DNA of 64,000 nucleotides from Burkholderiales bacterium (GTDB lineage Bacteria > Pseudomonadota > Gammaproteobacteria > Burkholderiales > Burkholderiaceae_C): positions 1 to 64,000 of the forward strand of contig JACRAZ010000060.1 in the NCBI GenBank assembly GCA_016213205.1. Reading direction: 5' to 3'. Shown piece by piece: positions 1 to 64,000 of the stretch. Under the pieces are notes generated by a model that had not been told where the DNA came from, did no database searches, and saw only the letters and a program-made list of their open reading frames with translations. Numbering within the stretch: the stretch's first letter is position 1; each line of letters begins with the position of its first letter. Both the position numbers and the translations under genes were made by a program.

Positions 1-36
1 GTCGGGGAGCGCAGCGACCTGGGCGGACTTGTCTGA

Positions 37-54
37 GCGGGCGTACCCGCCCGC
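37..54. terminator. GC hairpin at left edge, possible terminator or mRNA stem
   Basis: A perfect 7-bp stem (GCGGGCG/CGCCCGC) closes on a TACC loop. It lies in the 277-base stretch before hupD, in which I see no convincing gene. No T-run follows, so termination is uncertain; it could instead be an mRNA-stabilising hairpin downstream of the hydrogenase structural genes expected to the left. Confidence 0.25.
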
Positions 55-146
55 GAGTTGTCCGACCATCCCGCGTCCGCGAGCAGCGCAGGGCAGTCGG
101 CTCGCCAGAGCCGACCGCGATGTCGCCCTGGCCGCGCAGCACGCAC

Positions 147-166
147 CCGGCTTTGCCGCTCCAACC
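147..166. repeat. Short dispersed repeat, copy A (upstream of hupD)
   Basis: A 20-base sequence (CCGGCTTTGCCGCTCCAACC) occurs here and again, identical, at 7089-7108 upstream of hypC, with looser similarity continuing a few bases downstream (CAA and AGC words). Both copies sit in the short non-coding gaps of an otherwise tightly packed operon. It may be a dispersed intergenic repeat or a shared processing or regulatory element; function is unknown. Confidence 0.55.
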
Positions 167-277
167 TGCGCAAACAAGCACGCGCCGACGACAGCGACGG
201 GCCGACATCAGCCACCTGCACACACGCCGTGCATCGACACACCAAGACCCGTGCCAAAGCACTGAGGAGCCCCGGAC

Positions 278-883
278 ATGATCGTCGTACTCGGCATCGG
301 CAACGTGCTGTGGGCGGATGAAGGATTCGGCGTGCGCTGCGTCGAAGCGCTGCAGCAGCGCTGGTCCTTCGGCCCCGAGGTGAGCCTGGTCGACGGCGGC
401 ACGCAGGGCCTGTACCTGATCCAGCATGTGCAGGCCGCCGAGCAGTTGCTGATCTTCGACGCCATCGACTACGGCCTGCCACCCGGCACCTTGAAAGTCA
501 TTGAAGACGACGAGGTGCCGCGCTTCCTGGGCGCCAAGAAGATGAGCCTGCACCAGACCGGCTTCCAGGAAGTGCTGATGCTCGCGCAACTCACCGAGCA
601 GTACCCGAAGCAGGTGCTGCTGATCGGCTGCCAGCCCGAGGAACTGGAAGACTACGGTGGCAGCCTGCGGCCGCGCGTGAAGCTGGCGCTGGAAGACGCG
701 GTGGCGCTGGGCGTGGATGCGCTGCGTGCCTGGGGCGCCCGCCCCGAGCCGCGCGACTGCCCGCCAGACGAACCCGAGGCCTTGACCGTGCCCACGCTGG
801 CGCTGGCCGCCTACGAGCAGGGCCGCCCGCCCGAGGCGCTGGCCTGCCGCGTGGGCGACGAGCGCTTCCTGCCGCCGCGTTGA
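278..883 (+). CDS. hupD: Hydrogenase maturation endopeptidase HupD/HyaD
   Basis: This 201-residue protein belongs to the HyaD/HybD peptidase family, which removes the C-terminal extension of the [NiFe]-hydrogenase large subunit once the active site is loaded. The N-terminus carries the family signature GIGN-x(4)-DEG. Glu15, Asp61 and His92 fall almost exactly where E. coli HybD has its nickel-binding Glu16, Asp62 and His93. The Pro- and acid-rich tail after about residue 160 is less conserved. An AGGAG ribosome site lies just before the ATG. It opens the maturation run and is followed 10 bases later by hupF. The substrate should be a membrane-bound HupL encoded to the left, outside the window. 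The assignment is firm. Confidence 0.95.
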   Translation: MIVVLGIGNVLWADEGFGVRCVEALQQRWSFGPEVSLVDGGTQGLYLIQHVQAAEQLLIFDAIDYGLPPGTLKVIEDDEVPRFLGAKKMSLHQTGFQEVLMLAQLTEQYPKQVLLIGCQPEELEDYGGSLRPRVKLALEDAVALGVDALRAWGARPEPRDCPPDEPEALTVPTLALAAYEQGRPPEALACRVGDERFLPPR

Positions 884-893
884 GGCCACGCCC

Positions 894-1235
894 ATGTGCA
901 TCGGCATTCCCCTGCAGGTGATCGAGGTGCGCGGCGAGCGCGCGCTCGCGCTGGGCCGCGGTGGCGCCACGGCCGCGGCGCAAGCCCAGCTGGTCGACAC
1001 CCGTCTCCTCGGCCCCGTGCAACCGGGCGACTGGCTGCTGGTGTTCCTGGGCAGCGCGCGCGAGCGGCTCAGCGCCGAGCGCGCCGCCGAGATCAACGCC
1101 ACGCTGGACCTGCTGGCCACGGCCCTGGCCGGCGGGCATGACGACCAAGCCCCCCACGCCGCCGCCTTTGCGCTGCCCTCGGCGCTGAGCGCCGAGCAAC
1201 TCGCCGCGCTGACCGGCGGCGCCCCCTTGCCCTGA
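894..1235 (+). CDS. hupF: HypC-family chaperone HupF
   Basis: A 113-residue member of the HypC/HupF family. It begins Met-Cys-Ile-Gly-Ile-Pro; the cysteine at position 2 is the conserved residue with which HypC-type chaperones bind the Fe(CN)2CO precursor and the immature large subunit. HupF proteins are longer than HypC and in rhizobia protect the hydrogenase during maturation in oxygen. This one has an alanine-rich C-terminal extension beyond the roughly 75-residue HypC core. A second paralogue, hypC, lies at 7230, so the cluster has one housekeeping copy and one hup-specific copy. It sits between hupD and hupG in the canonical order. Confidence 0.92.
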   Translation: MCIGIPLQVIEVRGERALALGRGGATAAAQAQLVDTRLLGPVQPGDWLLVFLGSARERLSAERAAEINATLDLLATALAGGHDDQAPHAAAFALPSALSAEQLAALTGGAPLP

Positions 1236-1248
1236 ACGAGAAGACCCC

Positions 1249-1680
1249 ATGCCCCTGCCCCCGCTTGTCGAACGCCTGATCCAGCAGCACCAGGCCACCC
1301 GCATCACGCCGGCCACGCTGGACGCCTGGCTGGCCGAACCCGGCGATCGCGTGCTGTTCTTCAGCGGCGATCCGGTGCGCTTCCCCGAAGCGCTGGACGT
1401 GGCCGTGGTGCTGCCCGAACTGCAACGCTGCGCCGGGCGGCGCTTCGCCATCGGCGTGGTCGAGCGCGAGGACGAGGATGCGATCGCCCGCCGGTTCGCC
1501 TGCCAGCGCTGGCCGGCGCTGGTGTTCCTGCGCGATGGCGGTTATGTCGCCACGATCAGCGGCATGCTGGACTGGACCGACTACCTCGAACGCGTGCAGC
1601 AGGCCCTGGCCCTGCCCGCGGGGCGCGTGCCCGGCATCGGCATCCCGCTGGTCGCCACAACAGCGCCCAGCTGCCACTGA
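1249..1680 (+). CDS. hupG: Thioredoxin-fold hydrogenase chaperone HupG/HyaE
   Basis: A 143-residue protein of the HupG/HyaE family. These proteins have a thioredoxin-like fold and act as chaperones for the small subunit and its Tat signal before export. The central part (about residues 30-110) follows a thioredoxin pattern, including the strand WPALVFLRDG preceding the usual cis-proline region. No redox-active CxxC is present, as expected for the family. A GAGAAG ribosome site precedes the ATG. It stands between hupF and hupH with 13- and 16-base gaps, in the order seen in Rhizobium and Ralstonia hup/hox operons. Function is inferred from family and context. Confidence 0.88.
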   Translation: MPLPPLVERLIQQHQATRITPATLDAWLAEPGDRVLFFSGDPVRFPEALDVAVVLPELQRCAGRRFAIGVVEREDEDAIARRFACQRWPALVFLRDGGYVATISGMLDWTDYLERVQQALALPAGRVPGIGIPLVATTAPSCH

Positions 1681-1696
1681 AGGCCGGAGGCCCGTG

Positions 1697-2563
1697 ATGC
1701 ACAAGCCCTTCCCGATCCCCGTGGTGGCCGCGCTCGGCCCCGGCAGCCAGGACGAGGACCAGACGCTCGACTACCTGAGCATGCCGCAGGGCATGGACAC
1801 CTACCGCCCGCCGGTGCTGCCCGAGCCCGAGGAACTGGCCGCGCACGGCGGCGCCCGGCAACTGCTGCAGCACGCCTTGGCCAGCCTGCAGGCCTTGCTG
1901 CGCGGTGAGCCCGTGGCGCCGCTCTCGCTGGCGGGCCTGGCCGATGAAGACCGCCTGCTGGTGAACCAGGTGCTGGGCGAAGGCGAGGTCAGCGCGCAGG
2001 TGCTGCCGGCCGCCGGCCACGCCACGCTGCGGGCCCAGGAGTCGGTGTTCGCCGGCGTCTGGCGCGTGTTCACGCAGCAGCCCGATGGCACGCTGCACGA
2101 CCACATCGAACTCGGCGCGGTGCCACAGGCCTTGCGCGAGGCCGCCCGCTCGGATGGCGCGGCGCCGCCGCCGCTGCCCACCACCTGGGCACCGCAGGTG
2201 ATGAACGCGCCCGCCCTGGTCAGTGAGCTGGCCGACCACAGCCAGCGCTGGCGGCCGGGGGATGTGCCGCATGTCGTCAACCTCAGCCTGCTGCCGCTGG
2301 CCCCGGCGGACATCGCGGCGCTGGACCAGTGGCTGGGCACCGGCCGGGTGCTGGTGCTGTCGCGCGGCTACGGCAATTGCCGCATCACCAGCACCTGCGT
2401 CAAGAACACCTGGCGGGTGGTCTATTACAACTCGCAGGACGCGGTGATCCTCAACGCCGTGGAGGTGACCGACATGCCCGATGTCGCCTGCGCGGCGGTG
2501 CAGGACCTGCACGACTCGGCCGAGCGCCTGGGCGAGGTGCTGGCCTGGATGGTGAGCCCGTGA
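1697..2563 (+). CDS. hupH: Hydrogenase accessory protein HupH/HyaF
   Basis: A 288-residue protein of the HupH/HyaF family, thought to assist small-subunit assembly and Fe-S cluster handling together with HupG and HupI. The C-terminal third is the most conserved part: a segment around residues 220-255 rich in Gly-Tyr-Gly-Asn-Cys and Thr-Ser-Thr, followed by NTWRVVYYNSQD. I chose the ATG at 1697 because it has GGAGG just upstream and gives the normal family length; an open frame extends further upstream but would overlap hupG. The stop overlaps the GTG start of hupI (GTGA), suggesting translational coupling. Confidence 0.9.
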   Translation: MHKPFPIPVVAALGPGSQDEDQTLDYLSMPQGMDTYRPPVLPEPEELAAHGGARQLLQHALASLQALLRGEPVAPLSLAGLADEDRLLVNQVLGEGEVSAQVLPAAGHATLRAQESVFAGVWRVFTQQPDGTLHDHIELGAVPQALREAARSDGAAPPPLPTTWAPQVMNAPALVSELADHSQRWRPGDVPHVVNLSLLPLAPADIAALDQWLGTGRVLVLSRGYGNCRITSTCVKNTWRVVYYNSQDAVILNAVEVTDMPDVACAAVQDLHDSAERLGEVLAWMVSP

Positions 2564-2787
2564 ACACGCCGGGCTTCGAGGGCAGCTACCTCGGCGACCG
2601 GGCCCGCCTCGAGGCCCGGACCCGCCTCGAGTGCAAGATCTGCTGGTGGGTGTACGACCCCGCCGTGGGCGACCCCGTCTGGCAGGTGCCGCCGGGCACG
2701 CCCTTCGGCGCATTGCCCGTGCACTGGCGCTGCCCGCAGTGCGATGGCGATGCCGAGCAGTTCATGGTGCTGGCCGCCCCGGCCTGA
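2560..2787 (+). CDS. hupI: Hydrogenase-linked rubredoxin HupI/HoxR
   Basis: A 75-residue rubredoxin-type iron protein. Two CxxC pairs (CKIC and CPQC) separated by about 33 residues and the aromatic WVYDP segment after the first pair are the rubredoxin signature for one Fe(Cys)4 site. HupI/HoxR rubredoxins are specific to aerobic uptake-hydrogenase operons and are thought to support Fe-S cluster assembly of the small subunit in the presence of oxygen. The start is a GTG overlapping the hupH stop by four bases; it places the first CxxC at about residue 25, with a short N-terminal extension typical of HupI. The internal ATG at 2631 would delete the first cysteine pair. Confidence 0.9.
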   Translation: MNTPGFEGSYLGDRARLEARTRLECKICWWVYDPAVGDPVWQVPPGTPFGALPVHWRCPQCDGDAEQFMVLAAPA

Positions 2788-2799
2788 GGCCCGGTCACC

Positions 2800-3354
2800 G
2801 TGCCCGGCACCGCCCTCCACCTTCGCGTGCAGGCCCTGGAAGCGGCCTTCGCGCACATCGGCCACACCCGCATGCAGGGCCTGCCGCTGCTGAACCCGGC
2901 GCTGCGGGTGCAGGCGGTGGGCTTCGCGCCGCTGGACGGGGCGGACGAAGGCCTCGCGCTCGGCGTGCTGGTCACGCCCTGGTTCATGAACCTGCTGCGC
3001 CTGCCCCTCGCGCAGGCACCTGCAGGGGTGCTGCGCCCGGGTGAACAGGGCTCGCGCCCGGCCGGCACGCAGGCGCTGTGGTTCACCGGCGCCGAGGAAG
3101 CCGTGATCGGCCGCTTCGAGATGTGCTCGTTGTGTTCGCCGATGCAGGGCCTGGCCGACCAGCAGGCCGCGGTGGCCTTGGCCACCGAAGCCCTGGCGAT
3201 GCTGCGCGCCACGCCGCCCACCGCAGGCCCGTTGCCGGCGGCGGTGCCGCCTGACCATGCGCCCGTCGCGCCAGCGCCTGCGCCGGCCCCGTCACAAGCG
3301 CTGCCGGCCCGGCGCGGCTTCCTGTTCGGCCGTTCGGCGGCGGGCCTGCGATGA
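2800..3354 (+). CDS. hupJ: HybE-family hydrogenase assembly chaperone HupJ
   Basis: A 184-residue protein of the HybE/HupJ family, chaperones that bind the hydrogenase large or small subunit before Tat export. Characteristic features are the early MQGLPLLNPAL motif (about residues 26-36), VTPWFMNLL (about 59-67) and the EMCSLCSPM cysteine segment (near 130). The last 50 residues are Pro/Ala-rich and look disordered. It probably starts at the GTG at 2800, 12 bases after hupI. Its stop overlaps the start of hupK (ATGA). The symbol follows rhizobial usage; in Ralstonia nomenclature the equivalent is HoxT. Confidence 0.85.
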   Translation: MPGTALHLRVQALEAAFAHIGHTRMQGLPLLNPALRVQAVGFAPLDGADEGLALGVLVTPWFMNLLRLPLAQAPAGVLRPGEQGSRPAGTQALWFTGAEEAVIGRFEMCSLCSPMQGLADQQAAVALATEALAMLRATPPTAGPLPAAVPPDHAPVAPAPAPAPSQALPARRGFLFGRSAAGLR

Positions 3355-4478
3355 CCGGCCCGAGCCCGCTCGCCGGCCGCGTCGTGCTGATGCCGGGCCG
3401 CCCGCTGCCCACCGTCCGCAACACCCGGCCGGACCTGGCGGCCCGCCTGGCCCCGGGGCGCCAGGCAGACGAACTGCCCGGCCTGCTGGCCGCGGTGTTC
3501 ACGCTCTGCGCCCACGCGCACCGGCTCACCGCACAGCGGGCCGTGGCCGCAGCACTGGGCCGGCCGGGCCTGGACGATGCCACGGCAGCCCAGGCGGCCC
3601 AGGCCTTGCGCCTGGGCACGGCACGCGACCAGTTGCTGCGCATCACGCACGACTGGGCCCGCCTGCTGCCCCACGCCAGCGGGGCCGACGAAGGCCTGCT
3701 GGTGCTGCGCGCCTGCCCGCTGTGGCGCCATGACTGGCCGGCCGCCGACCGCCTGGCCGCCCTGCCCGCCTGGCTGGAACACAAATGGCTGGGCATGCAC
3801 CCGCAGCAGTGGCTGCGCCGCTTCGAGGCCGACCCTCTGGCCTGGCCGCAGCAGTGGTGCGAAACCTCGGCCAGCCCGGTGGCCCGGCTGCTGCGCCCGC
3901 AGCGCGCGGCCGCGCTGGCGCTGGCCACCGCGCACCGCCCGCTCGATGTGCTGCGTGCGCCCCACACCCACCTGCCGCGCCTGGCGCGGGCCATGGCCCA
4001 GGTGCCCGGCTTCTGCGCCCAGCCACGCTGGCAGGGCGAGGTGCCGGACACCGGCCCGTGGACGCGGGTGCATGACAGCCTGGCCCTGCCGTCCCACAAT
4101 GCCTGGATGCGATGCCTCAGCCGTGTGGTCGACCTGCTGCGCCTGGCGGCGCCCGGTGGCGACGCCTGGCTGGCGCACGGCGCCATGCCGCTGGGCCCGA
4201 ACGAAGGCCTGGCCTGGACCGAAATGGCGCGCGGCCTGCTGCTGCACCGCGTGCAGCTCGAACCCGGTGCCGACGGCCCGCGGGTGGCCGCCTGCCAGGT
4301 GCTGGCGCCCACCGAATGGAACTTCCACCCCGCCGGCGTGCTGGCCCAGGCGCTGAGCGGGCTGCAGGGCCCCACGATGCACGACGATGCGCTGCGCCTG
4401 GCGCTGGCCTTCGACCCCTGCGTCGAGATCGACATCCTGCTGCCCGAAGCGCGCACCGCGGAGGCCAGCCATGCATGA
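3351..4478 (+). CDS. hupK: HupK, large-subunit-like hydrogenase scaffold
   Basis: A 375-residue HupK homologue. HupK resembles a degenerate hydrogenase large subunit and is thought to act as a scaffold or intermediate carrier in building the NiFe(CN)2CO site. The protein has the large-subunit-like segment FTLCAHAHR (about residues 48-56), echoing the first CxxCxxxH region, and near the C-terminus FDPCVEIDIL, echoing the second (DPCxxC). In both places one metal-binding cysteine is missing, so a complete NiFe site could not form. It overlaps hupJ by 4 bases and hypA by 8. No C-terminal processing extension is visible. Confidence 0.87.
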   Translation: MTGPSPLAGRVVLMPGRPLPTVRNTRPDLAARLAPGRQADELPGLLAAVFTLCAHAHRLTAQRAVAAALGRPGLDDATAAQAAQALRLGTARDQLLRITHDWARLLPHASGADEGLLVLRACPLWRHDWPAADRLAALPAWLEHKWLGMHPQQWLRRFEADPLAWPQQWCETSASPVARLLRPQRAAALALATAHRPLDVLRAPHTHLPRLARAMAQVPGFCAQPRWQGEVPDTGPWTRVHDSLALPSHNAWMRCLSRVVDLLRLAAPGGDAWLAHGAMPLGPNEGLAWTEMARGLLLHRVQLEPGADGPRVAACQVLAPTEWNFHPAGVLAQALSGLQGPTMHDDALRLALAFDPCVEIDILLPEARTAEASHA

Positions 4479-4848
4479 GCTCAGCCTGGCTGGCGGCATC
4501 CTGCGTGTGGTGGAAGAGGCCGCGCAGCGTGAAGGCTTCGCACGCGTCTCGCAACTGCGGCTGGAAGCCGGCAGCCTGTGCGGCGTGGACGTGCCCTCGC
4601 TGCGCTTTGCGCTCGAGGCCATCGCCCCCGGCACCTGCCTGGCCGCGGCCGAGATCCTGATCGACGAACCCCCGGGCACCGCCTGGTGCCTGCCCTGCGG
4701 CACCAGCGTGCCCATCCGCCACCGGCTGGACGATTGCCCGCGCTGCGGCGGCCACCAGCTGCAGCCCACCGGTGGCACCGAGCTGCGGGTGATCGACCTG
4801 CTGGTGCACGACGAAACCCGGCCTGTGGGCGAAGCCGCCTCGGCCTGA
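4471..4848 (+). CDS. hypA: Nickel chaperone HypA
   Basis: A 125-residue HypA, which with the GTPase HypB inserts nickel into the hydrogenase large subunit. The N-terminus Met-His-Glu supplies the nickel-binding His2 and Glu3, and two CxxC pairs (CLPC, CPRC) form the structural zinc site in the middle. The tail after about residue 113 is slightly longer than in the E. coli protein. The ATG at 4471 is required to give the MHE nickel motif at the mature N-terminus; in-frame upstream sequence is hupK overlap. It is followed 13 bases later by hypB. Confidence 0.95.
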
Positions 4849-4861
4849 AGGAGAAGCCATC

Positions 4862-5872
4862 ATGTGTGTCGTCTGTGGATGCAGCACCGGCGCGGCCGCG
4901 CCGACCGAGGGCGTGGCGCCGGACGCCGCACCGGCCGTGAACCCCGCCACCGGCGACCTGCACTTCGGCGCCGGCACGGCCCGCGTCTCGGTGCCCGGCA
5001 TGAGCCAGGCCCGGGCCATCACGCTCGAGACCAACGTGCTGGGCGAGAACAACCGCATTGCCGGGCAGAACCGCGCCCACTTCGCCGCCCACGGCATCGA
5101 GGCCTTCAACCTGGTGTCCAGCCCCGGCTCGGGCAAGACCACGCTGCTGTGCGCCACCATCTTCGCGCTGCGCCACCGGGCGCCCACGCTGCCGGTGGCG
5201 GTGATCGAAGGCGACCAGCAGACCAGCAACGACGCCGACCGCATCCGCGCCACCGGCGCGCCGGCGATCCAGGTCAACACCGGCAAGGGCTGCCACCTCG
5301 ATGCGCCGATGGTCGCGGCCGCCTTCGCGCGGCTGCCGCTGCATCACCATGCGCATCACCATGCGCCTGGCCACGAGCACGGCCACGAGCACGGCCACGA
5401 GCATTCGCACGAACACGGCCACACTGGCGCGCACCCGCGCGCCCCCGGCGCGCTGCTGTTCATCGAGAACGTGGGCAACCTCGTCTGCCCCGCGATGTGG
5501 GACCTGGGTGAACGTGCCAAGGTGGCGATCCTCTCGGTGACCGAAGGCGACGACAAGCCGCTGAAGTACCCCGACATGTTTGCCGCCGCCTCGCTGATGG
5601 TGATCAACAAGACCGACCTGCTGCCCTACGTGGATTTCGATGTGCCGCGCTGCATCGACAACGCCCGGCGCGTGAACCCGGCCATCGAGGTGCTGCTGGT
5701 CTCGGCCCGCACCGGCCAGGGCCTGGACGCCTGGGTGGACTGGCTGCTCGAGCACGAGGCGGTGGCGCCGCCGCCCGCGCACGGCCACGCGCATGATCAC
5801 GATCACGATCACGATCACGATCACGACCACGACCACGATCACGATCACGCCGCGGCCGCACCCGACGCCTGA
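4862..5872 (+). CDS. hypB: Nickel-binding GTPase HypB with two His-rich regions
   Basis: A 336-residue HypB, the GTPase that donates nickel during hydrogenase maturation. The N-terminus MCVVCGCS carries the high-affinity nickel motif CxxCGC. The P-loop GSGKTT is at about residues 89-94, the metal-linked GTPase-domain cysteine and histidine are in KGCHLD (142-147), and the guanine-specificity motif NKTD is at 249-252. Two separate histidine-rich stretches are present: residues about 161-191, inserted inside the GTPase domain, and 307-329 at the C-terminus, an Asp-His repeat. Most His-rich HypB proteins have one such region near the N-terminus, between the CxxCGC motif and the G domain. A GGAG ribosome site lies upstream. 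Confidence 0.95.
5795..5848 (+). repeat. Tandem hexanucleotide repeat in the 3' end of hypB
   Basis: Nine consecutive 6-base units (GATCAC, two of them GACCAC) encode the Asp-His dipeptide run at the HypB C-terminus. Such a repeat can expand or shrink by slippage without breaking the frame, changing the number of metal-binding histidines. Confidence 0.9.
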
Positions 5873-5895
5873 GCGCCGCGTCCCGCCCGATCGCC

Positions 5896-7053
5896 ATGCC
5901 ACTGCTCGGCACCCGTCCCCTGCCCCGCAGCGCGCCCGCGCGTGTGCTGGCCTGCGGCGCCTGGCTGAAGAACACGGCCTGCCTGATCGAGCGCGACGAG
6001 GTGCACTGGTCGCCGCTGCACGACGATCTGGCCGACCCCGCGCACTGCGCGATGCTGGACGCCTCGGTCGCCGCGCTGCTGGCCCGCGCCGGCGGCCCGC
6101 TGCAGGCCGTGGCGCACGACCTGCACCCCGATTTCCACAGCACCCATGTCGCCCAGCGCGTGGCCGCCGAGCACGGTGTGCCGGCCATCGGCGTGCAGCA
6201 TCACCATGCCCACATTGCCGTGGTGCAGGCCGAGCAAGGCCTGCAAGGCCCGGTGATCGGACTGGCGCTCGATGGCGTGGGCCTGGGCCTGGACGGCACC
6301 GCCTGGGGTGGCGAGCTGCTGCTGGTCGAAGGCGCGCGCTGGCAGCGGCTGGACCACCTGCCCGCGCTGCACCTGCCCGGGGGCGACGTGGCCGCGCGCG
6401 AGCCCTGGCGCATGGCCGCCTCGGTGCTGCAGTGGCTGGGCCGGGCCGACGAGATCACCCCGCGCCTCGCACCCGCCGTGGGCGTGCAGGCCGCCCGCAC
6501 GGTGCAGGCCATGCTGGCGCGCAAGCTCAACAGCCCGCTCAGCACCGGCGCGGGCCGCTGGTTCGACGCGGTGGCCGGCCTGCTGGGCCTGAGCGTGCGC
6601 CAGGCCTTCGAGGCCGAGGCCGCCATCACACTGGAGAACGCGGCCACCGCCTGGCTCGACGCCCACCCCGGCTTCGACGCGCCTTGCGACAGCCTGGACC
6701 TGCGTGCCCCGATGACCCAGATCGCCGCACTGGCCAGCCACGGCGCCGAGGCGCAGGGCCGAGGCGCCGCGCTGTTCCACCTGGCCCTGGCCAACGGCCT
6801 GGTGACCGTGGCCGCGCAGGCCGCGCGGCGCCACGGCACCGACACGGTGGTGCTGGGCGGTGGGTGCTTCCTGAACAAGCTGCTCACCACCCGCATCACG
6901 CAAGCGCTGCAGCAACAAGGCCTGCGGGTGTTGCAGCCGGTCACCGTGAGCTGCGGCGACGCCGGCCTCGCACTGGGCCAGGCCTGGGTGGCCGCCTGCA
7001 CGGTTGGCGACGTCGCCTTCCGTCCCACCCATCCGATGCCACTGGAACCCTAG
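5896..7053 (+). CDS. hypF: Short HypF (carbamoyltransferase domain only)
   Basis: A 385-residue protein matching only the C-terminal Kae1-like half of HypF, the carbamoyltransferase that loads HypE with the group that becomes the cyanide ligands. The Kae1 metal motif is visible as HHHAH (about residues 102-106), and glycine-rich ATP-binding segments follow (LALDGVGLGLDGTAWGGE, VVLGGGCFLN). The acylphosphatase, zinc-finger and YrdC-like domains of full-length HypF (about 750 residues) are absent, and there is no room for them after hypB. A similarly short HypF1 is known in Ralstonia eutropha and is functional, so this is probably a real variant rather than a broken gene. The ribosome site is weak. 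Confidence 0.9.
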   Translation: MPLLGTRPLPRSAPARVLACGAWLKNTACLIERDEVHWSPLHDDLADPAHCAMLDASVAALLARAGGPLQAVAHDLHPDFHSTHVAQRVAAEHGVPAIGVQHHHAHIAVVQAEQGLQGPVIGLALDGVGLGLDGTAWGGELLLVEGARWQRLDHLPALHLPGGDVAAREPWRMAASVLQWLGRADEITPRLAPAVGVQAARTVQAMLARKLNSPLSTGAGRWFDAVAGLLGLSVRQAFEAEAAITLENAATAWLDAHPGFDAPCDSLDLRAPMTQIAALASHGAEAQGRGAALFHLALANGLVTVAAQAARRHGTDTVVLGGGCFLNKLLTTRITQALQQQGLRVLQPVTVSCGDAGLALGQAWVAACTVGDVAFRPTHPMPLEP

Positions 7054-7088
7054 GATGCGCGGTCTCCGCCCGGCCAGCGCACCGGCCA

Positions 7089-7108
7089 CCGGCTTTGCCG
7101 CTCCAACC
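7089..7108. repeat. Short dispersed repeat, copy B (between hypF and hypC)
   Basis: The same 20-base word as at 147-166, in the 176-base gap between hypF and hypC. A small hairpin (AGCCG/CGGCT) follows shortly after. This is the largest gap in the run from hupD to hoxB, so it may be where a promoter or processing site separates the hup/hypABF and hypCDE parts. Confidence 0.55.
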
Positions 7109-7229
7109 CACACAAGCCAACAGCCGTCGAGCGGCTGCACAGGGCCGGTAACGGTCCCATCTGCCGCTCAGCACCAGGCTTCGTCACATCAACGAATCAG
7201 CGCCCCACGTGCAAGAAGGACCCTGACCC

Positions 7230-7490
7230 ATGTGCCTCGCCATCCCCGCCCGCATCGTTGAACTGCGCGGCACCGACACCGCGGTGGTCGACCTCGCCGG
7301 CGTGCGCAAGGAAATCTCGATCGCGCTGGTGCCCGAAGCCCGCGTCGACGACTACGTGATCGTGCACGTGGGCCACGCCATCGGCCTGCTCGACCCCGAG
7401 GAGGCCGCGCGCACGCTGGCCTTGTTCGCCGAACTGTCGGCCGCGGAGGCTTCGGAAGCCGTGCAGCCGAGCCCGGTGCGCGCGGCATGA
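7230..7490 (+). CDS. hypC: Hydrogenase maturation chaperone HypC
   Basis: An 86-residue HypC. The conserved Met-Cys-Leu-Ala-Ile-Pro N-terminus provides Cys2, which bridges the Fe(CN)2CO precursor between HypD and the hydrogenase large subunit. The C-terminal helix region includes the usual HVGHAIGLLD segment (about residues 47-56). It is the standard partner of HypD, whose ATG overlaps the hypC stop (ATGA). An AAGGA ribosome site precedes the start. The paralogue hupF at 894 is probably dedicated to the uptake hydrogenase. Confidence 0.96.
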   Translation: MCLAIPARIVELRGTDTAVVDLAGVRKEISIALVPEARVDDYVIVHVGHAIGLLDPEEAARTLALFAELSAAEASEAVQPSPVRAA

Positions 7491-8629
7491 AGTACGTCGA
7501 CGAATTCCGCGACGGCACGCTGGCGCGCCAGATCGCCACCCGCATCGCCGCCGAGCTGCAGCCCGGCCGGCGCTACCACTTCATGGAGTTCTGCGGCGGC
7601 CACACGCATGCCATCTCGCGCTACGGCATCGGTGAATTGCTACCGCCCGAAGTACGCATGATCCACGGCCCCGGCTGCCCCGTGTGCGTGCTGCCCATCG
7701 GCCGCATCGACCAGGCCATTGCGCTGGCGATGGAGCACCACGCGATCGTCTGCACCTACGGCGACACGATGCGCGTGCCCGCCTCCAACAGCTTGTCGAT
7801 GATGAAGGCCAAGGCACGCGGGGCCGACATCCGCATGGTGTATTCGGCCGCCGACGCATTGAAGATCGCCCGCGCGCACCCGGATCGGCAGGTGGTGTTC
7901 TTCGCCATCGGCTTCGAAACCACCACGCCGCCCACGGCACTGGTCATCCGCCAGGCCGCCGCGGAAGACCTGGCCAATTTCAGCGTGCTCAGCTGCCATG
8001 TGCTCACGCCCAGCGCCATCACCCACATCCTGCAAAGCCCCGAGGTGCGGCAGTACGGCACCGTGCCGCTGGATGGGTTCATCGGCCCGGCGCACGTCAG
8101 CATCATCATCGGCTCGTTGCCCTACGAGCACTTTGCCGAGGAATACCGCAAGCCGGTGGTCATCGCCGGCTTCGAGCCGCTGGACGTGATGCAGGCCGTC
8201 CTGATGCTGGTGCGCCAGGTGAACGAAGGCCGCTGCGAGGTGGAGAACGAATTCACCCGCGCCGTCACCCGCGAAGGCAACCTCGCCGCGCAGCGCCTGG
8301 TGAGCGAGGTATTCGAGCTTCGCACCCGCTTCGAATGGCGCGGCCTGGGCGAGGTGCCGTACAGCGCGTTGAAGATCCGCCCCGCCTTCGCGCGCTTCGA
8401 TGCCGAGCAGCGCTTTGGCCTCACCTACACGCCCGTGCCCGACCACAAGCAGTGCGAATGCGGCGCCATCCTGCGCGGCGTGAAGCGGCCGGTGGACTGC
8501 AAGCTCTTCGGCACCGTGTGCACGCCCGAGAACCCGATGGGCTCGTGCATGGTGTCGTCCGAAGGCGCCTGCGCGGCGCACTACGCCTACGGCCGTTTCA
8601 AGGACATCCCGGTGGTGGCAGCAACATGA
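7487..8629 (+). CDS. hypD: Fe-S scaffold protein HypD
   Basis: A 380-residue HypD, the iron-sulfur protein that with HypC and HypE assembles the Fe(CN)2CO group. Conserved motifs are FCGGHTHAI (Cys36, His39), GPGCPVC (Cys64, Cys67), GFETTTP around residue 145, and the C-terminal cysteine set CECG, VDCKLFGTVC and GSCM, which binds the [4Fe-4S] cluster. Length and motif order are normal. It overlaps hypC and hypE by four bases each, consistent with coupled translation of a stoichiometric complex. Confidence 0.97.
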   Translation: MKYVDEFRDGTLARQIATRIAAELQPGRRYHFMEFCGGHTHAISRYGIGELLPPEVRMIHGPGCPVCVLPIGRIDQAIALAMEHHAIVCTYGDTMRVPASNSLSMMKAKARGADIRMVYSAADALKIARAHPDRQVVFFAIGFETTTPPTALVIRQAAAEDLANFSVLSCHVLTPSAITHILQSPEVRQYGTVPLDGFIGPAHVSIIIGSLPYEHFAEEYRKPVVIAGFEPLDVMQAVLMLVRQVNEGRCEVENEFTRAVTREGNLAAQRLVSEVFELRTRFEWRGLGEVPYSALKIRPAFARFDAEQRFGLTYTPVPDHKQCECGAILRGVKRPVDCKLFGTVCTPENPMGSCMVSSEGACAAHYAYGRFKDIPVVAAT

Positions 8630-9678
8630 AGAAGGACTACATCCGGCCGCTGGACATCAAACACGGCCGCATCGACATGAACCACGGCGCCGGCGGCCGC
8701 GCCAGCGCGCAGCTGATCGAAGAGCTGTTCCTGCCGGCCTTCGACAACCCCCTGCTGCGCCAGGGCAACGACGGCGCCACGCTGCCGGCCGCCAATGGCC
8801 GGCTGGTGATGAGCACCGATGGCCACGTGATCTCGCCGCTGTTCTTCCCCGGTGGCGACATCGGCTGCCTGGCGGTGCACGGCACGGTGAACGACGTGGC
8901 GGTGATGGGCGCGACACCGCTGTACCTGGCCGCGAGCTTCATCCTCGAGGAAGGCTTTGCGCTGGCCGAGCTGCAACGCATCGTGCAATCGATGGGCGCG
9001 GCCGCGCGCGACGCGGGCGTGGCCATCGTCACCGGCGACACCAAGGTTGTCGAGCAGGGCAAGGGCGACGGCGTGTTCATCACCACCACCGGCGTCGGCG
9101 TGCTGCCCGCGGGCGTGGTGCTCGGCGGCGATCGCGCCCGGCCGGGCGACGTGGTGCTGCTGTCGGGCACGATCGGCGACCACGGCGTGGCGGTGCTCTC
9201 CCAACGCGAATCGTTGGAGTTCGAGACCACGATCGAATCCGACACCGCCGCCTTGCACACCCTGGTGGCCACGATGCTGCAGGCCGCCGGGCGCGACAGC
9301 GGCGCACTGCGCGTGCTGCGCGACCCCACGCGTGGGGGCCTGGCCACCACGTTGAACGAGATCACCCGCCAATCGGGCGTGGGCATGCTGCTGGACGAAG
9401 CCGCCATTCCCGTGCGCGCCCAGGTCGAGGCCGCCTGCGAGCTGCTGGGGCTGGACCCGCTGTACATCGCCAACGAGGGCAAGCTGGTCGCCGTCTGCGC
9501 GCCCGAGGCGGCCGATGCGGTGCTGGCCGCGATGCGGGCCCATCCGCTGGGCCAGCAGGCGCAGCGCATCGGCAGCGTCACCGACGATCCCCAGCGCTTC
9601 GTGCAGATGGCCACCCGCTTCGGCGGCCGCCGCGTGGTGGATTGGCTCAGCGGCGAGCAGTTGCCACGCATCTGCTGA
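8626..9678 (+). CDS. hypE: Carbamoyl dehydratase HypE
   Basis: A 350-residue HypE, which dehydrates a thiocarboxamide on its C-terminal cysteine to a thiocyanate and hands cyanide to the HypCD iron. The protein ends Pro-Arg-Ile-Cys, the essential C-terminal cysteine. The PurM-like ATP-binding domain is visible in MNHGAGGR (about residues 19-26), TDGHVISPLFFPGGDIG (about 65-81) and TGDTKVVE (about 138-145). The start overlaps the hypD stop (ATGA). The carbamoyl donor should be the short HypF. hypX starts two bases after the stop. Confidence 0.97.
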   Translation: MKKDYIRPLDIKHGRIDMNHGAGGRASAQLIEELFLPAFDNPLLRQGNDGATLPAANGRLVMSTDGHVISPLFFPGGDIGCLAVHGTVNDVAVMGATPLYLAASFILEEGFALAELQRIVQSMGAAARDAGVAIVTGDTKVVEQGKGDGVFITTTGVGVLPAGVVLGGDRARPGDVVLLSGTIGDHGVAVLSQRESLEFETTIESDTAALHTLVATMLQAAGRDSGALRVLRDPTRGGLATTLNEITRQSGVGMLLDEAAIPVRAQVEAACELLGLDPLYIANEGKLVAVCAPEAADAVLAAMRAHPLGQQAQRIGSVTDDPQRFVQMATRFGGRRVVDWLSGEQLPRIC

Positions 9679-9680
9679 AC

Positions 9681-11417
9681 GTGCGCATCCTCCTGCTGTC
9701 GCACAGCTTCAACAGCCTGACCCAGCGGCTGTGGGTCGAGCTGCGCGGGCGCGGCCACACGGTGTCGCTGGAGCTGGACATCGCCGATGCCGTCACTGAA
9801 GAAGCCGTGGCGCTGTTCAGGCCCGACGTGGTGCTGGCCCCCTTCCTGAAGCGCCGCATCCCCGAATCGGTGTGGAGCCGGCACCTGTGCCTGGTGGTGC
9901 ACCCGGGCATCGTGGGCGACCGGGGCCCGGCGGCGCTGGACCGCGCGATCCTGCGCGACGAGGCGGCTTGGGGGCTCACCGTGCTGCAGGCGATTGCCGA
10001 TTTCGACGCCGGCCCGGTGTGGGCCAGCGTGGGCTTTCCGATGCGCGGGGCCACCAAGAGCAGCCTGTACCGCGGCGAGGTCACCCAGGCCGCGCTGGCC
10101 GCGGTGCTGCAGGCCCTGGCTCGGCTGCCCGCCGATGCGCCCGCCCCGGCACCGCAGGCCGGCCAGTGGTGGCCCGCGCTGCCGCAGGCCGAGCGGGCCA
10201 TCGACTGGGCCACGATGCCCACCGCCGAGGTGCTGCGCCGCATTCGCTGCGGCGACGGCCACCCCGGCACCGCCGACCGGCTGTTCGAAGCGCCCTGCCA
10301 CCTGTTCGATGCCCACGACGGTGCGGCCGCCGCGACGCGGGTGCCCGGCGGCACCCCCGGCGAACTGATCGCGCGCCGCGGCCCGGCCCTGCTGCGCCGC
10401 ACCGTGGATGGCGCGGTGTGGATCGGCCATGTGCGCCTGGCCGCGCTCGATGCCGAAGGCCTGCCCTCGCTGAAGCTGCCGGCCACGCTGGCCTTCGCCG
10501 AGGCGGCATCCACATTGCCCGAATTGCCCACCCCGCTGGACCGCGCCGACGCCGCCGACTGGGACGAACTGCACTACCGCGAAGCCGGCACCGCCGGTGC
10601 CCGCGTCGGCCTGCTGGCCTTCGATTTCCACAACGGCGCGATGAGCACCCGCCAGTGCGAACGCCTGCGCGACGCGCTGCGCTTCGCCAAGGCACGCGAC
10701 ACGCAGGTGCTGGTGCTGCTGGGCGGTGAAGACTTCTTCTCCAACGGCATCCACCTGAACCTGATCGAGGCCGCCGCGCAGCGCCCGGGCGACAGCGCGG
10801 CCGACGAATCGATGCGCAACATCCAGGCCATGGACGACCTGGTGCTGGAACTGCTCACCACCACCGACCGCCTCACCGTGGCCGCGCTGCGTGGCAATGC
10901 CGGCGCCGGCGGCGTGTTCCTGGCGCTCGCGGCCGATGCGGTGTGGGCCCACGAAGGCGTGGTGCTGAACCCGCACTACAAGAACATGGGCAACCTCTAC
11001 GGTTCGGAGTACTGGAGCTACGTGCTGCCGCGCCGCGTGGGCGCCGAGCGTGCGCGCCAGATCACGCAGGGGCGCCAACCGCTCTCGGCCCCGCAGGCCC
11101 AGGCGCTGGGCCTGGTGGACGAGGTGCTCGCACGCGATGCCCGAGGCTTCGAGGCCGCGCTGCTGCAGCAGGCGCTGGCGCTGGCAGCGCACAATGCACG
11201 GCCGGCGCGCGTGGCGGCCAAGGCGGCCCGGCGCGCCGCCGACGAAGCCGAGCGCCCGCTGCAGGCCTACCGCGACGCCGAACTCGCCCAGATGCACCGC
11301 AACTTCTACGGCTTCGACCCCAGCTACCACGTGGCGCGCTACCACTTCGTGCGCAAGCTGCCGCACGCCTGGACACCGCGCCACCTGGCACTGCACCGAG
11401 AGGGCCGCACCCCGTGA
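9681..11417 (+). CDS. hypX: HypX/HoxX, CO-ligand synthesis from formyl-tetrahydrofolate
   Basis: A 578-residue two-domain HypX. The N-terminal half resembles methionyl-tRNA formyltransferase (N10-formyl-THF binding; LSHSFNSLTQR at the start, HPGIVGDRGPAALD near residue 75, DFDAGPVW near 112). The C-terminal half is an enoyl-CoA hydratase/crotonase-like domain (GGEDFFSNGIHLN near 353, LRGNAGAGGVFLAL near 403). Ralstonia HypX makes the active-site CO from formyl-THF under aerobic conditions, so this gene indicates hydrogenase synthesis in air. I chose the GTG at 9681 because HypX proteins begin with this hydrophobic strand; an in-frame ATG at 9642 would overlap hypE. The stop overlaps the hoxA GTG. 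Confidence 0.94.
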   Translation: MRILLLSHSFNSLTQRLWVELRGRGHTVSLELDIADAVTEEAVALFRPDVVLAPFLKRRIPESVWSRHLCLVVHPGIVGDRGPAALDRAILRDEAAWGLTVLQAIADFDAGPVWASVGFPMRGATKSSLYRGEVTQAALAAVLQALARLPADAPAPAPQAGQWWPALPQAERAIDWATMPTAEVLRRIRCGDGHPGTADRLFEAPCHLFDAHDGAAAATRVPGGTPGELIARRGPALLRRTVDGAVWIGHVRLAALDAEGLPSLKLPATLAFAEAASTLPELPTPLDRADAADWDELHYREAGTAGARVGLLAFDFHNGAMSTRQCERLRDALRFAKARDTQVLVLLGGEDFFSNGIHLNLIEAAAQRPGDSAADESMRNIQAMDDLVLELLTTTDRLTVAALRGNAGAGGVFLALAADAVWAHEGVVLNPHYKNMGNLYGSEYWSYVLPRRVGAERARQITQGRQPLSAPQAQALGLVDEVLARDARGFEAALLQQALALAAHNARPARVAAKAARRAADEAERPLQAYRDAELAQMHRNFYGFDPSYHVARYHFVRKLPHAWTPRHLALHREGRTP

Positions 11418-12934
11418 ACGCCCGCGAAGGCAGCGTCGAAGACCCGCTGGCCACCGGCGAGCCCGAGCTGCCGTGGGTGCTGGTGGTGGACGACGAGCAG
11501 CGCTCGCAGGACGCCATCCGCCGCACGCTGGACGAAGACTTCCGCGTCATCACCGCCAGCAGCGCCGACGAAGCGCGTGAACGCCTGCTGCAGCAGCCGG
11601 TGTCGGTGATCCTGTGCGACCAGCGCATGCCCGGCGTCACCGGCGTCGAGTTCCTGGCCGAGGTGCGCGAGCGCTGGCCCGACGTGGTGCGCATCGTCGT
11701 CTCCGGCTACACCGATGCCGACGACATCATCGACGGCATCAACTCCGCCGGCATCTACCGCTTCGTGCTCAAGCCCTGGGCGCCGGACCACCTGATCGGC
11801 GTGGTGCGCGACGCGGTGGACACCCAAGGCGCGCACCAGGACCTGCAGCGCCTGGACCGCGAGCTGCGCGCCGGCGCCCCGGTGCTGCGGCGCAAGAACG
11901 CCGAGCGCCTGCGCCAGGCCCAAAGCGCCTTCGGCTTCGACCGCATCGAGCGCGCGCCCGGCGGCCCGCTGGATGCCGTGTGCGAGATGGCCGCCCGCTT
12001 TGCACGTTACGACCTGTCGGTGCTGGTGCAGGGTGAATCGGGCACCGGCAAGGAACTGCTGGCACGCGCCATCCACTTCGCCAGCCCGCGCGCCGGCGGG
12101 CCCTTCGTGGTGGAGAACTGCGCGGCGATTCCGGACACGCTGCTCGAATCCGAGCTGTTCGGCCACAAGCGCGGCGCCTTCACCGGCGCCTTCGAAGACC
12201 ACGTGGGCGTGTTCCAGCGCGCCCATGGCGGCACCGTGTTCCTGGATGAAGTGGGCGAAACCTCCCCCGCCTTCCAGGTGCGCCTGCTGCGCGTGCTGCA
12301 GGAAGGCGAGCTGCGTCCCGTGGGCTCCACCCGCGCGGTGCCGGTGGATGTGCGGGTGATCGCCGCCACCCACCGCACGCTGGAAGACGAGGTGCGCGCC
12401 GGCCGCTTCCGCGAAGACCTGTACTACCGGCTGGCCGGCGTCACGCTGACGATGCCGCCGCTGCGCGAACGCATCGCCGATGTGCTGCCGATCGCCCGCC
12501 GCCTGCTCACCGAGGTGTGCACGCAGTTCGGCCTGCCCCCGCAGCGCCTGGCCGACGATGCCTTGAAGGCACTGATGGGCCACGCCTGGCCCGGCAACAT
12601 CCGCGAGCTGCGTAACGAGCTGGCGCGCGCGGTGGCGCTCTCCGCCGGTGAACCTGGCGTGGCCGTGGTGCGCGCGGCCGCCTTCTCGCGCCAGGTGCTT
12701 CACGGGGCCGGATCACCCATGCGGGCGGTTGAGTCCGGCGCCGGCCTGCCCGCCGCGTTGCCCGCCGTGGGCACGCTGGCACAACGGCTGGACGCGATGG
12801 AGGCCGCGATCCTGCGCGAGGCCCTGCTGCGGGCCCAATGGAACAAATCTCAGGTGGCGCGCGAGCTGGGGCTCTCGCGCGGCGGCCTGGCCGCCAAGCT
12901 GGTGCGCCATGGCCTGCGCGAGGGGCGGTCGTGA
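11414..12934 (+). CDS. hoxA: NtrC-family hydrogenase transcription activator HoxA/HupR
   Basis: A 506-residue sigma-54 activator. The receiver domain holds the acidic pocket VVDDE and the phosphorylatable Asp69 in LCDQRMPG. The AAA+ domain has the Walker A motif GESGTGKE, the sigma-54 contact loop GAFTGA and Walker B VFLDEVGE. The C-terminus carries a Fis-type helix-turn-helix (QVARELGLSRGGLAAKL). HoxA/HupR proteins activate hydrogenase operons in their unphosphorylated form and are silenced by the kinase HoxJ/HupT when H2 is absent. The GTG start overlaps the hypX stop by four bases, and the stop overlaps the hoxB GTG in the same way. No sigma-54 promoter was identified in the window. Confidence 0.95.
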   Translation: MNAREGSVEDPLATGEPELPWVLVVDDEQRSQDAIRRTLDEDFRVITASSADEARERLLQQPVSVILCDQRMPGVTGVEFLAEVRERWPDVVRIVVSGYTDADDIIDGINSAGIYRFVLKPWAPDHLIGVVRDAVDTQGAHQDLQRLDRELRAGAPVLRRKNAERLRQAQSAFGFDRIERAPGGPLDAVCEMAARFARYDLSVLVQGESGTGKELLARAIHFASPRAGGPFVVENCAAIPDTLLESELFGHKRGAFTGAFEDHVGVFQRAHGGTVFLDEVGETSPAFQVRLLRVLQEGELRPVGSTRAVPVDVRVIAATHRTLEDEVRAGRFREDLYYRLAGVTLTMPPLRERIADVLPIARRLLTEVCTQFGLPPQRLADDALKALMGHAWPGNIRELRNELARAVALSAGEPGVAVVRAAAFSRQVLHGAGSPMRAVESGAGLPAALPAVGTLAQRLDAMEAAILREALLRAQWNKSQVARELGLSRGGLAAKLVRHGLREGRS

Positions 12935-13944
12935 GCGCGCAACAGCCCACCACCGTGCTCTGGCTGCAATCCGGTGGCTGCGGCGGCTGCAGCATGTCGC
13001 TGCTGTGTGCCGACACGCCGGATTTCCAGCGCCAGCTGCGCACGGCCGGCATCGATCTGCTGTGGCATCCCTCGCTCTCGTTGGACAGCGGCAGCGAACT
13101 CATCGACCTGCTTGAGCGCTGCCTGGATGGCCGCCAGCGCCTGGACGTGCTGTGCGTGGAAGGCGCGGTGCTGCGCGGCCCGCACGGCAGCGGCCGCTTC
13201 CATGTGCTGGCCGGCACCGGGCAGCCGATGATGCGCTGGCTCGAACGCCTGGCCGCGGTGGCGCGCTACGTGGTGGCGGTGGGCAGCTGCGCGGCGTGGG
13301 GCGGCCTCAGCGCCACCGGCGCCAACCCCACCGAGGCCTGCGGCCTGCAGCATGAAGACGAGCGCCCGGGCGGCCTGCTCGGTGCCGCCTATCGCGCCGG
13401 CGGCGGCCTGCCGGTGGTGAACGTGGCCGGCTGCCCCACCCACCCGGGCTGGGTGCTGGACACGCTGATGGCACTGGCCGGCGATGCGCTGCACGCGGCC
13501 GACCTGGACGCCCTGCACCGCCCCCGCTTCTACGCCGACAAGCTGGTGCACCACGGCTGCACCCGCAACGAGTTCTACGAGTTCAAGGCCAGCGCCGAAA
13601 AGCCCTCCGACCTGGGCTGCATGATGGAGCACATGGGCTGCAAGGGCACCCAGGCCCATGCCGACTGCAACACCCGGCTGTGGAACGGCGAAGGCTCCTG
13701 CACCCGCGGTGGTTATGCCTGCGTCAGCTGCACCGAGCCCGGCTTCCAGAACCCCGGCCATGCCTTCGACCGCACGCCCAAGCTCGCCGGCATCCCCATC
13801 GGCCTGCCCACCGACATGCCCAAGGCCTGGTTCGTGGCACTGGCCTCCCTGTCCAAATCCGCCACGCCACGCCGCGTGAAGGACAACGCCACGGCCGACC
13901 ATGTGGTGGTGGCGCCGGCGATAAAACGCACACGGCTGAAGTGA
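12931..13944 (+). CDS. hoxB: Regulatory hydrogenase small subunit HoxB/HupU
   Basis: A 337-residue small subunit of the H2-sensing hydrogenase. It begins directly at the electron-transfer domain, with CGGC at residues 17-20 and no twin-arginine signal peptide, which marks a cytoplasmic sensor rather than an exported enzyme. Further cluster ligands are in VGSCAAWGG, GCPTHPGW, HHGCTRNEF, GCMMEHMGCKG and the C-terminal CVSC region, enough for three Fe-S clusters. The GTG overlaps the hoxA stop. Normally hoxC follows at once, but here 421 bases of repeat-containing DNA intervene. Confidence 0.95.
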   Translation: MSAQQPTTVLWLQSGGCGGCSMSLLCADTPDFQRQLRTAGIDLLWHPSLSLDSGSELIDLLERCLDGRQRLDVLCVEGAVLRGPHGSGRFHVLAGTGQPMMRWLERLAAVARYVVAVGSCAAWGGLSATGANPTEACGLQHEDERPGGLLGAAYRAGGGLPVVNVAGCPTHPGWVLDTLMALAGDALHAADLDALHRPRFYADKLVHHGCTRNEFYEFKASAEKPSDLGCMMEHMGCKGTQAHADCNTRLWNGEGSCTRGGYACVSCTEPGFQNPGHAFDRTPKLAGIPIGLPTDMPKAWFVALASLSKSATPRRVKDNATADHVVVAPAIKRTRLK

Positions 13945-13979
13945 GCCCCTCGCGCATGCGTGTTGTGATGACTGGTGTC

Positions 13980-13994
13980 GGCCCGTTGCGGGCC
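13980..13994. terminator. Hairpin just after hoxB
   Basis: A perfect stem GGCCCG/CGGGCC with loop TTG, followed by TTCGAAAAC. It is nested inside a wider imperfect inverted repeat (GCATGCGTG at 13954-13962 and CACGCATGC at 14010-14018). It could attenuate transcription between hoxB and hoxC; no long T-run is present. Confidence 0.3.
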
Positions 13995-14034
13995 TTCGAA
14001 AACAACAGCCACGCATGCATTGACGGAGCATGCC

Positions 14035-14277
14035 AAGGCCACCGGGTGGCCGACTGCGCTCATGTCCCCCGAGTCGGGCTGCGCCCGCCTCTCCTCCTTG
14101 ACTTCGCTCCGCCGGCCACCCGCCGTCCTTGGCCAGAGCCTGTGATGGCGTGCGCCGACCTGCCAGTGTGGTGCCGGATCAGGACGGTGGGGCGCTTCGC
14201 GGAGCGAAGTAAAGGAGGAGGCGGCGGCCGCAGGCCGACGACGGGGGACATGAGCGGAGTGAAGCGCCCCGGCGGCC
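14035..14277. repeat. Two inverted copies of a roughly 95-bp repeat between hoxB and hoxC
   Basis: The 421-base gap 13945-14365 holds no gene. In it, a unit at about 14035-14123 reappears as its reverse complement at about 14183-14277. The left unit reads through CGCTCATGTCCCCCG, then a GC-rich block, then CTCCTCCTTGACTTCGCTCCGC and CCGTCCTT. The complement of the right unit gives the same series with few changes (TTGACTT against TTTACTT, for example). About 60 bases separate the units, so transcripts could fold into a very long hairpin. The pattern resembles a dispersed intergenic repeat inserted twice rather than a coding or transposase-bearing element. Confidence 0.8.
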
Positions 14278-14365
14278 TGATCTCGCTCACGAGATTGCAC
14301 GCGAGCGATCGGCAGCAACGGGGCGAGAGCCGTCACTGTCAAGGTCCAGCAGTGGTAATCCCCCA

Positions 14366-15823
14366 ATGACCCGCCTGATCGTCGGCCCCTTCAACCGCGT
14401 CGAAGGCGACCTCGAGGTGCAGCTCGACATCGCCGATGGCCAGGTGCGCACGGCCCACGTGGTGGCGCCGATGTACCGCGGCTTCGAGCCCATGCTGCAG
14501 GGCCGCGACCCGATGGATGCGCTGGTGATCGTGCCGCGCATCTGCGGCATCTGCTCGGTCTCGCAATCGGTGGCGGCCGCGCGTGCGCTGGCCGATGCCA
14601 TGGGCCTGGCGCCGCCGCCCAACGGCCGGCTGGCCACGCACCTGATGCTGGCCTGCGAGAACCTGGCCGACCACCTGAGCCACTTCTACCTGTTCTTCAT
14701 GCCCGATTTCACCCGTGCCGTGTATGCCGACCGGCCCTGGCACGCCGAAGCCAGGCGCCGCTTCGACCCGCAAGAGGGCGCCCACCACCGCGAGGCCCTG
14801 GCCGCGCGCCAGCGCTGGTTCACGCTGATCGGCACGCTGGGCGGTCGCTGGCCGCACACCCATGCGCTGCAGCCCGGCGGCAGCACCCGCGCGGTTGAAG
14901 CCGCCGAGCGCCTGCGCCTGCTGGCCAAGCTGCGCGAGATGCGTGATTTCGTCGAGACCACGCTGCTGGGCGCACCGATCGAATCGCTGCTGGGCCTGCA
15001 GACGGCGAATGACCTGCAAGCCTGGGTGGACGCGGCACCGCAGCGCGGCGACCTGCGCTTCTTCCTCGCCATCGCCAACGACCTGGGGCTGCACGCACTG
15101 GGCCGCGGGGCCGCCCGCCTGATGAGTTATGGCGCCTACCCCAGCGAAGACGGCCAGCATGCCTTCGCCCGCGGCGTGTGGCACCAGGCCAGCGGCCAGG
15201 TGGACAGGCTGGACACCACGCAAATCCGCGAAGACCTGCACCACACGCGCCTGGCCGAGCAAGGCGCGCCACGCCACCCGCGCGAGGGCCACACGCAGCC
15301 CGAGCCCGACAAGCCCGGCGCCTACACCTGGAACAAGGCGCCGCGCCTGGCCGGCCATGTGGTGGAAACCGGCGCCATTGCGCGCCAGGTGGTGGACGGC
15401 CAGCCGCTGGTGCGGGCCCTCGTGCAGCAGCACGGCAGCACGGTGGCCACCCGGGTGCTGGCCCGCGTGCTGGAAGTGGCCCGCCTGCTGGAGCTGATGA
15501 CGCAGTGGCTGCGCGCGCTGCAGGACGATGCACCCTACTGCCACACCGCCGCGCTGTCGCCTGTCGCACAAGGCGAAGGCCTCACCGAAGCCGCGCGCGG
15601 CGCCCTGGGCCACTGGGTGAGCCTGCGCGACGGCCGCATCGCGAACTACCAGATCATCGCGCCGACGAGCTGGAACTTCTCGCCGCGCGACGCCGCCGGC
15701 ACCCCCGGCGCGCTGGAAGCCGCGCTGGTGGGCGCGCCGCTGCGCCCCGGCGAAACCACGCCGGTGGCGGTGCAGCACATCGTGCGCTCGTTCGACCCTT
15801 GCATGGTGTGCACGGTGCATTGA
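14366..15823 (+). CDS. hoxC: Regulatory hydrogenase large subunit HoxC/HupV
   Basis: A 485-residue large subunit of the cytoplasmic H2 sensor. The NiFe site cysteines are Cys60 and Cys63 in RICGICSVSQ and the C-terminal FDPCMVC. Positions that are His in catalytic hydrogenases are Asp15 (EGD where the usual motif is EGH) and Gln67, substitutions known from Ralstonia HoxC and typical of the sensor subgroup. The protein ends two residues after the last metal cysteine (Thr-Val-His follows), so there is no C-terminal peptide to cleave and HupD is not needed. Together with HoxB it signals to HoxJ. It is separated from hoxB by inverted repeats. Confidence 0.96.
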   Translation: MTRLIVGPFNRVEGDLEVQLDIADGQVRTAHVVAPMYRGFEPMLQGRDPMDALVIVPRICGICSVSQSVAAARALADAMGLAPPPNGRLATHLMLACENLADHLSHFYLFFMPDFTRAVYADRPWHAEARRRFDPQEGAHHREALAARQRWFTLIGTLGGRWPHTHALQPGGSTRAVEAAERLRLLAKLREMRDFVETTLLGAPIESLLGLQTANDLQAWVDAAPQRGDLRFFLAIANDLGLHALGRGAARLMSYGAYPSEDGQHAFARGVWHQASGQVDRLDTTQIREDLHHTRLAEQGAPRHPREGHTQPEPDKPGAYTWNKAPRLAGHVVETGAIARQVVDGQPLVRALVQQHGSTVATRVLARVLEVARLLELMTQWLRALQDDAPYCHTAALSPVAQGEGLTEAARGALGHWVSLRDGRIANYQIIAPTSWNFSPRDAAGTPGALEAALVGAPLRPGETTPVAVQHIVRSFDPCMVCTVH

Positions 15824-15911
15824 CTGAGATGAAACCCCCACGCTCACTGCGTTCGCTGCCCCCCGAGGGGGCGCTCAGTACCTTCGGAACGGCCGGGCGG
15901 TACTGAGATGA
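15823..15911. repeat. REP/MITE-like palindromic insert between hoxC and hoxJ
   Basis: Between the hoxC stop and the hoxJ start lies a GC-rich palindromic element. It contains a CCCCCGAGGGGG palindrome near 15860-15871 and a perfect 9-bp inverted repeat (15874-15882 and 15899-15907). The 10-base word ACTGAGATGA occurs at both ends (15823-15832 and 15902-15911), as a target-site duplication would. Removing one copy plus the insert leaves the hoxJ ATG five bases after the hoxC stop, a normal operon junction. The right palindrome arm abuts the hoxJ ATG and could hide its ribosome site. Confidence 0.8.
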
Positions 15912-17260
15912 CCGAAGCCCAGCCGCCCCGCCGCCCGAACCTGCCCAGCCTGCCGCCGGAAGACCTGGAAGGCATCCCCGAATCGACCTGGCTGGACGTG
16001 ATCCACAAGATGGACGAGGTCTACACCCAGCTCGTGGCCGACGAGGTGGCGCTGGAGGAGAAGAACGCGCTGCTGGAACAGTCGCAGCAGTTCATCTATG
16101 GCCTGCTGTCGGCGATGAGCGACGTGCTGCTGGCCTGCAGCGAGGCAGGCCTGATCGAGCAGACCAACGACGCGTTGTGCCGCATGGTGGGCCGCAGCGA
16201 TGCGCAGCTGCGTGGCACGCCGCTGCTGGCGCTGTTTGCCGATGCCCCCGGCACCGAACGCCTGCGCCAGGTGCTGCACACGCCCGCATTGGTGCGCAGC
16301 GGCACCGACCTGGAGCTCACGCTGCTGGACGCGGCCGGCCAGCCGCAGCCGGTGGACTTCAACCTCTCGCCGCGCCACGACAGCGCCAATCGCCTGGCCG
16401 GCCTGGTGCTGGTGGGCCGGCCGATGGGCGAGATCAAGCGCGCCTACCACCAGCTGCGCGAGGCGCACGAGGAACTCAAACGCACCCAGCAGCAACTGCT
16501 GCACTCCGAGAAGATGGCCTCGCTGGGCCGCCTGGTGGCTGGCGTGGCGCATGAGCTGAACAACCCCATCAGCTTCGTGCTCGGCAACGTGCATGCGCTG
16601 CAGCGCTACAGCGAACGGCTCACGCGCTACGTGGCCGAACTGGAGGCCCAGCTGCCGCCGGGCACCGGCGCGCCGCTGCGCGCCAAGCTGCGCATCGACG
16701 CACTGCTGGCCGACCTGCCCTCGCTGATGGAAGGCACGCTCGAAGGCGCGCAGCGCACGGCCGACATCGTGAGCGGCCTCAAGCGCTTCTCGGCGGTGGA
16801 CCGGGAAGAGACCACGCTGCTGGACCTGAACGACGTGATCGAGCGCGCGATCGAATGGATCCGCCGCGGTGCCGCGCGCGATTTCGACGTGCGCTGGCAG
16901 CGCGGCGAAGCACTGAACGTGCGCGGCAACGCCGGCCGCCTGCTGCAGGTGGCGATGAACCTGGTGCAGAACGCCTACGACGCAGCCGCCCTGCCCGGCC
17001 AGACACCACGGCTCGACATCGGCTGCACGGTGGAGCCGCAGCGCATCGTGGTGCGCTTCCGCGACAACGGCCCCGGCATCCGGGCCGAGCACTTCGAGCG
17101 CTTGTTCGAGCCCTTCTTCACCACCAAGCCGGTGGGCAAGGGCACGGGCCTGGGCCTGTCGATCAGCTTCGGCATCGTCGAAAAGCTCGGTGGCACGCTG
17201 CAGGCTGATAACGCCGCAGGGGGTGGGGCCGTGTTCACGCTGACGCTGCCGCGGGCCTGA
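15908..17260 (+). CDS. hoxJ: H2-responsive sensor histidine kinase HoxJ/HupT
   Basis: A 450-residue soluble histidine kinase with no membrane segment. The N-terminal region (about residues 60-175) is a PAS domain, the part of HoxJ that contacts the regulatory hydrogenase. A short coiled coil follows (about 178-200), then the phosphorylation box with His215 in [10 protein letters not shown]. The ATPase domain has the N box NLVQNAYDA, and later RDNGPGI and [10 protein letters not shown]. HoxJ/HupT phosphorylates HoxA/HupR when H2 is absent; binding of H2 by HoxBC blocks this. The ATG is contiguous with a palindromic repeat and has no clear Shine-Dalgarno of its own. Confidence 0.94.
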
Positions 17261-17375
17261 CCACGATGCGCGCCCGCGCAGCGCCGGGCAGCCTGTGCTG
17301 GCGCACCACATTGGGTTCTCGCGTCGATTGCATCACGGCCATCGCGTGTTTGTACGCAAAAGTCTCGGTTTGACG

Positions 17376-17402
17376 TCAATCAAAGTTTTGCCAGCCCGAT
17401 AT
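17376..17402 (+). promoter_or_regulatory. Sigma-28 (FliA)-like promoter of the chemoreceptor gene
   Basis: TCAATCAA, an 11-base spacer and CCCGATAT match the flagellar sigma-28 layout TAAAGTTT-N11-GCCGATAA in spacing and most core bases. It lies 111 bases before the ATG of the chemoreceptor at 17514, in a 253-base gap without genes. Flagellar sigma control is usual for chemoreceptors. Confidence 0.6.
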
Positions 17403-17513
17403 GTGGAGCAGAGCACAGCACAGCGCTCTTTTTTCCGATGGCCACACCGCAGCCGGCAGAACCGACCCAGGCGCCCCATCGGCCGAGCAACCACTGGAAA
17501 GAGGAAATCCAGC

Positions 17514-19067
17514 ATGCGCGCCAACCTGCCCGTCTCGCAACGCGAGTACCCCATCGACGATGGCATGACCCTGATGTCCACCACCGACATCCACAGCCAC
17601 ATCACCTACTGCAACGCTGCCTTCATCCAGGTCAGCGGCTTCGAGCGGGACGAGCTGATGGCCCAGCCCCACAACCTGGTGCGCCACCCCGACATGCCAC
17701 CCGAGGCGTTTGCCGACATGTGGCGCACCTTGAAGGGCGGCCAGAGCTGGACCGCGCTGGTGAAGAACCGCCGCAAGAACGGCGACCACTACTGGGTGCG
17801 GGCCAACGCCACGCCGGTGCGGCGCAACGGCCAGCTCGTGGGCTACATGTCGGTGCGCACCAAGCCCGCCCGCCACGAGGTGGAGGCCACCGAGGCGCTG
17901 TACCGCCGGTTCACCCAGGGCCAGGCGGGTTCGCGCGCGTTCCACATGGGCATCCTGGTGCGCACGGGCTGGATGCGCTGGGCCTCGCTGCTGCAGTTGA
18001 TGCCCACACGCTGGCGCCTGCGCTGCGCCGGCATGGGGGTGGCATCGGCTGGCGTGGCGGCCGCCGCCGCGCTGGGCCTGGGCGGCGCAGCACTGGCCGG
18101 CTTTGGGGCGCTGATGCTGCTGGCCTGCATCGGGCAGTGCACGTGGCTCGAGGTGCAGATCGCACGGCCCCTGCAGCAGGTGCTCACGCAGGCCCAGGCC
18201 GTGGCCAGCGGCCAGCCGGCCGAGAACATCCACCTCGACCGCGTGGACGAGATCGGGCTGATCCTGCGTGCGGTGAACCAGGCCGGCCTGAACCTGCGCT
18301 CCCTGATCGACGATGTGAGCGAGCAGGTCGCAGGCCTGCAGACGGCCAGCGGCGAGATCGCACAGGGCAATGCCGACCTGAGCGCACGCACTGAAGAAGC
18401 CGCGGCCAGCCTGCAGCAGACCGCCTCCTCGATGGAGCAGATGACCTCCACCGTGACGCAGAACGCCGAGTCGGCGCGCCAGGCCACCCAACTGGCCGGC
18501 CATGCCAGCGGTGCGGCCGAGCGCGGCGGCCAGGTCGTGGGCCGGGTGGTGGACACGATGCAGCAGATCGCCGGGGCCAGCAAACGCATTGCCGACATCA
18601 TCGGCGTCATCGACGGCATCGCGTTCCAGACCAACATCCTCGCGCTCAATGCCGCGGTGGAAGCGGCACGCGCCGGCGAGCAGGGCCGTGGCTTCGCGGT
18701 GGTGGCTGGCGAGGTGCGCAACCTGGCCCAGCGCAGCGCCAGCGCGGCCAAGGAGATCAAGCAACTCATCGGCGATTCGGTCGAGAAGGTGGACGCCGGC
18801 AGCAAGCTGGCCGATGCGGCGGGCAGCACCATGCAGGACATCGTGGCCCAGGTGCGGCGCGTCAACGACCTGATCCAGGAGATCAGCCTGTCCACCAGCG
18901 AACAGAGCGGCGGCATCGCCCAGGTGGGCGTGGCCGTTTCTCAGCTCGACCAGATGACGCAGCAGAACGCCGCGCTGGTGGAGCAGAGCACCGCCGCCTC
19001 CGAGAGCATGAAGACCCAGGCCCGGCGCCTGTTCGAGGCGGTGGGCGCGTTCAAGGTGATGGCCTGA
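17514..19067 (+). CDS. PAS-containing methyl-accepting chemotaxis protein (Aer-like)
   Basis: A 517-residue Aer-type chemoreceptor. A cytoplasmic PAS domain occupies about residues 20-115 ([14 protein letters not shown], then the [14 protein letters not shown] segment). One hydrophobic hairpin around residues 170-210 anchors it in the membrane, followed by a short HAMP-like linker and the signalling domain. The conserved hairpin tip is [20 protein letters not shown], followed by [17 protein letters not shown]. There is no periplasmic ligand domain, so it probably senses redox state or energy through PAS, possibly with FAD. I chose the ATG at 17514 because GAGGAAA precedes it; longer in-frame starts have no support. 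No C-terminal CheR-binding pentapeptide is seen. Confidence 0.92.
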
Positions 19068-19087
19068 GCTTGAGCGGCCGGCCCGCC

Positions 19088-19828
19088 CTACCAGCGCTCC
19101 ATGTAGGGCCGCAGGTCCAGCTCGAAGGTCCAGGCGTCACGCGGCTGCTGGTGCAGCAGCCAGTAGTTCTCTGCAATGTGCTCGGGGTTCAGGATGCCGT
19201 CCTGGCCCTTCAAGGCGTAGCGCTCGGGGAAGTTGCTGCGGATGAACTCGGTGTCGATCGCACCATCCACCACCACGTGGCCGACATGGATGCCCTGGGG
19301 GCCCAACTCGCGCGCCATGCTCTGCGCCAGCGCCCGCAGCGCATGCTTGGCGCCGGCAAAGGCCGCGAAGTTCGCCGAGCCGCGCAGCGAGGCGGTGGCG
19401 CCGGTAAACAAGATGGTGCCGCGGCCACGCGTCACCATGCGTTTGGCCACCTCGCGCCCGTTCAGGAAGCCGCCGAAGCAGGCCATCTCCCAGATCTTGA
19501 AGTACTTGCGCGCCGTCTCGTCCAGGATGCTGCAGGGCACGTTGGCGCCGATGTTGAACACCAGCACCTCGATCGGCCCCACCTCGCGTTCGATGCGGTC
19601 GATGAGCGCCACCACCTCTTCCTCCTGCCGCGCATCGCTGCCGAAGCCGTGCGCCCGGCCACCGCGCTGGCGGATGGCGTCCAGCAGCGGCGCCAGCTTG
19701 GCGGCGTCGCGCCGCGTCACGCAGGCGGTGTAGCCGCCGGCAGCGAAGCGCCGCGCGATGGCGCCGCCGGTCGAATCGCCCGCACCGACCACCAGGGCCA
19801 CGCCCGGTCCCGTGTCACTCGTCGTCAT
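19088..19828 (-). CDS. Atypical short-chain dehydrogenase with Phe at the catalytic Tyr position
   Basis: A 246-residue protein with the SDR fold. The nucleotide-binding glycine motif is an irregular VVGAGDSTGGAIA near residues 13-25, and FNIGAN replaces the usual NNAG. The active-site region reads TASLRGSANFAAFAGAK: serine and lysine are present, but the tyrosine of YxxxK is phenylalanine. An SDR subgroup with this Tyr-to-Phe change is known, so it may bind NAD(P) without the usual oxidoreduction, or use another mechanism. The start gives a normal SDR N-terminus. It is divergent from the DsbA-like gene at 19892 with 63 bases between. The physiological substrate is unknown. Confidence 0.85.
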   Translation of the reverse strand: MTTSDTGPGVALVVGAGDSTGGAIARRFAAGGYTACVTRRDAAKLAPLLDAIRQRGGRAHGFGSDARQEEEVVALIDRIEREVGPIEVLVFNIGANVPCSILDETARKYFKIWEMACFGGFLNGREVAKRMVTRGRGTILFTGATASLRGSANFAAFAGAKHALRALAQSMARELGPQGIHVGHVVVDGAIDTEFIRSNFPERYALKGQDGILNPEHIAENYWLLHQQPRDAWTFELDLRPYMERW

Positions 19829-19891
19829 CCCGGATTCTCCTGAGCAAGGGGGTCGGCGCATCATGGCGCCATTCGAGAAAGCGAGTCGTGC

Positions 19892-20494
19892 ATGGGCGCA
19901 AGCGTGGAGTTCTTCTTCGATGTGGGCAGCCCCGCGTCCTACCTGGCCTGGACGCAGCTGCCCGGCCTGTGCGCCCAGGCCGGCGCCACGCTGGTGCTGC
20001 GGCCCATGCTGCTGGGCGGGGTGTTCCAGGCCACCGGCAATGCCTCGCCGGCCGCGGTGCCGGCCAAGGGCGCCTACATGCAGCGCGATCTGCAGCGCTT
20101 CGCGCAGCGCTACGGGGTGCCGCTGCTGCACAACCCCCACTTCCCGATCAACACGCTGGTGCTGATGCGCGCCATCACCGGCATGCAGCTGCGCGAGCCG
20201 CAGCGCGCCGAAGCCTTCCTGGCCGCCGTGTTCGGCGCGATGTGGGTCGAGGGCCGCAACCTCAACGATCCGGCCGTGGTTGGCGCCACGCTGGCCGCCG
20301 CCGGCTTCGACCCCGCGCAGTTGATGGCACTGGCCAACGATGCCGAGGTCAAGGCCGCCCTGCGCGCCACCACCGACGAGGCGGTGGCGCGCGGCGTGTT
20401 CGGCGCGCCGACGATGTTTGTGGGCGGCGAGATGTACTTCGGCCAGGACCGGCTGGAGTGGGTGCGCGAGGCGCTGTTGCACACTGCGCGCTGA
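19892..20494 (+). CDS. 2-hydroxychromene-2-carboxylate isomerase/DsbA-family protein
   Basis: A 200-residue thioredoxin-fold protein of the HCCA isomerase (kappa-class GST-like) family. The N-terminus VEFFFDVGSPASYLAW has the Ser of the SPxSY motif in place of a CxxC, marking the glutathione-dependent isomerase branch rather than a disulfide oxidase. The C-terminal GVFGAPTMFVGGEMYFGQDRLEWV is also diagnostic. HCCA isomerases act in naphthalene catabolism, but many homologues sit outside such pathways, and no aromatic genes are nearby. The next gene, an SDR, follows after 27 bases, so the two may be co-transcribed. Confidence 0.88.
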   Translation: MGASVEFFFDVGSPASYLAWTQLPGLCAQAGATLVLRPMLLGGVFQATGNASPAAVPAKGAYMQRDLQRFAQRYGVPLLHNPHFPINTLVLMRAITGMQLREPQRAEAFLAAVFGAMWVEGRNLNDPAVVGATLAAAGFDPAQLMALANDAEVKAALRATTDEAVARGVFGAPTMFVGGEMYFGQDRLEWVREALLHTAR

Positions 20495-20521
20495 CGACAA
20501 CTCACACCGAGGAGGCCCGGC

Positions 20522-21307
20522 ATGGGCGAAGCAGCGAAAGCCGACCGCAAGGTCTGCGTGGTCACGGGCTCGTCTTCCGGCATCGGCGCGGCCACCGCGC
20601 GGCGCTATGCCCAGGAAGGCTGGAACGTGGTGGTCAACTACTCGCGCGACCCGGTGCCCGCCGAGGCCGTGGCCGAGCAATGCCGTGCGCGGGGCGCCGA
20701 GGTGCTGGTGGTCAAGGCCGACATCTCGTCCGACGACGATTGCCGCCGCCTGGCCGCCGAGGTGCAGGCCCGCTTCGGCCGCGCCGATGCGCTGGTGAAC
20801 AACGCCGGCACCACCAAGTTCGTGGCCATGCGCAACCTGGATGGCCTGGACGCGCAGGACTTCCACGACATCTACGCCGTCAACGTGGTGGGCACCTTCC
20901 AGATGATCCGCGCGCTGGTGCCGCTGCTGAAGCTGCACCCGGTCACCGGCATCGTCAACATCTCGTCGGTGGCCTCGTTGATGGGCCGCGGCTCCTCGAT
21001 CGCCTACATGGCCAGCAAGGGCGGGCTGAACGCGATGACCGTGGGCCTGGCCCGCGCGCTGGGCCCGGAGATCCGCGTCAACGCCATCGCCCCCGGGCTG
21101 GTGGAAACGCCCTGGCTGCAGCAGGGCCTGGGTGCCGAGCGCTACGCCGCCTCGGTGCAGGGCTACAAGGCCGTGTCGGCGCTGGCCGACGTGATCCAGC
21201 CCGAGGACGTGGCCGACGCCGCCTGGTGGCTGGGTGCCGGTGCGGCCAAGACCACCGGCGAAATCCTGCTGCTGGACGCCGGGCTGCGCATCACGCGCGG
21301 CGAGTAG
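20522..21307 (+). CDS. Short-chain dehydrogenase/reductase (FabG-like)
   Basis: A 261-residue classical SDR. It has the glycine motif TGSSSGIGAATA (about residues 15-26), NNAG (about 91-94), the catalytic Ser of NISSVAS and the catalytic YMASK (about 162-166). A GAGGAGG ribosome site precedes the ATG. It resembles 3-oxoacyl-ACP reductase or glucose dehydrogenase-type SDRs, but substrate cannot be told from sequence. It lies 27 bases after the HCCA isomerase-like gene and may be in its operon. Unlike the SDR at 19088, its active site is intact. Confidence 0.87.
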   Translation: MGEAAKADRKVCVVTGSSSGIGAATARRYAQEGWNVVVNYSRDPVPAEAVAEQCRARGAEVLVVKADISSDDDCRRLAAEVQARFGRADALVNNAGTTKFVAMRNLDGLDAQDFHDIYAVNVVGTFQMIRALVPLLKLHPVTGIVNISSVASLMGRGSSIAYMASKGGLNAMTVGLARALGPEIRVNAIAPGLVETPWLQQGLGAERYAASVQGYKAVSALADVIQPEDVADAAWWLGAGAAKTTGEILLLDAGLRITRGE

Positions 21308-21340
21308 CGCGCCCGCACCGCGCCGGTGCAGGCGCTGGCG

Positions 21341-21369
21341 CGGGCCTTGCAAGCACACTGCAAGCCCGC
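21341..21369 (+). terminator. Inverted repeat after the FabG-like gene
   Basis: CGGGCCTTGCA and TGCAAGCCCG form an imperfect hairpin with a 7-base loop, 34 bases after the SDR stop. No T-run follows. It could end the isomerase-SDR transcript before the dehydrogenase gene at 21449. Confidence 0.35.
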
Positions 21370-21448
21370 GGGCGTAAGCTGCCGCGCTGCTGCACCTGCA
21401 GCCCCCGAGTTCAGCCCCACGAGGGCGCCCTTCCCTCCCAAACGCACC

Positions 21449-22480
21449 ATGGCCCACTCCATCCCTGCCACCTTGATTCCCGGCGACGGCATCGGTCCCG
21501 AAATCGTCGAAGCCACCCTTGCCGCGCTGGACGCGCTGGGCGCCCCCTTCGCCTGGGACCGCCAGATCGCCGGCCTCGAAGGCGTGAAGACCGCCAACGA
21601 CCCCCTGCCCCCGGCCACGCTGGACAGCATCCGCCGCACCCGGCTGGCGCTGAAGGGCCCGCTGGAAACGCCCTCGGGCGGCGGCTACCGCAGCTCCAAC
21701 GTGCGCCTGCGCGAGGAGTTCAAGTTGTTTGCCAACCTGCGGCCGGCGCGCACCATCGTGCCCGGTGGTCGGTTCGACAACATCGACCTGGTGGTCGTGC
21801 GCGAGAACCTCGAGGGCCTGTACATCGGCCACGAGCACTACGTGCAGATCGACGACGACCCGCACGCCGTGGCCATGGCCACCGGCATCAACACCCGCGC
21901 GGGCTGCCGCCACATCCTGGAATACGCCTTCGAGCACGCCATCGCCACCGGCCGCAAGAAGGTGACCATCGTGCACAAGGCCAACATCATGAAGGCGCTC
22001 ACCGGCATCTTCAAGGAAACCGCCGAGCAGATGTACGAGGCCCGCTACAAGGGCCGCATCCAGATGGAGACGGTGATCGTCGACGCCTGCGCGATGAAGC
22101 TGGTGCTCAACCCCTGGCAGTTCGACGTGATCGTCACCACCAACCTGTTCGGCGACATCCTGTCCGACCTGGTGGCCGGCCTGGTGGGCGGGCTGGGCAT
22201 GGCCCCGGGCGCCAACATCGGCGCCGACGCGGCCATCTTCGAGGCGGTGCACGGCTCGGCGCCCGACATCGCCGGCCAAGGCAAGGCCAACCCGATCGCG
22301 CTGATGCTCGCCGCCGCGATGATGCTCGACCACTGCAAGCTCACCGACATGGCCACCCGCCTGCGCCAGGCCATCGACGCCACGCTGAACATCGACCAGG
22401 TGCGCACCGGCGACCTGGGCGGCAAGGCCAGCACCAGCGAGTTCACGCGCGCGCTGGTGGCGCGCATCCGCAACGCGTAG
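21449..22480 (+). CDS. Isocitrate/isopropylmalate-family dehydrogenase, probably NAD-isocitrate dehydrogenase
   Basis: A 343-residue beta-decarboxylating dehydrogenase. GDGIGPE lies near residue 12. The substrate loop YRSSNVRLREEF (about residues 75-86) contains the Ser-x-Asn-x-x-x-Arg of isocitrate dehydrogenases rather than the leucine pattern of isopropylmalate dehydrogenase. VVVRENLEGLYIG and HKANIMK are conserved. The nucleotide site HGSAPDIAGQGKANP suggests NAD preference. The short length fits NAD-IDH of the mitochondrial-like subgroup. An upstream in-frame extension is ignored because the ATG gives the standard N-terminus. Homoisocitrate or tartrate dehydrogenase activity cannot be excluded. 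Confidence 0.85.
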   Translation: MAHSIPATLIPGDGIGPEIVEATLAALDALGAPFAWDRQIAGLEGVKTANDPLPPATLDSIRRTRLALKGPLETPSGGGYRSSNVRLREEFKLFANLRPARTIVPGGRFDNIDLVVVRENLEGLYIGHEHYVQIDDDPHAVAMATGINTRAGCRHILEYAFEHAIATGRKKVTIVHKANIMKALTGIFKETAEQMYEARYKGRIQMETVIVDACAMKLVLNPWQFDVIVTTNLFGDILSDLVAGLVGGLGMAPGANIGADAAIFEAVHGSAPDIAGQGKANPIALMLAAAMMLDHCKLTDMATRLRQAIDATLNIDQVRTGDLGGKASTSEFTRALVARIRNA

Positions 22481-22504
22481 GGCGACCGCCCGGCCGCGGC
22501 CGGT

Positions 22505-23149
22505 TCAGCCGGGCCTGCCCACGGTCTGGGCCAGCAGCAGCTGCTGGTCGTTGCCCAGGCCCATGGCCTTGGCCAGCGCGGCGCGGTCGAACCAGGCCCG
22601 CACCACCGTGGACAAGCCGGCCGAGGCGCAGAACAGGTACACGTTCTGCGCCATCGCGCCTGCGGCGGCCGCGGCATAGGCCTCGCGCTGCGGTGCCGGA
22701 ATCAGGCCCATGCGGCCATGGTCGGCCACGTACACCAGGTCCAGCGGCGCGTTGTCCACGAAGTCCTGGTAGCCGGTGACACCGCGCACATCGCTGGCCA
22801 GCACCTGCTGCAGCACATGCCCCTTGGGGTCGTAGCCGTACAGGCCTTGCGGCATGGCGACGTAGAGCTGCACCTCCTGCGCGTTCATCGCACTCGGCGC
22901 GGTGCGGCCGCCCAGCGCCGGGCGGTTGATGCCGGCGGCCGCCCACAGCAGGTCGGACAACACCGGCCGCGCCAGCGCCTGGGGCTGGAATTCGCGCCCC
23001 GACTGGCGCTGCCACAAGGCCTGCATCAACGGCATCCCGCCCCGCCGGTGCGGCGGCGGCAGCTTGATCGCCCGGGCCGGGTCGCCCTGCGGCGCCTGCG
23101 GCGTGAGCTGGCCCATCAGGCCCAGCGCCAGCTTGGTCAGCGTGTTCAT
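22505..23149 (-). CDS. Nitroreductase-family (SagB-like) FMN oxidoreductase
   Basis: A 214-residue nitroreductase-fold protein. The early RQSGREFQPQAL segment (about residues 48-59) is the FMN-binding arginine loop of this superfamily, LLWAAAGINRP is the next conserved helix, and AMAQNVYLFCASAGLSTVVRAWFD near the C-terminus forms the dimer and flavin contact. The N-terminal 40 residues are basic and hydrophobic; they may be a signal or anchor, giving a periplasmic enzyme. A strong AGAGGGG ribosome site precedes the start. The substrate is not predictable. Confidence 0.82.
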   Translation of the reverse strand: MNTLTKLALGLMGQLTPQAPQGDPARAIKLPPPHRRGGMPLMQALWQRQSGREFQPQALARPVLSDLLWAAAGINRPALGGRTAPSAMNAQEVQLYVAMPQGLYGYDPKGHVLQQVLASDVRGVTGYQDFVDNAPLDLVYVADHGRMGLIPAPQREAYAAAAAGAMAQNVYLFCASAGLSTVVRAWFDRAALAKAMGLGNDQQLLLAQTVGRPG

Positions 23150-23232
23150 GCACCGCCCCTCTCATGGTGTTGCGGTGCTTCAAGCCTAGGCGCCGCCAAG
23201 GGGCCCGCGTTGATGCACCGCAATCGCGGCGC

Positions 23233-23754
23233 TCAGCCGTCCACCGGCTGCGCGGGCGTGGCCAGCACCCGCTGGTAGAAGGCCAGGTCCAGCCAGCGGC
23301 CGAACTTGAAGCCGGCCTGCCGGATCACGCCCGCGGGCTCGAAGCCCAGGCTGCGGTGCAGCGCGATGCTGCCCGCGTTGTCCCGGTCGATGCCCCCCAC
23401 CATGGTGTGCAGGCCCTGGCGCTGGGCCTCGTCCACCAGCGCGGCCAGCAGCCGGCGCCCCAGGCCCTGGCCGCGGTGGGCGTGGTGCACGTAGATCGAG
23501 TGCTCCACCGTGTACTTGTAGGCCGGCCAGGCGCGGAAGCTGCCGTAGCTGGCAAAGCTGGCCAGCGTGCCATCGGCCGCCTCGAGCCCGAGCACCGGCC
23601 AGCCCTGGCTGCGCTTGGTGGCGAACCAGGGCGCCATCGCCGAGGGCGGGCGCGGCGCGTAGTCGTACACCGCGGTGGAGTTGACGATGGCCTCGTTGAG
23701 GATGTCGAGGATGGCGCCGGCGTGGCGCGCCTCGGTGCAGTGGATCAGGTTCAT
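23233..23754 (-). CDS. GNAT acetyltransferase, phosphinothricin/methionine-sulfoximine type
   Basis: A 173-residue GNAT enzyme of the PAT/YncA group that N-acetylates phosphinothricin, methionine sulfoximine and similar amino acids. The N-terminal ILNEAIVNSTAVYDY, central HSIYVHHAHRGQGLGRRLL (acetyl-CoA motif RGQGLG, about residues 95-100) and GGIDRDNAGSIALHRSLGF are characteristic. It is divergent from an XRE-cupin regulator; the 105-base gap between them holds a G-rich tandem repeat and a palindromic operator candidate, so the regulator may control this gene. Confidence 0.9.
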   Translation of the reverse strand: MNLIHCTEARHAGAILDILNEAIVNSTAVYDYAPRPPSAMAPWFATKRSQGWPVLGLEAADGTLASFASYGSFRAWPAYKYTVEHSIYVHHAHRGQGLGRRLLAALVDEAQRQGLHTMVGGIDRDNAGSIALHRSLGFEPAGVIRQAGFKFGRWLDLAFYQRVLATPAQPVDG

Positions 23755-23770
23755 GCGGCGTCCTGGCGAT

Positions 23771-23798
23771 GGGAGGTGGGAGGTGGGAGGTGGGAGGT
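23771..23798 (+). repeat. Four tandem 7-bp G-rich units
   Basis: GGGAGGT is repeated four times without change in the divergent promoter region between the GNAT gene and the XRE regulator. The spacing of the GGG runs (four runs, 4-base loops) satisfies a G-quadruplex pattern on the plus strand. Unit number may vary by slippage. Confidence 0.9.
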
Positions 23799-23805
23799 GA
23801 CAGAT

Positions 23806-23823
23806 CGTCTATTATCGTAGACG
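23806..23823. promoter_or_regulatory. Palindromic operator candidate upstream of the XRE regulator
   Basis: CGTCTA-TTATCG-TAGACG is a perfect 6-bp inverted repeat in an AT-richer patch, 36 bases before the regulator ATG. Its size fits a dimeric XRE repressor, and TATTAT inside could be a -10 element, suggesting autoregulation. Confidence 0.5.
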
Positions 23824-23859
23824 CTTCGTCCATCTTGTTAAACCAGACCGGGAGCCCCG

Positions 23860-24414
23860 ATGTCCGTCGACACCCTGATCGCCGAGCGCCTGCTGGCCTT
23901 GCGTCAATCACAGGGCCTGAGCCTGGCCGCGCTGGCCGAGCGCTCCGGCGTGAGCAAGGCCATGATCTCGCGCATCGAGCGGGCGCAGGCCAGCGCCACC
24001 GCGGCGCTGCTGGGCCGCCTGGCCGCCGGGCTGGGTGTGCCGCTGGTGCACCTGCTGGCCGATGCCCCCGCCGCGCCGCAGCGGCTGCGCCGGCGGGCCG
24101 AGCAGCCGGTGTGGCGCGACCCGGCGCTGGGCTACCGCCGGCGCCAGGTGAGCGAGCCGGACGCCACCACCGGCCTGCAGCTGGTGGAGCTGCAGCTGCC
24201 GCGCGCGGCAGAAGTGCACTACCCGCCCTGGCAGGGCCGGCCTTACCGGCAGCGGCTGTGGCTGCTGGCCGGTGCGCTGCGCATCGACTATGGCGAAGAG
24301 CACTTCGAGCTCGCCGAGGGCGATTGCCTGGACTTCGGCGTCGACCGCCCGCTGTGCTTCCGCGCCCTGGGCCGCACGGGCTGCCGCTACCTGCTGGTGA
24401 TCTCGAACGACTGA
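23860..24414 (+). CDS. XRE-family regulator with C-terminal cupin
   Basis: A 184-residue transcription factor. The N-terminal 65 residues form an XRE helix-turn-helix (LAALAERSGVSKAMISRIERAQ), and the C-terminal half is a cupin-like beta-barrel (YGEEHFELAEGDCLDFGVDRP) that probably senses a small ligand. This architecture is common in regulators placed divergently from the GNAT or transport gene they control. A GGGAG ribosome site precedes the ATG. A palindrome at 23806-23823 is a plausible binding site. The ligand is unknown. Confidence 0.9.
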   Translation: MSVDTLIAERLLALRQSQGLSLAALAERSGVSKAMISRIERAQASATAALLGRLAAGLGVPLVHLLADAPAAPQRLRRRAEQPVWRDPALGYRRRQVSEPDATTGLQLVELQLPRAAEVHYPPWQGRPYRQRLWLLAGALRIDYGEEHFELAEGDCLDFGVDRPLCFRALGRTGCRYLLVISND

Positions 24415-24542
24415 GACGCAAATCGGGGCGCCGAGCGTGATGTCCTTCACGCCTCCGCCGCAGGGGGTGGCCACGTAGGTGTGACCGTGACGATGCAGAA
24501 CCTCCCGCCCGTCACAGCCCCCAACCCCACCCGGAGATCACC

Positions 24543-24725
24543 ATGAACCGCAAGCCCCTGATCCAACGTGTCGCCCAAGCCCTGATGCTCGCCGCCGCGC
24601 TGAGCATGGCCGCCCCGCCCACCTTTGCCCGCGACGTCTCGTCCGGCCAGACCGGGGGTGGCAACTGCTCGATCTGGCAGCTGATCCGCAGCACCCAGAC
24701 GGGCGTGTACTGCGGCTACCTGTGA
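24543..24725 (+). CDS. Small exported two-cysteine protein of unknown function
   Basis: A 60-residue protein that I do not recognise. It has a clear signal peptide: a basic start (MNRKP), a hydrophobic core (ALMLAAALSMAA) and a cleavage site after Thr-Phe-Ala (residue 29). The predicted mature peptide has 31 residues and two cysteines (Cys42 and Cys57) that could form one disulfide, with a Gly-rich start and a Gly-Tyr-Leu end. A GGAG ribosome site lies 7 bases before the ATG. A LytS-type sensor kinase starts 123 bases downstream on the same strand. It could be a secreted signal, toxin-like peptide or envelope factor; this is open. Confidence 0.6.
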   Translation: MNRKPLIQRVAQALMLAAALSMAAPPTFARDVSSGQTGGGNCSIWQLIRSTQTGVYCGYL

Positions 24726-24847
24726 TCGGCACGCGGCCCACCGGCCGCTGGCCCCTCCCGGCATGCCACTCGCCCCGGCCAGGCCTTGCCGCCTGGCCGC
24801 CGGCCGTGGGCACGGTGACAATCCCGGCGCCCTGCGCTTCCCCCACG

Positions 24848-25957
24848 ATGGCCGCCACGATCGCCCCACCCGCTCCGAACGCCGCCCCGGCCGACACCGC
24901 TGCGCCACCCCAGGCGGCGCGCCCGGGCTTCCTGGTCGCCTGGGCGGTGTTCTGGGCCCTGCTGCTCACGGTGGAGCTGCAGGATCACTGGCGAAGCGGC
25001 GGCCGCGGCCTCTGGGGCCCGCTGCTCTGGTGGGGCAGCTCGCTGCTGGTGGCCAGCCCCGTGGCGCTGTGGCAATGGCGGCGCGCGGCGCGCTTCGATG
25101 CCCAGCTGGCCCGGCCCTGGCCATGGTTCGCCGCCAACGTGGCGCCGCTGGTGGTGGTGGCGCCGGCGTTCGTGGGGGCGGTGTACGCGCTGCGCCACGC
25201 GGTGTATGCAATGGCCGGGCAGGTGTACCAGCACCAGCCCTGGCCGGAGGTGCTGCGCTACGAGGTGCTGAAGTTCGCGATGTTCAACGTGCTGTTCGTC
25301 GCGGTGGTGTTCGGCATCCGATCGCATGCCGCACTGCACCAGGCCCGGCTGGGCCTGGAGCGTGAGCGCCGGCTGGCCCAGCAGGCACAGCTGCTGCAAC
25401 TGGCGCAGCAGTTGGAGCCGCACTTCCTGTTCAACGCGCTGAACACCATCGCCTCCACGATCCACGACGACCCCGACCTCGCCGACCACCTGCTCACCCG
25501 CCTGGCCGCGCTGCTGCGCGCCGCCACCGATCTGACGCGCCAGCCCGAGAACCCGCTGGACGAGGAGCTGCGGCTGCTGCAGGCCTATGCCGACATCATG
25601 GTCCGACGCTTTGCCGGCCGGGTGCAGGTGCGTGTCGAGCTCGACCCCGCGGCGCAGGCCTGCCGGGTGCCCACGCTGGCACTGCAGCCGCTGCTGGAAA
25701 ACGCCTTCCGCCATGGCGTGGAACGGCGGCCGGGGCCCTGCACGATCATCGTGCGGGTGCAACGCCATGCGCAGCGGCTGCTGCTGCAGGTGGAGGACGA
25801 CGCGGGCCTGCTGCCGGCCGAGCCCGCCTGGGGCGTGGGCCTGGGCACGCTGCGTCAGCGGCTGCAGGCGCGCCACGGTGGCGACGCCCGGCTCACGCTG
25901 GCGGCACGCCCTGGCGGCGGCGTGATCGCCAGCATCGAGCTGCCATGCGGGTGCTGA
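24848..25957 (+). CDS. LytS/AlgZ-type membrane sensor histidine kinase
   Basis: A 369-residue kinase of the LytS/YehU (His_kinase) family. Four hydrophobic segments (about residues 28-45, 55-70, 90-115 and 140-160) form the membrane sensor. The phosphorylation motif is QLEPHFLFNALNTIAS, and the ATPase N box is LQPLLENAFRHGVE. I chose the ATG at 24848, since the in-frame sequence further upstream is Pro-rich and overlaps the small exported gene. It overlaps its response regulator by 13 bases. The signal is unknown; the adjacent small secreted peptide is a candidate. Confidence 0.9.
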   Translation: MAATIAPPAPNAAPADTAAPPQAARPGFLVAWAVFWALLLTVELQDHWRSGGRGLWGPLLWWGSSLLVASPVALWQWRRAARFDAQLARPWPWFAANVAPLVVVAPAFVGAVYALRHAVYAMAGQVYQHQPWPEVLRYEVLKFAMFNVLFVAVVFGIRSHAALHQARLGLERERRLAQQAQLLQLAQQLEPHFLFNALNTIASTIHDDPDLADHLLTRLAALLRAATDLTRQPENPLDEELRLLQAYADIMVRRFAGRVQVRVELDPAAQACRVPTLALQPLLENAFRHGVERRPGPCTIIVRVQRHAQRLLLQVEDDAGLLPAEPAWGVGLGTLRQRLQARHGGDARLTLAARPGGGVIASIELPCGC

Positions 25958-26667
25958 TCGTCGACGACGAGGCCCCCGCCCGCAGCCGCCTCGCGCGCCT
26001 GCTGGCCGTGCATGCCGATGTGCAGATCGTGGGCCATGCCGTCGACGGCCCTGACGCACTGGCGCAGGTGGCGGCACTCGCACCCGACGCGGTGTTTCTC
26101 GATGTGCAGATGCCCGGCCCCAGTGGCCTGGACGTGGCCGCCTCGCTGCCCGAGCCGGCGCCGGCGCTGGTGTTCGTCACCGCGCACGAGCGTCATGCGC
26201 TCGAGGCCTTCGACCACGCGGCGATCGACTACCTGCTCAAGCCGGTCGATCCGGAGCGCCTGGCGCGCGCCGTGCAGCGCCTGGCGGTGGCGCAGCAGCA
26301 CCGTGAGGGGCCACGCGCCGCCGCCCACCCGCCCCCTGCGCAGCTGCTGATCCCCGACCGCGGCCGCCTGCACGTGGTGCCGGTGGCCGAGGTGCTGTGG
26401 CTCGAGGCGGCCGACAACTACGTGGTGGTGCACACCGCCGACCGCGCGCCGCTGCTGCGGCGCCCGCTGGCCGCGCTGCTGGCCGACCTGGAACCCGGCT
26501 TCATGCGCACCCACCGCGGCGCCGCGGTGGCGCTGGCGCACGTGCAGCAGTGGCGGGCCACCCAAGGCGGCGACGGCGAGCTGCTGCTGCGCGGGGGTGC
26601 CACCGCACCTTGCAGCCGGCGCCTGCGCGCGGCCGTGTTCGCGCGCCTGGGCCTCGCGCCCAGCTGA
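25945..26667 (+). CDS. LytTR-family response regulator
   Basis: A 240-residue response regulator. The receiver domain (about residues 1-115) has the acidic pair Asp7-Asp8 and the phosphorylation site in FLDVQMPG. A Pro/Ala-rich linker follows. The C-terminal LytTR DNA-binding domain (about 135-238) includes VLWLEAADNYVVVHT and FMRTHRGAAVAL. It is the partner of the overlapping LytS-type kinase. Its targets may include the small exported gene or the acyltransferase that flank the pair. No LytTR direct-repeat site was recognised by eye. Confidence 0.92.
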   Translation: MRVLIVDDEAPARSRLARLLAVHADVQIVGHAVDGPDALAQVAALAPDAVFLDVQMPGPSGLDVAASLPEPAPALVFVTAHERHALEAFDHAAIDYLLKPVDPERLARAVQRLAVAQQHREGPRAAAHPPPAQLLIPDRGRLHVVPVAEVLWLEAADNYVVVHTADRAPLLRRPLAALLADLEPGFMRTHRGAAVALAHVQQWRATQGGDGELLLRGGATAPCSRRLRAAVFARLGLAPS

Positions 26668-26783
26668 ACCGGCGCCGCGGGCGCGCCGCCGGCCCCGGCC
26701 GCCGGGCCGCTCGCCCCGGATCGCTGGCCACGCTGCCGCGCCGGGCCTAGCCTCGCGTGCCTTACCACGGCCCGCACGCCACC

Positions 26784-28013
26784 ATGTCGCCCCAATCTCC
26801 GGCCGCTGCCCCACCCCCCCTTGCGCTCCGGCACCCGGCCACGGCCAGCGCCGCCGATGACACGCGGAAGTTCGACCTGGACTGGTTGCGCATCATCGCC
26901 ATCGGCCTGCTGATCGCCTACCACGTGGGCATGTACTACGTGCACTGGGACTGGCACCTCAAGAGCCCCCAGGCCGGCCCCGCCGCCGAGCCCTGGATGC
27001 GCATGCTGTCGCCCTGGCGCATGGACCTGCTGTTCCTCGTGTCGGGCGCGGCCACCGCGTTCATGTGGCGGGGCACGGCCGCACCCGCCGCGCGGCTGGG
27101 CGAACGCGCGCGCCGCCTGCTGCTGCCGCTGCTGTTCGGCATGGCCGTGATCGTGCCACCCCAATCCTGGCTGGAAGCGCGCCAGGCACACGGCTACGGC
27201 GGCGACTACCTCGCCTTCCTGCGCCTGTACTTCAGCGGCCACCCGGGGTTCTGCCGCGCCAACGGCGCCTGCCTGGTGCTGCCGACCTGGAACCACCTCT
27301 GGTACCTGCCCTACCTGCTGGCCTACACCGCGGCACTGTGGCTGGCGCTGCGGGCCTGGCCACGCCTGCTCGAACGCCTGGCCGCGCTCGGCAGCCGGGC
27401 CCTCGGTGGCGCGGGGCTGCTGCTGTGGCCGGTGCTGTGGCTCGCGCTTGCCCGCCAGTGGCTGGCGCCCCGCTTTCCGGTGACCCATGCGCTGGTGGAC
27501 GACTGGCTGATGCATGCCCAGTACGGCACGATGTTCCTCTTCGGCGCCGTGCTGGCCCGCGCCCCCGCGCTGGCGCGGCGGGCCGAAGCCTGGCGCCACG
27601 CGGCGCTGGCGCTCGCGCTGGCCAGCGGCGTCACGCTGCTGCTGGTGGACGAAGGCACGGCCCTGCTGCTGCGCCGGCTGCTGTTCTGCACGATCAAGTG
27701 GTGCGCGGTGCTCGCGGCGCTGGGTTACGCCCGCAGGCACCTGAACCTCGACCACCCGGCGCGCCGCTACCTGGGCGAGGCGGTGTTCCCCGTCTACCTG
27801 CTGCACCAGAGCGTGATCATCGTGCTGGCGGCCGCGCTGGCCCCGCTGGGCCTGGCCGCCGTGGTGGAGGCGCCATTGCTGATGGTGGCCACGCTGGCGC
27901 TGAGCCTGGCCGCGCATGAAGGCCTGCGCCGCGTGCGCTGGCTGCGCCCCCTGTTCGGACTGAAGCCGCTGGCCACCACCGCCGCCACGCCCAATGCGCG
28001 TTACGCCGGCTGA
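26784..28013 (+). CDS. Membrane acyltransferase (acyltransferase-3, MdoC-like)
   Basis: A 409-residue integral membrane protein of the acyltransferase-3 family, with about ten hydrophobic segments. Family features include the FDLDWLRIIAIGLLIAYHVGMYY start, whose histidine is the likely catalytic residue, the SGAATAFMW segment, and EAVFPVYLLHQSVI near residue 335. Relatives O-acylate surface glycans or succinylate periplasmic glucans (MdoC). It follows the LytTR regulator by 116 bases. I chose the ATG at 26784; a GTG nine codons upstream is also possible. The acceptor is unknown. Confidence 0.85.
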   Translation: MSPQSPAAAPPPLALRHPATASAADDTRKFDLDWLRIIAIGLLIAYHVGMYYVHWDWHLKSPQAGPAAEPWMRMLSPWRMDLLFLVSGAATAFMWRGTAAPAARLGERARRLLLPLLFGMAVIVPPQSWLEARQAHGYGGDYLAFLRLYFSGHPGFCRANGACLVLPTWNHLWYLPYLLAYTAALWLALRAWPRLLERLAALGSRALGGAGLLLWPVLWLALARQWLAPRFPVTHALVDDWLMHAQYGTMFLFGAVLARAPALARRAEAWRHAALALALASGVTLLLVDEGTALLLRRLLFCTIKWCAVLAALGYARRHLNLDHPARRYLGEAVFPVYLLHQSVIIVLAAALAPLGLAAVVEAPLLMVATLALSLAAHEGLRRVRWLRPLFGLKPLATTAATPNARYAG

Positions 28014-28025
28014 GCACGGCACCAG

Positions 28026-28085
28026 CCGGCGGCCCGGGCCGCCGGTGGCGCAATCTTGCGCTGGCGCAGTTGCCGCTCTTGCGCC
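28026..28085. promoter_or_regulatory. Cluster of palindromes between the acyltransferase and phosphoribosyltransferase genes
   Basis: A perfect 20-bp palindrome (28026-28045) can form an 8-bp hairpin and may end the acyltransferase transcript. It is followed by GCGCAA-TC-TTGCGC (28048-28061) and GGCGCA-N11-TGCGCC (28063-28085). The repeated GCGCAA/TTGCGC words suggest a multi-site operator for the genes at 28206 and 28932. The rest of the 192-base gap shows nothing else. Confidence 0.4.
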
Positions 28086-28205
28086 GCCCCCCCTGCCCGG
28101 CGCATGCTTGAGGCCAGCCTGGCGCGTTGGCGTGTGCCGATGCCCCGGGGCTGCGCCGCAGCATCCGTGCGCGCGGCGTGGCCCCTTGCCTGCCCCAGCC
28201 CCACC

Positions 28206-28889
28206 ATGAGCCCCCGATTCACCGACCGCAGCGAAGCCGCCCACCTGCTGGCCGAGCGGCTGCGCCTGCTGTTGTTGCCGCCCCCGCTGGTGGTGCTGGC
28301 GCTGCCACGCGGCGGCGTGCCCATCGGTGCCATCGTGGCCCGTGCGCTGGGCGCGCCGCTGGACCTGCTGATGGTGCGAAAGATCGGCATGCCCTGGCAG
28401 CCCGAGCTGGCGCTGGCCGCGGTGGTGGATGGCGACCCGCCCGAACTGGTGGTGGACGAGGCCCTGCGCCGCGGCGCCGGCGTGCACCCCGACTACATCG
28501 CCTTCCAGCAAACGAAGGAACTGCATGAACTGGCCCGCCGGCGCGCCGCCTACCTGCATGGGCGGCAGCCGGTGCCGCTGGCCGGCTGCAGCGTGATCGT
28601 GGTGGACGACGGCATCGCCACCGGCACCACGATGCGGGCCGCACTGCAGGCCGTGCGCCGCCGCGCGCCGCAGCGGCTGGTGCTGGCCGTGCCGGTGGCC
28701 CCCAGCGACACGCTCGCCGCGCTGCACGCCGAGGTGGACCAGATCGTCTGCCTGGCGCAGCCCACGCCCTTCGAGGCCGTGGGCCTGCACTACCGCGATT
28801 TCCACCAGGTCAGCGATGAAGAGGTGGTCGCGGCCCTGGACAGCGTGGCCGTGCCTGCGCCGCACGAGAATGGCACCCGCCGCCCCTGA
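28206..28889 (+). CDS. Phosphoribosyltransferase-family protein
   Basis: A 227-residue type I phosphoribosyltransferase. The PRPP-binding loop is VIVVDDGIATGTTMRAAL (about residues 131-148), and the N-terminal LPRGGVPIG (about 34-42) is a conserved substrate strand. An N-terminal stretch of about 25 residues precedes the fold. Such stand-alone PRTases are common beside universal stress proteins and Crp/Fnr regulators in Burkholderiales; their substrate is generally unknown. uspA-like 28932 follows after 42 bases. A degenerate paralogue lies at 29437 on the other strand. Confidence 0.87.
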   Translation: MSPRFTDRSEAAHLLAERLRLLLLPPPLVVLALPRGGVPIGAIVARALGAPLDLLMVRKIGMPWQPELALAAVVDGDPPELVVDEALRRGAGVHPDYIAFQQTKELHELARRRAAYLHGRQPVPLAGCSVIVVDDGIATGTTMRAALQAVRRRAPQRLVLAVPVAPSDTLAALHAEVDQIVCLAQPTPFEAVGLHYRDFHQVSDEEVVAALDSVAVPAPHENGTRRP

Positions 28890-28931
28890 ACCCTGGCCCC
28901 CTGCCGCACCGCGCGGCCAGAAAGGCACACC

Positions 28932-29360
28932 ATGATGAAGATCCTGATCGCAGTCGACGGCTCGGCGCATGCCGAGCGCGCCATCGGCGCCGTGGCGCGG
29001 CTGGCCCGCGAGGGCCTGGCCCTGCAGGTGCTGCTGCTCAACGTGCGCGAGGTGCCGGTGTTCTACGGCGAAGTGCCGGTGCCCAACCTGGCCGAGATCG
29101 AGGAAGCGCTGGTGCAGGCGCAGGACAAGATCCTGGCCGACGCACGCGACCTGGCGGAACAGAGCGGCCTCAAGGTCGAATCGGTGCAGCGCCGGGTTGG
29201 CCTGGCGGCGCAGGAACTGGTGAGCGTGGCCGCCGAACACGCGGTCGACCAGATCGCCATGGGCACGCATGGCCGCGGGGCCATCGGCAGCCTGTTCCTC
29301 GGCTCGGTGGCGCAGCGCGTGCTGCATGTGGCCACCGTGCCGGTGCTGCTGGTGCGCTGA
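28932..29360 (+). CDS. Universal stress protein (UspA family)
   Basis: A 142-residue single-domain universal stress protein. The N-terminus ILIAVDGSAHAERAI and the C-terminal ATP-binding signature GTHGRGAIGSLFLGSVAQRVLH (Gly-x2-Gly-x9-Gly-Ser/Thr) indicate the nucleotide-binding subgroup. It lies 42 bases after the phosphoribosyltransferase gene with an AAAGG ribosome site, so the two may be co-transcribed. Context with an Fnr-type regulator and a NarL-type system suggests induction under oxygen limitation or energy stress. Confidence 0.92.
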   Translation: MMKILIAVDGSAHAERAIGAVARLAREGLALQVLLLNVREVPVFYGEVPVPNLAEIEEALVQAQDKILADARDLAEQSGLKVESVQRRVGLAAQELVSVAAEHAVDQIAMGTHGRGAIGSLFLGSVAQRVLHVATVPVLLVR

Positions 29361-29436
29361 CGGCGCACACACACACACCGGCGTCAGACCGGGCAGCGCC
29401 TCCCGCGTTCAGCGCCCGGGGTGGCGCGGCCTGCGC

Positions 29437-29937
29437 TCAGCCCGCGGCTGCAGCACCTGGGCCGGGCCGCTGCAACGTGGCCGGCAAGGGCAGGCCGGCA
29501 CCCGGGGCGGGCCGCAGGCCGGCCGGGGCGGGCAGGCCCACCAGGTCGTCCACCAGCACCGCCAACGTGGGCGTCAGGGTCGGTGCGGGTTCGGGCACCG
29601 CCAGCACCACGCGGGCCGCACCCAACTGGTGAGCCGCGGTGAGTGCCGCGTGCATCGCCGTGTCGTCGGCCCCGCCGTGCACCAGCACCACCGAGCGCTC
29701 GCGCAGGGGCGAGACGCTCAGGCCCGCCGGGGCCGCCACGGTGGCACGCCCCGGCCCCACCAGCAGCAGGTCCAGCGGCGCGTGCAGCAGGCGGGCGAGT
29801 TCGGCGGCCAAGGCCATGCCGCCAGGCGGCAAGGCCACCACGAGCGGCCGCTCCAGGTTCAGCGCCAGCACGGCATCGGCCAAGGCATGCGCTGTCGAAA
29901 CCTGCGTGCGTTGGGCGTCAAGTTGTGTCGCGTTCAT
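29437..29937 (-). CDS. Degenerate phosphoribosyltransferase-like protein
   Basis: A 166-residue protein resembling the phosphoribosyltransferase at 28206. It keeps the strand pattern VVALPPGGMALAAELARLL (where the active enzyme has ALPRGGVPIG) and RSVVLVHGGADDTAMHAAL where the PRPP loop should be. The two adjacent aspartates and the Thr-Gly-Thr-Thr of the loop are missing, so PRPP binding is unlikely. The C-terminus is Pro/Ala-rich. The ATG at 29937 lies inside the end of the upstream regulator gene (20-base overlap), implying coupled translation. It may be a regulatory paralogue of unknown function. Confidence 0.65.
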   Translation of the reverse strand: MNATQLDAQRTQVSTAHALADAVLALNLERPLVVALPPGGMALAAELARLLHAPLDLLLVGPGRATVAAPAGLSVSPLRERSVVLVHGGADDTAMHAALTAAHQLGAARVVLAVPEPAPTLTPTLAVLVDDLVGLPAPAGLRPAPGAGLPLPATLQRPGPGAAAAG

Positions 29938-31372
29938 CTTCGTCTCCTCCAGGATCGGTGCCCGCGGGCACCGGCTCGGCACGCCGCCTGGCGCGCACGA
30001 AGGCCTCCAGCGCCGGCAGGTCCGGAATCAGGATCACACGGCGGCCCACCGGGCCGAACCCGATCAGCCCGCGGCGTGACAGCTGCGACATCGCGCGGCT
30101 CACCGATTCGAGCGTCATGTCCAGGTAGTCGCCCAGCTCAGCGCGGCTCAGGCGCAGGCGCAGCTCGTCGGGGCGCATGCCGCGCTCGGCCAGGTCCTGC
30201 ACGTGGCGGCACAGGAAGGCGGCCACCTTGGCCTCCACCGGCAGCGCGTTCAACGCCAGCCGGGCATCCCGCTCGCGCCGCGCGGCACGGCCGATCTCGG
30301 CATGCAGCAGCTTCAGCAGCGCCGGCTCGCGTGCCGCGGCCAGCAGCAGCGCATCGTGCTGCAGCAACCAGACCTCGCCGGTGTCGGTGGCCACGGCGTC
30401 GCTGTCGTGCCGGCCATCGGCCAGGCCGTCGAAACCGAACCAGTCGCCGCTGAGGTGCAGGGCCACCACATGCTGCCGACCACCGGGCGCGGCCGCGAGC
30501 ATCTTGACCGAGCCTGCATGCAGCACGTACGGGCCTTCGAAGCGCTCGCCGGCACGGAACAGGTGGTCGCCGCAGCGCACCAGCCGCCGCACCACGGGCA
30601 TCTGCCGCAGCAACGCCTGCAGGGCCGGCTGCGCATGGCGGGCCAGCAGCGGGCGCGCGGCCGTGTCGGCACCGGCGCCCCGCCCCCACACCACGGCATG
30701 GCCGGCATCATGCTGGTGCAGCACGCAGGCATCGGGTCCCTGGCGCGCAGCGCGCTCGAGCGCCTCTTCGGCCTGGCCCAGCCACTGGTTCAGCTCGCCC
30801 TCGCCACCATCACACAGGCTGGCGCCCAGGGTGAGCGTCCAGCGTCGCTGCGGCGGTTGTGCGGTCAGTGAGGGGTCCAGGGCATCACGCAGCTTGCGCA
30901 AGGTGCGATGGGCTTGCGCCGCGTCGGCCACGCCGGGCAGCACCAGGCCAAATTCGCAGGGCCCCAGCCGCGCCACGGTGTCCGTCTGGCGCAGGCAGGC
31001 CCGCAGGCGCTGCGTGGCGCCGCACAGCGCGGCGTCGGCCGTCGCCGGGGCCGGCCGGTCGGCATGTGCGCCCGCAGGTGCCAGCGAGAGCAGCGCCACG
31101 ACCAGGTTTTCGCGGTGGCGCCGCGCATGGCGCGCTGCCTGGCCCAGGCGGTCGAGGAACAACGCGCGGCTGGGCAACCCGGTCAGCGCATCGTGCAAGG
31201 AGGCAGCGCGGAACTCGCCGATCGACCCGGCACGTTCGGCCGCGTCCGGCGGCAACCACCGGTCCGCACCCGGCCGCGACAGTGGCGCCTCGGCAGGTAG
31301 CCGCCAGGGCTCCGGGGCGCTGCGGGCCGGCGCGCTCAACCTGCGTTCGACAATACCATCTGGGGTTTGCAT
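29918..31372 (-). CDS. Degenerate GGDEF domain fused to a Crp/Fnr-type regulator
   Basis: A 484-residue fusion. Residues about 60-220 resemble a diguanylate cyclase (HDALTGLPSRALFLDRL at the start), but the signature loop reads LGPCEF instead of GGDEF, so cyclase activity is unlikely. Residues about 255-370 form a cyclic-nucleotide-type barrel (FRAGERFEGPYVLHAGSVKML), with only one cysteine and hence no Fnr-style Fe-S cluster. The C-terminal winged helix LGDYLDMTLESVSRAMSQL has the Glu-x-x-Ser-Arg helix of regulators that bind TTGAT half sites. An ATG at 31372 was chosen over a TTG three codons earlier. It heads an operon with the degenerate PRTase. Confidence 0.87.
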   Translation of the reverse strand: MQTPDGIVERRLSAPARSAPEPWRLPAEAPLSRPGADRWLPPDAAERAGSIGEFRAASLHDALTGLPSRALFLDRLGQAARHARRHRENLVVALLSLAPAGAHADRPAPATADAALCGATQRLRACLRQTDTVARLGPCEFGLVLPGVADAAQAHRTLRKLRDALDPSLTAQPPQRRWTLTLGASLCDGGEGELNQWLGQAEEALERAARQGPDACVLHQHDAGHAVVWGRGAGADTAARPLLARHAQPALQALLRQMPVVRRLVRCGDHLFRAGERFEGPYVLHAGSVKMLAAAPGGRQHVVALHLSGDWFGFDGLADGRHDSDAVATDTGEVWLLQHDALLLAAAREPALLKLLHAEIGRAARRERDARLALNALPVEAKVAAFLCRHVQDLAERGMRPDELRLRLSRAELGDYLDMTLESVSRAMSQLSRRGLIGFGPVGRRVILIPDLPALEAFVRARRRAEPVPAGTDPGGDEDERDTT

Positions 31373-31480
31373 GGTGATCAATTTAACGAGCCAGCCGCTC
31401 GGCTCCTATCCCTTGCCGCCTCACACACGACTACCTGCAAACCGGTATGCCGCGGGCGCGCGGGGCTGGCAGCACCCGCA

Positions 31481-32116
31481 TCACAGCACCACCAGCCCTT
31501 CGCGGATCGCGTGCTTGGTGAGCTCGGCCACCGTGTTGACGCCCAGCTTGCGCATGATGTTGCGGCGATGCACCTCGACGGTGGCCACCGCGATGTTCAG
31601 CCGTTGCGCAATGGCCGCCGAACGCAGGCCCTCGGCCACCATGCGCAGCACCTCGCGCTCGCGCCGCGCCAACCGCGACGAGGCGTCCGGTTCGCTGCGC
31701 TGGCGCAGCTCGGACACCAGGGCGTTGGCCACCTCGGGGCAGAGGTAGCTCTGGCCGCTGGCCACCGCGCGGATCGCCCGCTCGAGCTCCGTGCCGGCTG
31801 AGGACTTGGTGACATAGGCCATGGCGCCCGCGCAGAGCATCTCGGTGACAAATCGCTTGTCGCAATGCGCCGACAGCGCCACCACCTGCGGCGCGGGCTC
31901 GCAGCGCCGCAACCGGTTGGCAACCTCGATGCCGCTGATGTCCGGCAGGCCGATGTCCAGTACCACCACGTCGGGCCGCAAGGCGCGTGTCAGGGCCAGC
32001 GCGGTCTGACCGTCACCGGCTTCGCCGGCCACCTCGATGCCCGACAGTTGCGCCAGCGTGCCGCGCAATGCCTCCCGCACCAGTCTGTGGTCCTCGGCCA
32101 AGAGCACACGGATCAT
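31481..32116 (-). CDS. NarL/FixJ-type response regulator
   Basis: A 211-residue response regulator. The receiver domain has AEDH near residue 8 and the phosphorylation site in VVLDIGLPD (Asp54). The C-terminal LuxR-type helix-turn-helix spans about residues 145-205 (LARREREVLRMVAEGLRSAAIA, VEVHRRNIMRKLGV). It lies 3 bases after the stop of its cognate kinase gene. By context it may control the adjacent GGDEF-Crp/Fnr gene, the stress protein and the phosphoribosyltransferase genes. Confidence 0.93.
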   Translation of the reverse strand: MIRVLLAEDHRLVREALRGTLAQLSGIEVAGEAGDGQTALALTRALRPDVVVLDIGLPDISGIEVANRLRRCEPAPQVVALSAHCDKRFVTEMLCAGAMAYVTKSSAGTELERAIRAVASGQSYLCPEVANALVSELRQRSEPDASSRLARREREVLRMVAEGLRSAAIAQRLNIAVATVEVHRRNIMRKLGVNTVAELTKHAIREGLVVL

Positions 32117-32119
32117 GGA

Positions 32120-33331
32120 TCACCCTTCGTTCGGATCGCTTGGTTCGTCGTCGCCCAGCGGCGCGCTCAGCAGCGCCACGGTGCCGTCGCCCGGCATGGC
32201 GCGCAGTTTCATCGTGCCGCCGATGAATGACAGCCGTTCGCGCACGCTCAACAACCCCAGGCCGCGCCGCGGCCGCGCCGACACCGCCTCGGGGTCGAAG
32301 CCCACGCCGGCATCGGACACGCGCATCAACAGCCGCCCCGCGCGCCGCCGCAAATGCACCACGGCGGCATCGGTGCCGGCATGCTTGGCCACGTTGATCA
32401 GCAGTTCGCGAACCGCCCGGTACAGCACCGAGCGCGCCTCGTGCGTCAGCGGCTTGGGCTGGCCGTCGTCCAGCACGGTGACATGCAGCCCGAAGCTCGC
32501 CTGCAGCTCCTCGCCCAGCCACTCGAGTGCGGGCAGCAGCCCCAGCTCGAACAAGATGGCGGGCGCCAGCTGTGCGGCCAGCGAACGCGTGGACGCGCTG
32601 GCGTTGTCGATCAGCGCCGCAACCTCCGCAGCCGCCGCGCTGACCTCCGGCCGCTCGTGCCGGCACAACGCCGTCAGGCGAATGCGGGCCGCCGCGAGGG
32701 TCTGGCCCAGGTCGTCGTGCAGGTCGTGGGCGATCTGGCGGCGCTCGCGGTTCTCTGCCGCTTCCAGCTCGGCCGCCAGCTTGCGCAGCTGCCGGGTGTG
32801 GCGTTCGACGCGCCGGCGCAGCTCCGTCGCCATGTCCGGGTGCGCGCCCTCCGGGTGCAATGACAGCTGGGACGTGGCGAGCTCGCCATCCATGCAGTGC
32901 ACGATGCAGGCCACGCTGCCGTCCTCGGCCAGCACGGGCTGGTTCAGGCAGCGCGCGGCGCTTGGTGGCGCGGCCATCGTGTCGGCGCGGCCGCTGCGCA
33001 GCACCTTCTGCAAGGAGCGGCGCAGCGCGCTGGCGTGCAGGGCCTGCGCATCACCGCGGAACAGCGCGGCCACCGGCTGCCCGAGCACCGCCTCGAGGGG
33101 CTGGCCCAGCGCCGGTGCACACGCCTGGCTCGCCTCCACGACGGTGAAGCGCGGCGCATCCGGCAACAGCACCAGATAACGCCCAGGCAACACGGCCAGC
33201 AGCCGTTGATAGTCCGATGCACGCAAGCCCATCGTGCCGATTCCGGCGCGACGCTCGCTTGGCATGTTGGCGGCCGATTCGATGGCGATGCTCCATTGCC
33301 CCCTCATGGGCTGGGAGGCTGGATTCATCAT
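32120..33331 (-). CDS. Cytoplasmic PAS sensor kinase, NarX/DegS type
   Basis: A 403-residue histidine kinase of the HisKA_3 family. A PAS-like domain covers about residues 35-150, a coiled coil about 165-200, then the phosphorylation box RRQIAHDLHDDLGQTL and a Bergerat ATPase domain (ELLINVAKHA, GVGFDP, RRGLGLLSVRERL). No membrane segments are seen, so the signal is intracellular, possibly redox or oxygen; no haem-type PAS histidine motif could be confirmed. It is followed 3 bases later by its response regulator. The first of two adjacent ATGs was taken as the start; internal ATGs at codons 23 and 34 are alternatives. Confidence 0.9.
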   Translation of the reverse strand: MMNPASQPMRGQWSIAIESAANMPSERRAGIGTMGLRASDYQRLLAVLPGRYLVLLPDAPRFTVVEASQACAPALGQPLEAVLGQPVAALFRGDAQALHASALRRSLQKVLRSGRADTMAAPPSAARCLNQPVLAEDGSVACIVHCMDGELATSQLSLHPEGAHPDMATELRRRVERHTRQLRKLAAELEAAENRERRQIAHDLHDDLGQTLAAARIRLTALCRHERPEVSAAAAEVAALIDNASASTRSLAAQLAPAILFELGLLPALEWLGEELQASFGLHVTVLDDGQPKPLTHEARSVLYRAVRELLINVAKHAGTDAAVVHLRRRAGRLLMRVSDAGVGFDPEAVSARPRRGLGLLSVRERLSFIGGTMKLRAMPGDGTVALLSAPLGDDEPSDPNEG

Positions 33332-33404
33332 CGCCCACGCCCGGCCGACCGGGTTGCTTCAAGTCAAGCGGCGTGACGCAACACCGTGTCGGTGGGCTGC
33401 CCTG

Positions 33405-34526
33405 TCACTGCGGCGCCGCAGGCCGGCTCGCCACGGCCCCCTCCGGTGGCGCATCGACCGCCGGGCCCGCTGCGCCCAGGTGGCGCAGCATGAAGCCGGT
33501 GATCTGCCGGTTCACCTGTGGCACCACGCGGGCACGGTCGAAGCCCGGTGGGTCATCGAGCATGTCCGACAGCAGGCCGGTCAGGCCCGGCGGCAGGGGC
33601 GAGAGCATCGCGCCATGGCCACCGTCCGGCAGCTCGGCCAGGCGCTCGCAGGGTGAGCAGGCCGCCAGGATCGGGTCTGAATGCCAGCGTGGCACCAGCC
33701 AGCGGTCCTGCCCCGAGGTCACCAGCGCCAGCGGCACCCGCGGCCGGGCCAGCGAGGCCGGGTCGAAGCTGGAGGCCGATGGCACCTGCGACACCACGGC
33801 CGCCACCCGCGGGTCGTGGTGGCTGTGCGGTGTGTCGTCGGTGAAGCGCCAGCCAATCACGGTCAGCGCGAGCCACTTCTTCAGGCCATCGGCCCAGCCC
33901 CCGGTCAGGCGCGTGATCAGGCCCACGCAGGACTGGAAGTCTTCCACCAGGTGCGCCTCGCAGTGGCGCGCAAAGGCGGCCGGCGACCAGCGCCCGCCGG
34001 CCAGCGTCAGGGCCGTGTGGCCACCCGCCGAGCCGCCGTACACGCCCACCCGGTCCAGCCGGAGCCGCGGCGCGAAGCGCGGGTCGCGGGCGACCGCGTC
34101 GATCGCACGGGACACCTCGGCCGGGCGCTGGGCCCAGCTGGCCGGGCCGGGGTTGCTGTCGTCGCGGTAGTTGTCCTGCCGGTGCTCCGGCATGGCCACC
34201 ACGAAGCCGGCCTCGGTGAGGCTGCGCGCCAGGTCGGCATGCACCCAGGGCGAGCCGCCGGAGCCATGCGAGATCACCACCAGCCGCCCGTTGCCGGCGG
34301 CCGGTGCAGCGTCCGGCGCGAGCTTGAGCACCAGGCGCCCGCGGTGCACCGGCTGGTCTTCGGCCTGGGTGGGGTAGTAGACGGTCACTGGCCCGTCGAG
34401 CCCCTGGCCGGGGATCTCGGCCTGGCCCAGGCCGGCCTGGCTGGCACCGGAAGCGGCCGCCAGGAGCAGGCCCCAGGCCAGGCGGGCTCGCCTGCGGCGT
34501 GGGGTGGGAGGGTGTTCGCTGTTCAT
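33405..34526 (-). CDS. Exported alpha/beta hydrolase (dienelactone hydrolase/PAF acetylhydrolase-like)
   Basis: A 373-residue alpha/beta hydrolase with an N-terminal signal peptide (a basic PRRRRARLAW start, then LLLAAASGASQA). The oxyanion strand ISHGSGGS (about residues 84-91) and the nucleophile elbow GVYGGSAGGHTAL (about 161-173) identify the fold; the acid and His are likely in TSGQDRWLVP and DGGHGAML. It is probably periplasmic and may hydrolyse esters or short lipids. It is oriented towards the sensor kinase with 73 bases between the genes; no operon partner is evident. Confidence 0.87.
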   Translation of the reverse strand: MNSEHPPTPRRRRARLAWGLLLAAASGASQAGLGQAEIPGQGLDGPVTVYYPTQAEDQPVHRGRLVLKLAPDAAPAAGNGRLVVISHGSGGSPWVHADLARSLTEAGFVVAMPEHRQDNYRDDSNPGPASWAQRPAEVSRAIDAVARDPRFAPRLRLDRVGVYGGSAGGHTALTLAGGRWSPAAFARHCEAHLVEDFQSCVGLITRLTGGWADGLKKWLALTVIGWRFTDDTPHSHHDPRVAAVVSQVPSASSFDPASLARPRVPLALVTSGQDRWLVPRWHSDPILAACSPCERLAELPDGGHGAMLSPLPPGLTGLLSDMLDDPPGFDRARVVPQVNRQITGFMLRHLGAAGPAVDAPPEGAVASRPAAPQ

Positions 34527-34635
34527 CGGTCTTGCTCCACATCGAAGGCCCCTGCCCTCGGTGGCGGCACGATGCCTGCCGGCGCTGGCCCTGTCTGGCC
34601 GAAAGCGGCGCGCTGCGGCTTTCGGCTGGCCGATT

Positions 34636-35808
34636 TCAGGAATCGGCCAGCCGCAGCCGCCGAAACTCGGTGGGCGTGAGGCCGGTGGCAGCCTTGAAGG
34701 CCCGGTTGAACGGCCCGATCGACTGGAAGCCCGCGTCCAGCGCGATCGTCAGCACCGGCACCTCGCGCTGCGCGGGGTCGGCCAGCGCATTGCGGGCCTC
34801 CTCGAGCCTGAACCCATTGACGAAGGCCGTGAAGTTGCGATGCCCGAGCCGGCCGTTGATGAGCCGCCGCAGCCGGTATTCCGGCACCCGCAGCTGCGCG
34901 GCCAGGCTGGCCACGCTGAGGTCCTCGCTGCGGTAGGCCCGTTCCTGCGACATCAGGCGCAGCAAGGCCTCGGCCAGCCGGTCTTCGGCGGGATCGGGCG
35001 CCGCGGCAGGCTCGGGTGGCTCGGTCGGCGCCGCTGGCGGGGTGTCCGGCGGGGCGGCCATGGCGGGCGGGGTGGGCGTGGCGGGCGTGCCGGACGGCGC
35101 GGGTGCGCGGGCGCCGGCCGGCCCGGGCGCCACCAGTGGAAAGAGATCCGACCGTGCCAGTTGCAGCATGTGGGTTGCGGCCGCCACCACCACCACCAGC
35201 AGCAGGCTCACGTCCAGCAAGGCGGAGCCCGGTGCCAGCCGGCCATCCGCCGACTGGATCCGCAGCGCGGCCTGCACCACCGAGTAGACGATGCCGCCCA
35301 CCAGGATCACCGCGCGCAGGCGGCGGCGGCCCTCCACCAGGTCGGCATGCCAGTTCGCCACGGCCGCCTGTGCGCTGAGCAGCGCAAACACCAGCGGTAT
35401 TGCACGCTGGGCGCCACGCAGCACCGGTGCCAGCACCGATGCACTGTGCGGCAGCACCAGGCAGTTCCAGCCCGCGAGGCCCGCCACCGCCAGCCACAGC
35501 AGCGCGTGCACCGGGCGGGGCGCGAAGCCATCGTCGAACAGGCAGCGCACGAACAACCAGAACAGCACCGCATTGCCCACCGACACCGCCACCAACGGCA
35601 CCTGCCACGGGCCCGGCATGCCGGATTCGACCAGCGGCATCGCGCCGAACACCTGCACGCACAGGCCCAGCATCAGCAGGGCTCCGGTGCGCACCGAGGG
35701 CAGGCCCGGGCGGTCGCGCCAGGACACCAGCGCCAGCAGGGACAGCAGCGCCACCAGCGTGCCACGCAGGGCGGCGTCGACGAGGGTGGGAACCAGGGAT
35801 TCGGGCAT
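34636..35808 (-). CDS. Membrane-anchored AraC-family regulator
   Basis: A 390-residue protein. The first 230 residues hold about seven hydrophobic segments, and after a Pro/Ala/Gly-rich linker the C-terminal 100 residues are an AraC-type double helix-turn-helix (SVASLAAQLRVPEYRLRRLI, IALDAGFQSIGPFNRAFKAATGLTP). Such proteins are one-component membrane regulators. The ATG at 35808 was chosen because it opens directly into the first membrane segment. The divergent thioesterase gene at 35942 is the nearest possible target. The ligand is unknown. Confidence 0.9.
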   Translation of the reverse strand: MPESLVPTLVDAALRGTLVALLSLLALVSWRDRPGLPSVRTGALLMLGLCVQVFGAMPLVESGMPGPWQVPLVAVSVGNAVLFWLFVRCLFDDGFAPRPVHALLWLAVAGLAGWNCLVLPHSASVLAPVLRGAQRAIPLVFALLSAQAAVANWHADLVEGRRRLRAVILVGGIVYSVVQAALRIQSADGRLAPGSALLDVSLLLVVVVAAATHMLQLARSDLFPLVAPGPAGARAPAPSGTPATPTPPAMAAPPDTPPAAPTEPPEPAAAPDPAEDRLAEALLRLMSQERAYRSEDLSVASLAAQLRVPEYRLRRLINGRLGHRNFTAFVNGFRLEEARNALADPAQREVPVLTIALDAGFQSIGPFNRAFKAATGLTPTEFRRLRLADS

Positions 35809-35941
35809 GCGCCGGCACGGTGGGAAAGCGGGGCCGAAGCTTAGCCGCAAGCGCCCCTGCTGACACGACGGGGTCAGCAGGGGCGGCGCCCACTGCCGGC
35901 TGGGGCGGCGCACCGCCCCAGGACCAACCAGGAACCAGACC

Positions 35942-36364
35942 ATGGATGACGATGCATATTTCTGGCAGGTGATGGCCGGCCGGCGCCCACCGCCTCCGGC
36001 CGCGGCCACCTTGGGCCTTCGTGTGCGGGAGGTGGACGCTGAGGCCGGCCGCATCACGCTGGATTTCGAGGCTAGCCCGTCCTTCACCAACCCGGTGGGC
36101 CACGTGCAGGGAGGATTCCTGGCCGCGATGCTGGACGACACCCTCGGCCCGGCGCTGGCCGCCCAGCTCGCCCGGGGCGAGTGGGCGCCGACGCTGAACC
36201 TCACCGTGTCCTTCCACCGGCCGGCCCGTCCAGGCCCCCTGCAGGGGGTGGGCCGGGTGCTGCGGCGCAGCAGCGAGGTGGCCTTTCTGGCCGGCGAGCT
36301 GTACCAGCAGGGTGAACTGGTGGCCTCGGCGACGGCCACCGCGCTGGTGCGTGCAAAAGCGTGA
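35942..36364 (+). CDS. PaaI-type hotdog-fold thioesterase
   Basis: A 140-residue hotdog thioesterase of the PaaI/4HBT type. The catalytic region FTNPVGHVQGGFLAAMLDDTLG (about residues 48-69) contains the Asn, the HxxGG-like turn and the Asp of the family, and NLTVSFHRPARPG is the next conserved strand. It probably hydrolyses acyl- or aryl-CoA thioesters. It is divergent from the membrane AraC gene; a short N-terminal Pro-rich stretch precedes the fold. Confidence 0.9.
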   Translation: MDDDAYFWQVMAGRRPPPPAAATLGLRVREVDAEAGRITLDFEASPSFTNPVGHVQGGFLAAMLDDTLGPALAAQLARGEWAPTLNLTVSFHRPARPGPLQGVGRVLRRSSEVAFLAGELYQQGELVASATATALVRAKA

Positions 36365-36393
36365 CGGAAATCGCGCCGCGCCGGGTCAATCGC

Positions 36394-36420
36394 TCAAGTA
36401 GAGGGGTAAAGAGCCGTTAG
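36394..36420 (+). promoter_or_regulatory. Sigma-28 (FliA)-like promoter of the exported repeat protein
   Basis: TCAAGTAG, an 11-base spacer and GCCGTTAG match the sigma-28 layout with the same spacing as the chemoreceptor promoter at 17376. It lies 77 bases before the ATG of the repeat protein at 36498. Confidence 0.55.
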
Positions 36421-36497
36421 TTCTGTTGTCACAGCCTTTGCCACGGCCCTGCCGGAGGCGGCACTCGGCATCCAACACACCGGCACGGAGTACCCCC

Positions 36498-36995
36498 ATG
36501 ACCACACGCCTCACCTTCGTTCGCGTCGCAGCCCTGTCCGCAGGCCTGGTGCTGGGGGCATCGAATGCCCTCGCGGCCGAGCCCGCTGACATTGCCCAGA
36601 TGGTGCGCCACGGGATTTCCGAGCTCTCCGTCATTGACTGGGCCGCCGAGGCCGAAGGTGCCCGCGTGGTCGCCGACATGCACTACCGCAACCTGGACCA
36701 GCTGGTGCGCAGCGGCGCGAGCGAGCTCGCCCGTGTCGAGTGGACCGCCCACCCCGAAGGTGCGCGTGTCTTCGCCGAGCTGAAGTACGGCAACCTCGAG
36801 TCGATGGTGCGTCGCGGCATCTCCGAGCTTGCCCGCGCCCAGTGGAAGATGGAGTTCGTCAACACGCCCGTGATGGCCGACGCCGGCACGGTGGACCTGG
36901 CCGCCGTGGCCCGCTACGGCATCACCGAGTTCCTGCGCCCCGAGCCGCAGGAGCAGCAGCTGGCCAGCGTCGTCACGCCGACCGTCGCCCGCTGA
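36498..36995 (+). CDS. Exported repeat protein of unknown function
   Basis: A 165-residue protein that I do not recognise. A signal peptide ends at Ala-Leu-Ala-Ala (about residue 27). The mature part is built from a repeat of about 40 residues, seen three times and once in part: Met/Leu-Val-Arg-x-Gly-x-Ser-Glu-Leu, then a Trp, then GARV and an aromatic-Arg/Gly-Asn end (starts near residues 31, 67, 104 and 139). No cysteines, lipobox or membrane segments follow the signal. A GGAG ribosome site precedes the ATG, and a sigma-28-like promoter lies upstream, which suggests co-expression with motility genes. It may be a periplasmic or secreted structural protein. Confidence 0.75.
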   Translation: MTTRLTFVRVAALSAGLVLGASNALAAEPADIAQMVRHGISELSVIDWAAEAEGARVVADMHYRNLDQLVRSGASELARVEWTAHPEGARVFAELKYGNLESMVRRGISELARAQWKMEFVNTPVMADAGTVDLAAVARYGITEFLRPEPQEQQLASVVTPTVAR

Positions 36996-37031
36996 TCATC
37001 ACGCGGGGCCGCGCTTGCGCAGCGGCCTCGC

Positions 37032-38861
37032 TCATTGCAGCAGCACTTCGCGCCAATAGGTCCAGCCCGCGTCGCAGGACGACTGGCAACGGGTGCTGAA
37101 GCGCAGCACCTCGCCCGCAGCGGCCTCCACCGGCACCAGGCGGTGCGCCTGCATTGCCGCCCCTTTGGCCTCCGCCGCGATGCACTCTTGCATCAGCGGC
37201 GTGTCGTCCTTCGCGCGCCGCACGTCGAAACACAGGCCGCGGTGCCTGCCTTCGGCCTCGGCCTTCACGCCGAAGGACACCGACAGCGCCTTCACTGCCC
37301 GGGGCAAGGTGAGGCTCACCGCGCTGGGCGCATGGGCGAAGAGCAGGTCGCCGTCCAGTGCCACCAGCGGTGCACCGACCGCTGACGAGCGGGCCATGCT
37401 CTGCAGCATGCCCACGCGGTCGCGGCCGATGCCGGCCAGCTCGGCGATGCGCGCATCGCTGACGCCCGGCTGCTTCTGAAGCAGTGCGTAGCCCGGCAGG
37501 GCAAAACCCGGCACCGGCGCATAAGCCTGGTTGCGCTCCAGGAAGCTCACCGCCGGTTCGTGCGGCCAGGGGGGCTCGTGGCGCAGGATGTAGTCGGGCT
37601 GGTAGTGCTTGAGCCAGCTGTAGACGTCGGCCCGGCCGATGTACCCGGCATTGTGCGGGTTCACCAGGCCCAGGATGTCGACGATGCGGCGCTCGGCATA
37701 CCAGCCCAGCGTGCCGATCTCGACCGCACCGATCGTGGCCTGTGGCGGCGTGTTGGCCTTGATCCACAGACCCGCCTGTGCATAGGCCTCGTGACGGCCG
37801 CCGCCGCGCACCGGCGCGACCCGCGAAACCGCAAGCGCCAGGCCCAGCATCAGCACCAGGAACAGGTAGGCCCTGTCGTCCCGCCAGCCGCGCTGCAGCA
37901 GCAGGCTGCCCAGCCGACCGGCACCGCGGGCCGCAAACACCAGCATCAGGAACACAAAGGGGGCGTAGTACCAGTGGTAGCCCGGGATGTTCAGGCCGCC
38001 GTAGAACAGCGCCAGCAAGCCCACGAAGGCCAGCGCCACGCGAGCGACGCGGTGCTCCAGCAGCGTGAAGGCACCAAAGCTCGACAGCACCATCGCTGCC
38101 AGCGCGACGGCATCGTTGCCGGCGAAGGCGGCGCGCACGATCTCGGCGCGGTCGAAGAAGATCCAGCCGGTGCCCCACAGGCCCGAACGGCCCTGGCCGA
38201 TCTTGGCCGAGCCGGTGGCGGGCAGCGGCGCGCCGTAGTACAGCGTGTTGATCAGCATCGGCGCCAGCGCGATGCCCGCCGCCACGGCCATCAGCCGCCA
38301 GCGCGGCAAGCGGCGTTCACGCAGCCACAGGTCAACCATCATCGGCAGGGCCAGGAACACACCTTCGCTGCGCGTGATGAGCAGCAGCGCGAGCGCGATC
38401 ACGAAGCCATCGTTCCCGCGCTGGTACAGCAGCAGCGAAGCGGCGATCAGCAGCAGAAAGAGCGAGCTCTCCATGCCGTAGGTGCCGTAGAAGAACGCGA
38501 AGCACGCCACCGTGCACGACAGCAGCAGCGCCTCCCATTCGGTGCGCGCAAACAGGCGGCCCGCGAGCACGGCCGCGCCGGCCATGAACACGGCGCTGAC
38601 CGTGATGGCGGCCGTCCGCACATCGCCAAGCAGGGTCGAGGCCGCGATCAGGATGTAGGCGAACAGCGGCGACGTCAGGCCGTTGAACTTCTCGCCCGGG
38701 TTGTAGACCAGGCCGTGGCCGAGCTGGACGTTGTGGATGTAGCGCAGGTAGATCAGCGCATCGTCGAGCTCATGGTGCCGCCAGACATACGAAAACACCG
38801 CGACGACCAGGCAGGGAAGAAGGATCGTCAGCCATCGCAGGCGAGATAGCGGTGGGTTCAT
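37032..38861 (-). CDS. Multi-spanning GT-C-type membrane glycosyltransferase-like protein
   Basis: A 609-residue membrane protein with about ten to twelve hydrophobic segments in the first 350 residues and a soluble C-terminal domain of about 240 residues. The first extracytoplasmic loop has DDALIYLRYIHN, then GHGLVYNPGEKFNG (about residues 33-61), the acidic-pair and NPGE pattern seen in lipid-linked-sugar-dependent GT-C transferases. The C-terminal domain includes GTLGWYAERRIVDILGLVNP, which also recurs in that family. It probably moves a sugar onto an envelope acceptor. It is monocistronic, upstream of nothing obvious. Confidence 0.75.
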   Translation of the reverse strand: MNPPLSRLRWLTILLPCLVVAVFSYVWRHHELDDALIYLRYIHNVQLGHGLVYNPGEKFNGLTSPLFAYILIAASTLLGDVRTAAITVSAVFMAGAAVLAGRLFARTEWEALLLSCTVACFAFFYGTYGMESSLFLLLIAASLLLYQRGNDGFVIALALLLITRSEGVFLALPMMVDLWLRERRLPRWRLMAVAAGIALAPMLINTLYYGAPLPATGSAKIGQGRSGLWGTGWIFFDRAEIVRAAFAGNDAVALAAMVLSSFGAFTLLEHRVARVALAFVGLLALFYGGLNIPGYHWYYAPFVFLMLVFAARGAGRLGSLLLQRGWRDDRAYLFLVLMLGLALAVSRVAPVRGGGRHEAYAQAGLWIKANTPPQATIGAVEIGTLGWYAERRIVDILGLVNPHNAGYIGRADVYSWLKHYQPDYILRHEPPWPHEPAVSFLERNQAYAPVPGFALPGYALLQKQPGVSDARIAELAGIGRDRVGMLQSMARSSAVGAPLVALDGDLLFAHAPSAVSLTLPRAVKALSVSFGVKAEAEGRHRGLCFDVRRAKDDTPLMQECIAAEAKGAAMQAHRLVPVEAAAGEVLRFSTRCQSSCDAGWTYWREVLLQ

Positions 38862-38905
38862 GCGGGCTCCCCGTGCACATCGGTTCTGTGACCCCCGGAA
38901 ACGAC

Positions 38906-38929
38906 AACGGCACCCCGCGAGGTGCCGTT
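38906..38929 (-). terminator. Hairpin downstream of tRNA-Val
   Basis: AACGGCACC and GGTGCCGTT form a perfect 9-bp stem with a 6-base loop, 15 bases past the tRNA 3' end in its direction of transcription. T-rich sequence follows on the plus side and a short T-run on the minus side, so it could work in both directions. Confidence 0.65.
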
Positions 38930-38943
38930 GTGATTGCTTTTCT

Positions 38944-39018
38944 TGGTGGGCGGTGCAGGGTTCGAACCTGCGACCCCTGCCGTGTGAAGGCAGTGCTCTA
39001 CCGCTGAGCTAACCGCCC
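38944..39018 (-). tRNA. tRNA-Val(CAC)
   Basis: A 75-base tRNA on the minus strand. The acceptor stem GGGCGGT pairs with ACCGCCC and the CCA end is encoded. The D arm (TTAGCTCAGCGGTAGAGC) and T arm (GTTCGAACC) are standard. The anticodon stem CTGCC/GGCAG encloses the loop TTCACAC, giving anticodon CAC, which reads the valine codon GTG. Confidence 0.97.
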
Positions 39019-39068
39019 GGTATTCCGGGTCTGCTGCGCGACCCTTCGGCCCCGCAGCGAAGCGCGCA

Positions 39069-39773
39069 TTATGCCATAACTGTTCGCCACACTGTCTTGC
39101 CGCCGCTGGCCTTGTCCAGTTCCTTCAGCACGAGCTCGTGCGCGGCCACTTCCTCGGGGCTGGCCGCCAGCACCGGCAGCACGAAGGCACCAAGGTCCTG
39201 CGCCAGGTTGGCCTGCGCGCTGCCGCCCTCTTCCTCGTGGTGGATGACCAGCGAGTCCTGCCCGCGGGTCAGGCGGATGTACACCTCGGCCAGCAGACCC
39301 GCATCCAGCAGTGCGCCGTGAAGCGTACGATGGGTGTTATCAACCTCCAGCCGCTTGCACAGCGCGTCCAGCGAGTTGGCCTTGCCGGGGAACATCTCGC
39401 GCGCCATCAGCAAGGTGTCGGTCACCTTCGCGGCCACGGTGTGGAAGGGCTCGCGGCCCAGGCGCTTCAGCTCGGCGTTGAGGAAGCCCACGTCGAAGGC
39501 CGCGTTGTGGATGATGACCTCGGCCCCTTGCAGGAAGCCCAGCAGGTCTTCGGCCACCTCGACGAACTTCGGCTTGTCGGCCAGGAACTCGTCGGTCAGG
39601 CCGTGGACCTTGATCGCCTCCTCGTTGCCCTTGCGTTCAGGGTTCAGGTAGAAGTGGCGATGCTCGCCGGTGAGGCGGCGGCTCACCATCTCGATGCAGC
39701 CGATCTCGACGATGCGGTCGCCGCTCTCGGGGTTCAGGCCGGTGGTTTCGGTGTCGAGGAAGATCTGGCGCAT
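39069..39773 (-). CDS. dnaQ: DNA polymerase III epsilon subunit (3'-5' exonuclease)
   Basis: A 234-residue DnaQ, the proofreading exonuclease of the replicative polymerase. The Exo I motif DTETTGL (Asp7, Glu9) opens the protein, Exo II is IIHNAAFDVGFL, and Exo III is THRTLHGALLDAGLLAEVY, with the His and Asp of the DEDDh type. The C-terminal segment that binds the alpha subunit is present, and total length is normal. The ATG at 39773 gives the family N-terminus; upstream in-frame sequence is non-coding. It is downstream of lgt, separated by 109 bases. Confidence 0.96.
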   Translation of the reverse strand: MRQIFLDTETTGLNPESGDRIVEIGCIEMVSRRLTGEHRHFYLNPERKGNEEAIKVHGLTDEFLADKPKFVEVAEDLLGFLQGAEVIIHNAAFDVGFLNAELKRLGREPFHTVAAKVTDTLLMAREMFPGKANSLDALCKRLEVDNTHRTLHGALLDAGLLAEVYIRLTRGQDSLVIHHEEEGGSAQANLAQDLGAFVLPVLAASPEEVAAHELVLKELDKASGGKTVWRTVMA

Positions 39774-39882
39774 CAGGACCGCCCGGCCGTTGCGAAGGTC
39801 ATGGGCGCTCCCAGGACCCCGAAGGGGGCCATGGCTGGTCCAGGGGGCGGCGAACGAAGTGGGCTGGAGGGCACCATGGTCG

Positions 39883-40683
39883 TCACTGTACCGGGCGGCG
39901 CGCGGCCCAGAGCCAGAGCCCGACACCGCCGATCACCATCGGCACGCACAACCACTGGCCCATGCTCATGCCCAGGGCCAGCAGGCCGAGGTGCGCATCG
40001 GGCTCGCGGAAATACTCGGCGATGAATCGGAACACCCCGTAGCCGAACAGGAAGGCGCCCGAGACCTGGCCGGTCTTGCGCGGATGGCGCGCGTACAGCC
40101 ACAGCAGCACGAACAGCAGCAGGCCCTCCAGCGCGATCTGGTACAGCTGAGACGGATGGCGAGGCTGCCCGTCGCCCGCCTGCGGGAACACCATCGCCCA
40201 GGGCAGCGAGGGGTCGGCCACGCGGCCCCAGAGTTCGCCGTTGATGAAGTTGCCCACCCGCCCGGCGGCCAGCCCGGTGGGCACGCAGGGCGCCACGAGG
40301 TCGGTCACCTGCAGCCAGGGCCGGCCGCGCCGGCGCGCATACAGGGCCAGCGCGAGGATGACCCCCAGCATGCCGCCGTGGAAGGACATGCCGCCCTTCC
40401 ACACCGCGAAGATCTCCAGCGGGTGCGCCATGTAGTGGCCGAACTTGTAGAACAGCGCATACCCGATGCGGCCGCCCAGCACCACGCCGAGCACACCCCA
40501 GAACAGCAGGTCTTCCACCTCGCGGCGGTTCCAGCCCGCGGTGGCAAACCAGGGCTGGCGGGAACGCAGCGTGGCCAGCCACAGGAACAGGCCGAACGCG
40601 GCCAGGTAGGTCAAGCCGTACCAGTGGATCTGCAGCGGCCCCAGTGACACGGCCACCGGGTTGAAGTTGGGATGCACCAGCAT
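39883..40683 (-). CDS. lgt: Prolipoprotein diacylglyceryl transferase
   Basis: A 266-residue inner-membrane enzyme that transfers diacylglycerol from phosphatidylglycerol to the lipobox cysteine of prelipoproteins. Seven hydrophobic segments are visible. Conserved elements are HWYGLTYL near the N-terminus, [21 protein letters not shown] (containing the essential His), the Lgt signature [13 protein letters not shown], and RHPSQLY. Length is standard. The start is 4 bases from the stop of the LysR gene on the same strand, so it may be transcribed with it. Confidence 0.97.
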
Positions 40684-40687
40684 CGGT

Positions 40688-41644
40688 TCAGGTCCCTTTG
40701 CGACTGTTGCGCGTGTTGTCCGGTTGCCGGCCCGTGGCGGGCCGGCGGCGGATTGTCGCCGCAGCCCGCCCGCCCACGTGGGCCACGAAGCGCTGCACCA
40801 CCGGCAGCACCGGTTCGCGCCACAGCAGGCTGGTCTCGCAGCGCAAGGCGGCGTCCCCCACCGGGCGGTACACCACCCCGGGGCGCTGCAGGTGCGTCAC
40901 CGAGGCAGGCACCCAGGCCACGCCCATGCCGGCGGAGACCAGGTTGACGATGGTCTGCATCTGGATCGCCTCCTGCGCGATGCGCGGTGTCGCGCCCTGC
41001 GCCCGGTAGGCGGACAACACGGCGTCGTAGAGCGAAGGCGCGATCTGCCGCGGGAAGATCACCAGCGGCTCACCCGCCACGTCGGCAAAGCGCAGCGCGC
41101 GGCGCCTGGCGGCCGGATGCTGCTCGGGCAGGGCCATCACCAGCGGCTCGCCCAGGGCTGTCCAGGCCGCGAAGCCGGGCGGCGCGGCCGCCGGCGCATG
41201 CAGCACGAAGCCGGCGTCGATCTCGTCACTGTCGAAGGCGGCGAGCTGCACGTCCATCGTGGCCTCGCGCAGCTGCAACGCCACGTCCGGGTGCGCTTCG
41301 CGGAAACCACGCAGCCATTCGGGCAGTGGCCCGTAGGCAATGCTGGAGACGAAGGCCAGCCGCAGCTGGCCCGACAGCCCGGCGGCCGCCGCCTGCGCGA
41401 TGCGTGGCAGCGCATCGGCCGCCGCGAGCAGGCGCTGGGCCTGTGGCAGCAGGGCCACGCCCGCCGGGGCCAATTGCACCGAGCGCCGGGTGCGCACGAA
41501 CAACGGAGCGCCGAGTTCGCGCTCGAGCGCCTGGATGGCCAGCGTGAGCGGCGGCTGGGTCATGTGCAGGCGCGCGGCGGCGCGGCCGAAGTGCAGTTCC
41601 TCGGCCACGGCGACGAACTGGCGCAGCTGGCGAAGCTCGGTCAT
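40688..41644 (-). CDS. LysR-family transcriptional regulator divergent from ilvD
   Basis: A 318-residue LysR regulator. The N-terminal winged helix (about residues 1-60) shows [32 protein letters not shown], followed by the usual linker helix and two-lobed ligand domain ([28 protein letters not shown]). The ATG at 41644 was chosen; upstream in-frame codons would run into the divergent promoter. It faces ilvD across 101 bases, the classic LysR layout, so control of branched-chain amino acid synthesis is a reasonable guess. The ligand is unknown. Confidence 0.92.
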
Positions 41645-41745
41645 TGATACGCCAATCGAATCAAAAGCGGGTGACAAATATATTGGACTGCGAAAGACCA
41701 GAGTTCGATACTGCCCCTCCCCGATCTTGCCGAGGATGCACCGTC

Positions 41746-43428
41746 ATGGGCTTCAACCGCCGCTCGAAGAACATCACCGAAGGCGTGGCACGCGCGCCGA
41801 ACCGCTCCATGTACTACGGCATGGGTTACACCGAGGGCGACTTCGGCAAGCCGATGATCGGCGTGGCCAACGGCCACTCGACCATCACGCCCTGCAACTC
41901 CGGCCTGCAGCGGCTGGCCGATGCGGCGGTGGAAGGCCTGAAGGCCGCTGGCGCCAACCCGCAGATCTTCGGCACGCCCACCATCAGCGATGGCATGGCC
42001 ATGGGCACCGAGGGCATGAAGTACAGCCTGGTCTCGCGCGAGGTGATCTCCGATTGCGTGGAAACCTGCGTCGGCGGCCAGTGGATGGACGGCGTGATGG
42101 TGATCGGCGGCTGCGACAAGAACATGCCCGGCGGCCTGATGGGCATGCTGCGCTCGAACGTGCCCTCGATCTACATCTACGGCGGCACCATCCTGCCGGG
42201 CAAGTACAAGGGCCAGGACCTGAACATCGTCAGCGTGTTCGAGGCGGTGGGCCAGTTCTCCGCCGGCAACATGAGCGAGGAAGACTTCTGCCAGATCGAG
42301 CGCCGCGCCATCCCCGGCACCGGCTCCTGCGGCGGCATGTACACCGCCAACACGATGAGCTCGGCCTTCGAGGCGCTGGGCGTGAGCCTGCCGTACGCAT
42401 CCACGATGGCCAATGTCGAGAACGAGATCGTCGACATGGTCAAGCACGCCAGCGCGGTGCTGGTCGAGGCGGTGAAGGCCGACCTGAAGCCCCGTGACAT
42501 CGTCACCAAGAAGAGCATCGAGAACGCGGTGGCGGTGATCATGGCCACCGGCGGCTCCACCAACGCGGTGCTGCACTTCCTGGCCATCGCCCACGCCGCC
42601 GGCGTGGAGTGGACGATCGACGACTTCGAGCGCATGCGCAAGAAGGTGCCGGTGCTGTGCGACCTGAAGCCCAGCGGCAAGTACCTGGCGATCGACCTGC
42701 ACCACGCAGGCGGCATTCCGCAGGTGATGAAGGTGCTGCTGAAGGCCGGCCTGCTGCATGGCGACTGCATCACCATCACCGGCAAGACCGTGGCCGAGAA
42801 CCTGGCCGACGTGCCCGACGCACCGCGCGCCGACCAGGACGTGATCCGCCCGATCGGCAACCCGATGTATGCCGAAGGCCACCTGGCCATCCTGCGCGGC
42901 AACCTGGCCACCGATGGCTGCGTGGCCAAGATCACCGGCCTGAAGAACCCGGTGATCACCGGCCCGGCGCGCGTGTTCGACGACGAGCAGTCGGCCCTGG
43001 CCGCGATCATGGCCAACCAGATCAAGGCCGGCGACGTGATGGTGCTGCGCTACCTGGGGCCCAAGGGCGGCCCGGGCATGCCCGAGATGCTGGCGCCCAC
43101 CGGGGCCCTGATCGGCCAGGGGCTGGGCGAATCAGTGGGCCTGATCACCGACGGCCGCTTCTCCGGTGGCACCTGGGGCATGGTGGTGGGCCACGTGGCG
43201 CCCGAGGCCTACGAGGGCGGCACCATCGCGCTGGTGCAGGAAGGCGACTCGATCACGATCGATGCCCACACCCTGGTGCTGCAACTGAACGTCGACGACG
43301 CAGAGCTGGCGCGCCGCCGCGCTGCCTGGGTGAAGCCGGCGCCACGCTACACGCGGGGCGTGCTGGCCAAGTTTGCGCACAACGCCTCCAGCGCCAGCTT
43401 CGGTGCGGTGCTCGACCGTTTCGAGTAG
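41746..43428 (+). CDS. ilvD: Dihydroxy-acid dehydratase
   Basis: A 560-residue IlvD, which dehydrates 2,3-dihydroxy-isovalerate and -methylvalerate in valine, leucine and isoleucine synthesis. The Fe-S ligands and active-site segments are recognisable: NSGLQ near residue 50, [10 protein letters not shown] near 124, [14 protein letters not shown] near 195, and the C-terminal [21 protein letters not shown]. The ATG at 41746 gives the normal N-terminus; in-frame codons upstream extend into the LysR-ilvD promoter gap. A perfect GC hairpin follows the stop. Confidence 0.97.
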
Positions 43429-43458
43429 GCCCACCGTTCGGGCCGAGTGGCAGGCCCC

Positions 43459-43477
43459 GCCGCCCCAACGGGGCGGC
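43459..43477. terminator. Hairpin between convergent ilvD and small Trp-rich gene
   Basis: GCCGCCCC-AAC-GGGGCGGC is a perfect 8-bp stem with a 3-base loop, 30 bases after the ilvD stop and 20 bases before the stop of the opposing gene. It could serve both directions; no T-run is present. Confidence 0.55.
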
Positions 43478-43496
43478 CCGCCCGGCGGCGGGATGG

Positions 43497-43784
43497 CTAG
43501 TGCTTGTCGGCAGGCGGACGCGCCGCCTTGCCGGTGGCCGAACCGTGGCGGCGCTTGAAGCTCAGGCCCATGTTCTCGAGGTGGCGTTCGCGCCGGTCGG
43601 CCACGCGGCGCGCCTCGCGCTCGGCTTCGCGTTGCTTGGTGAGCCCGGTCTGGTCGGCGATGAACCACCACACCGCGGCCAGCCCGAAGGGCAGCAGGAT
43701 CCACAGCCAGGACCACTGGGCCACCATGGTCAGGTCTGCCAGCTTCAGGGCCACGAACAGGCAACCAATTGCGATGAACCACAT
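43497..43784 (-). CDS. Small Trp-rich membrane protein
   Basis: A 95-residue protein of the small tryptophan-rich family typical of Burkholderiales. MWFIAIGCLF, then VAQWSWLWILLPFGLAAVWWFIAD form two membrane helices with many tryptophans near the interface, and a highly charged Arg/Glu-rich cytoplasmic tail follows (REAEREARRVADRRERHLENMG). I chose the ATG at 43784 rather than an in-frame start 27 codons upstream because family members begin Met-Trp-Phe. Function is unknown. It is divergent from the cytochrome c gene. Confidence 0.8.
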   Translation of the reverse strand: MWFIAIGCLFVALKLADLTMVAQWSWLWILLPFGLAAVWWFIADQTGLTKQREAEREARRVADRRERHLENMGLSFKRRHGSATGKAARPPADKH

Positions 43785-43912
43785 ACGCTGCAGCCCTCTT
43801 CGCGCCAAGGTCGCCGCCAGATTGGCGTCAACCGCGGCCACTAGAATCCGTTGAATCGCTGTCACTGTACTCCACCGACCCCCTCCCCTTGGTTCTGACC
43901 AGAAAGGTTCCC

Positions 43913-44218
43913 ATGAAAAAAGCCTCCTTGATCGTCGCGTTGGCTGCCGTCGTTGCCGGTCCCGCGTTCGCCAACGCCGACCTGGCCCAGAAGAAGAATT
44001 GCCTGGCCTGCCACGCCACCGACAAGAAGCTGGTCGGCCCCTCCTACAAGGAGGTTGCCGCCAAGTACGCCGGCCAGAAGGATGCCGCGGCCAAGCTGGC
44101 CGACAAGATCCAGAAGGGCGGCGTGGGTGCCTGGGGCCAGGTGCCGATGCCGGCCAACCCGCAGGTCAACGCCGAAGAGGCCAAGCAACTGGCCGCCTGG
44201 GTGCTGACGATCAAGTAA
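43913..44218 (+). CDS. Small periplasmic class I cytochrome c
   Basis: A 101-residue monohaem cytochrome c of the c551/c552 type. A signal peptide ends after Ala-Phe-Ala (residue 20). The haem motif is CLACH (mature N-terminal region), and the distal Met ligand lies in VPMPANPQV near residue 80. GPSYKEVAAKY is a conserved c551/c552 segment. A GAAAGG ribosome site precedes the ATG. It probably shuttles electrons between the bc1 complex and terminal oxidases or reductases. A strong terminator follows. Confidence 0.94.
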   Translation: MKKASLIVALAAVVAGPAFANADLAQKKNCLACHATDKKLVGPSYKEVAAKYAGQKDAAAKLADKIQKGGVGAWGQVPMPANPQVNAEEAKQLAAWVLTIK

Positions 44219-44249
44219 GCCACCGGCGCACAGCGTCTGCATCGCCTCG

Positions 44250-44277
44250 AGGCCCCGCATTGCGGGGCCTTTGTCTT
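44250..44277 (+). terminator. Rho-independent terminator of the cytochrome c gene
   Basis: AGGCCCCGC-ATT-GCGGGGCCT is a perfect 9-bp stem with a 3-base loop followed by the T-rich TTGTCTTT, 31 bases after the stop codon. This is the clearest intrinsic terminator in the window. Confidence 0.9.
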
Positions 44278-44321
44278 TGCCCCTGAACCGGCTCGCCGTG
44301 CGAGCCTCTCCGGAGAACCTC

Positions 44322-45305
44322 ATGCCCTGCACCTCTCGACGTCTGGCCCTGTCGCTGGCCGGCGCGGCCCTGGCCGCCGCGCTTGCCGCACCGGGCGCGG
44401 CCCTTGCGCAACAACGCACCCTGAAGATCCTGGTCGGATTTCCCGCCGGCGGCGGCACCGACGCCATTGCCCGCACGCTGGCCGACAAGCTGAAGGACGA
44501 ACTGGGCACCCCGGTCATCGTCGAGAACAAGCCCGGTGCCGGTGGCCAGCTGGCAGCGCAGGCGCTGAAGGCGGCCGCGCCCGACGGCACCACGCTGTTC
44601 ATCTCGCACGACCACACGATCTCGGTGCTGCCGCTGGTCTCGAAGAACCCGGGCTACGACCCGCAGAAGGACTTCGCCCCGGTGGCCGGCTTTGCCAGCT
44701 TCGTCAACGCGTTCGCGGTGTCGTCCGGTACGCCTGCCAAGACCCTGGGCGAGTACACCGCCTGGATCAAGGCGCAGGGCCAGGGCAAGGGTGTCGTCGG
44801 CGTGCCGGCACCGGCCTCGACACCGGAATTCATGGTCAAGGTGCTGGGCGAGCGCTTCAAGCTGGACCTGACGCCCGCGCCCTACCGCGGCAGCGCGCCG
44901 ATGATCGGCGACATGCTGGGCAACCAGATTGCCGCTGGCGTGGGCTCGGTGCCGGATTTCATCGACAACCACAAGGGGGGCCGCCTGCGCGTCCTGGCCG
45001 TGGGCGGCGAAAAGCGCCAGGCCATCTTGCCGGATGTGCCCACGCTGGCCGAAGCCGGGGTGGCCGGCTTCGAGGACCTGCCCTACTACGGCTTCTTCGC
45101 GCCGGCGGGCACGCCCAAGGCCGCGATCGACGAGTTCTCGGCCGCGCTGGCCAAGGTGATCGCCCGGCCCGAGGTGCGCGAGCGCCTCACGGCGCTGGGC
45201 CTGGCGGTGGAGTTCATGAACGCGCAGCAGCTCGCCACGCGTGAGCGGGCCTACGCCAAGACCTGGGCCGAGATCATCCGCAAGAGCGGCTTCCAGCCAC
45301 AGTGA
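44322..45305 (+). CDS. Bug-family (TctC-like) periplasmic solute receptor
   Basis: A 327-residue tripartite tricarboxylate transporter receptor of the Bug family, greatly expanded in Bordetella and other Burkholderiales. A signal peptide ends after Ala-Leu-Ala (about residue 29). The family motifs ILVGFPAGGGTDAIAR (about residues 37-52), VIVENKPGAGG, and later PDVPTLAEAGVAGFE and GFFAPAGTP are present. No TctA/TctB membrane partners are nearby, which is usual for orphan Bug receptors. The ligand is probably a carboxylate. The start after CGGAGA gives the expected signal peptide. Confidence 0.93.
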   Translation: MPCTSRRLALSLAGAALAAALAAPGAALAQQRTLKILVGFPAGGGTDAIARTLADKLKDELGTPVIVENKPGAGGQLAAQALKAAAPDGTTLFISHDHTISVLPLVSKNPGYDPQKDFAPVAGFASFVNAFAVSSGTPAKTLGEYTAWIKAQGQGKGVVGVPAPASTPEFMVKVLGERFKLDLTPAPYRGSAPMIGDMLGNQIAAGVGSVPDFIDNHKGGRLRVLAVGGEKRQAILPDVPTLAEAGVAGFEDLPYYGFFAPAGTPKAAIDEFSAALAKVIARPEVRERLTALGLAVEFMNAQQLATRERAYAKTWAEIIRKSGFQPQ

Positions 45306-45367
45306 GCGCGGGGGTTCTGGTGAGCGCATCACGTCGCTGCGCGACATGAGCACTCCCCGAGCCCGCC

Positions 45368-45387
45368 GCTTGCCCTGACGGGCAAGC
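45368..45387. terminator. Hairpin between convergent bug and acs genes
   Basis: GCTTGCCC-TGAC-GGGCAAGC is a perfect 8-bp stem in the 104-base gap between two converging genes. No T-run follows on either side. Confidence 0.5.
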
Positions 45388-45409
45388 CCGCGCTGGCGCG
45401 CGGCCTGCC

Positions 45410-47389
45410 TCAGTTGTTCTCGGACAACTGAGACAGGATCGCCGGGTTCTCCAAGGTCGAAGTGTCCTGCGTGATCTGCTCGCCCTTGGCGATGGAGCGC
45501 AGCAGGCGCCGCATGATCTTGCCCGAGCGGGTCTTGGGCAGGTTGTCGCCGAAGCGGATGTCCTTGGGCTTGGCGATCGGGCCGATTTCCTTGCCCACCC
45601 AGTCGCGCAGTTCCTTGGCGATCTTCTTGGCCTCCTCGCCGGTCGGGCGCGGGCGCTTGAGCACCACGAAGGCGCAGATCGCCTCGCCGGTGGTTTCGTC
45701 CGGGCGGCCCACCACCGCGGCCTCGGCCACCAGCTCGGTGTGCGACACCAGCGCCGATTCGATCTCCATCGTGCCCATGCGGTGCCCCGAGACGTTGAGC
45801 ACGTCGTCGATGCGGCCGGTGATCGTGAAGTAGCCGGTCTTCGCGTCGCGGATGGCGCCGTCGCCGGCCAGGTAGTAGCCCTTGAGCTCGCTCGGGTAGT
45901 AGCTCTTCTTGAAGCGCTCCGGGTCGCCCCAGATCGTGCGGATCATGCTGGGCCAGGGCTTGCGCACCACCAGGATGCCGCCCTGGCCATTGGGCACCTC
46001 GTTGCCGGTTTCGTCGACCACCGCGGCGTCGATGCCCGGGAAGGGCAAGGTGCACGAGCCCGGCACCAGCGGCGTGGCGCCCGGCAGCGGGGTGATCATG
46101 TGGCCGCCGGTCTCGGTTTGCCAGAACGTGTCCACGATCGGGCAGCGGCCGCCGCCCACGTGCTTGTGGTACCACTCCCAGGCCGCGGGGTTGATGGGCT
46201 CGCCCACCGAGCCCAGGATGCGCAGGCTCGACAGGTCGTAGCGGTCCGGATGCACCGCCTGGTTGCCCTCGGCGGCCTTGATCAGCGAGCGGATGGCCGT
46301 GGGCGCGGTGTAGAAGATGCTGACCTTGTGGTCCTGGATCATCTTCCAGAAGCGGCCGGCATCCGGGTAGGTGGGCACGCCCTCGAACACGATCTCGGTG
46401 CCGCCCAGGGCCAGCGGGCCGTAGGCGATGTAGGTGTGGCCGGTGACCCAGCCGATGTCGGCCGTGCACCAGAACACATCGTCCGGCTTCAGGTCGAAGG
46501 TCCATTTGGTGGTGAGCGCCGCATGCAGCAGGTAGCCCCCGGTGGCGTGCTGCACGCCCTTGGGCTTGCCGGTGGAGCCCGAGGTGTACAGCAGGAACAG
46601 CGGGTGCTCGGCCCCCACCCATTCAGGCTCGCAGGTCGTGCTCTGGCCGGCCAGCACATCGTGCAGCCACAGGTCGCGGCCTTCGGTCCAGGCAATCTGG
46701 CCCCCGGTGCGCTTGTAGACGATCACGTTCTTCAGCGTGTCGCAGCCGCCCAGCGCGATGGCCTCGTCGACGATGGCCTTCAGCGGCAGCTGCTTGCCGC
46801 CCCGCAACTGCTCGTCGGCGGTGATCACCATCACCGCGCCGGCGTCTTCCACCCGGTCGCGCAGGCTCTGGGCCGAGAAGCCGCCGAACACCACCGAGTG
46901 GGTGGCACCGATGCGCGCGCAGGCCTGCATGGCCACCACGCCCTCGATGCTCATCGACATGTAGATGACGACCCGGTCACCCTTCTTGACGCCACGCGCC
47001 TTCAGCGCATTGGCCATCTGGCTGGTGCGCGCGAGCAGGTCCTGGTAGGTGGCGCGGGTCACCTGGCCATCGTCGGCCTCGAAGATGATCGCCACCTTGT
47101 CGCCCAGGCCGCGCTCGACGTTGCGGTCCAGGCAGTTGTAGGAGACGTTGAGCGTGCCGTCCTCGAACCACTTGAAGAACGGCGCTTCGCTGTCGTTGAG
47201 CAGCTTGGCGAAGGGGGTCTTCCAGCTCACCAGATCGCGCGCCAGGCGGGCCCAGTAGGCCTGGTGGTCACGCGCCGCTTCGTCGACCAGCGCCTGGTAG
47301 GCGGCCATGCCCGACACATGCGCGTCCTTCATGGCGTTTTCGGACGGGGTGTAGATCTTCAGCTCGTGCGAGCCATCGGCAGCGCTCAT
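45410..47389 (-). CDS. acs: Acetyl-CoA synthetase
   Basis: A 659-residue AMP-forming acetyl-CoA synthetase. The adenylation motif [12 protein letters not shown] (about residues 268-279), the [15 protein letters not shown] segment and the A8-A10 region are present, ending with [11 protein letters not shown], whose lysine is the site of regulatory acetylation. Length is standard. A good AGGAG ribosome site precedes the ATG. It is divergent from yqhA; 2.5 kb away lies an acyl-CoA synthetase/GNAT fusion of the type that acetylates Acs in enteric bacteria. It converts acetate to acetyl-CoA. Confidence 0.97.
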
Positions 47390-47572
47390 GGGACGTCTCC
47401 TGAGGATATGAAACTAACGATAGCCGCGACCATAGGCAGGGGCTCTTACCCGCCCCTTACTCAGTGCACGCGCGCGGGCCGCCGGCGCGACGGGCCGCAC
47501 CGGGCTAGCCTGTCACAGTGCCCACCTAGAATCCACGGGATTTCCCCATAGTCATCGACCGCACACCATCCC

Positions 47573-48211
47573 ATGGCCCATCCCCCACCGCCGCCTGCCA
47601 ACGCCAAACTGCCGCCACTGCCGAACCTGATCTTCGCCAGCCGCTGGCTGCAACTGCCGCTGTACCTGGGCCTGATCCTGGCGCAGGCGGTGTACGTGTT
47701 CCACTTCTGGGTGGAACTGGTGCACCTGATCGAAGCCGCCATGGGCAATGCCGGCGCACTGGAAAAGCTGGTCAGCAGCCTGGGCTACAAGGGCGCGGCC
47801 ATCCTGGATGCCAGCGGCAAGACCATCGGCTACGAGCCGATCCGGCAACTGGGCGAAACCATCATCATGCTGGTGGTGCTGGGCCTGATCGACGTGGTGA
47901 TGATCAGCAACCTGCTGATCATGGTGATCGTGGGCGGCTACGAGACCTTCGTCTCGCGCATGCGGCTCGAGGGCCACCCGGACCAGCCCGAGTGGCTGAG
48001 CCACGTGAACGCCTCGGTGCTGAAGGTGAAGCTGGCCACCGCGATCATCGGCATCAGCTCGATCCACCTGCTCAAGACCTTCATCAACGCCGCCAACTAC
48101 GACGAGAAGGTGCTGATCTGGCAGACCCTGATCCATGTCGCGTTCCTGTTCTCGGCACTGGCCATCGCGATGGCCGACCGGCTGATGGCGCGCGCCCCCG
48201 GCGAACACTGA
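47573..48211 (+). CDS. yqhA: YqhA-family (UPF0114) inner-membrane protein
   Basis: A 212-residue membrane protein of the YqhA/UPF0114 family. Four hydrophobic segments are visible (about residues 28-52, 95-125, 155-175 and 185-205). Conserved segments are [37 protein letters not shown] (near 105-126) and [12 protein letters not shown]. The N-terminus is Pro-rich. Function is unknown for the family. It is divergent from acs, with 183 bases between; that gap holds the acs ribosome site and no further gene. Confidence 0.9.
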
Positions 48212-48223
48212 AGCACACCGCCA

Positions 48224-48240
48224 CGCGCCGACGGGGCGCG
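48224..48240. terminator. Hairpin between convergent yqhA and acyl-CoA synthetase/GNAT genes
   Basis: CGCGCC-GACGG-GGCGCG is a perfect 6-bp stem in the 52-base gap between converging stops. It lacks a T-run. Confidence 0.4.
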
Positions 48241-48263
48241 CCGCGGCGGCCCGGCGTCCGGGG

Positions 48264-50921
48264 TCAGAGCTGCAGCACCACGTCGCGCGTGTCTTCCCCG
48301 GGCACGGGGGGCAGCAGCGTGAAACCCAGGTCGCGCGCGAGTTGCAGCATGCGCTCGTTCTCGATCAGCACGGTGCCCACGATGCGCTGGGTGCCGCGCT
48401 CGCGCAGGGTGCCGATGAGCTTGCGCATCAAGACCTCGCCCAGGCCCGCGCCCTTGAGTTCGGAGCGCACGATCACGCCGAACTCCGCGGCCTGGTTGTC
48501 CGGGTCGATCACCGCGCGCGCCACGCCCATGGTCTGCTCGACCCCGTCAGGGCCCGGCTCCACCGCGACGATGGCAATCTCGCGCGCGTAGTCCACCTGC
48601 GTCAGGCGCGCCAGCTCGGTGCGCTCGATGCTGCGCCGGCTGTAGAACACCCGCATGCGGATGTCCTCCGGGTCCAGGTGGCTCAGGAACACCAGGTGCT
48701 GGGCTTCGTCCTCCGGCCGGATGGCGCGCAGCGTGAGCACCTGGCCCTGCCACAGCACACGCTCGGTCCACTGTGCGGGGTACGGCAGGATCGCGAACTT
48801 CGCAGCGCCTGCCGGCGCGGCGGCGCTCAGCCGGATGCGGGCGTCCAGCGCCACGGCGCCGCTTTCGTCCACCAGCAAGGGGTTGATGTCCAGCTCGGCC
48901 AGCTGCGGCACATCGGCCAGCAGCTGCGATACCGCGACCAGCACGCCGTACAGCGCATCCAGGTCGGCGGCCGGGATGTCGCGGTAGGCCTGCAGCAGCT
49001 TGGCCACGCGGGTGCGGCTCACCAGCGCACGCGCCAGCGGCAGGTTCAGCGGCGGCAGCGCGATCGCCCGGTCGGCCAGCACCTCCACCGCCACGCCGCC
49101 CTGGCCGAACATCAGCACCGGGCCGAAGGTCGGGTCCACGCTGGCACCCACGATCAGCTCGCGCGCGTGCGCGCGCCGCACCATCGTCTGCACCGTGAAG
49201 CCGACGATCGTGGCATCGGGCCGGCGCTGGCGCACGCGCTCGAGCATGGCGTGGGCGGCGGCATGCACGGAGTCGTCGTCCTCCAGGTCCAGGGCCACAC
49301 CGCCGACGTCGGACTTGTGGGAGATCTGGGGCGACAGGATCTTCAGGGCCACCGGGTAGCCCAGCCCCTGCGCGGCCCGCACCGCCGCCTGGGGATCGGC
49401 CGAGACACGCCGCGTGGGCACCACCGGCACGTGGTAAGCCGCGAGCACGGCCTTGGCCTCGAGTTCACTGAGCTGTTCACGCCCCTCGGCCAGCACCTGG
49501 CTGACCAGCGCCGCCACGGCCGCGGTATCGGCCGCCGGCCCGGGCGGCGCGGCGTCCGGGGCCTCGATCAACTGGGCCTGGTTGCGGCGGTAGTCCACCA
49601 GCATCGAGAACGCGCGCACCGCCTCTTCCGGCGTGGCATAGCTGGGCACGCCGGCCTCGACGAACACGCGCCGCGCCTCTTCCACCGCCGGGCCACCCAG
49701 CCAACTGCTCAGCAGGCGCGGCGGCCGGCGCTGCGCAAAAGGCACCAGCGCGCGCGCGATCTCGGCACTGGGCACGATGGCCGTGGGTGCATGGGCAAAC
49801 AGGATGGCCTCGGCGCCGGGGTCGCCTTCCAGGGCCTGCAGGGTTTGCACATAACGTTCGACCGGCGCGTCCCCGATGATGTCCAGCGGGTTGCCGTGCG
49901 ACCAGTTCGCGGGCAGCACCTCGTTCAGGCGCGCAACCGTGTCGGGCTGCAGCTCGGCCAGCTCGATGCCCACCAGCCCGGCGGCATCGGCGGCCATCAC
50001 GCCGGCGCCACCGCCATTGGTGAGCACCAGCAGCCGCTCGGCCGTGTTGCCACGCCAGCGTGCCAGCGTCTCGGCGGCGAGGAACAGCTCCTGCAGCGTA
50101 TCCACCCGCAGCATGCCGGCGCGGCGGATCGCCGCGTCGTACACCAGGTCGGAGCCGGCCAGCGCCCCGGTGTGCGAGCTGGCCGCCCGCTGGCCCTGGG
50201 CCGAGCGCCCGCTCTTGACCACGATGACCGGCTTGTTGCGCGCCGCGGCCCGCGCGGCCGACATGAACTTGTGCGCCGAAGTCACGGCCTCGATGTACAG
50301 CAGGATGGCGCGCGTCTTGGCATCGCTGGCCAGGAAGTCGAGCATGTCGCCGAAGTCGATGTCGGCATGCTCGCCCAGCGACACCACGCGCGAGAAGCCA
50401 ATGCCGCGCCCGCGGGACCAATCGAGCATCGCGGTCACCAGCGCGCCCGATTGCGAGACGAAGGCCATCTCGCCCGCCAGCGCCTGGGTGTGCGAGAAGC
50501 TGGCATTGACGCCGCTGCCCGGCACCAGCAGGCCGATGCAGTTGGGGCCCAGCAGCCGCAACAGGTGCGGGCGTGCCGCATCCAGCATGGCCTGGCGCTG
50601 GGTGGCGTCCAGCCCGGCCGACAGCACCACCGCGGCGCGCGTGCCGGCGGCACCCAGCTCGGCGATCAGGCCCGGCACCGTGGCGGCGGGCGTGCAGATC
50701 ACCGCCAGTTCAGGCACCTGTGGCAGGTCGGCCACACGGCCCCAGGCGATCTGGCCATCAAGCACCGGGCGCCGGTGGTTCACCGGCCACACCGGGCCCG
50801 AGAAGCCTGCGCTGTTGGCGTTGCGCCATACCGTGGCGCCCACGCTGCCGGCACGGTCGGACGCACCGATGACGGCGATGGAGGCCGGGTCGAACAGGGA
50901 ATCGAGGTTGCGGATGCTCAT
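48264..50921 (-). CDS. NDP-forming acyl-CoA synthetase fused to a GNAT domain (Pat-like)
   Basis: An 885-residue protein. From the N-terminus it has a CoA-binding domain (DPASIAVIGASD, about residues 10-21), a succinyl-CoA ligase-like domain, an ATP-grasp domain (GYPVALKILSPQISHKSDVGGV, about 521-542) and a C-terminal GNAT domain (about 720-885, with VMRKLIGTLRERG-type acetyl-CoA motif near 843). This is the architecture of the protein lysine acetyltransferase Pat, which inactivates acetyl-CoA synthetase. A histidine in SSHTGALAGSD sits where the acyl-CoA synthetase phospho-histidine is expected, so ligase activity may be retained. The ATG at 50921 begins the CoA-binding domain. acs lies close by. 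Confidence 0.88.
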   Translation of the reverse strand: MSIRNLDSLFDPASIAVIGASDRAGSVGATVWRNANSAGFSGPVWPVNHRRPVLDGQIAWGRVADLPQVPELAVICTPAATVPGLIAELGAAGTRAAVVLSAGLDATQRQAMLDAARPHLLRLLGPNCIGLLVPGSGVNASFSHTQALAGEMAFVSQSGALVTAMLDWSRGRGIGFSRVVSLGEHADIDFGDMLDFLASDAKTRAILLYIEAVTSAHKFMSAARAAARNKPVIVVKSGRSAQGQRAASSHTGALAGSDLVYDAAIRRAGMLRVDTLQELFLAAETLARWRGNTAERLLVLTNGGGAGVMAADAAGLVGIELAELQPDTVARLNEVLPANWSHGNPLDIIGDAPVERYVQTLQALEGDPGAEAILFAHAPTAIVPSAEIARALVPFAQRRPPRLLSSWLGGPAVEEARRVFVEAGVPSYATPEEAVRAFSMLVDYRRNQAQLIEAPDAAPPGPAADTAAVAALVSQVLAEGREQLSELEAKAVLAAYHVPVVPTRRVSADPQAAVRAAQGLGYPVALKILSPQISHKSDVGGVALDLEDDDSVHAAAHAMLERVRQRRPDATIVGFTVQTMVRRAHARELIVGASVDPTFGPVLMFGQGGVAVEVLADRAIALPPLNLPLARALVSRTRVAKLLQAYRDIPAADLDALYGVLVAVSQLLADVPQLAELDINPLLVDESGAVALDARIRLSAAAPAGAAKFAILPYPAQWTERVLWQGQVLTLRAIRPEDEAQHLVFLSHLDPEDIRMRVFYSRRSIERTELARLTQVDYAREIAIVAVEPGPDGVEQTMGVARAVIDPDNQAAEFGVIVRSELKGAGLGEVLMRKLIGTLRERGTQRIVGTVLIENERMLQLARDLGFTLLPPVPGEDTRDVVLQL

Positions 50922-51084
50922 GGTGGTGCGGCCCGGGGGCCACGATGCAAGATCCCGGCCAAGATAGCGCATGCCCGTGACAAGCGGGCTGCCCCACGTC
51001 AGCCTCGTTGCAGGACCGCTCGCTACACTTGACAACTTCAGTCCGAACCACTGCGGGCCGGCCACGCGCAAGGCCCTTCGAGCC

Positions 51085-52611
51085 ATGACCACCCTCATCC
51101 GCCACGACGACCTCGTCGACAGCGTTGCCGCCGCGCTGCAGTACATCAGCTACTACCACCCGGCCGACTACATCGCCCACCTGGCCCGCGCCTACGAGCG
51201 CGAGCAAAGCCCGGCCGCAAAGGACGCGATCGCGCAGATCCTCACCAACTCGAAGATGTGTGCCGAGGGCCGCCGCCCGATCTGCCAGGACACCGGCATC
51301 GTCAACGTGTTCCTGAAGATCGGCATGGACGTGAAGTGGGAAGGCTTCTCGGGCTCGATCACCGATGCGGTGAACGCCGGCGTGCGCAAGGGTTACCTGA
51401 ACCCGGACAACGTGCTGCGCGCCTCGGTGCTGGCCGACCCGATCTTCGAGCGCAAGAACACCAAGGACAACACGCCCGCCGTGGTGCACATGGAGGTGGT
51501 GCCCGGCAGCACGGTGGAAGTGACGGTCGCGGCCAAGGGCGGCGGCAGCGAGAACAAGAGCAAGATGTACATGCTCAACCCCAGCGACGACATCGTCGAC
51601 TGGGTGCTCAAGACCGTGCCCACCATGGGCGCCGGCTGGTGCCCGCCGGGCATGCTGGGCATCGGCGTGGGTGGCACGGCGGAGAAGGCGGTGCTGCTGG
51701 CCAAGGAAGCGCTGATGGACGACATCGACATGTACGAGCTGCTGCAGCGCGGCCCGGCCAACAAGCTCGAGGAACTGCGCATCGAGCTGTACGAGAAGGT
51801 GAATGCGCTGGGCATCGGCGCGCAGGGCCTGGGCGGCCTGACCACCGTGCTGGACGTGAAGATCAAGACCTACCCGACCCACGCCGCGAGCAAGCCGATC
51901 GCGATGATCCCGAACTGCGCGGCCACGCGGCATGCGCACTTCGTGCTCGATGGCTCGGGGCCGGCCTACCTCGACCCGCCCAGCCTGGACCTGTGGCCCG
52001 ACGTGCAGTGGGCGCCCGACTACAACAAGAGCAAGCGCGTGGACCTGAACACGCTCACCCCCGCCGAGGTGGCGAGCTGGAAGCCGGGCGACACGCTGCT
52101 GCTCAACGGCAAGCTGCTCACCGGCCGCGATGCCGCGCACAAGCGCATCCAGGACATGCTGGCCAAGGGCGAGAAGCTGCCGGTGGACTTCACCAACCGC
52201 GTCATCTACTACGTGGGCCCGGTGGACCCGGTGCGCGACGAAGTGGTGGGCCCCGCCGGCCCCACCACCGCCACCCGCATGGACAAGTTCACCGAAATGA
52301 TGCTGGCCAAGACCGGCCTGATCTCGATGGTGGGCAAGGCCGAACGCGGCCCGGTGGCCATCGAGGCCATCAAGCAGCACAAGAGCGCCTACCTGATGGC
52401 CGTGGGCGGCGCCGCCTACCTGGTGGCCAAGGCGATCAAGGGCGCGCAGGTGGTGGGCTTCGCCGACCTGGGCATGGAAGCCATCTACGAGTTCGACGTG
52501 AAGGACATGCCGGTCACCGTGGCGGTGGACAGCCAGGGCACCAGCGTGCACAACACCGGCCCGAAGGAGTGGCAGGCCCGCATCGGCAAGATCCCGGTCA
52601 GCGTGGGCTGA
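51085..52611 (+). CDS. fumA: Class I (Fe-S) fumarate hydratase
   Basis: A 508-residue class I fumarase. Cluster cysteines lie in MCAEGRRPICQDTG (about residues 58-71), GWCPPGMLGIGVGGTAEKA and NCAATRHAHFVLDGSGP. The C-terminal beta domain has KGEKLPVDFTNRVIYYVGPVDP and TSVHNTGPKEW. The enzyme interconverts fumarate and malate in the citric acid cycle and is oxygen-sensitive. The ATG at 51085 gives the normal N-terminus; an in-frame extension runs upstream without support. The gene converges on the TonB receptor gene with 18 bases between stops. The symbol is by family and could equally be fumB. Confidence 0.95.
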   Translation: MTTLIRHDDLVDSVAAALQYISYYHPADYIAHLARAYEREQSPAAKDAIAQILTNSKMCAEGRRPICQDTGIVNVFLKIGMDVKWEGFSGSITDAVNAGVRKGYLNPDNVLRASVLADPIFERKNTKDNTPAVVHMEVVPGSTVEVTVAAKGGGSENKSKMYMLNPSDDIVDWVLKTVPTMGAGWCPPGMLGIGVGGTAEKAVLLAKEALMDDIDMYELLQRGPANKLEELRIELYEKVNALGIGAQGLGGLTTVLDVKIKTYPTHAASKPIAMIPNCAATRHAHFVLDGSGPAYLDPPSLDLWPDVQWAPDYNKSKRVDLNTLTPAEVASWKPGDTLLLNGKLLTGRDAAHKRIQDMLAKGEKLPVDFTNRVIYYVGPVDPVRDEVVGPAGPTTATRMDKFTEMMLAKTGLISMVGKAERGPVAIEAIKQHKSAYLMAVGGAAYLVAKAIKGAQVVGFADLGMEAIYEFDVKDMPVTVAVDSQGTSVHNTGPKEWQARIGKIPVSVG

Positions 52612-52629
52612 GGCACGGCCCGCTACCTG

Positions 52630-54753
52630 CTAAAACCGGTAGCTGGCCTGCACCGACAGTGCTCTGCCAGGCAGCGGAAAGTCGAACGGCAGCGCGCCAG
52701 GGGCAAAGCTGGGCTCCCGTGCATTGGTGTTGAACAGGTTGCGCACCGTGGCCGAGAGATCCCACTGCCGACTGCCGCCCAGCTTCCGCAGTGTCAGATC
52801 CACCAGGGTGTAGTCGGCAATGGGGGGCCTGGGATCACCAGCCTCGCGCCGCCGGTCGGCCACCCAGTTGATCTGCGCGTCGGCCTCCCAGCCCGACGCA
52901 AATCGCCAATCGCCCCGCAAGTACAGGTGGTGGTGCGGTGCGATGCCCGCGTCCTGTCTATTGGTCTTGTCGGTCGAGCGTTGGTAGCCGTAGCTGGCGG
53001 AAAGGCGCAGGTCGCGCCGCGGGTTCCACTGCACATCCACTTCCAGCCCGCTGCCCACCTGGCGACCCGCATTTCGTGCTGTCGAACCGGTGGTGGGGTC
53101 GGCGTTGGGCACCTGGCGCAGGATGTCCCTCATGCGGTAGTGGAAGATGTTTGCACCCAGGCTCAGCGTGCCGGACGGCTGCCAAGCCAGGGCGGCCTCC
53201 CAGGTGCCAATGCGCTCGGGTTGCACGGCGGGATTGCCCAGCGTCACAGGGTTGTTGATGGCATACAACTCGACGAATGAGGGGGCACGAAATGCGGCGC
53301 CATACAGCAGCTTGGCGGTAACGTTGTAGGCCATGTCCCACACCAGTGCAAGCCGCGGATTGGTGGTGGCGCCGAAGTCCGAGTAGCGGTCGTGTCGCAA
53401 GCCAGCGGTCAGAGTCCAGTCGCGGGCCACTGACCACTCGTCCTGCAGGTACACGAAGCCCAGGTCGCGGCGGCGTGGGTCCAGGTAGGGCGTGCTGAGC
53501 GACACATCGACCAATGCGCCCGTTGGCGCCGGCACGTTGCCGATGCCAGGCACAAACACCAGCGTGAAGTTCTTGCTTTCGCCGATGCGGTACACATCCT
53601 CCTGCGCGACACCCAGGCCGATACGCAGGCGGTGCCCAGCCCACCCGGTGTAGACGGCAGCACCTGTCAAGCGGGCGTGGCGCTCCCACTTGGACGGCGC
53701 ACCCACCATGCCCTCGGGAAACGGCCCCAGCAGCACGGTGCCTGGCGGCAGCAGCACCAGGTGCGATCGTGTGGCCATGTCGAAGTAGCTGGCCTGCGCC
53801 GAGAACTCCCAGTCTTCAACGAGATCGCGGGTCTCGTAGGTCAAGTCGGCCGTGAGTCGCCGGGTGGCGCTGCGTCCATCTCGATCCAGCGCGCCGGCCA
53901 CACCGGAGCCGCTGCCCACGTCATCGCGGTGCTTGTAGCCGGCCCGAAAGCGCCACGCACCGTTGGCGATGTCCAAATGGCCGTCCACGGCCTTGCGGCC
54001 CAGGCTCACCGGTCCCGGGGCCAGGGAGGCCCGCGTGCCGAAGATGGCGTCGTTCGCGGTCTGGGCATCAGCCTCGACGACGCGCCGGTGCCCATCGGTG
54101 CGGCCCACGCCAAGGTAGGCCGCCACCTCGAAGCCGCCAGCCTTGCCGCCGTACTGGAGCCATGCATCGGCGGTCTTGAACGAACCCGCACGAACACCCG
54201 CCTCGGCCCCGGCCAGATCGCTCGCCGTCTTGGTGACGATGTTGATGACACCCGAAAACGCATCCGCACCGTACAGCGCCGAGCCTGGGCCGCGGATCAC
54301 TTCGATGCGGGCAATGTTCTCCACCGGCATCCCGCCCCACACGTCACCGCGGTTGCCGAGGTAGACACTGGTGATCGGCACGCCGTTCACCAGCATCAGC
54401 ACCTGCGGGTTGTATTGCGTGGCGATGCCGCGGACGATGTAGATGGGCTTGTTGTCGTACGGCAGCAGGTGCGCCACCGTCAGGCCGGGAACGGCCTGCA
54501 GAACCTCGTCCAGATCGGTGGCACCGGTGGCCCGAATGTCGGCCGCGGTGATGACGGTGGCCACCGCAGGTGCGCGCCGCACCGCCAGGCGCGAACCAGT
54601 GGCGATGCTGACAAAGGACTTGTCCCCGAATGCCTGTGCGAGGTCCTCCTCGTCGCCAGGCTTTGCGGCTGCTTGGCATGTGCCCAAAGCCACCTGGAGT
54701 ACCACCAGGCCCGCCAGGCCCCCGAGACCCTTCTGACTGCGTCGACCAACCAC
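52630..54753 (-). CDS. TonB-dependent outer-membrane receptor 1
   Basis: A roughly 707-residue TonB-dependent receptor. After a signal peptide ending near Gln-Ala-Ala-Ala comes the plug domain (RRAPAVATVITAADI, then LDEVLQAVPGLTV, NIARIEVIRGPGSALYGADAFSGVINIVTK), then a long barrel and the C-terminal aromatic end VQASYRF. I prefer the GTG at 54753, with AGGGGAC just upstream and a compact signal peptide; an ATG at 54801 is the alternative. It is the last gene of an operon with two citrate-synthase-like genes, an SDR and a ThDP enzyme, so it may import that pathway's substrate. A paralogue lies at 61274. Confidence 0.92.
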   Translation of the reverse strand: MVGRRSQKGLGGLAGLVVLQVALGTCQAAAKPGDEEDLAQAFGDKSFVSIATGSRLAVRRAPAVATVITAADIRATGATDLDEVLQAVPGLTVAHLLPYDNKPIYIVRGIATQYNPQVLMLVNGVPITSVYLGNRGDVWGGMPVENIARIEVIRGPGSALYGADAFSGVINIVTKTASDLAGAEAGVRAGSFKTADAWLQYGGKAGGFEVAAYLGVGRTDGHRRVVEADAQTANDAIFGTRASLAPGPVSLGRKAVDGHLDIANGAWRFRAGYKHRDDVGSGSGVAGALDRDGRSATRRLTADLTYETRDLVEDWEFSAQASYFDMATRSHLVLLPPGTVLLGPFPEGMVGAPSKWERHARLTGAAVYTGWAGHRLRIGLGVAQEDVYRIGESKNFTLVFVPGIGNVPAPTGALVDVSLSTPYLDPRRRDLGFVYLQDEWSVARDWTLTAGLRHDRYSDFGATTNPRLALVWDMAYNVTAKLLYGAAFRAPSFVELYAINNPVTLGNPAVQPERIGTWEAALAWQPSGTLSLGANIFHYRMRDILRQVPNADPTTGSTARNAGRQVGSGLEVDVQWNPRRDLRLSASYGYQRSTDKTNRQDAGIAPHHHLYLRGDWRFASGWEADAQINWVADRRREAGDPRPPIADYTLVDLTLRKLGGSRQWDLSATVRNLFNTNAREPSFAPGALPFDFPLPGRALSVQASYRF

Positions 54754-54828
54754 CCAAGTCCCCTGTACTACGCGAGGTGCGGGCGATCCTCGCACGGTCA
54801 TCCGGCGAGGTCAACGCGAGCGGCGGAT

Positions 54829-55641
54829 TCAGCGCGGCCGATCTGCCCAGCGGCGCGGACCCTGTCCCTCATACGCCACATCTGCGCAGGGCGTCGGGAA
54901 CAAGGTGCCCGCAGGCTTGTCACTGGCTTCGATGTAGCACGGCACCATGCCGGCCAGGAAGCAGGGAAACAGGAACAGCGTGTACTCTCGTTGCGACATG
55001 CCCAAGTCAGCCGCCAGGGCCGCGCTCATGCCGCCATAGTTCAGCTTGAGACGGTGCCGCTTCATCAGCGTCAGGTCCTGCACCTGCAATGCCAGCCGGA
55101 TGTACGGCATCTGGTCGAAGCCCAGCTTGCGCAGCAGCCGCATCATCGGTGGCATGCGCTCATCCACCGAGGTCAGCGGTCGGCCGTAGCCGGGAACGCC
55201 CCGCATGTGCTCCAGTTCCTGCGCCACGCAGTCGGCCAACGCGTCGCCCGTATCGAGCCGTGCACGTGCGCGCAGGAAGAAGTCGATCGACTTGGTCAGC
55301 ACGCCGCTGCCGTAGATGCCGGCCTCGGACACGGCCAGCGCCGCCGACAGCCCCAGCGCGCCGGTGCTGCGTGTGCTGCCAGCCAGGCCGGCCTCGCGGT
55401 TGTTCCAGAGGCGCGCATCTGGAAAGCTGGTGTAGGTCCAGATCGCATGCATCAGCTCGATCTGCGCCGGCGTGTAGCGCTTGCCGGTGATGCCGAAGAC
55501 ATACAACGCCATCCAGTCCATGTCCGCCAGGTCGGCATGCAGGTCGTGGCCGCGGAACACCGCCCGCACGCCCGGCACGAAGCCACCGACCCGGCTGCGA
55601 AGCCTTCCGGCGGCGGCCTGCAGCAGTTCAGGGCCGCTCAT
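54829..55641 (-). CDS. Citrate synthase/citryl-CoA lyase-like protein A
   Basis: A 270-residue protein with the short citrate-synthase/citryl-CoA-lyase fold. The C-terminal half shows EHMRGVPGYGRPLTSVDER where citrate synthases have G-F/Y-G-H, LNYGGMSAALAADLG where they have the Asn-Val-Asp-Phe catalytic segment, and an end VAYEGQGPRRW like the usual terminal arginine region. By eye the first active-site His (IYGSG), the second His (GYGRP) and the catalytic Asp (NYGG) all appear replaced. It may be a divergent enzyme or a partner of the similar protein encoded just upstream, with which it overlaps by four bases (ATGA). Substrate is unknown. Confidence 0.75.
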   Translation of the reverse strand: MSGPELLQAAAGRLRSRVGGFVPGVRAVFRGHDLHADLADMDWMALYVFGITGKRYTPAQIELMHAIWTYTSFPDARLWNNREAGLAGSTRSTGALGLSAALAVSEAGIYGSGVLTKSIDFFLRARARLDTGDALADCVAQELEHMRGVPGYGRPLTSVDERMPPMMRLLRKLGFDQMPYIRLALQVQDLTLMKRHRLKLNYGGMSAALAADLGMSQREYTLFLFPCFLAGMVPCYIEASDKPAGTLFPTPCADVAYEGQGPRRWADRPR

Positions 55642-56471
55642 GCTGTGGCCTCCGCGCTTTGCGGCGCCCGCAGCCCGGGGTCGTTCTCGATCTCGATCGG
55701 GTAGAACGGGAAGCGCTTGTGGCCGTACTCGGCCTGTTCCAGCGCATGAGCGGCGGCACCGGGCAGGCGCAGCAGCAGGTAGAGCATCTCGCCCTGCGTC
55801 GGGCTGAAGCCCAGGTCGCACAGGGCCGCGGCAGCCACGCCACCCATGGCCAGCGGCGCGCCGGCCAGGTCCTCCAGTGCGAGGCGGTGCTCGCGCAGCC
55901 AGGGCAGCAGCGGCCCCGGGCTGCCCGGGGCCAGGTGCTCGAGCAGTTGCAGCACAGGGGTCGGCGTGCTCACGCCATGCGGATCGAAACCCGGTGCGTG
56001 GCCCGCCTTCGGCCACGTGGAGCCGGCTGTGTCGGCGCGGCGCTGCACCTCGAGCCAGGCCGACCAACGGTCGCCGCGAAGCTCACAAGCCAACCAGCCC
56101 TGCATGGCCAGGTACACCTCGCGCGCGCCGGTGTACTGGCCGGCGCCGACGCTCAAGGCCGCGATCAGGCTGGATGCAGCGGTTGAGCCGCACACGCCAC
56201 CGCACATCGCCGCGTGCACCGAAGCGTCGCGTGGGCCCGGGTTGGCCAGAGCCACTGCCAGCGCTTCCAGCAGATCGGCCTGCACAGCCGACGGTGCATG
56301 GCCGCGCAGCATCAGGTACAGCATGTCCACCCAACGTGCCTGGCCGAGCATGTCGCCGAACACATCGTAGCCATGGCAGTAGGCCGCGCGGGTGGCGAAC
56401 GGGTTGTTCGGCTCCGGTTCCTCGCGCCAGATGCGCGTGTGGATGGGCTCGGTCTTTGCCAGATCGCTCAT
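55638..56471 (-). CDS. Citrate synthase/citryl-CoA lyase-like protein B
   Basis: A 277-residue protein of the same superfamily as its overlapping neighbour. Family features include the N-terminal TRIWREEPEPNNPF, GYDVFGDMLG and VDMLYLMLRGHAPS (typical of the large domain's first helices) and a central AALSVGAGQYTGAREVY segment, where citrate synthases have the first catalytic histidine in an HGGA motif; here the position is Tyr. The C-terminal FPFYPIEIENDPGLR differs from citrate synthases. The pair encoded back to back suggests a hetero-oligomer. It follows the SDR gene by 10 bases. Confidence 0.72.
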   Translation of the reverse strand: MSDLAKTEPIHTRIWREEPEPNNPFATRAAYCHGYDVFGDMLGQARWVDMLYLMLRGHAPSAVQADLLEALAVALANPGPRDASVHAAMCGGVCGSTAASSLIAALSVGAGQYTGAREVYLAMQGWLACELRGDRWSAWLEVQRRADTAGSTWPKAGHAPGFDPHGVSTPTPVLQLLEHLAPGSPGPLLPWLREHRLALEDLAGAPLAMGGVAAAALCDLGFSPTQGEMLYLLLRLPGAAAHALEQAEYGHKRFPFYPIEIENDPGLRAPQSAEATA

Positions 56472-56481
56472 CGAGGCACCC

Positions 56482-57231
56482 TCACTGCTGGCTCATGCCG
56501 CCGTCGACGATGATCTCTTCGCCCAGGATGTACGAGGCATCGTCCGAGGCCAGGAACAGCGCGGCCTTCGCCACTTCGTCCGCCCGGCCGAAACGCTGCA
56601 TCGGCGACTTGGCGGTGATCTGCGCCTTCACGGCATCGGTCACTTCGGGCGGCAGGCCGAAGCGGCCGTGGATCGGTGTGCTGATCGGACCGGGGCTGAT
56701 CGCATTCACGCGGATGCCGCGGCCCACGAGCTCCAGCGCCAGCGTCTGCACCATCGAGCGCAGGCCGGCCTTGGTGGCGCCGTACACGCTCATCATCGGC
56801 GTGCCCACGCGGTTGGCGATCGAGGTCGTGACGATGATCGAGGCGCCCTGCTGCATCAGCGGCAGCGCCTTCTGGATGGTGAAGAAGGCGCCCTTGAGGT
56901 TGACCGACACCATGGCGTCGAACATCGCTTCGCTGACATGGTCCACCGGCGCGGCCAGCGCGACGCCGGCGTTGACCACGAGCGTGTCGATCCGGCCACA
57001 GCGCTGGCCGACATCGGCCATCAGCGCCTCGATCGCCGGCACGCTGCCGGCGTCGCTTTGCAGCGTCAGCACCTGGTCGCCCAGGTCGGCGCGTGCCGCC
57101 TCCAGGCTGGCCGCATCGCGGCCGGTGATCACGAGGTGGGCGCCCTCGTCATGGAACAGTCGCGCGATCGCGAGGCCGATACCGCTGTTGCCGCCGGTGA
57201 TCAGGGCGGTCTTGCCTGCCAGTCGTTGCAT
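56482..57231 (-). CDS. Short-chain dehydrogenase in the ThDP/citrate-synthase-like operon
   Basis: A 249-residue classical SDR. Glycine motif TGGNSGIGLAIA (about residues 12-23), NAG (about 87-89), catalytic Ser in TTSIANR and YGATK (about 149-153), and the C-terminal GEEIIVDGGMS are intact. A CGGAGAAA ribosome site precedes the ATG. It lies 35 bases after the ThDP enzyme and 10 bases before citrate-synthase-like B. It may reduce or oxidise the hydroxyacid or ketone made by its neighbours; specificity is not predictable. Confidence 0.9.
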   Translation of the reverse strand: MQRLAGKTALITGGNSGIGLAIARLFHDEGAHLVITGRDAASLEAARADLGDQVLTLQSDAGSVPAIEALMADVGQRCGRIDTLVVNAGVALAAPVDHVSEAMFDAMVSVNLKGAFFTIQKALPLMQQGASIIVTTSIANRVGTPMMSVYGATKAGLRSMVQTLALELVGRGIRVNAISPGPISTPIHGRFGLPPEVTDAVKAQITAKSPMQRFGRADEVAKAALFLASDDASYILGEEIIVDGGMSQQ

Positions 57232-57266
57232 CGATTTCTCCGGTAGGGTGATGAGGCTTGAGATGT

Positions 57267-59024
57267 CTAGGGGGCGGCCCGCAGCGCCTTCATGCGCACG
57301 TTCAGCGGCGGCACCTCGTCGGGGTCGACCCGCACGTCGAGCAGGGTCGGCCCCTTGCGGCGCAGCACGGCGGCGAAGTCCAGTTGTTCGAAGTCCTCGG
57401 GGCTACGGATCACGAAGCCCGGAATGTCCATGGCGGCGGCCATCAGGCGGAAATCCACCGCCGGCAACTGGTGTCCGATGGATTCGGCGCCGGCCAGCCG
57501 CTGGCCGTGCCGCACCATGCCCAGCGCGCGGTCGTTCAGCACGACGAATACCACTGGCAGCTGTTCCTGTGCGGCCACGGTGATCTCCTGGCCGTTCATC
57601 AGGTAGCTGCCGTCGCCGGTGATGCACACCACCGGGCAGCGCGGGTTGGCCCGCGCGATGCCGATGGAGGCACCGATCGCCCAGCCCATCGGCGCAAAGT
57701 CCATCGTGACGCGCAACCAGCTGGCCGTGCCCGAACGGCGCTCGTTGGCCGCTTCGGACACCGGCTGGCCCACGCGCAGCAGCCGGCGGTCATGCGGTTG
57801 CAGGTAGTGCACCGCCCAGGCCGTGCTGTTGCCGGTGTCGGCCACGAAACGCGTGTTGGCCGGGCAGCGTTCGGACAGTTCGCGCATCAATCGTTGCGGC
57901 TTGATGGGCCCTGCGTCGGAATTGAACATCTCGGGTGCCTGGAGCATGGCCTGCGGATCCTGCTGCTCCGACTTGATCGGCACCGCCGGGCGGGCCGTTG
58001 CCGTTTCACGCACCACCTGCACCAGCCGTTCGCACACGGCCTTGAGCCGGCCGTGCAGGTGCATGCGCGCCATCGGCGACCGCATCAGGTTCTCGTCGCA
58101 ACTGTCGATGTGCACCATACGGCTGTTGAGCACAGCCTCGCACCAGCCGCCGCTGTTCCATTCGCCCAGTCGGGTGCCGAACGCGAGCACCAGCTCGGGC
58201 TCGCTGCGCAGCACCGCCTCGGCGCTGGCGTGGCCGCCGAAGCCGAACACGCCGCGAAAGCGCCGATGTCGCGGGTTGATGAAGCCCTTGCCGTCTGGCG
58301 TGCACAGAAACTGCGCGTCGGTGAGTTCGACCAGCGCAAGCACCTCTTCGATGGCATCCCCACAGCCACCGCCGATCAGGAACACCGGCCGGCGCACCTG
58401 CCCGAGTTCGGCCGCCAGCCGGCGCACGGCGGCTTCGTCCACCAGGTCGGCCTTGCGCATGAGCAGCGAATTCAGATCGTAGGCCTGCGGCGCCCGATCG
58501 ATTGGGCTGCGCAGCACGTCCAGGGGGATGGACAGGTGCGCCGGCCCCTGGGGCATTTGGTAGGCCTGCATCAGCGCGCTGACGAGCTTGTGCTCCAGTT
58601 GCTCCGGATGCGATACAAGCGAGTTGTACCGAGTGCAATGCCTGAACATGCCCACCGTGTTGATGCCCGTGCAGGCCGATTCCTGCAGTGCGCCTTTTCC
58701 GAACGAAGGCAAGGGCGGCTGGCCGGTGATCACCAGCATCGGCACGCCGTTGTCGTGCGCGCAGGCCACGCCCGTCAACAGATTGGTCGCGCCAGGGCCG
58801 GATGTCGCGACACAGACACCCAGGCGACCCGTCTCCCGAGCGTAACCATCGGCCATGAAAGCCGCGCCACTCTCATGGCGTGCCAAGACATGCCGCAGGC
58901 CTCCGCGACGCTCGCTCCGTGCCATGGCGTTGTACAGCGGCTCGACCGCCCCACCCGGGATGCCAAACACGTGCTCGACCCCGATGCTCTCAAGGTACGC
59001 CACGATCAGGTCCGAGGCATCCAT
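57267..59024 (-). CDS. Thiamine-diphosphate enzyme (acetolactate synthase-like)
   Basis: A 585-residue ThDP enzyme of the acetolactate synthase/oxalyl-CoA decarboxylase superfamily. The catalytic Glu is in LARHESGAAFMADGYAR (about residues 45-61), followed by TSGPGATN. The central domain includes VFLIGGGCGDA, and the ThDP-Mg motif GDGSYLMNGQEI with ALGM is in the C-terminal domain. It may be a C-C lyase, synthase or decarboxylase of 2-oxo or 2-hydroxyacyl substrates. No regulatory subunit (IlvN) is adjacent, which argues against a housekeeping acetolactate synthase. The ATG at 59024 was chosen; GTG codons upstream (to 59105) are possible. It heads the five-gene operon. Confidence 0.88.
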   Translation of the reverse strand: MDASDLIVAYLESIGVEHVFGIPGGAVEPLYNAMARSERRGGLRHVLARHESGAAFMADGYARETGRLGVCVATSGPGATNLLTGVACAHDNGVPMLVITGQPPLPSFGKGALQESACTGINTVGMFRHCTRYNSLVSHPEQLEHKLVSALMQAYQMPQGPAHLSIPLDVLRSPIDRAPQAYDLNSLLMRKADLVDEAAVRRLAAELGQVRRPVFLIGGGCGDAIEEVLALVELTDAQFLCTPDGKGFINPRHRRFRGVFGFGGHASAEAVLRSEPELVLAFGTRLGEWNSGGWCEAVLNSRMVHIDSCDENLMRSPMARMHLHGRLKAVCERLVQVVRETATARPAVPIKSEQQDPQAMLQAPEMFNSDAGPIKPQRLMRELSERCPANTRFVADTGNSTAWAVHYLQPHDRRLLRVGQPVSEAANERRSGTASWLRVTMDFAPMGWAIGASIGIARANPRCPVVCITGDGSYLMNGQEITVAAQEQLPVVFVVLNDRALGMVRHGQRLAGAESIGHQLPAVDFRLMAAAMDIPGFVIRSPEDFEQLDFAAVLRRKGPTLLDVRVDPDEVPPLNVRMKALRAAP

Positions 59025-59543
59025 CACGGGGGCATTCACGCGCGCATCGCGCAGCGCTCCGCCCGCCCCGCCAACCACTGCAGGCGCAAATCTCACCGCT
59101 TTCACAAGAAACTACTCCCAACGCCCACGGGCAAACTGAACAAAAGCGCGACTGGGTCAGTATCAAATGACCCCCGCTTCGAATATGACAAAAACATCCC
59201 GGGTATTCGACGAGTTTCTCTGCCTCGTATTCCGACTACCCGATTCGAGCTGATGCGCGGTATTTCACACACATCCACCCGTGTCACGATTCAGCATGCG
59301 AGAGCACTGCCGCCCCAGCTAGCTCGTTCTGGCCGCCTTCCCGTTGAGGTCGTGTCCCCAAGCAGGCCATATGTCGGTGATGTGCCGAATGCGGCCGTAC
59401 CGGACATTCGAACTTATTTTCTAACCCGACTTACGAACGGACGCAGTATAGGGTCAGGAAAAATGCCGTGTGGTCAGTTGCCCCGCGTATCGGGGGGGCC
59501 AAATGTGACCCAATCCCCTTGACCAAGGGTCAAACGTGAACCA
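59025..59543. other. Gene-free leader region upstream of the ThDP operon
   Basis: About 520 bases with no supported gene and clearly lower GC than the surrounding DNA between about 59100 and 59470. It should contain the promoter of the ThDP operon. On the minus strand TATACT (59445-59450) is a plausible -10 box, but no convincing -35 is seen. The 3' end of the MscS gene borders it on the right, with a perfect inverted repeat at 59519-59533. Confidence 0.5.
59519..59533. promoter_or_regulatory. Inverted repeat, operator candidate
   Basis: TTGACC-AAG-GGTCAA is a perfect 6-3-6 inverted repeat, with a further GTGACCC shortly before it. It lies at the far end of the ThDP operon leader, 10 bases beyond the MscS gene stop. 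It could be an upstream operator for the ThDP operon or simply a weak MscS terminator; there is no T-run. Confidence 0.35.
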
Positions 59544-60842
59544 CTACACGCCCACATCGCGCTGCGCTTTCTGCCCACCATCGGCCGCTCGCAGGACACG
59601 CTGCGGAAATGGGATCTCCACCCCGTCGGCCTGCAAGGCCTTCAGCACCGCCAGGTTCACGTCGCTGCGCACGTTGGTCACGCCGTTCTCGGTGTCACCG
59701 ATCCAGAACGCCAAGGTCAACTCCAGTCCATCGGCCGCAAAGCTGCTGAGCTGCACGCTCGGCGCCGGGTCCGGCAGCACGCGGGCCACGGCGGCCATCA
59801 CCGCCCGCAGGCGCGGGATCAGCCTGTCCAGGTCGGTGCCGTAGGCCACCTGAAGCACCGTGGTCACGGCCACACGCGGGTCGGCCAGGGTGCTGCTCTC
59901 CACCCGCTGCGTGATCAACAGCTCGTTGGGCACGATGGACTCGCGGCCGTTGGGCGCGCGGATCACGGTGTAGCGGGTGGTGATGTCGGTGATGCGGCCC
60001 TCGAAGTTGTCGACCTTCACCATGTCGCCGATGCGCACCGAGCGCTCGGCCAGGATCACGAAGCCGGAGACGTAGTTGGAGGCGAGCTTCTGCAGCCCGA
60101 AACCGATGCCCACGCCCACCGCCCCGCCGAGCACCGAGAGTGCACCCAGCGGAATGCCAGCCGCCGACAACGCCACCAGCAGCCCCACCAGCAGCAGGCC
60201 GGCACGGGTGGCGTTGGCGGCGATCTTGCGCACCGAAAGGTTCACGCCACTGGCAGCCATCAGCCGCGCCTCGATGCTCGCCGACAGCCAAAGCACCAGC
60301 ACCAGCACCACCGCTGCGCTGAGCACCCCTTCGAGCAAGCCGCGCAGCGAGACCTCGCTGCCGGCGATGCGCCAGCGCACGCCTTCCAGCTCGGCCAGCA
60401 CCAGCGGCAGCAGGTCGGTCAGCCACAGCACCAGTCCCAGCCACACCAGCCAGGACACCGTTCGCTCCAGCGCCCGCACCAGCCTGGAGCCCGGAAACGC
60501 AGCATGCAGCACCCGCACCACCACGCGGATGACGGCCAGGCTCGCCAGCACCGGCAACGCAAGGTTCAGCAGCGTCAAAGGCATCACGCCGCCGAGGAGT
60601 GCCCGCGCCAGAGCCACCAGTCCCAATGCGACCAACGGAAACAGCACGCCATCAAAGCCGCGGTCACCCATCAAGATGGGGCCGGTGACACTGGCTTCGC
60701 CCATGGTGGCGGACTTGGACGCCGAACGCAGGAACCACACCGTCGCCCATGCCAGCAACAGCATGGCGACGATGACACCCGCTTCCATCAGTGCCGTGGG
60801 GCGCAGCAGGGTCCCGACAACTCTCAACAATGAATCAAACAT
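59544..60842 (-). CDS. MscS-family mechanosensitive channel
   Basis: A 432-residue MscS-type channel. Several hydrophobic segments precede the pore helix and beta domain: GIPLGALSVLGGAVGVGIGFGLQKLASNYVSGF (about residues 230-262), then the conserved ERSVRIGDMVKVDNFEGRI and TRYTVIRAPNGRESIVPNELLI, and a cytoplasmic alpha/beta domain. Compared with E. coli MscS (286 residues) it carries extra N-terminal membrane helices. The ATG at 60842 was preferred; an ATG eight codons upstream is possible and neither has a clear ribosome site. It protects against hypo-osmotic shock. Confidence 0.9.
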   Translation of the reverse strand: MFDSLLRVVGTLLRPTALMEAGVIVAMLLLAWATVWFLRSASKSATMGEASVTGPILMGDRGFDGVLFPLVALGLVALARALLGGVMPLTLLNLALPVLASLAVIRVVVRVLHAAFPGSRLVRALERTVSWLVWLGLVLWLTDLLPLVLAELEGVRWRIAGSEVSLRGLLEGVLSAAVVLVLVLWLSASIEARLMAASGVNLSVRKIAANATRAGLLLVGLLVALSAAGIPLGALSVLGGAVGVGIGFGLQKLASNYVSGFVILAERSVRIGDMVKVDNFEGRITDITTRYTVIRAPNGRESIVPNELLITQRVESSTLADPRVAVTTVLQVAYGTDLDRLIPRLRAVMAAVARVLPDPAPSVQLSSFAADGLELTLAFWIGDTENGVTNVRSDVNLAVLKALQADGVEIPFPQRVLRAADGGQKAQRDVGV

Positions 60843-61273
60843 AGGCGCCAGGAGAAGTGGGGGCATTGCGCGCAGCGCCTGGCCACACGACAGACAGTCT
60901 TTGCATCCTAGTGCAACTCATGCGGGCAGGCACGAGTCGAGCGGGTTGGCGGAATTCTCGGCCCGAGAGTCTGGAGGCCATTGCAAGGCCGACATCGTGG
61001 TGCGCAAACGTCAAAGGTAGGCACTCTCGTTTTGCCGTTTACTTTGCGAGCTAGCAATTGTCGTGGATGGATCGATCGACACAGGTGCACCTGCAATGGC
61101 CGCAGGCCTTGACTCTGTGTACCTGGGTCCGGGCGTTGATGGCGAAGACCTCGGATCCACACGCCGAGGTTGTGCGAAGCCGGCGGTCGCCTTGATCTCA
61201 GCACAGCACGTCAGAATCGTGCGCGATCGCACGTGGCCCCAAGGACCGGATCACCCCTGTCGAGGCCGGCAGC
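60843..61273. other. Gene-free region between TonB receptor 2 and MscS
   Basis: About 430 bases downstream of TonB receptor 2 and upstream of the MscS start. I see no gene, RNA or strong repeat. Short open frames here have no ribosome sites or family features. It must hold the mscS promoter, but no box stands out. Confidence 0.4.
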
Positions 61274-63391
61274 CTAGTGCCGGTACACCGCCTGCAGCGA
61301 CACCGCACGGCCGGCCTGCGGCAGGTCGTAGGGCAGGCTCTGCCCGGGGGCCAGGCTGGGTTCGCGCACATCGGCATCGAACAGGTTGCGCACGCTGGCC
61401 GACAGCGCCCATCCCCTGCCGGGTTGGGGCGTGTGCAAGGCCAGGTCCACCGTGGTGTTGTCGGCGATGCGGGGCCGTGGGTCGCCCACCGCACGGTGGC
61501 GGCCACCCACGTGGTTGAGCTGGGCACTGGCCTGCCAGCCACCGCCGGCGCGCCAATCGGCCCGGGCCCACAGGTGGCGGCGTGGCGCATAGGCGGCATC
61601 CTGGCCCGTGGCGTCGTCGATCGAGCGTTGCAGCGCCAGGTGGCCCGACAGCCGCAGCCCGCGCCGCGGCTGCCACACGGCCTCCAGCTCGAAGCCGCGG
61701 CCTTGCTGCGCGCCGGTGTTGCCGAACACCGCCGAGCCTTCGGCGATGCGGATCATGTCGCGCAGGCGGTGGTGGTACAGGCTCAGGTTCAGCATCAGGT
61801 CGCCACGCGCCTGCCAGGCGAACGCGGCCTCGATCGACTGGATCGTCTCGGGCCGCACCGCCGGGTTGCCACTGGCCACCGGGTTGACGCCGTACTGTTC
61901 GTTGAACGATGGCGCCCGGAACGCCCGGCCGACCAGCAGCTTGCTGGTGAGGTTCAGGCTCGTGTCCCACACCAGCGCCAGGCGCGGATTGGTCGTGCTG
62001 CCGGCATCGGTGTAGCGGTCGTGCCGCACGCCGGCGGTGAGGGTCCAGTCCCGGCGGAAGCTCCATTCATCCTGCAGCAGCAGGTAGTTCAGCCGGCGCC
62101 GGTGCGGCCCGATGAACGATTGCGCCACCGGCGCCTCCTGCACCTGCCCGCCGGGCAGGGGCACCGGCAGCCCGATCAACGGACCCGATGCCACGAGGCT
62201 GAAGTTCTTCAGCTCGCGGCTGGCGTACAGGTTAAGGTCGTCGTGGCCCAGGCCGATGCGCACCAGGTGCCCGGCCGCGGCGCTGTAGGTGGTGACGGCC
62301 GACAGCCGGCGCTGGCGTTCCCAGGTTTCCGGCGCACCGATCATGCCCTGAGGAAACGCGCCGCCGAACGCACCGGGCGGCAGCAGCTGGAACGGCACCG
62401 GAATGGTCTGCTCGAAGTGCAGCAGGCTGGCCGTGAGTGCAAGCGTCCAGCCCGGCCCCAACACGATGCCCTGGCGCGACAGGTCGCTCACGACGCGCCG
62501 CGAGCGCGCCCGCCCGAGCGGGTCGAGCGCGCCGGCCACGCCGGTGCCGCTGCGCACGTCGTCGCGCAGCTTGTAGTGGGTGCGCCAGCGCCAGGCCTCC
62601 AGGGCCAGGTCCAGCCCGGCATCCACCGCGTGCAGGCCGTTGTTCATCGGGCCCGGTGCCAGGCTGGCGCGGGTGGCGAACAGTGCGTCCAGCGCCGTCT
62701 GCGCATCGGCCTCGATGGTGCGGCGGTAGCCGTCGGTGCGGCCCAGGCGCAGGTAGGCCGCCAGCTGCAGCGGCCCCCAGGTGCCGCCGTGGTGCACCCA
62801 GCCCTCGCGTGATGCGAACGAGCCCGCACGCACGCCGATCTCGGTGCCCGGTGCATCCTGCGCGGTCTTGGTGACGATGTTGATCACGCCGGAATAGGCA
62901 TCTGCGCCGTGCAGCGCCGAGCCCGGGCCGCGGATGACCTCGATGCGCGCGATGTTCTCGACCGGCAGCCCGCCCCACACGTTGCCGCGGTTGCCCACCA
63001 GCAGCGTGGTCACCGGCACGCCGTTGTGCAGCATCAGGGTCTGCGGGTTGAACTCGCTGTAGACGCCGCGGATCACGTACAGCGGGCTGTTGGCCTGGTT
63101 GCTGCGGCCCACGTGCAGGCCGGGCACCGATTCGAGCACCTGGTCCAGCTCGGTGGCGCCCATCGCGGCAATGTCCGCGGCCGTGATCACGGTGGCCACG
63201 GCCGGTGCCCGGCGCAGGGGCTGGCGGCTGCCGGTGGCCAGGCTGATGCCGGCCCTGTCGGCCAGCACGGCGGCGAGTTCGTCGTCCTCAAGGGCCGGTT
63301 GCGCATGGCTCTGGCCGCCGAGCAGCCCCACCAGGGCCATGCCGGCCAGCACCGCGGCGCGGCGTGGGTGGCCCTGTCGGCGGCTGGCCAC
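61274..63391 (-). CDS. TonB-dependent outer-membrane receptor 2
   Basis: A 705-residue TonB-dependent receptor, paralogous to the one at 52630 throughout its length. The GTG start gives a signal peptide ending Ser-His-Ala-Gln. The plug has RRAPAVATVITAADI, LDQVLESVPGLHV and NIARIEVIRGPGSALHGADAYSGVINIVTK; the barrel ends VSLQAVYRH, an unusual final His instead of Phe. It starts 12 bases after the histone-deacetylase-like gene, so it may be in that operon. The substrate is unknown; similarity to receptor 1 suggests related ligands. Confidence 0.92.
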   Translation of the reverse strand: MASRRQGHPRRAAVLAGMALVGLLGGQSHAQPALEDDELAAVLADRAGISLATGSRQPLRRAPAVATVITAADIAAMGATELDQVLESVPGLHVGRSNQANSPLYVIRGVYSEFNPQTLMLHNGVPVTTLLVGNRGNVWGGLPVENIARIEVIRGPGSALHGADAYSGVINIVTKTAQDAPGTEIGVRAGSFASREGWVHHGGTWGPLQLAAYLRLGRTDGYRRTIEADAQTALDALFATRASLAPGPMNNGLHAVDAGLDLALEAWRWRTHYKLRDDVRSGTGVAGALDPLGRARSRRVVSDLSRQGIVLGPGWTLALTASLLHFEQTIPVPFQLLPPGAFGGAFPQGMIGAPETWERQRRLSAVTTYSAAAGHLVRIGLGHDDLNLYASRELKNFSLVASGPLIGLPVPLPGGQVQEAPVAQSFIGPHRRRLNYLLLQDEWSFRRDWTLTAGVRHDRYTDAGSTTNPRLALVWDTSLNLTSKLLVGRAFRAPSFNEQYGVNPVASGNPAVRPETIQSIEAAFAWQARGDLMLNLSLYHHRLRDMIRIAEGSAVFGNTGAQQGRGFELEAVWQPRRGLRLSGHLALQRSIDDATGQDAAYAPRRHLWARADWRAGGGWQASAQLNHVGGRHRAVGDPRPRIADNTTVDLALHTPQPGRGWALSASVRNLFDADVREPSLAPGQSLPYDLPQAGRAVSLQAVYRH

Positions 63392-63403
63392 GCCGGTTCC
63401 CGA

Positions 63404-64000
63404 TCAGACGTCGGCCAGCACCCGCACGTGCGCCACCACGCTGCGCGCCAGCGCGCTCAGCGCATAGCCGCCTTCGAGGCACGAGACGATGCGGCCCTGG
63501 CACATGCGGTCGGCCAGGTCCTTCAGGCGGCGGGTGATCCACTCGTAGTCGGCCTCCACCAGGCCGAGCTGGCCGAGGTCGTCCTCGCGGTGCGCATCGA
63601 AGCCGGCCGAGATGAACAGCATCTGCGGCCTGAACTCCTCGAGCCGCGGCATCCACATCGCGTCGATGATCTCGCGCACCTCCATGCCGCGGGTGTAGGG
63701 CGGGATCGGCACGTTGATCATGTTGGTGCCCTTGGGCACCGCACCGCTGTTGGGGTACAGCGGGTGCTGGAAGAAGCTGGCCATCAGCACGCGGTCGTCG
63801 CCGGCGATGATGTCCTCGGTGCCGTTGCCGTGGTGAACGTCGAAATCGATGATGGCCACGCGCTTGAGGCCCAGCACATCGAGCGCATGGCGCGCCGCCA
63901 CCGCCACGTTGTTGAAGAAGCAGAAGCCCATGGTCTCGTCGCGGGTGGCGTGGTGGCCGGGCGGGCGCACCGAGCAGAACGCGTTGGCCACCTCGCCCTT
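63404..64000 (-). CDS. Histone deacetylase/acetoin utilisation-family deacetylase (5' end outside window)
   Basis: The C-terminal 198 residues of a histone deacetylase-like amidohydrolase; the start lies beyond the right edge. The active-site His pair is in RPPGHHA, zinc ligands are in [12 protein letters not shown] and [10 protein letters not shown], and the C-terminal [15 protein letters not shown] is conserved. These bacterial enzymes remove acetyl or similar groups from amines such as acetylpolyamines, or from acetylated proteins. TonB receptor 2 follows 12 bases later on the same strand. Confidence 0.93.

Follow-up and report, generated by a model that had tools for sequence, protein, structure and literature searches.

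An operon for a ThDP-dependent carboligase, a citryl-CoA-lyase-fold protein pair and a TonB-dependent receptor as part of a candidate module for making and sensing an extracellular signal

The operon and its ThDP-dependent enzyme

The window analyzed here, a 64,000-nucleotide stretch of a Burkholderiales bacterium contig (JACRAZ010000060.1), carries a five-gene operon on its minus strand at positions 52630–59024. The genes of the operon, listed in the direction of transcription, and a second receptor gene are as follows.

57267..59024, minus strand: ThDP-dependent carboligase, 585 amino acids (PF02776/PF00205/PF02775); best PDB sequence matches are BbmA, CsmA, then acetolactate synthase I
56482..57231, minus strand: SDR oxidoreductase, 249 amino acids (PF13561/PF00106); an optional part of the module
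55638..56471, minus strand: CS-A, predicted citryl-CoA-lyase-fold protein, 277 amino acids, catalytic Asp and His lost
54829..55641, minus strand: CS-B, predicted citryl-CoA-lyase-fold protein, 270 amino acids, catalytic His, His and Asp lost
52630..54801, minus strand: TonB-dependent receptor 1, 723 amino acids (PF00593/PF07715)
61274..63391, minus strand: TonB-dependent receptor 2, 705 amino acids (PF00593/PF07715), of the same receptor family as receptor 1

The ThDP stop (57267) and the SDR start (57231) are separated by 35 bases, the SDR stop (56482) and the CS-A start (56471) by 10, and CS-A overlaps CS-B by 4 (55638–55641). The CS-B stop (54829) lies 27 bases from the receptor 1 ATG at 54801 or 75 bases from an alternative GTG at 54753, which is probably the start behind the gap of about 75 bases given in an earlier note on this DNA. 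The coordinates and gaps of that note (35, 10, −4 and, with the GTG start, about 75) were reproduced. The ThDP frame also has an alternative start, a GTG at 59105 that would extend the protein to 612 amino acids. A scan for promoters and terminators gave no signal above that of shuffled sequences.

The ThDP enzyme shares with acetolactate synthases of the IlvB type its three ThDP-enzyme domains, a conserved catalytic glutamate (E51) and a GDG...N motif. Unlike them, it scores 308 bits against TIGR00118 (cut-off 538) and is encoded in an operon that lacks IlvN: none of the five operon proteins matched an IlvN or ACT family in Pfam, which bears out, for the operon, the earlier observation that the enzyme lacks an IlvN partner. 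CsmA and BbmA (PDB 8x3z, 8x3x), which precede acetolactate synthase I among its closest PDB sequences, are α-hydroxy-β-keto acid synthases; their gene context differs from that of the window enzyme. The glycine at the position of BbmA G484 is present in the window enzyme and is kept in all 50 ThDP enzymes of the loci that carry CS genes.

A paired citryl-CoA-lyase fold with altered active sites

By sequence, CS-A and CS-B are barely recognizable as members of the citrate synthase superfamily. CS-A scores 20.2 bits against Pfam Citrate_synt, below the cut-off of 27, and CS-B matched no Pfam family. Against the NCBIfam citryl-CoA lyase models, CS-A reaches 59.5 bits (cut-off 261) and CS-B 34.9 bits (cut-off 212), so that neither attains a curated family score for citrate synthase or citryl-CoA lyase. 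Their AlphaFold models (mean pLDDT 92.3 and 91.5, respectively) were compared by VIA-align with the top chains returned by Foldseek, and the best structural alignments of both were with the citryl-CoA lyase parts of known structures. Both proteins are thus confidently predicted to have the citryl-CoA lyase fold, at 15–20% identity to the citryl-CoA lyase of Hydrogenobacter thermophilus (PDB 6hxp) and to the corresponding module of ATP-citrate lyase.

The usual catalytic residues are absent from both proteins. In an alignment of 54 CS-A and 54 CS-B sequences, the catalytic aspartate is missing from every sequence. The second catalytic histidine is an arginine in all CS-B and is not a histidine in 53 of the 54 CS-A; 31 of the 54 CS-A carry a histidine within two columns of the site. 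Around the first site, the same two-column margin holds no histidine in any CS-B and one in 8/54 CS-A. The catalytic His, His, Asp set of citrate synthase and citryl-CoA lyase is therefore not found in either protein, in agreement with the proposal that both lack these residues; intact citrate synthase active sites, the finding that was to speak against a new pathway, were not seen in either set. Other polar residues are conserved (E17, R81 and H242 in CS-A; R77, N81, R154, R162 and R263 in CS-B) and fit an enzymatic and a regulatory pocket alike.

In contrast to citryl-CoA lyase, this is a system of two different subunits that have lost the catalytic residues and always occur together: each of the 56 related loci that hold one gene also holds the other, and the pair usually adjoins the ThDP gene. 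CS-A and CS-B probably form a hetero-oligomer, which may carry out new chemistry. An apparent natural CS-A/CS-B fusion (L046) was rejected because the joined frame crosses an apparent frame-shifted tail and contains unresolved bases. Long open frames in L095 and L072 also suggested ThDP–CS fusions; in the profile annotation, ThDP and CS-A are separate neighbors in L095, and no CS-A appears in L072. Searches for a viral or plasmid origin gave no match to PHROGs for either protein and no plasmid match for CS-A, the one protein searched.

Recurrence of the module and its sensor half

The gene arrangement is uncommon but conserved. Its recurrence across many genera within a single phylum is beyond chance. 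In several loci, CS genes were assigned to the wrong strand or overlooked when genes were called from codon bias alone, and all locus counts given here are therefore from profile searches. The parts that recur together are the ThDP enzyme, the two CS proteins, a TonB receptor, a periplasmic binding protein of family PF04392 and a sensor that combines HAMP with a kinase and/or GGDEF-EAL output; all six are present in 16/20 loci selected by CS and in 23/49 selected by ThDP. The TonB profile alone is found in 19/20 and 30/49 of these loci, respectively. The SDR, which the earlier note counted as a member of a ThDP-SDR-CS-CS set, is found in only 6/20 and 3/49, which rules it out as a core gene and leaves it an optional one. 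We found no description of this gene set in the open-access library searched, and the earlier statement that no pathway with these genes has been described stands to that extent.

Co-occurrence and enrichment tie the parts to each other. Among 399 genomes of the order, 18 have both CS-A and the ThDP enzyme, none has CS-A only and three have the ThDP enzyme only; the ThDP enzyme and the binding protein are found together in 20, the former alone in one and the latter alone in four (the p-values of these co-occurrences ignore shared ancestry). Kinase, GGDEF, EAL or sensor profiles are present in 18/20 module loci versus 3/20 other stretches of the same genomes, and the module-type TonB receptor, the binding protein and the sensor are each present in 18/20 versus 0/20. 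At the level of the locus, putative synthase genes are linked to genes for a receptor and for signal transduction, as is looked for in quorum sensing.

The layout of LuxPQ-type systems, in which a periplasmic binding protein adjoins a sensor kinase of the membrane, was found in two related loci and in the genome of the window itself. In L003, a PF04392 protein adjoins a HAMP/HisKA/HATPase/REC sensor, and in L050 a sensor of the same type adjoins a match to the binding-protein profile. In the window's genome, these genes are on another contig, where a 58% identical binding protein, for which no Pfam match was obtained at E up to 1e-8, adjoins a HAMP/HisKA/HATPase/REC kinase. Receptor 2 of the window shares 55% identity with receptor 1 and 60% with the receptor of the Albitalea module, and is likely, but not certain, to belong to the module as well.

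The composition of the module varies. Four loci (L060, L061, L086 and L099) have a TonB receptor and the binding protein but no CS pair, and carry near the ThDP gene a sulfotransferase (the first two), a methyltransferase or a FabH-like ketosynthase (ketosynthase III), respectively, all of which are biosynthetic enzyme types. Three loci combine a sulfotransferase with a TonB gene, and their TonB receptors fall into a single branch (0.965) that spans three families. Four genomes (G037, G071, G120 and G195) lack the ThDP enzyme but have the binding protein and sensor, with a TonB gene adjoining in three. The CS pair is present without a module-type TonB receptor within the stretch in L077, L082 and L110–L112, and the neighbors in L110 encode a different type of signaling pair, made up of a Ser/Thr-kinase/GAF/histidine-kinase protein and a LuxR-type regulator. 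The ThDP genes of L062, L101, L089 and L092 are in what look like other contexts.

A proposed model for making and sensing a signal

Considering (i) the joint recurrence of the six core parts and their co-occurrence in the 399 genomes, (ii) the enrichment of signaling profiles at module loci relative to other stretches of the same genomes, (iii) the replacement of the CS pair by biosynthetic-type enzymes in four loci, (iv) the receptor-side genes that exist without the ThDP enzyme in four genomes, (v) the single branch formed by the TonB receptors of sulfotransferase loci across families, (vi) the signaling pair among the neighbors in L110, and (vii) the resemblance of the ThDP enzyme to α-hydroxy-β-keto acid synthases, we lean towards the view that a small extracellular signal is both produced and sensed by this module, of which the operon would be the half with the enzymes and the receptor. 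The ThDP enzyme would couple either two small 2-oxo acids with each other or a 2-oxo acid with an aldehyde, giving an acyloin-type core (an α-hydroxy-ketone or an α-hydroxy-β-keto acid). The probable CS-A/CS-B hetero-oligomer would modify this core in a conserved pocket of its own, perhaps with an acyl-CoA, and the SDR of the window's genome may adjust the redox state. The product would then leave the cell, re-enter the periplasm through the TonB receptor or receptors, and be presented by the binding protein to the membrane sensor, a HAMP protein with a histidine kinase and/or GGDEF-EAL output. The direction of the reaction (synthesis and not breakdown), the chemistry, the product and its export, the signaling role and any response to cell density are all suppositions. 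The TonB receptor would more likely bind a compound that the enzymes make than one that feeds them.

Several observations do not sit easily with the signal model. The window's own genome carries the sensor half apart from the operon, on a separate contig, and neither the binding protein nor the kinase is found in the 20.8 kb stretch of L002 (Albitalea terrae). Among the 49 ThDP-selected loci, 13 lack the CS pair, 19 the TonB receptor and 11 any signaling profile, and contig ends account for only part of the missing pieces. The sulfotransferase loci do not cluster in the tree of binding proteins, and only two of the three do so in that of the ThDP enzymes. The neighborhood of signaling genes also fits the sensing of a foreign compound. 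TonB receptors usually import external compounds and sensors adjoining uptake genes are common, so the genes could instead encode a catabolic module that takes up a substrate, reports it through the binding protein and sensor, and cleaves a C–C bond with the ThDP enzyme and the CS pair. The lipoamide-dehydrogenase-type gene and apparent further 2-oxoacid dehydrogenase subunits upstream of the module in L084 would suit such a role. We nevertheless consider it unlikely, and with it the earlier suggestion of a pathway for a bulky external carbon source: the module contains a binding protein and a HAMP sensor, which are also found without the ThDP enzyme, the replacements of the CS pair are of biosynthetic types, and the first 30 recurring neighbor families, some of which were annotated with Pfam, included no conspicuous inner-membrane importer or CoA ligase.

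Biosynthesis coupled to a TonB receptor is also the typical layout of metallophores, and by family the receptors resemble those for siderophores, heme and B12. A metallophore or another secreted small molecule that is taken back up through TonB, and whose use the binding protein and sensor control, is nonetheless improbable, given that the receptors score far short of the curated cut-offs for these families and that the first 30 neighbor families showed no conspicuous ABC permease or ATPase by the binding protein, whose neighbor is a sensor kinase or a GGDEF-EAL protein. The module might also be as we describe it with a CS pair that is not enzymatic, but a regulatory or scaffold heteromer that replaces IlvN and senses CoA or a carboxylate. 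The loss of the catalytic residues from both proteins, their constant pairing, usually next to the ThDP gene, and the lack of IlvN in the operon are all compatible with this; the four loci in which other enzymes take the place of the pair near the ThDP gene suggest a catalytic role, and we assign the regulatory role a low probability.

The proposed signal module would resemble known systems in part. Like LuxPQ-type autoinducer-2 sensing, it has in L003 and L050 a periplasmic binding protein encoded next to a hybrid sensor kinase of the membrane; it differs in its PF04392 binding protein, the TonB receptor that precedes it, the GGDEF-EAL output of many loci and a synthase other than LuxS. It may also resemble α-hydroxyketone signaling by CqsA/CqsS and Lqs, in that a sensor kinase would read a product that is possibly of the acyloin type; CqsA and LqsA are PLP enzymes, and these systems have, to our knowledge, neither a TonB receptor nor a binding protein. 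We likewise know of no tie between the ThDP synthase class and signaling.

A broader reading, conceivable but held more tentatively, is that of a new, widespread class of signals with a ThDP-made core, an exchangeable second enzyme (the citryl-CoA-lyase-fold heteromer with its new active site, ketosynthase III, methyltransferase or sulfotransferase) that sets the variant of each lineage, a TonB receptor, binding protein and kinase or c-di-GMP sensor matched to that variant, and receptor-only genomes that eavesdrop. If the signal model holds, the module would be a cell–cell signaling system unlike the AHL, AI-2, DSF and CqsA types as we know them, and thereby a candidate for a new form of communication between bacteria, one that employs two proteins of the citrate synthase fold in which the classic active site is missing. 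Open cases such as that of Azoarcus sp. BH72, for which one report describes unidentified signal molecule(s) or metabolites (PMC3262810), would then become testable.

The operon and the module it belongs to

The five minus-strand genes that the earlier note had described (a ThDP enzyme, an SDR, the citrate-synthase-like pair CS-A and CS-B, and a TonB receptor) lie where it placed them. Computed from the coordinates, the gaps between them are 35, 10 and −4 bases, as noted before, followed by 27 bases if the TonB gene starts with the ATG at 54801 or 75 if it starts with the GTG at 54753. The ThDP enzyme, the SDR and the TonB receptor have clear Pfam assignments; CS-A and CS-B have no above-cut-off match in Pfam or NCBIfam. 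The operon and its surroundings are arranged as follows.

52630–59024, minus strand: five-gene operon
59544–60866: MscS-type channel gene, between the ThDP gene and the second TonB receptor gene
61274–63391: second TonB receptor, of the same family, upstream of the operon and 60% identical to the module receptor of Albitalea terrae

Using profiles built in this analysis, we annotated 78 stretches. One set of loci was chosen by CS-A (n = 20: the window, L002, L003, L034–L050), and the ThDP gene is present in all 20; another was chosen by the ThDP enzyme (n = 49: L060–L062, L071–L116). The core of the module has six parts: the ThDP enzyme, CS-A, CS-B, the TonB receptor, a periplasmic binding protein and a HAMP sensor.

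Module parts in loci chosen by CS-A and by the ThDP enzyme, respectively
CS pair: 20/20; 36/49
TonB receptor: 19/20; 30/49
Binding protein: 16/20; 27/49
HAMP sensor: 16/20; 27/49
SDR: 6/20; 3/49
Sulfotransferase: 2/20; 2/49
Complete six-part core: 16/20; 23/49

Contig ends account for some of the missing parts (e.g. L072, L083, L107). Others are true absences: five long stretches (L062, L078, L089, L092, L101) carry the ThDP gene without the CS pair or TonB, and L077, L082 and L110–L112 have the CS pair and lack a module-type TonB gene. L093 holds two ThDP and two TonB genes, and L087 two TonB genes. A kinase, GGDEF, EAL or sensor profile of any kind matches in 38 of the 49 ThDP-chosen loci. 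As a control, 20 module genomes each contributed one stretch of about 20 kb at round coordinates of our choosing; such matches occur in 3/20 of these as against 18/20 module loci of the same genomes, and module-type TonB, binding protein and sensor each in 0/20 as against 18/20.

Across 399 genomes of the order, including the window's own, CS-A has matches at E ≤1e-3 in 41; in 18 of these, the window's own among them, the match covers nearly the full length with ≥50% identity. The ThDP enzyme is found in 21 genomes (E ≤1e-120) and the binding protein in 24 (≥148 bits, a threshold that we chose). Uncorrected for shared ancestry, CS-A and the ThDP enzyme co-occur in 18 genomes, with CS-A alone in 0 and ThDP alone in 3 (Fisher p 2e-28); the ThDP enzyme and the binding protein in 20, with 1 and 4 alone (p 8e-29); and CS-A and the binding protein in 18, with 0 and 6 alone (p 2e-26). 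At E ≤1e-100, the ThDP enzyme occurs in 40/369 genomes of a class-wide draw and 9/388 of a phylum-wide draw (own counted in both), and the surroundings were retrieved for all 46 further genomes. Distant CS-A relatives elsewhere in the order (L022–L033, 24–34% identity) keep the GFGH-type His in 12/12 and the Asp in 9/12.

Sensor and receptor genes

In L003, L034 and L113 the binding protein belongs to PF04392. The sensor adjoining the binding protein in L003 and L050 combines HAMP, HisKA, HATPase, REC, Hpt, GGDEF and EAL domains; that of L041 is HAMP-GGDEF-EAL. In the window's genome, a binding protein (58% identical), which had no Pfam match at E ≤1e-8, and a HAMP hybrid kinase devoid of GGDEF/EAL lie together on contig 102 (C102:73104–76239). 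Within the stretch L058:5092–12740, an HlyD/AcrB-type efflux pump directly precedes the two on the same strand and might be an exporter of the module product or a chance neighbour. L110, in whose annotated stretch no TonB gene was recognised, has as neighbours a Ser/Thr-kinase-AAA-GAF-histidine-kinase protein and a LuxR-type response regulator, and these gene clusters are common to L111 and L112. Genes that, judged by eye, are STAS-like/response-regulator or chemotaxis-like flank the module in an order shared by L096–L100, L103–L107 and L109.

Some loci carry other enzymes. In L060 and L061 the CS pair is missing, and no CS-A match was listed for their genomes in the order-wide search; in both, a sulfotransferase gene adjoins the TonB gene, and in L060 also the ThDP gene. 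A methyltransferase (L086) or a FabH-like ketosynthase (L099) lies between ThDP and TonB, and L036 and L038 have sulfotransferase genes in addition to the CS pair. The receptors of L038, L060 and L061, the three loci holding sulfotransferase and TonB genes together, come from genomes of three families and form one branch of the TonB tree (support 0.965); the ThDP tree joins two of these three loci and the binding-protein tree none. This receptor branch suggests that the receptor may be matched to the product. Four genomes of the order (G037, G071, G120, G195) possess the binding protein and sensor but, at our cut-off, no ThDP enzyme. TonB adjoins them in three, and two of these receptors (L064, L065) are 75% and 72% identical to that of the enzyme-bearing L034.

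The ThDP enzyme and the function of the module

By sequence, the nearest solved structures to the ThDP enzyme are the alpha-hydroxy-beta-keto acid synthases BbmA and CsmA, followed by acetolactate synthases. Its G507 is the site of the Phe in the PDB variant BbmA G484F. Gly occupies this position in 50/50 ThDP enzymes of CS-bearing loci that passed a length and score filter, and the closest other ThDP enzyme of the same genome has Gln. The Gly points to a substrate pocket that is probably larger than that of acetolactate synthase. Genes resembling 2-oxoacid or succinate dehydrogenases lie near the ThDP gene in L084, L089, L092, L035 and L101, as judged by eye and from shared clusters; Pfam, run on one L084 gene, returned a lipoamide-dehydrogenase type.

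We found no description of the gene module in the open-access library searched; one may exist in journals outside it, among them most subscription journals. In a paper on Azoarcus sp. BH72, three TonB-dependent receptor genes are listed as differentially expressed, and signal molecule(s) or metabolites that had not been identified are reported (PMC3262810); a paper on Dechloromonas aromatica reports that recognisable AHL synthesis genes are absent (PMC2907700).

Several observations favour a module that makes and senses a small molecule: a signalling protein accompanies the binding protein, the substitutes for the CS pair are biosynthetic enzyme types, and the receptor-side genes are also present without the enzymes. 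Among the first 30 recurring neighbour families listed, part of which were run against Pfam, none stood out as an inner-membrane importer, and this too argues for synthesis and sensing. We prefer this reading to a catabolic sensor module, which we consider unlikely, and to two alternatives that appear less probable again and equally so, namely a metallophore-like system and a CS pair that acts purely as a regulator within the same module. On balance, the operon somewhat more probably than otherwise belongs to a putative module for making and sensing a small molecule.
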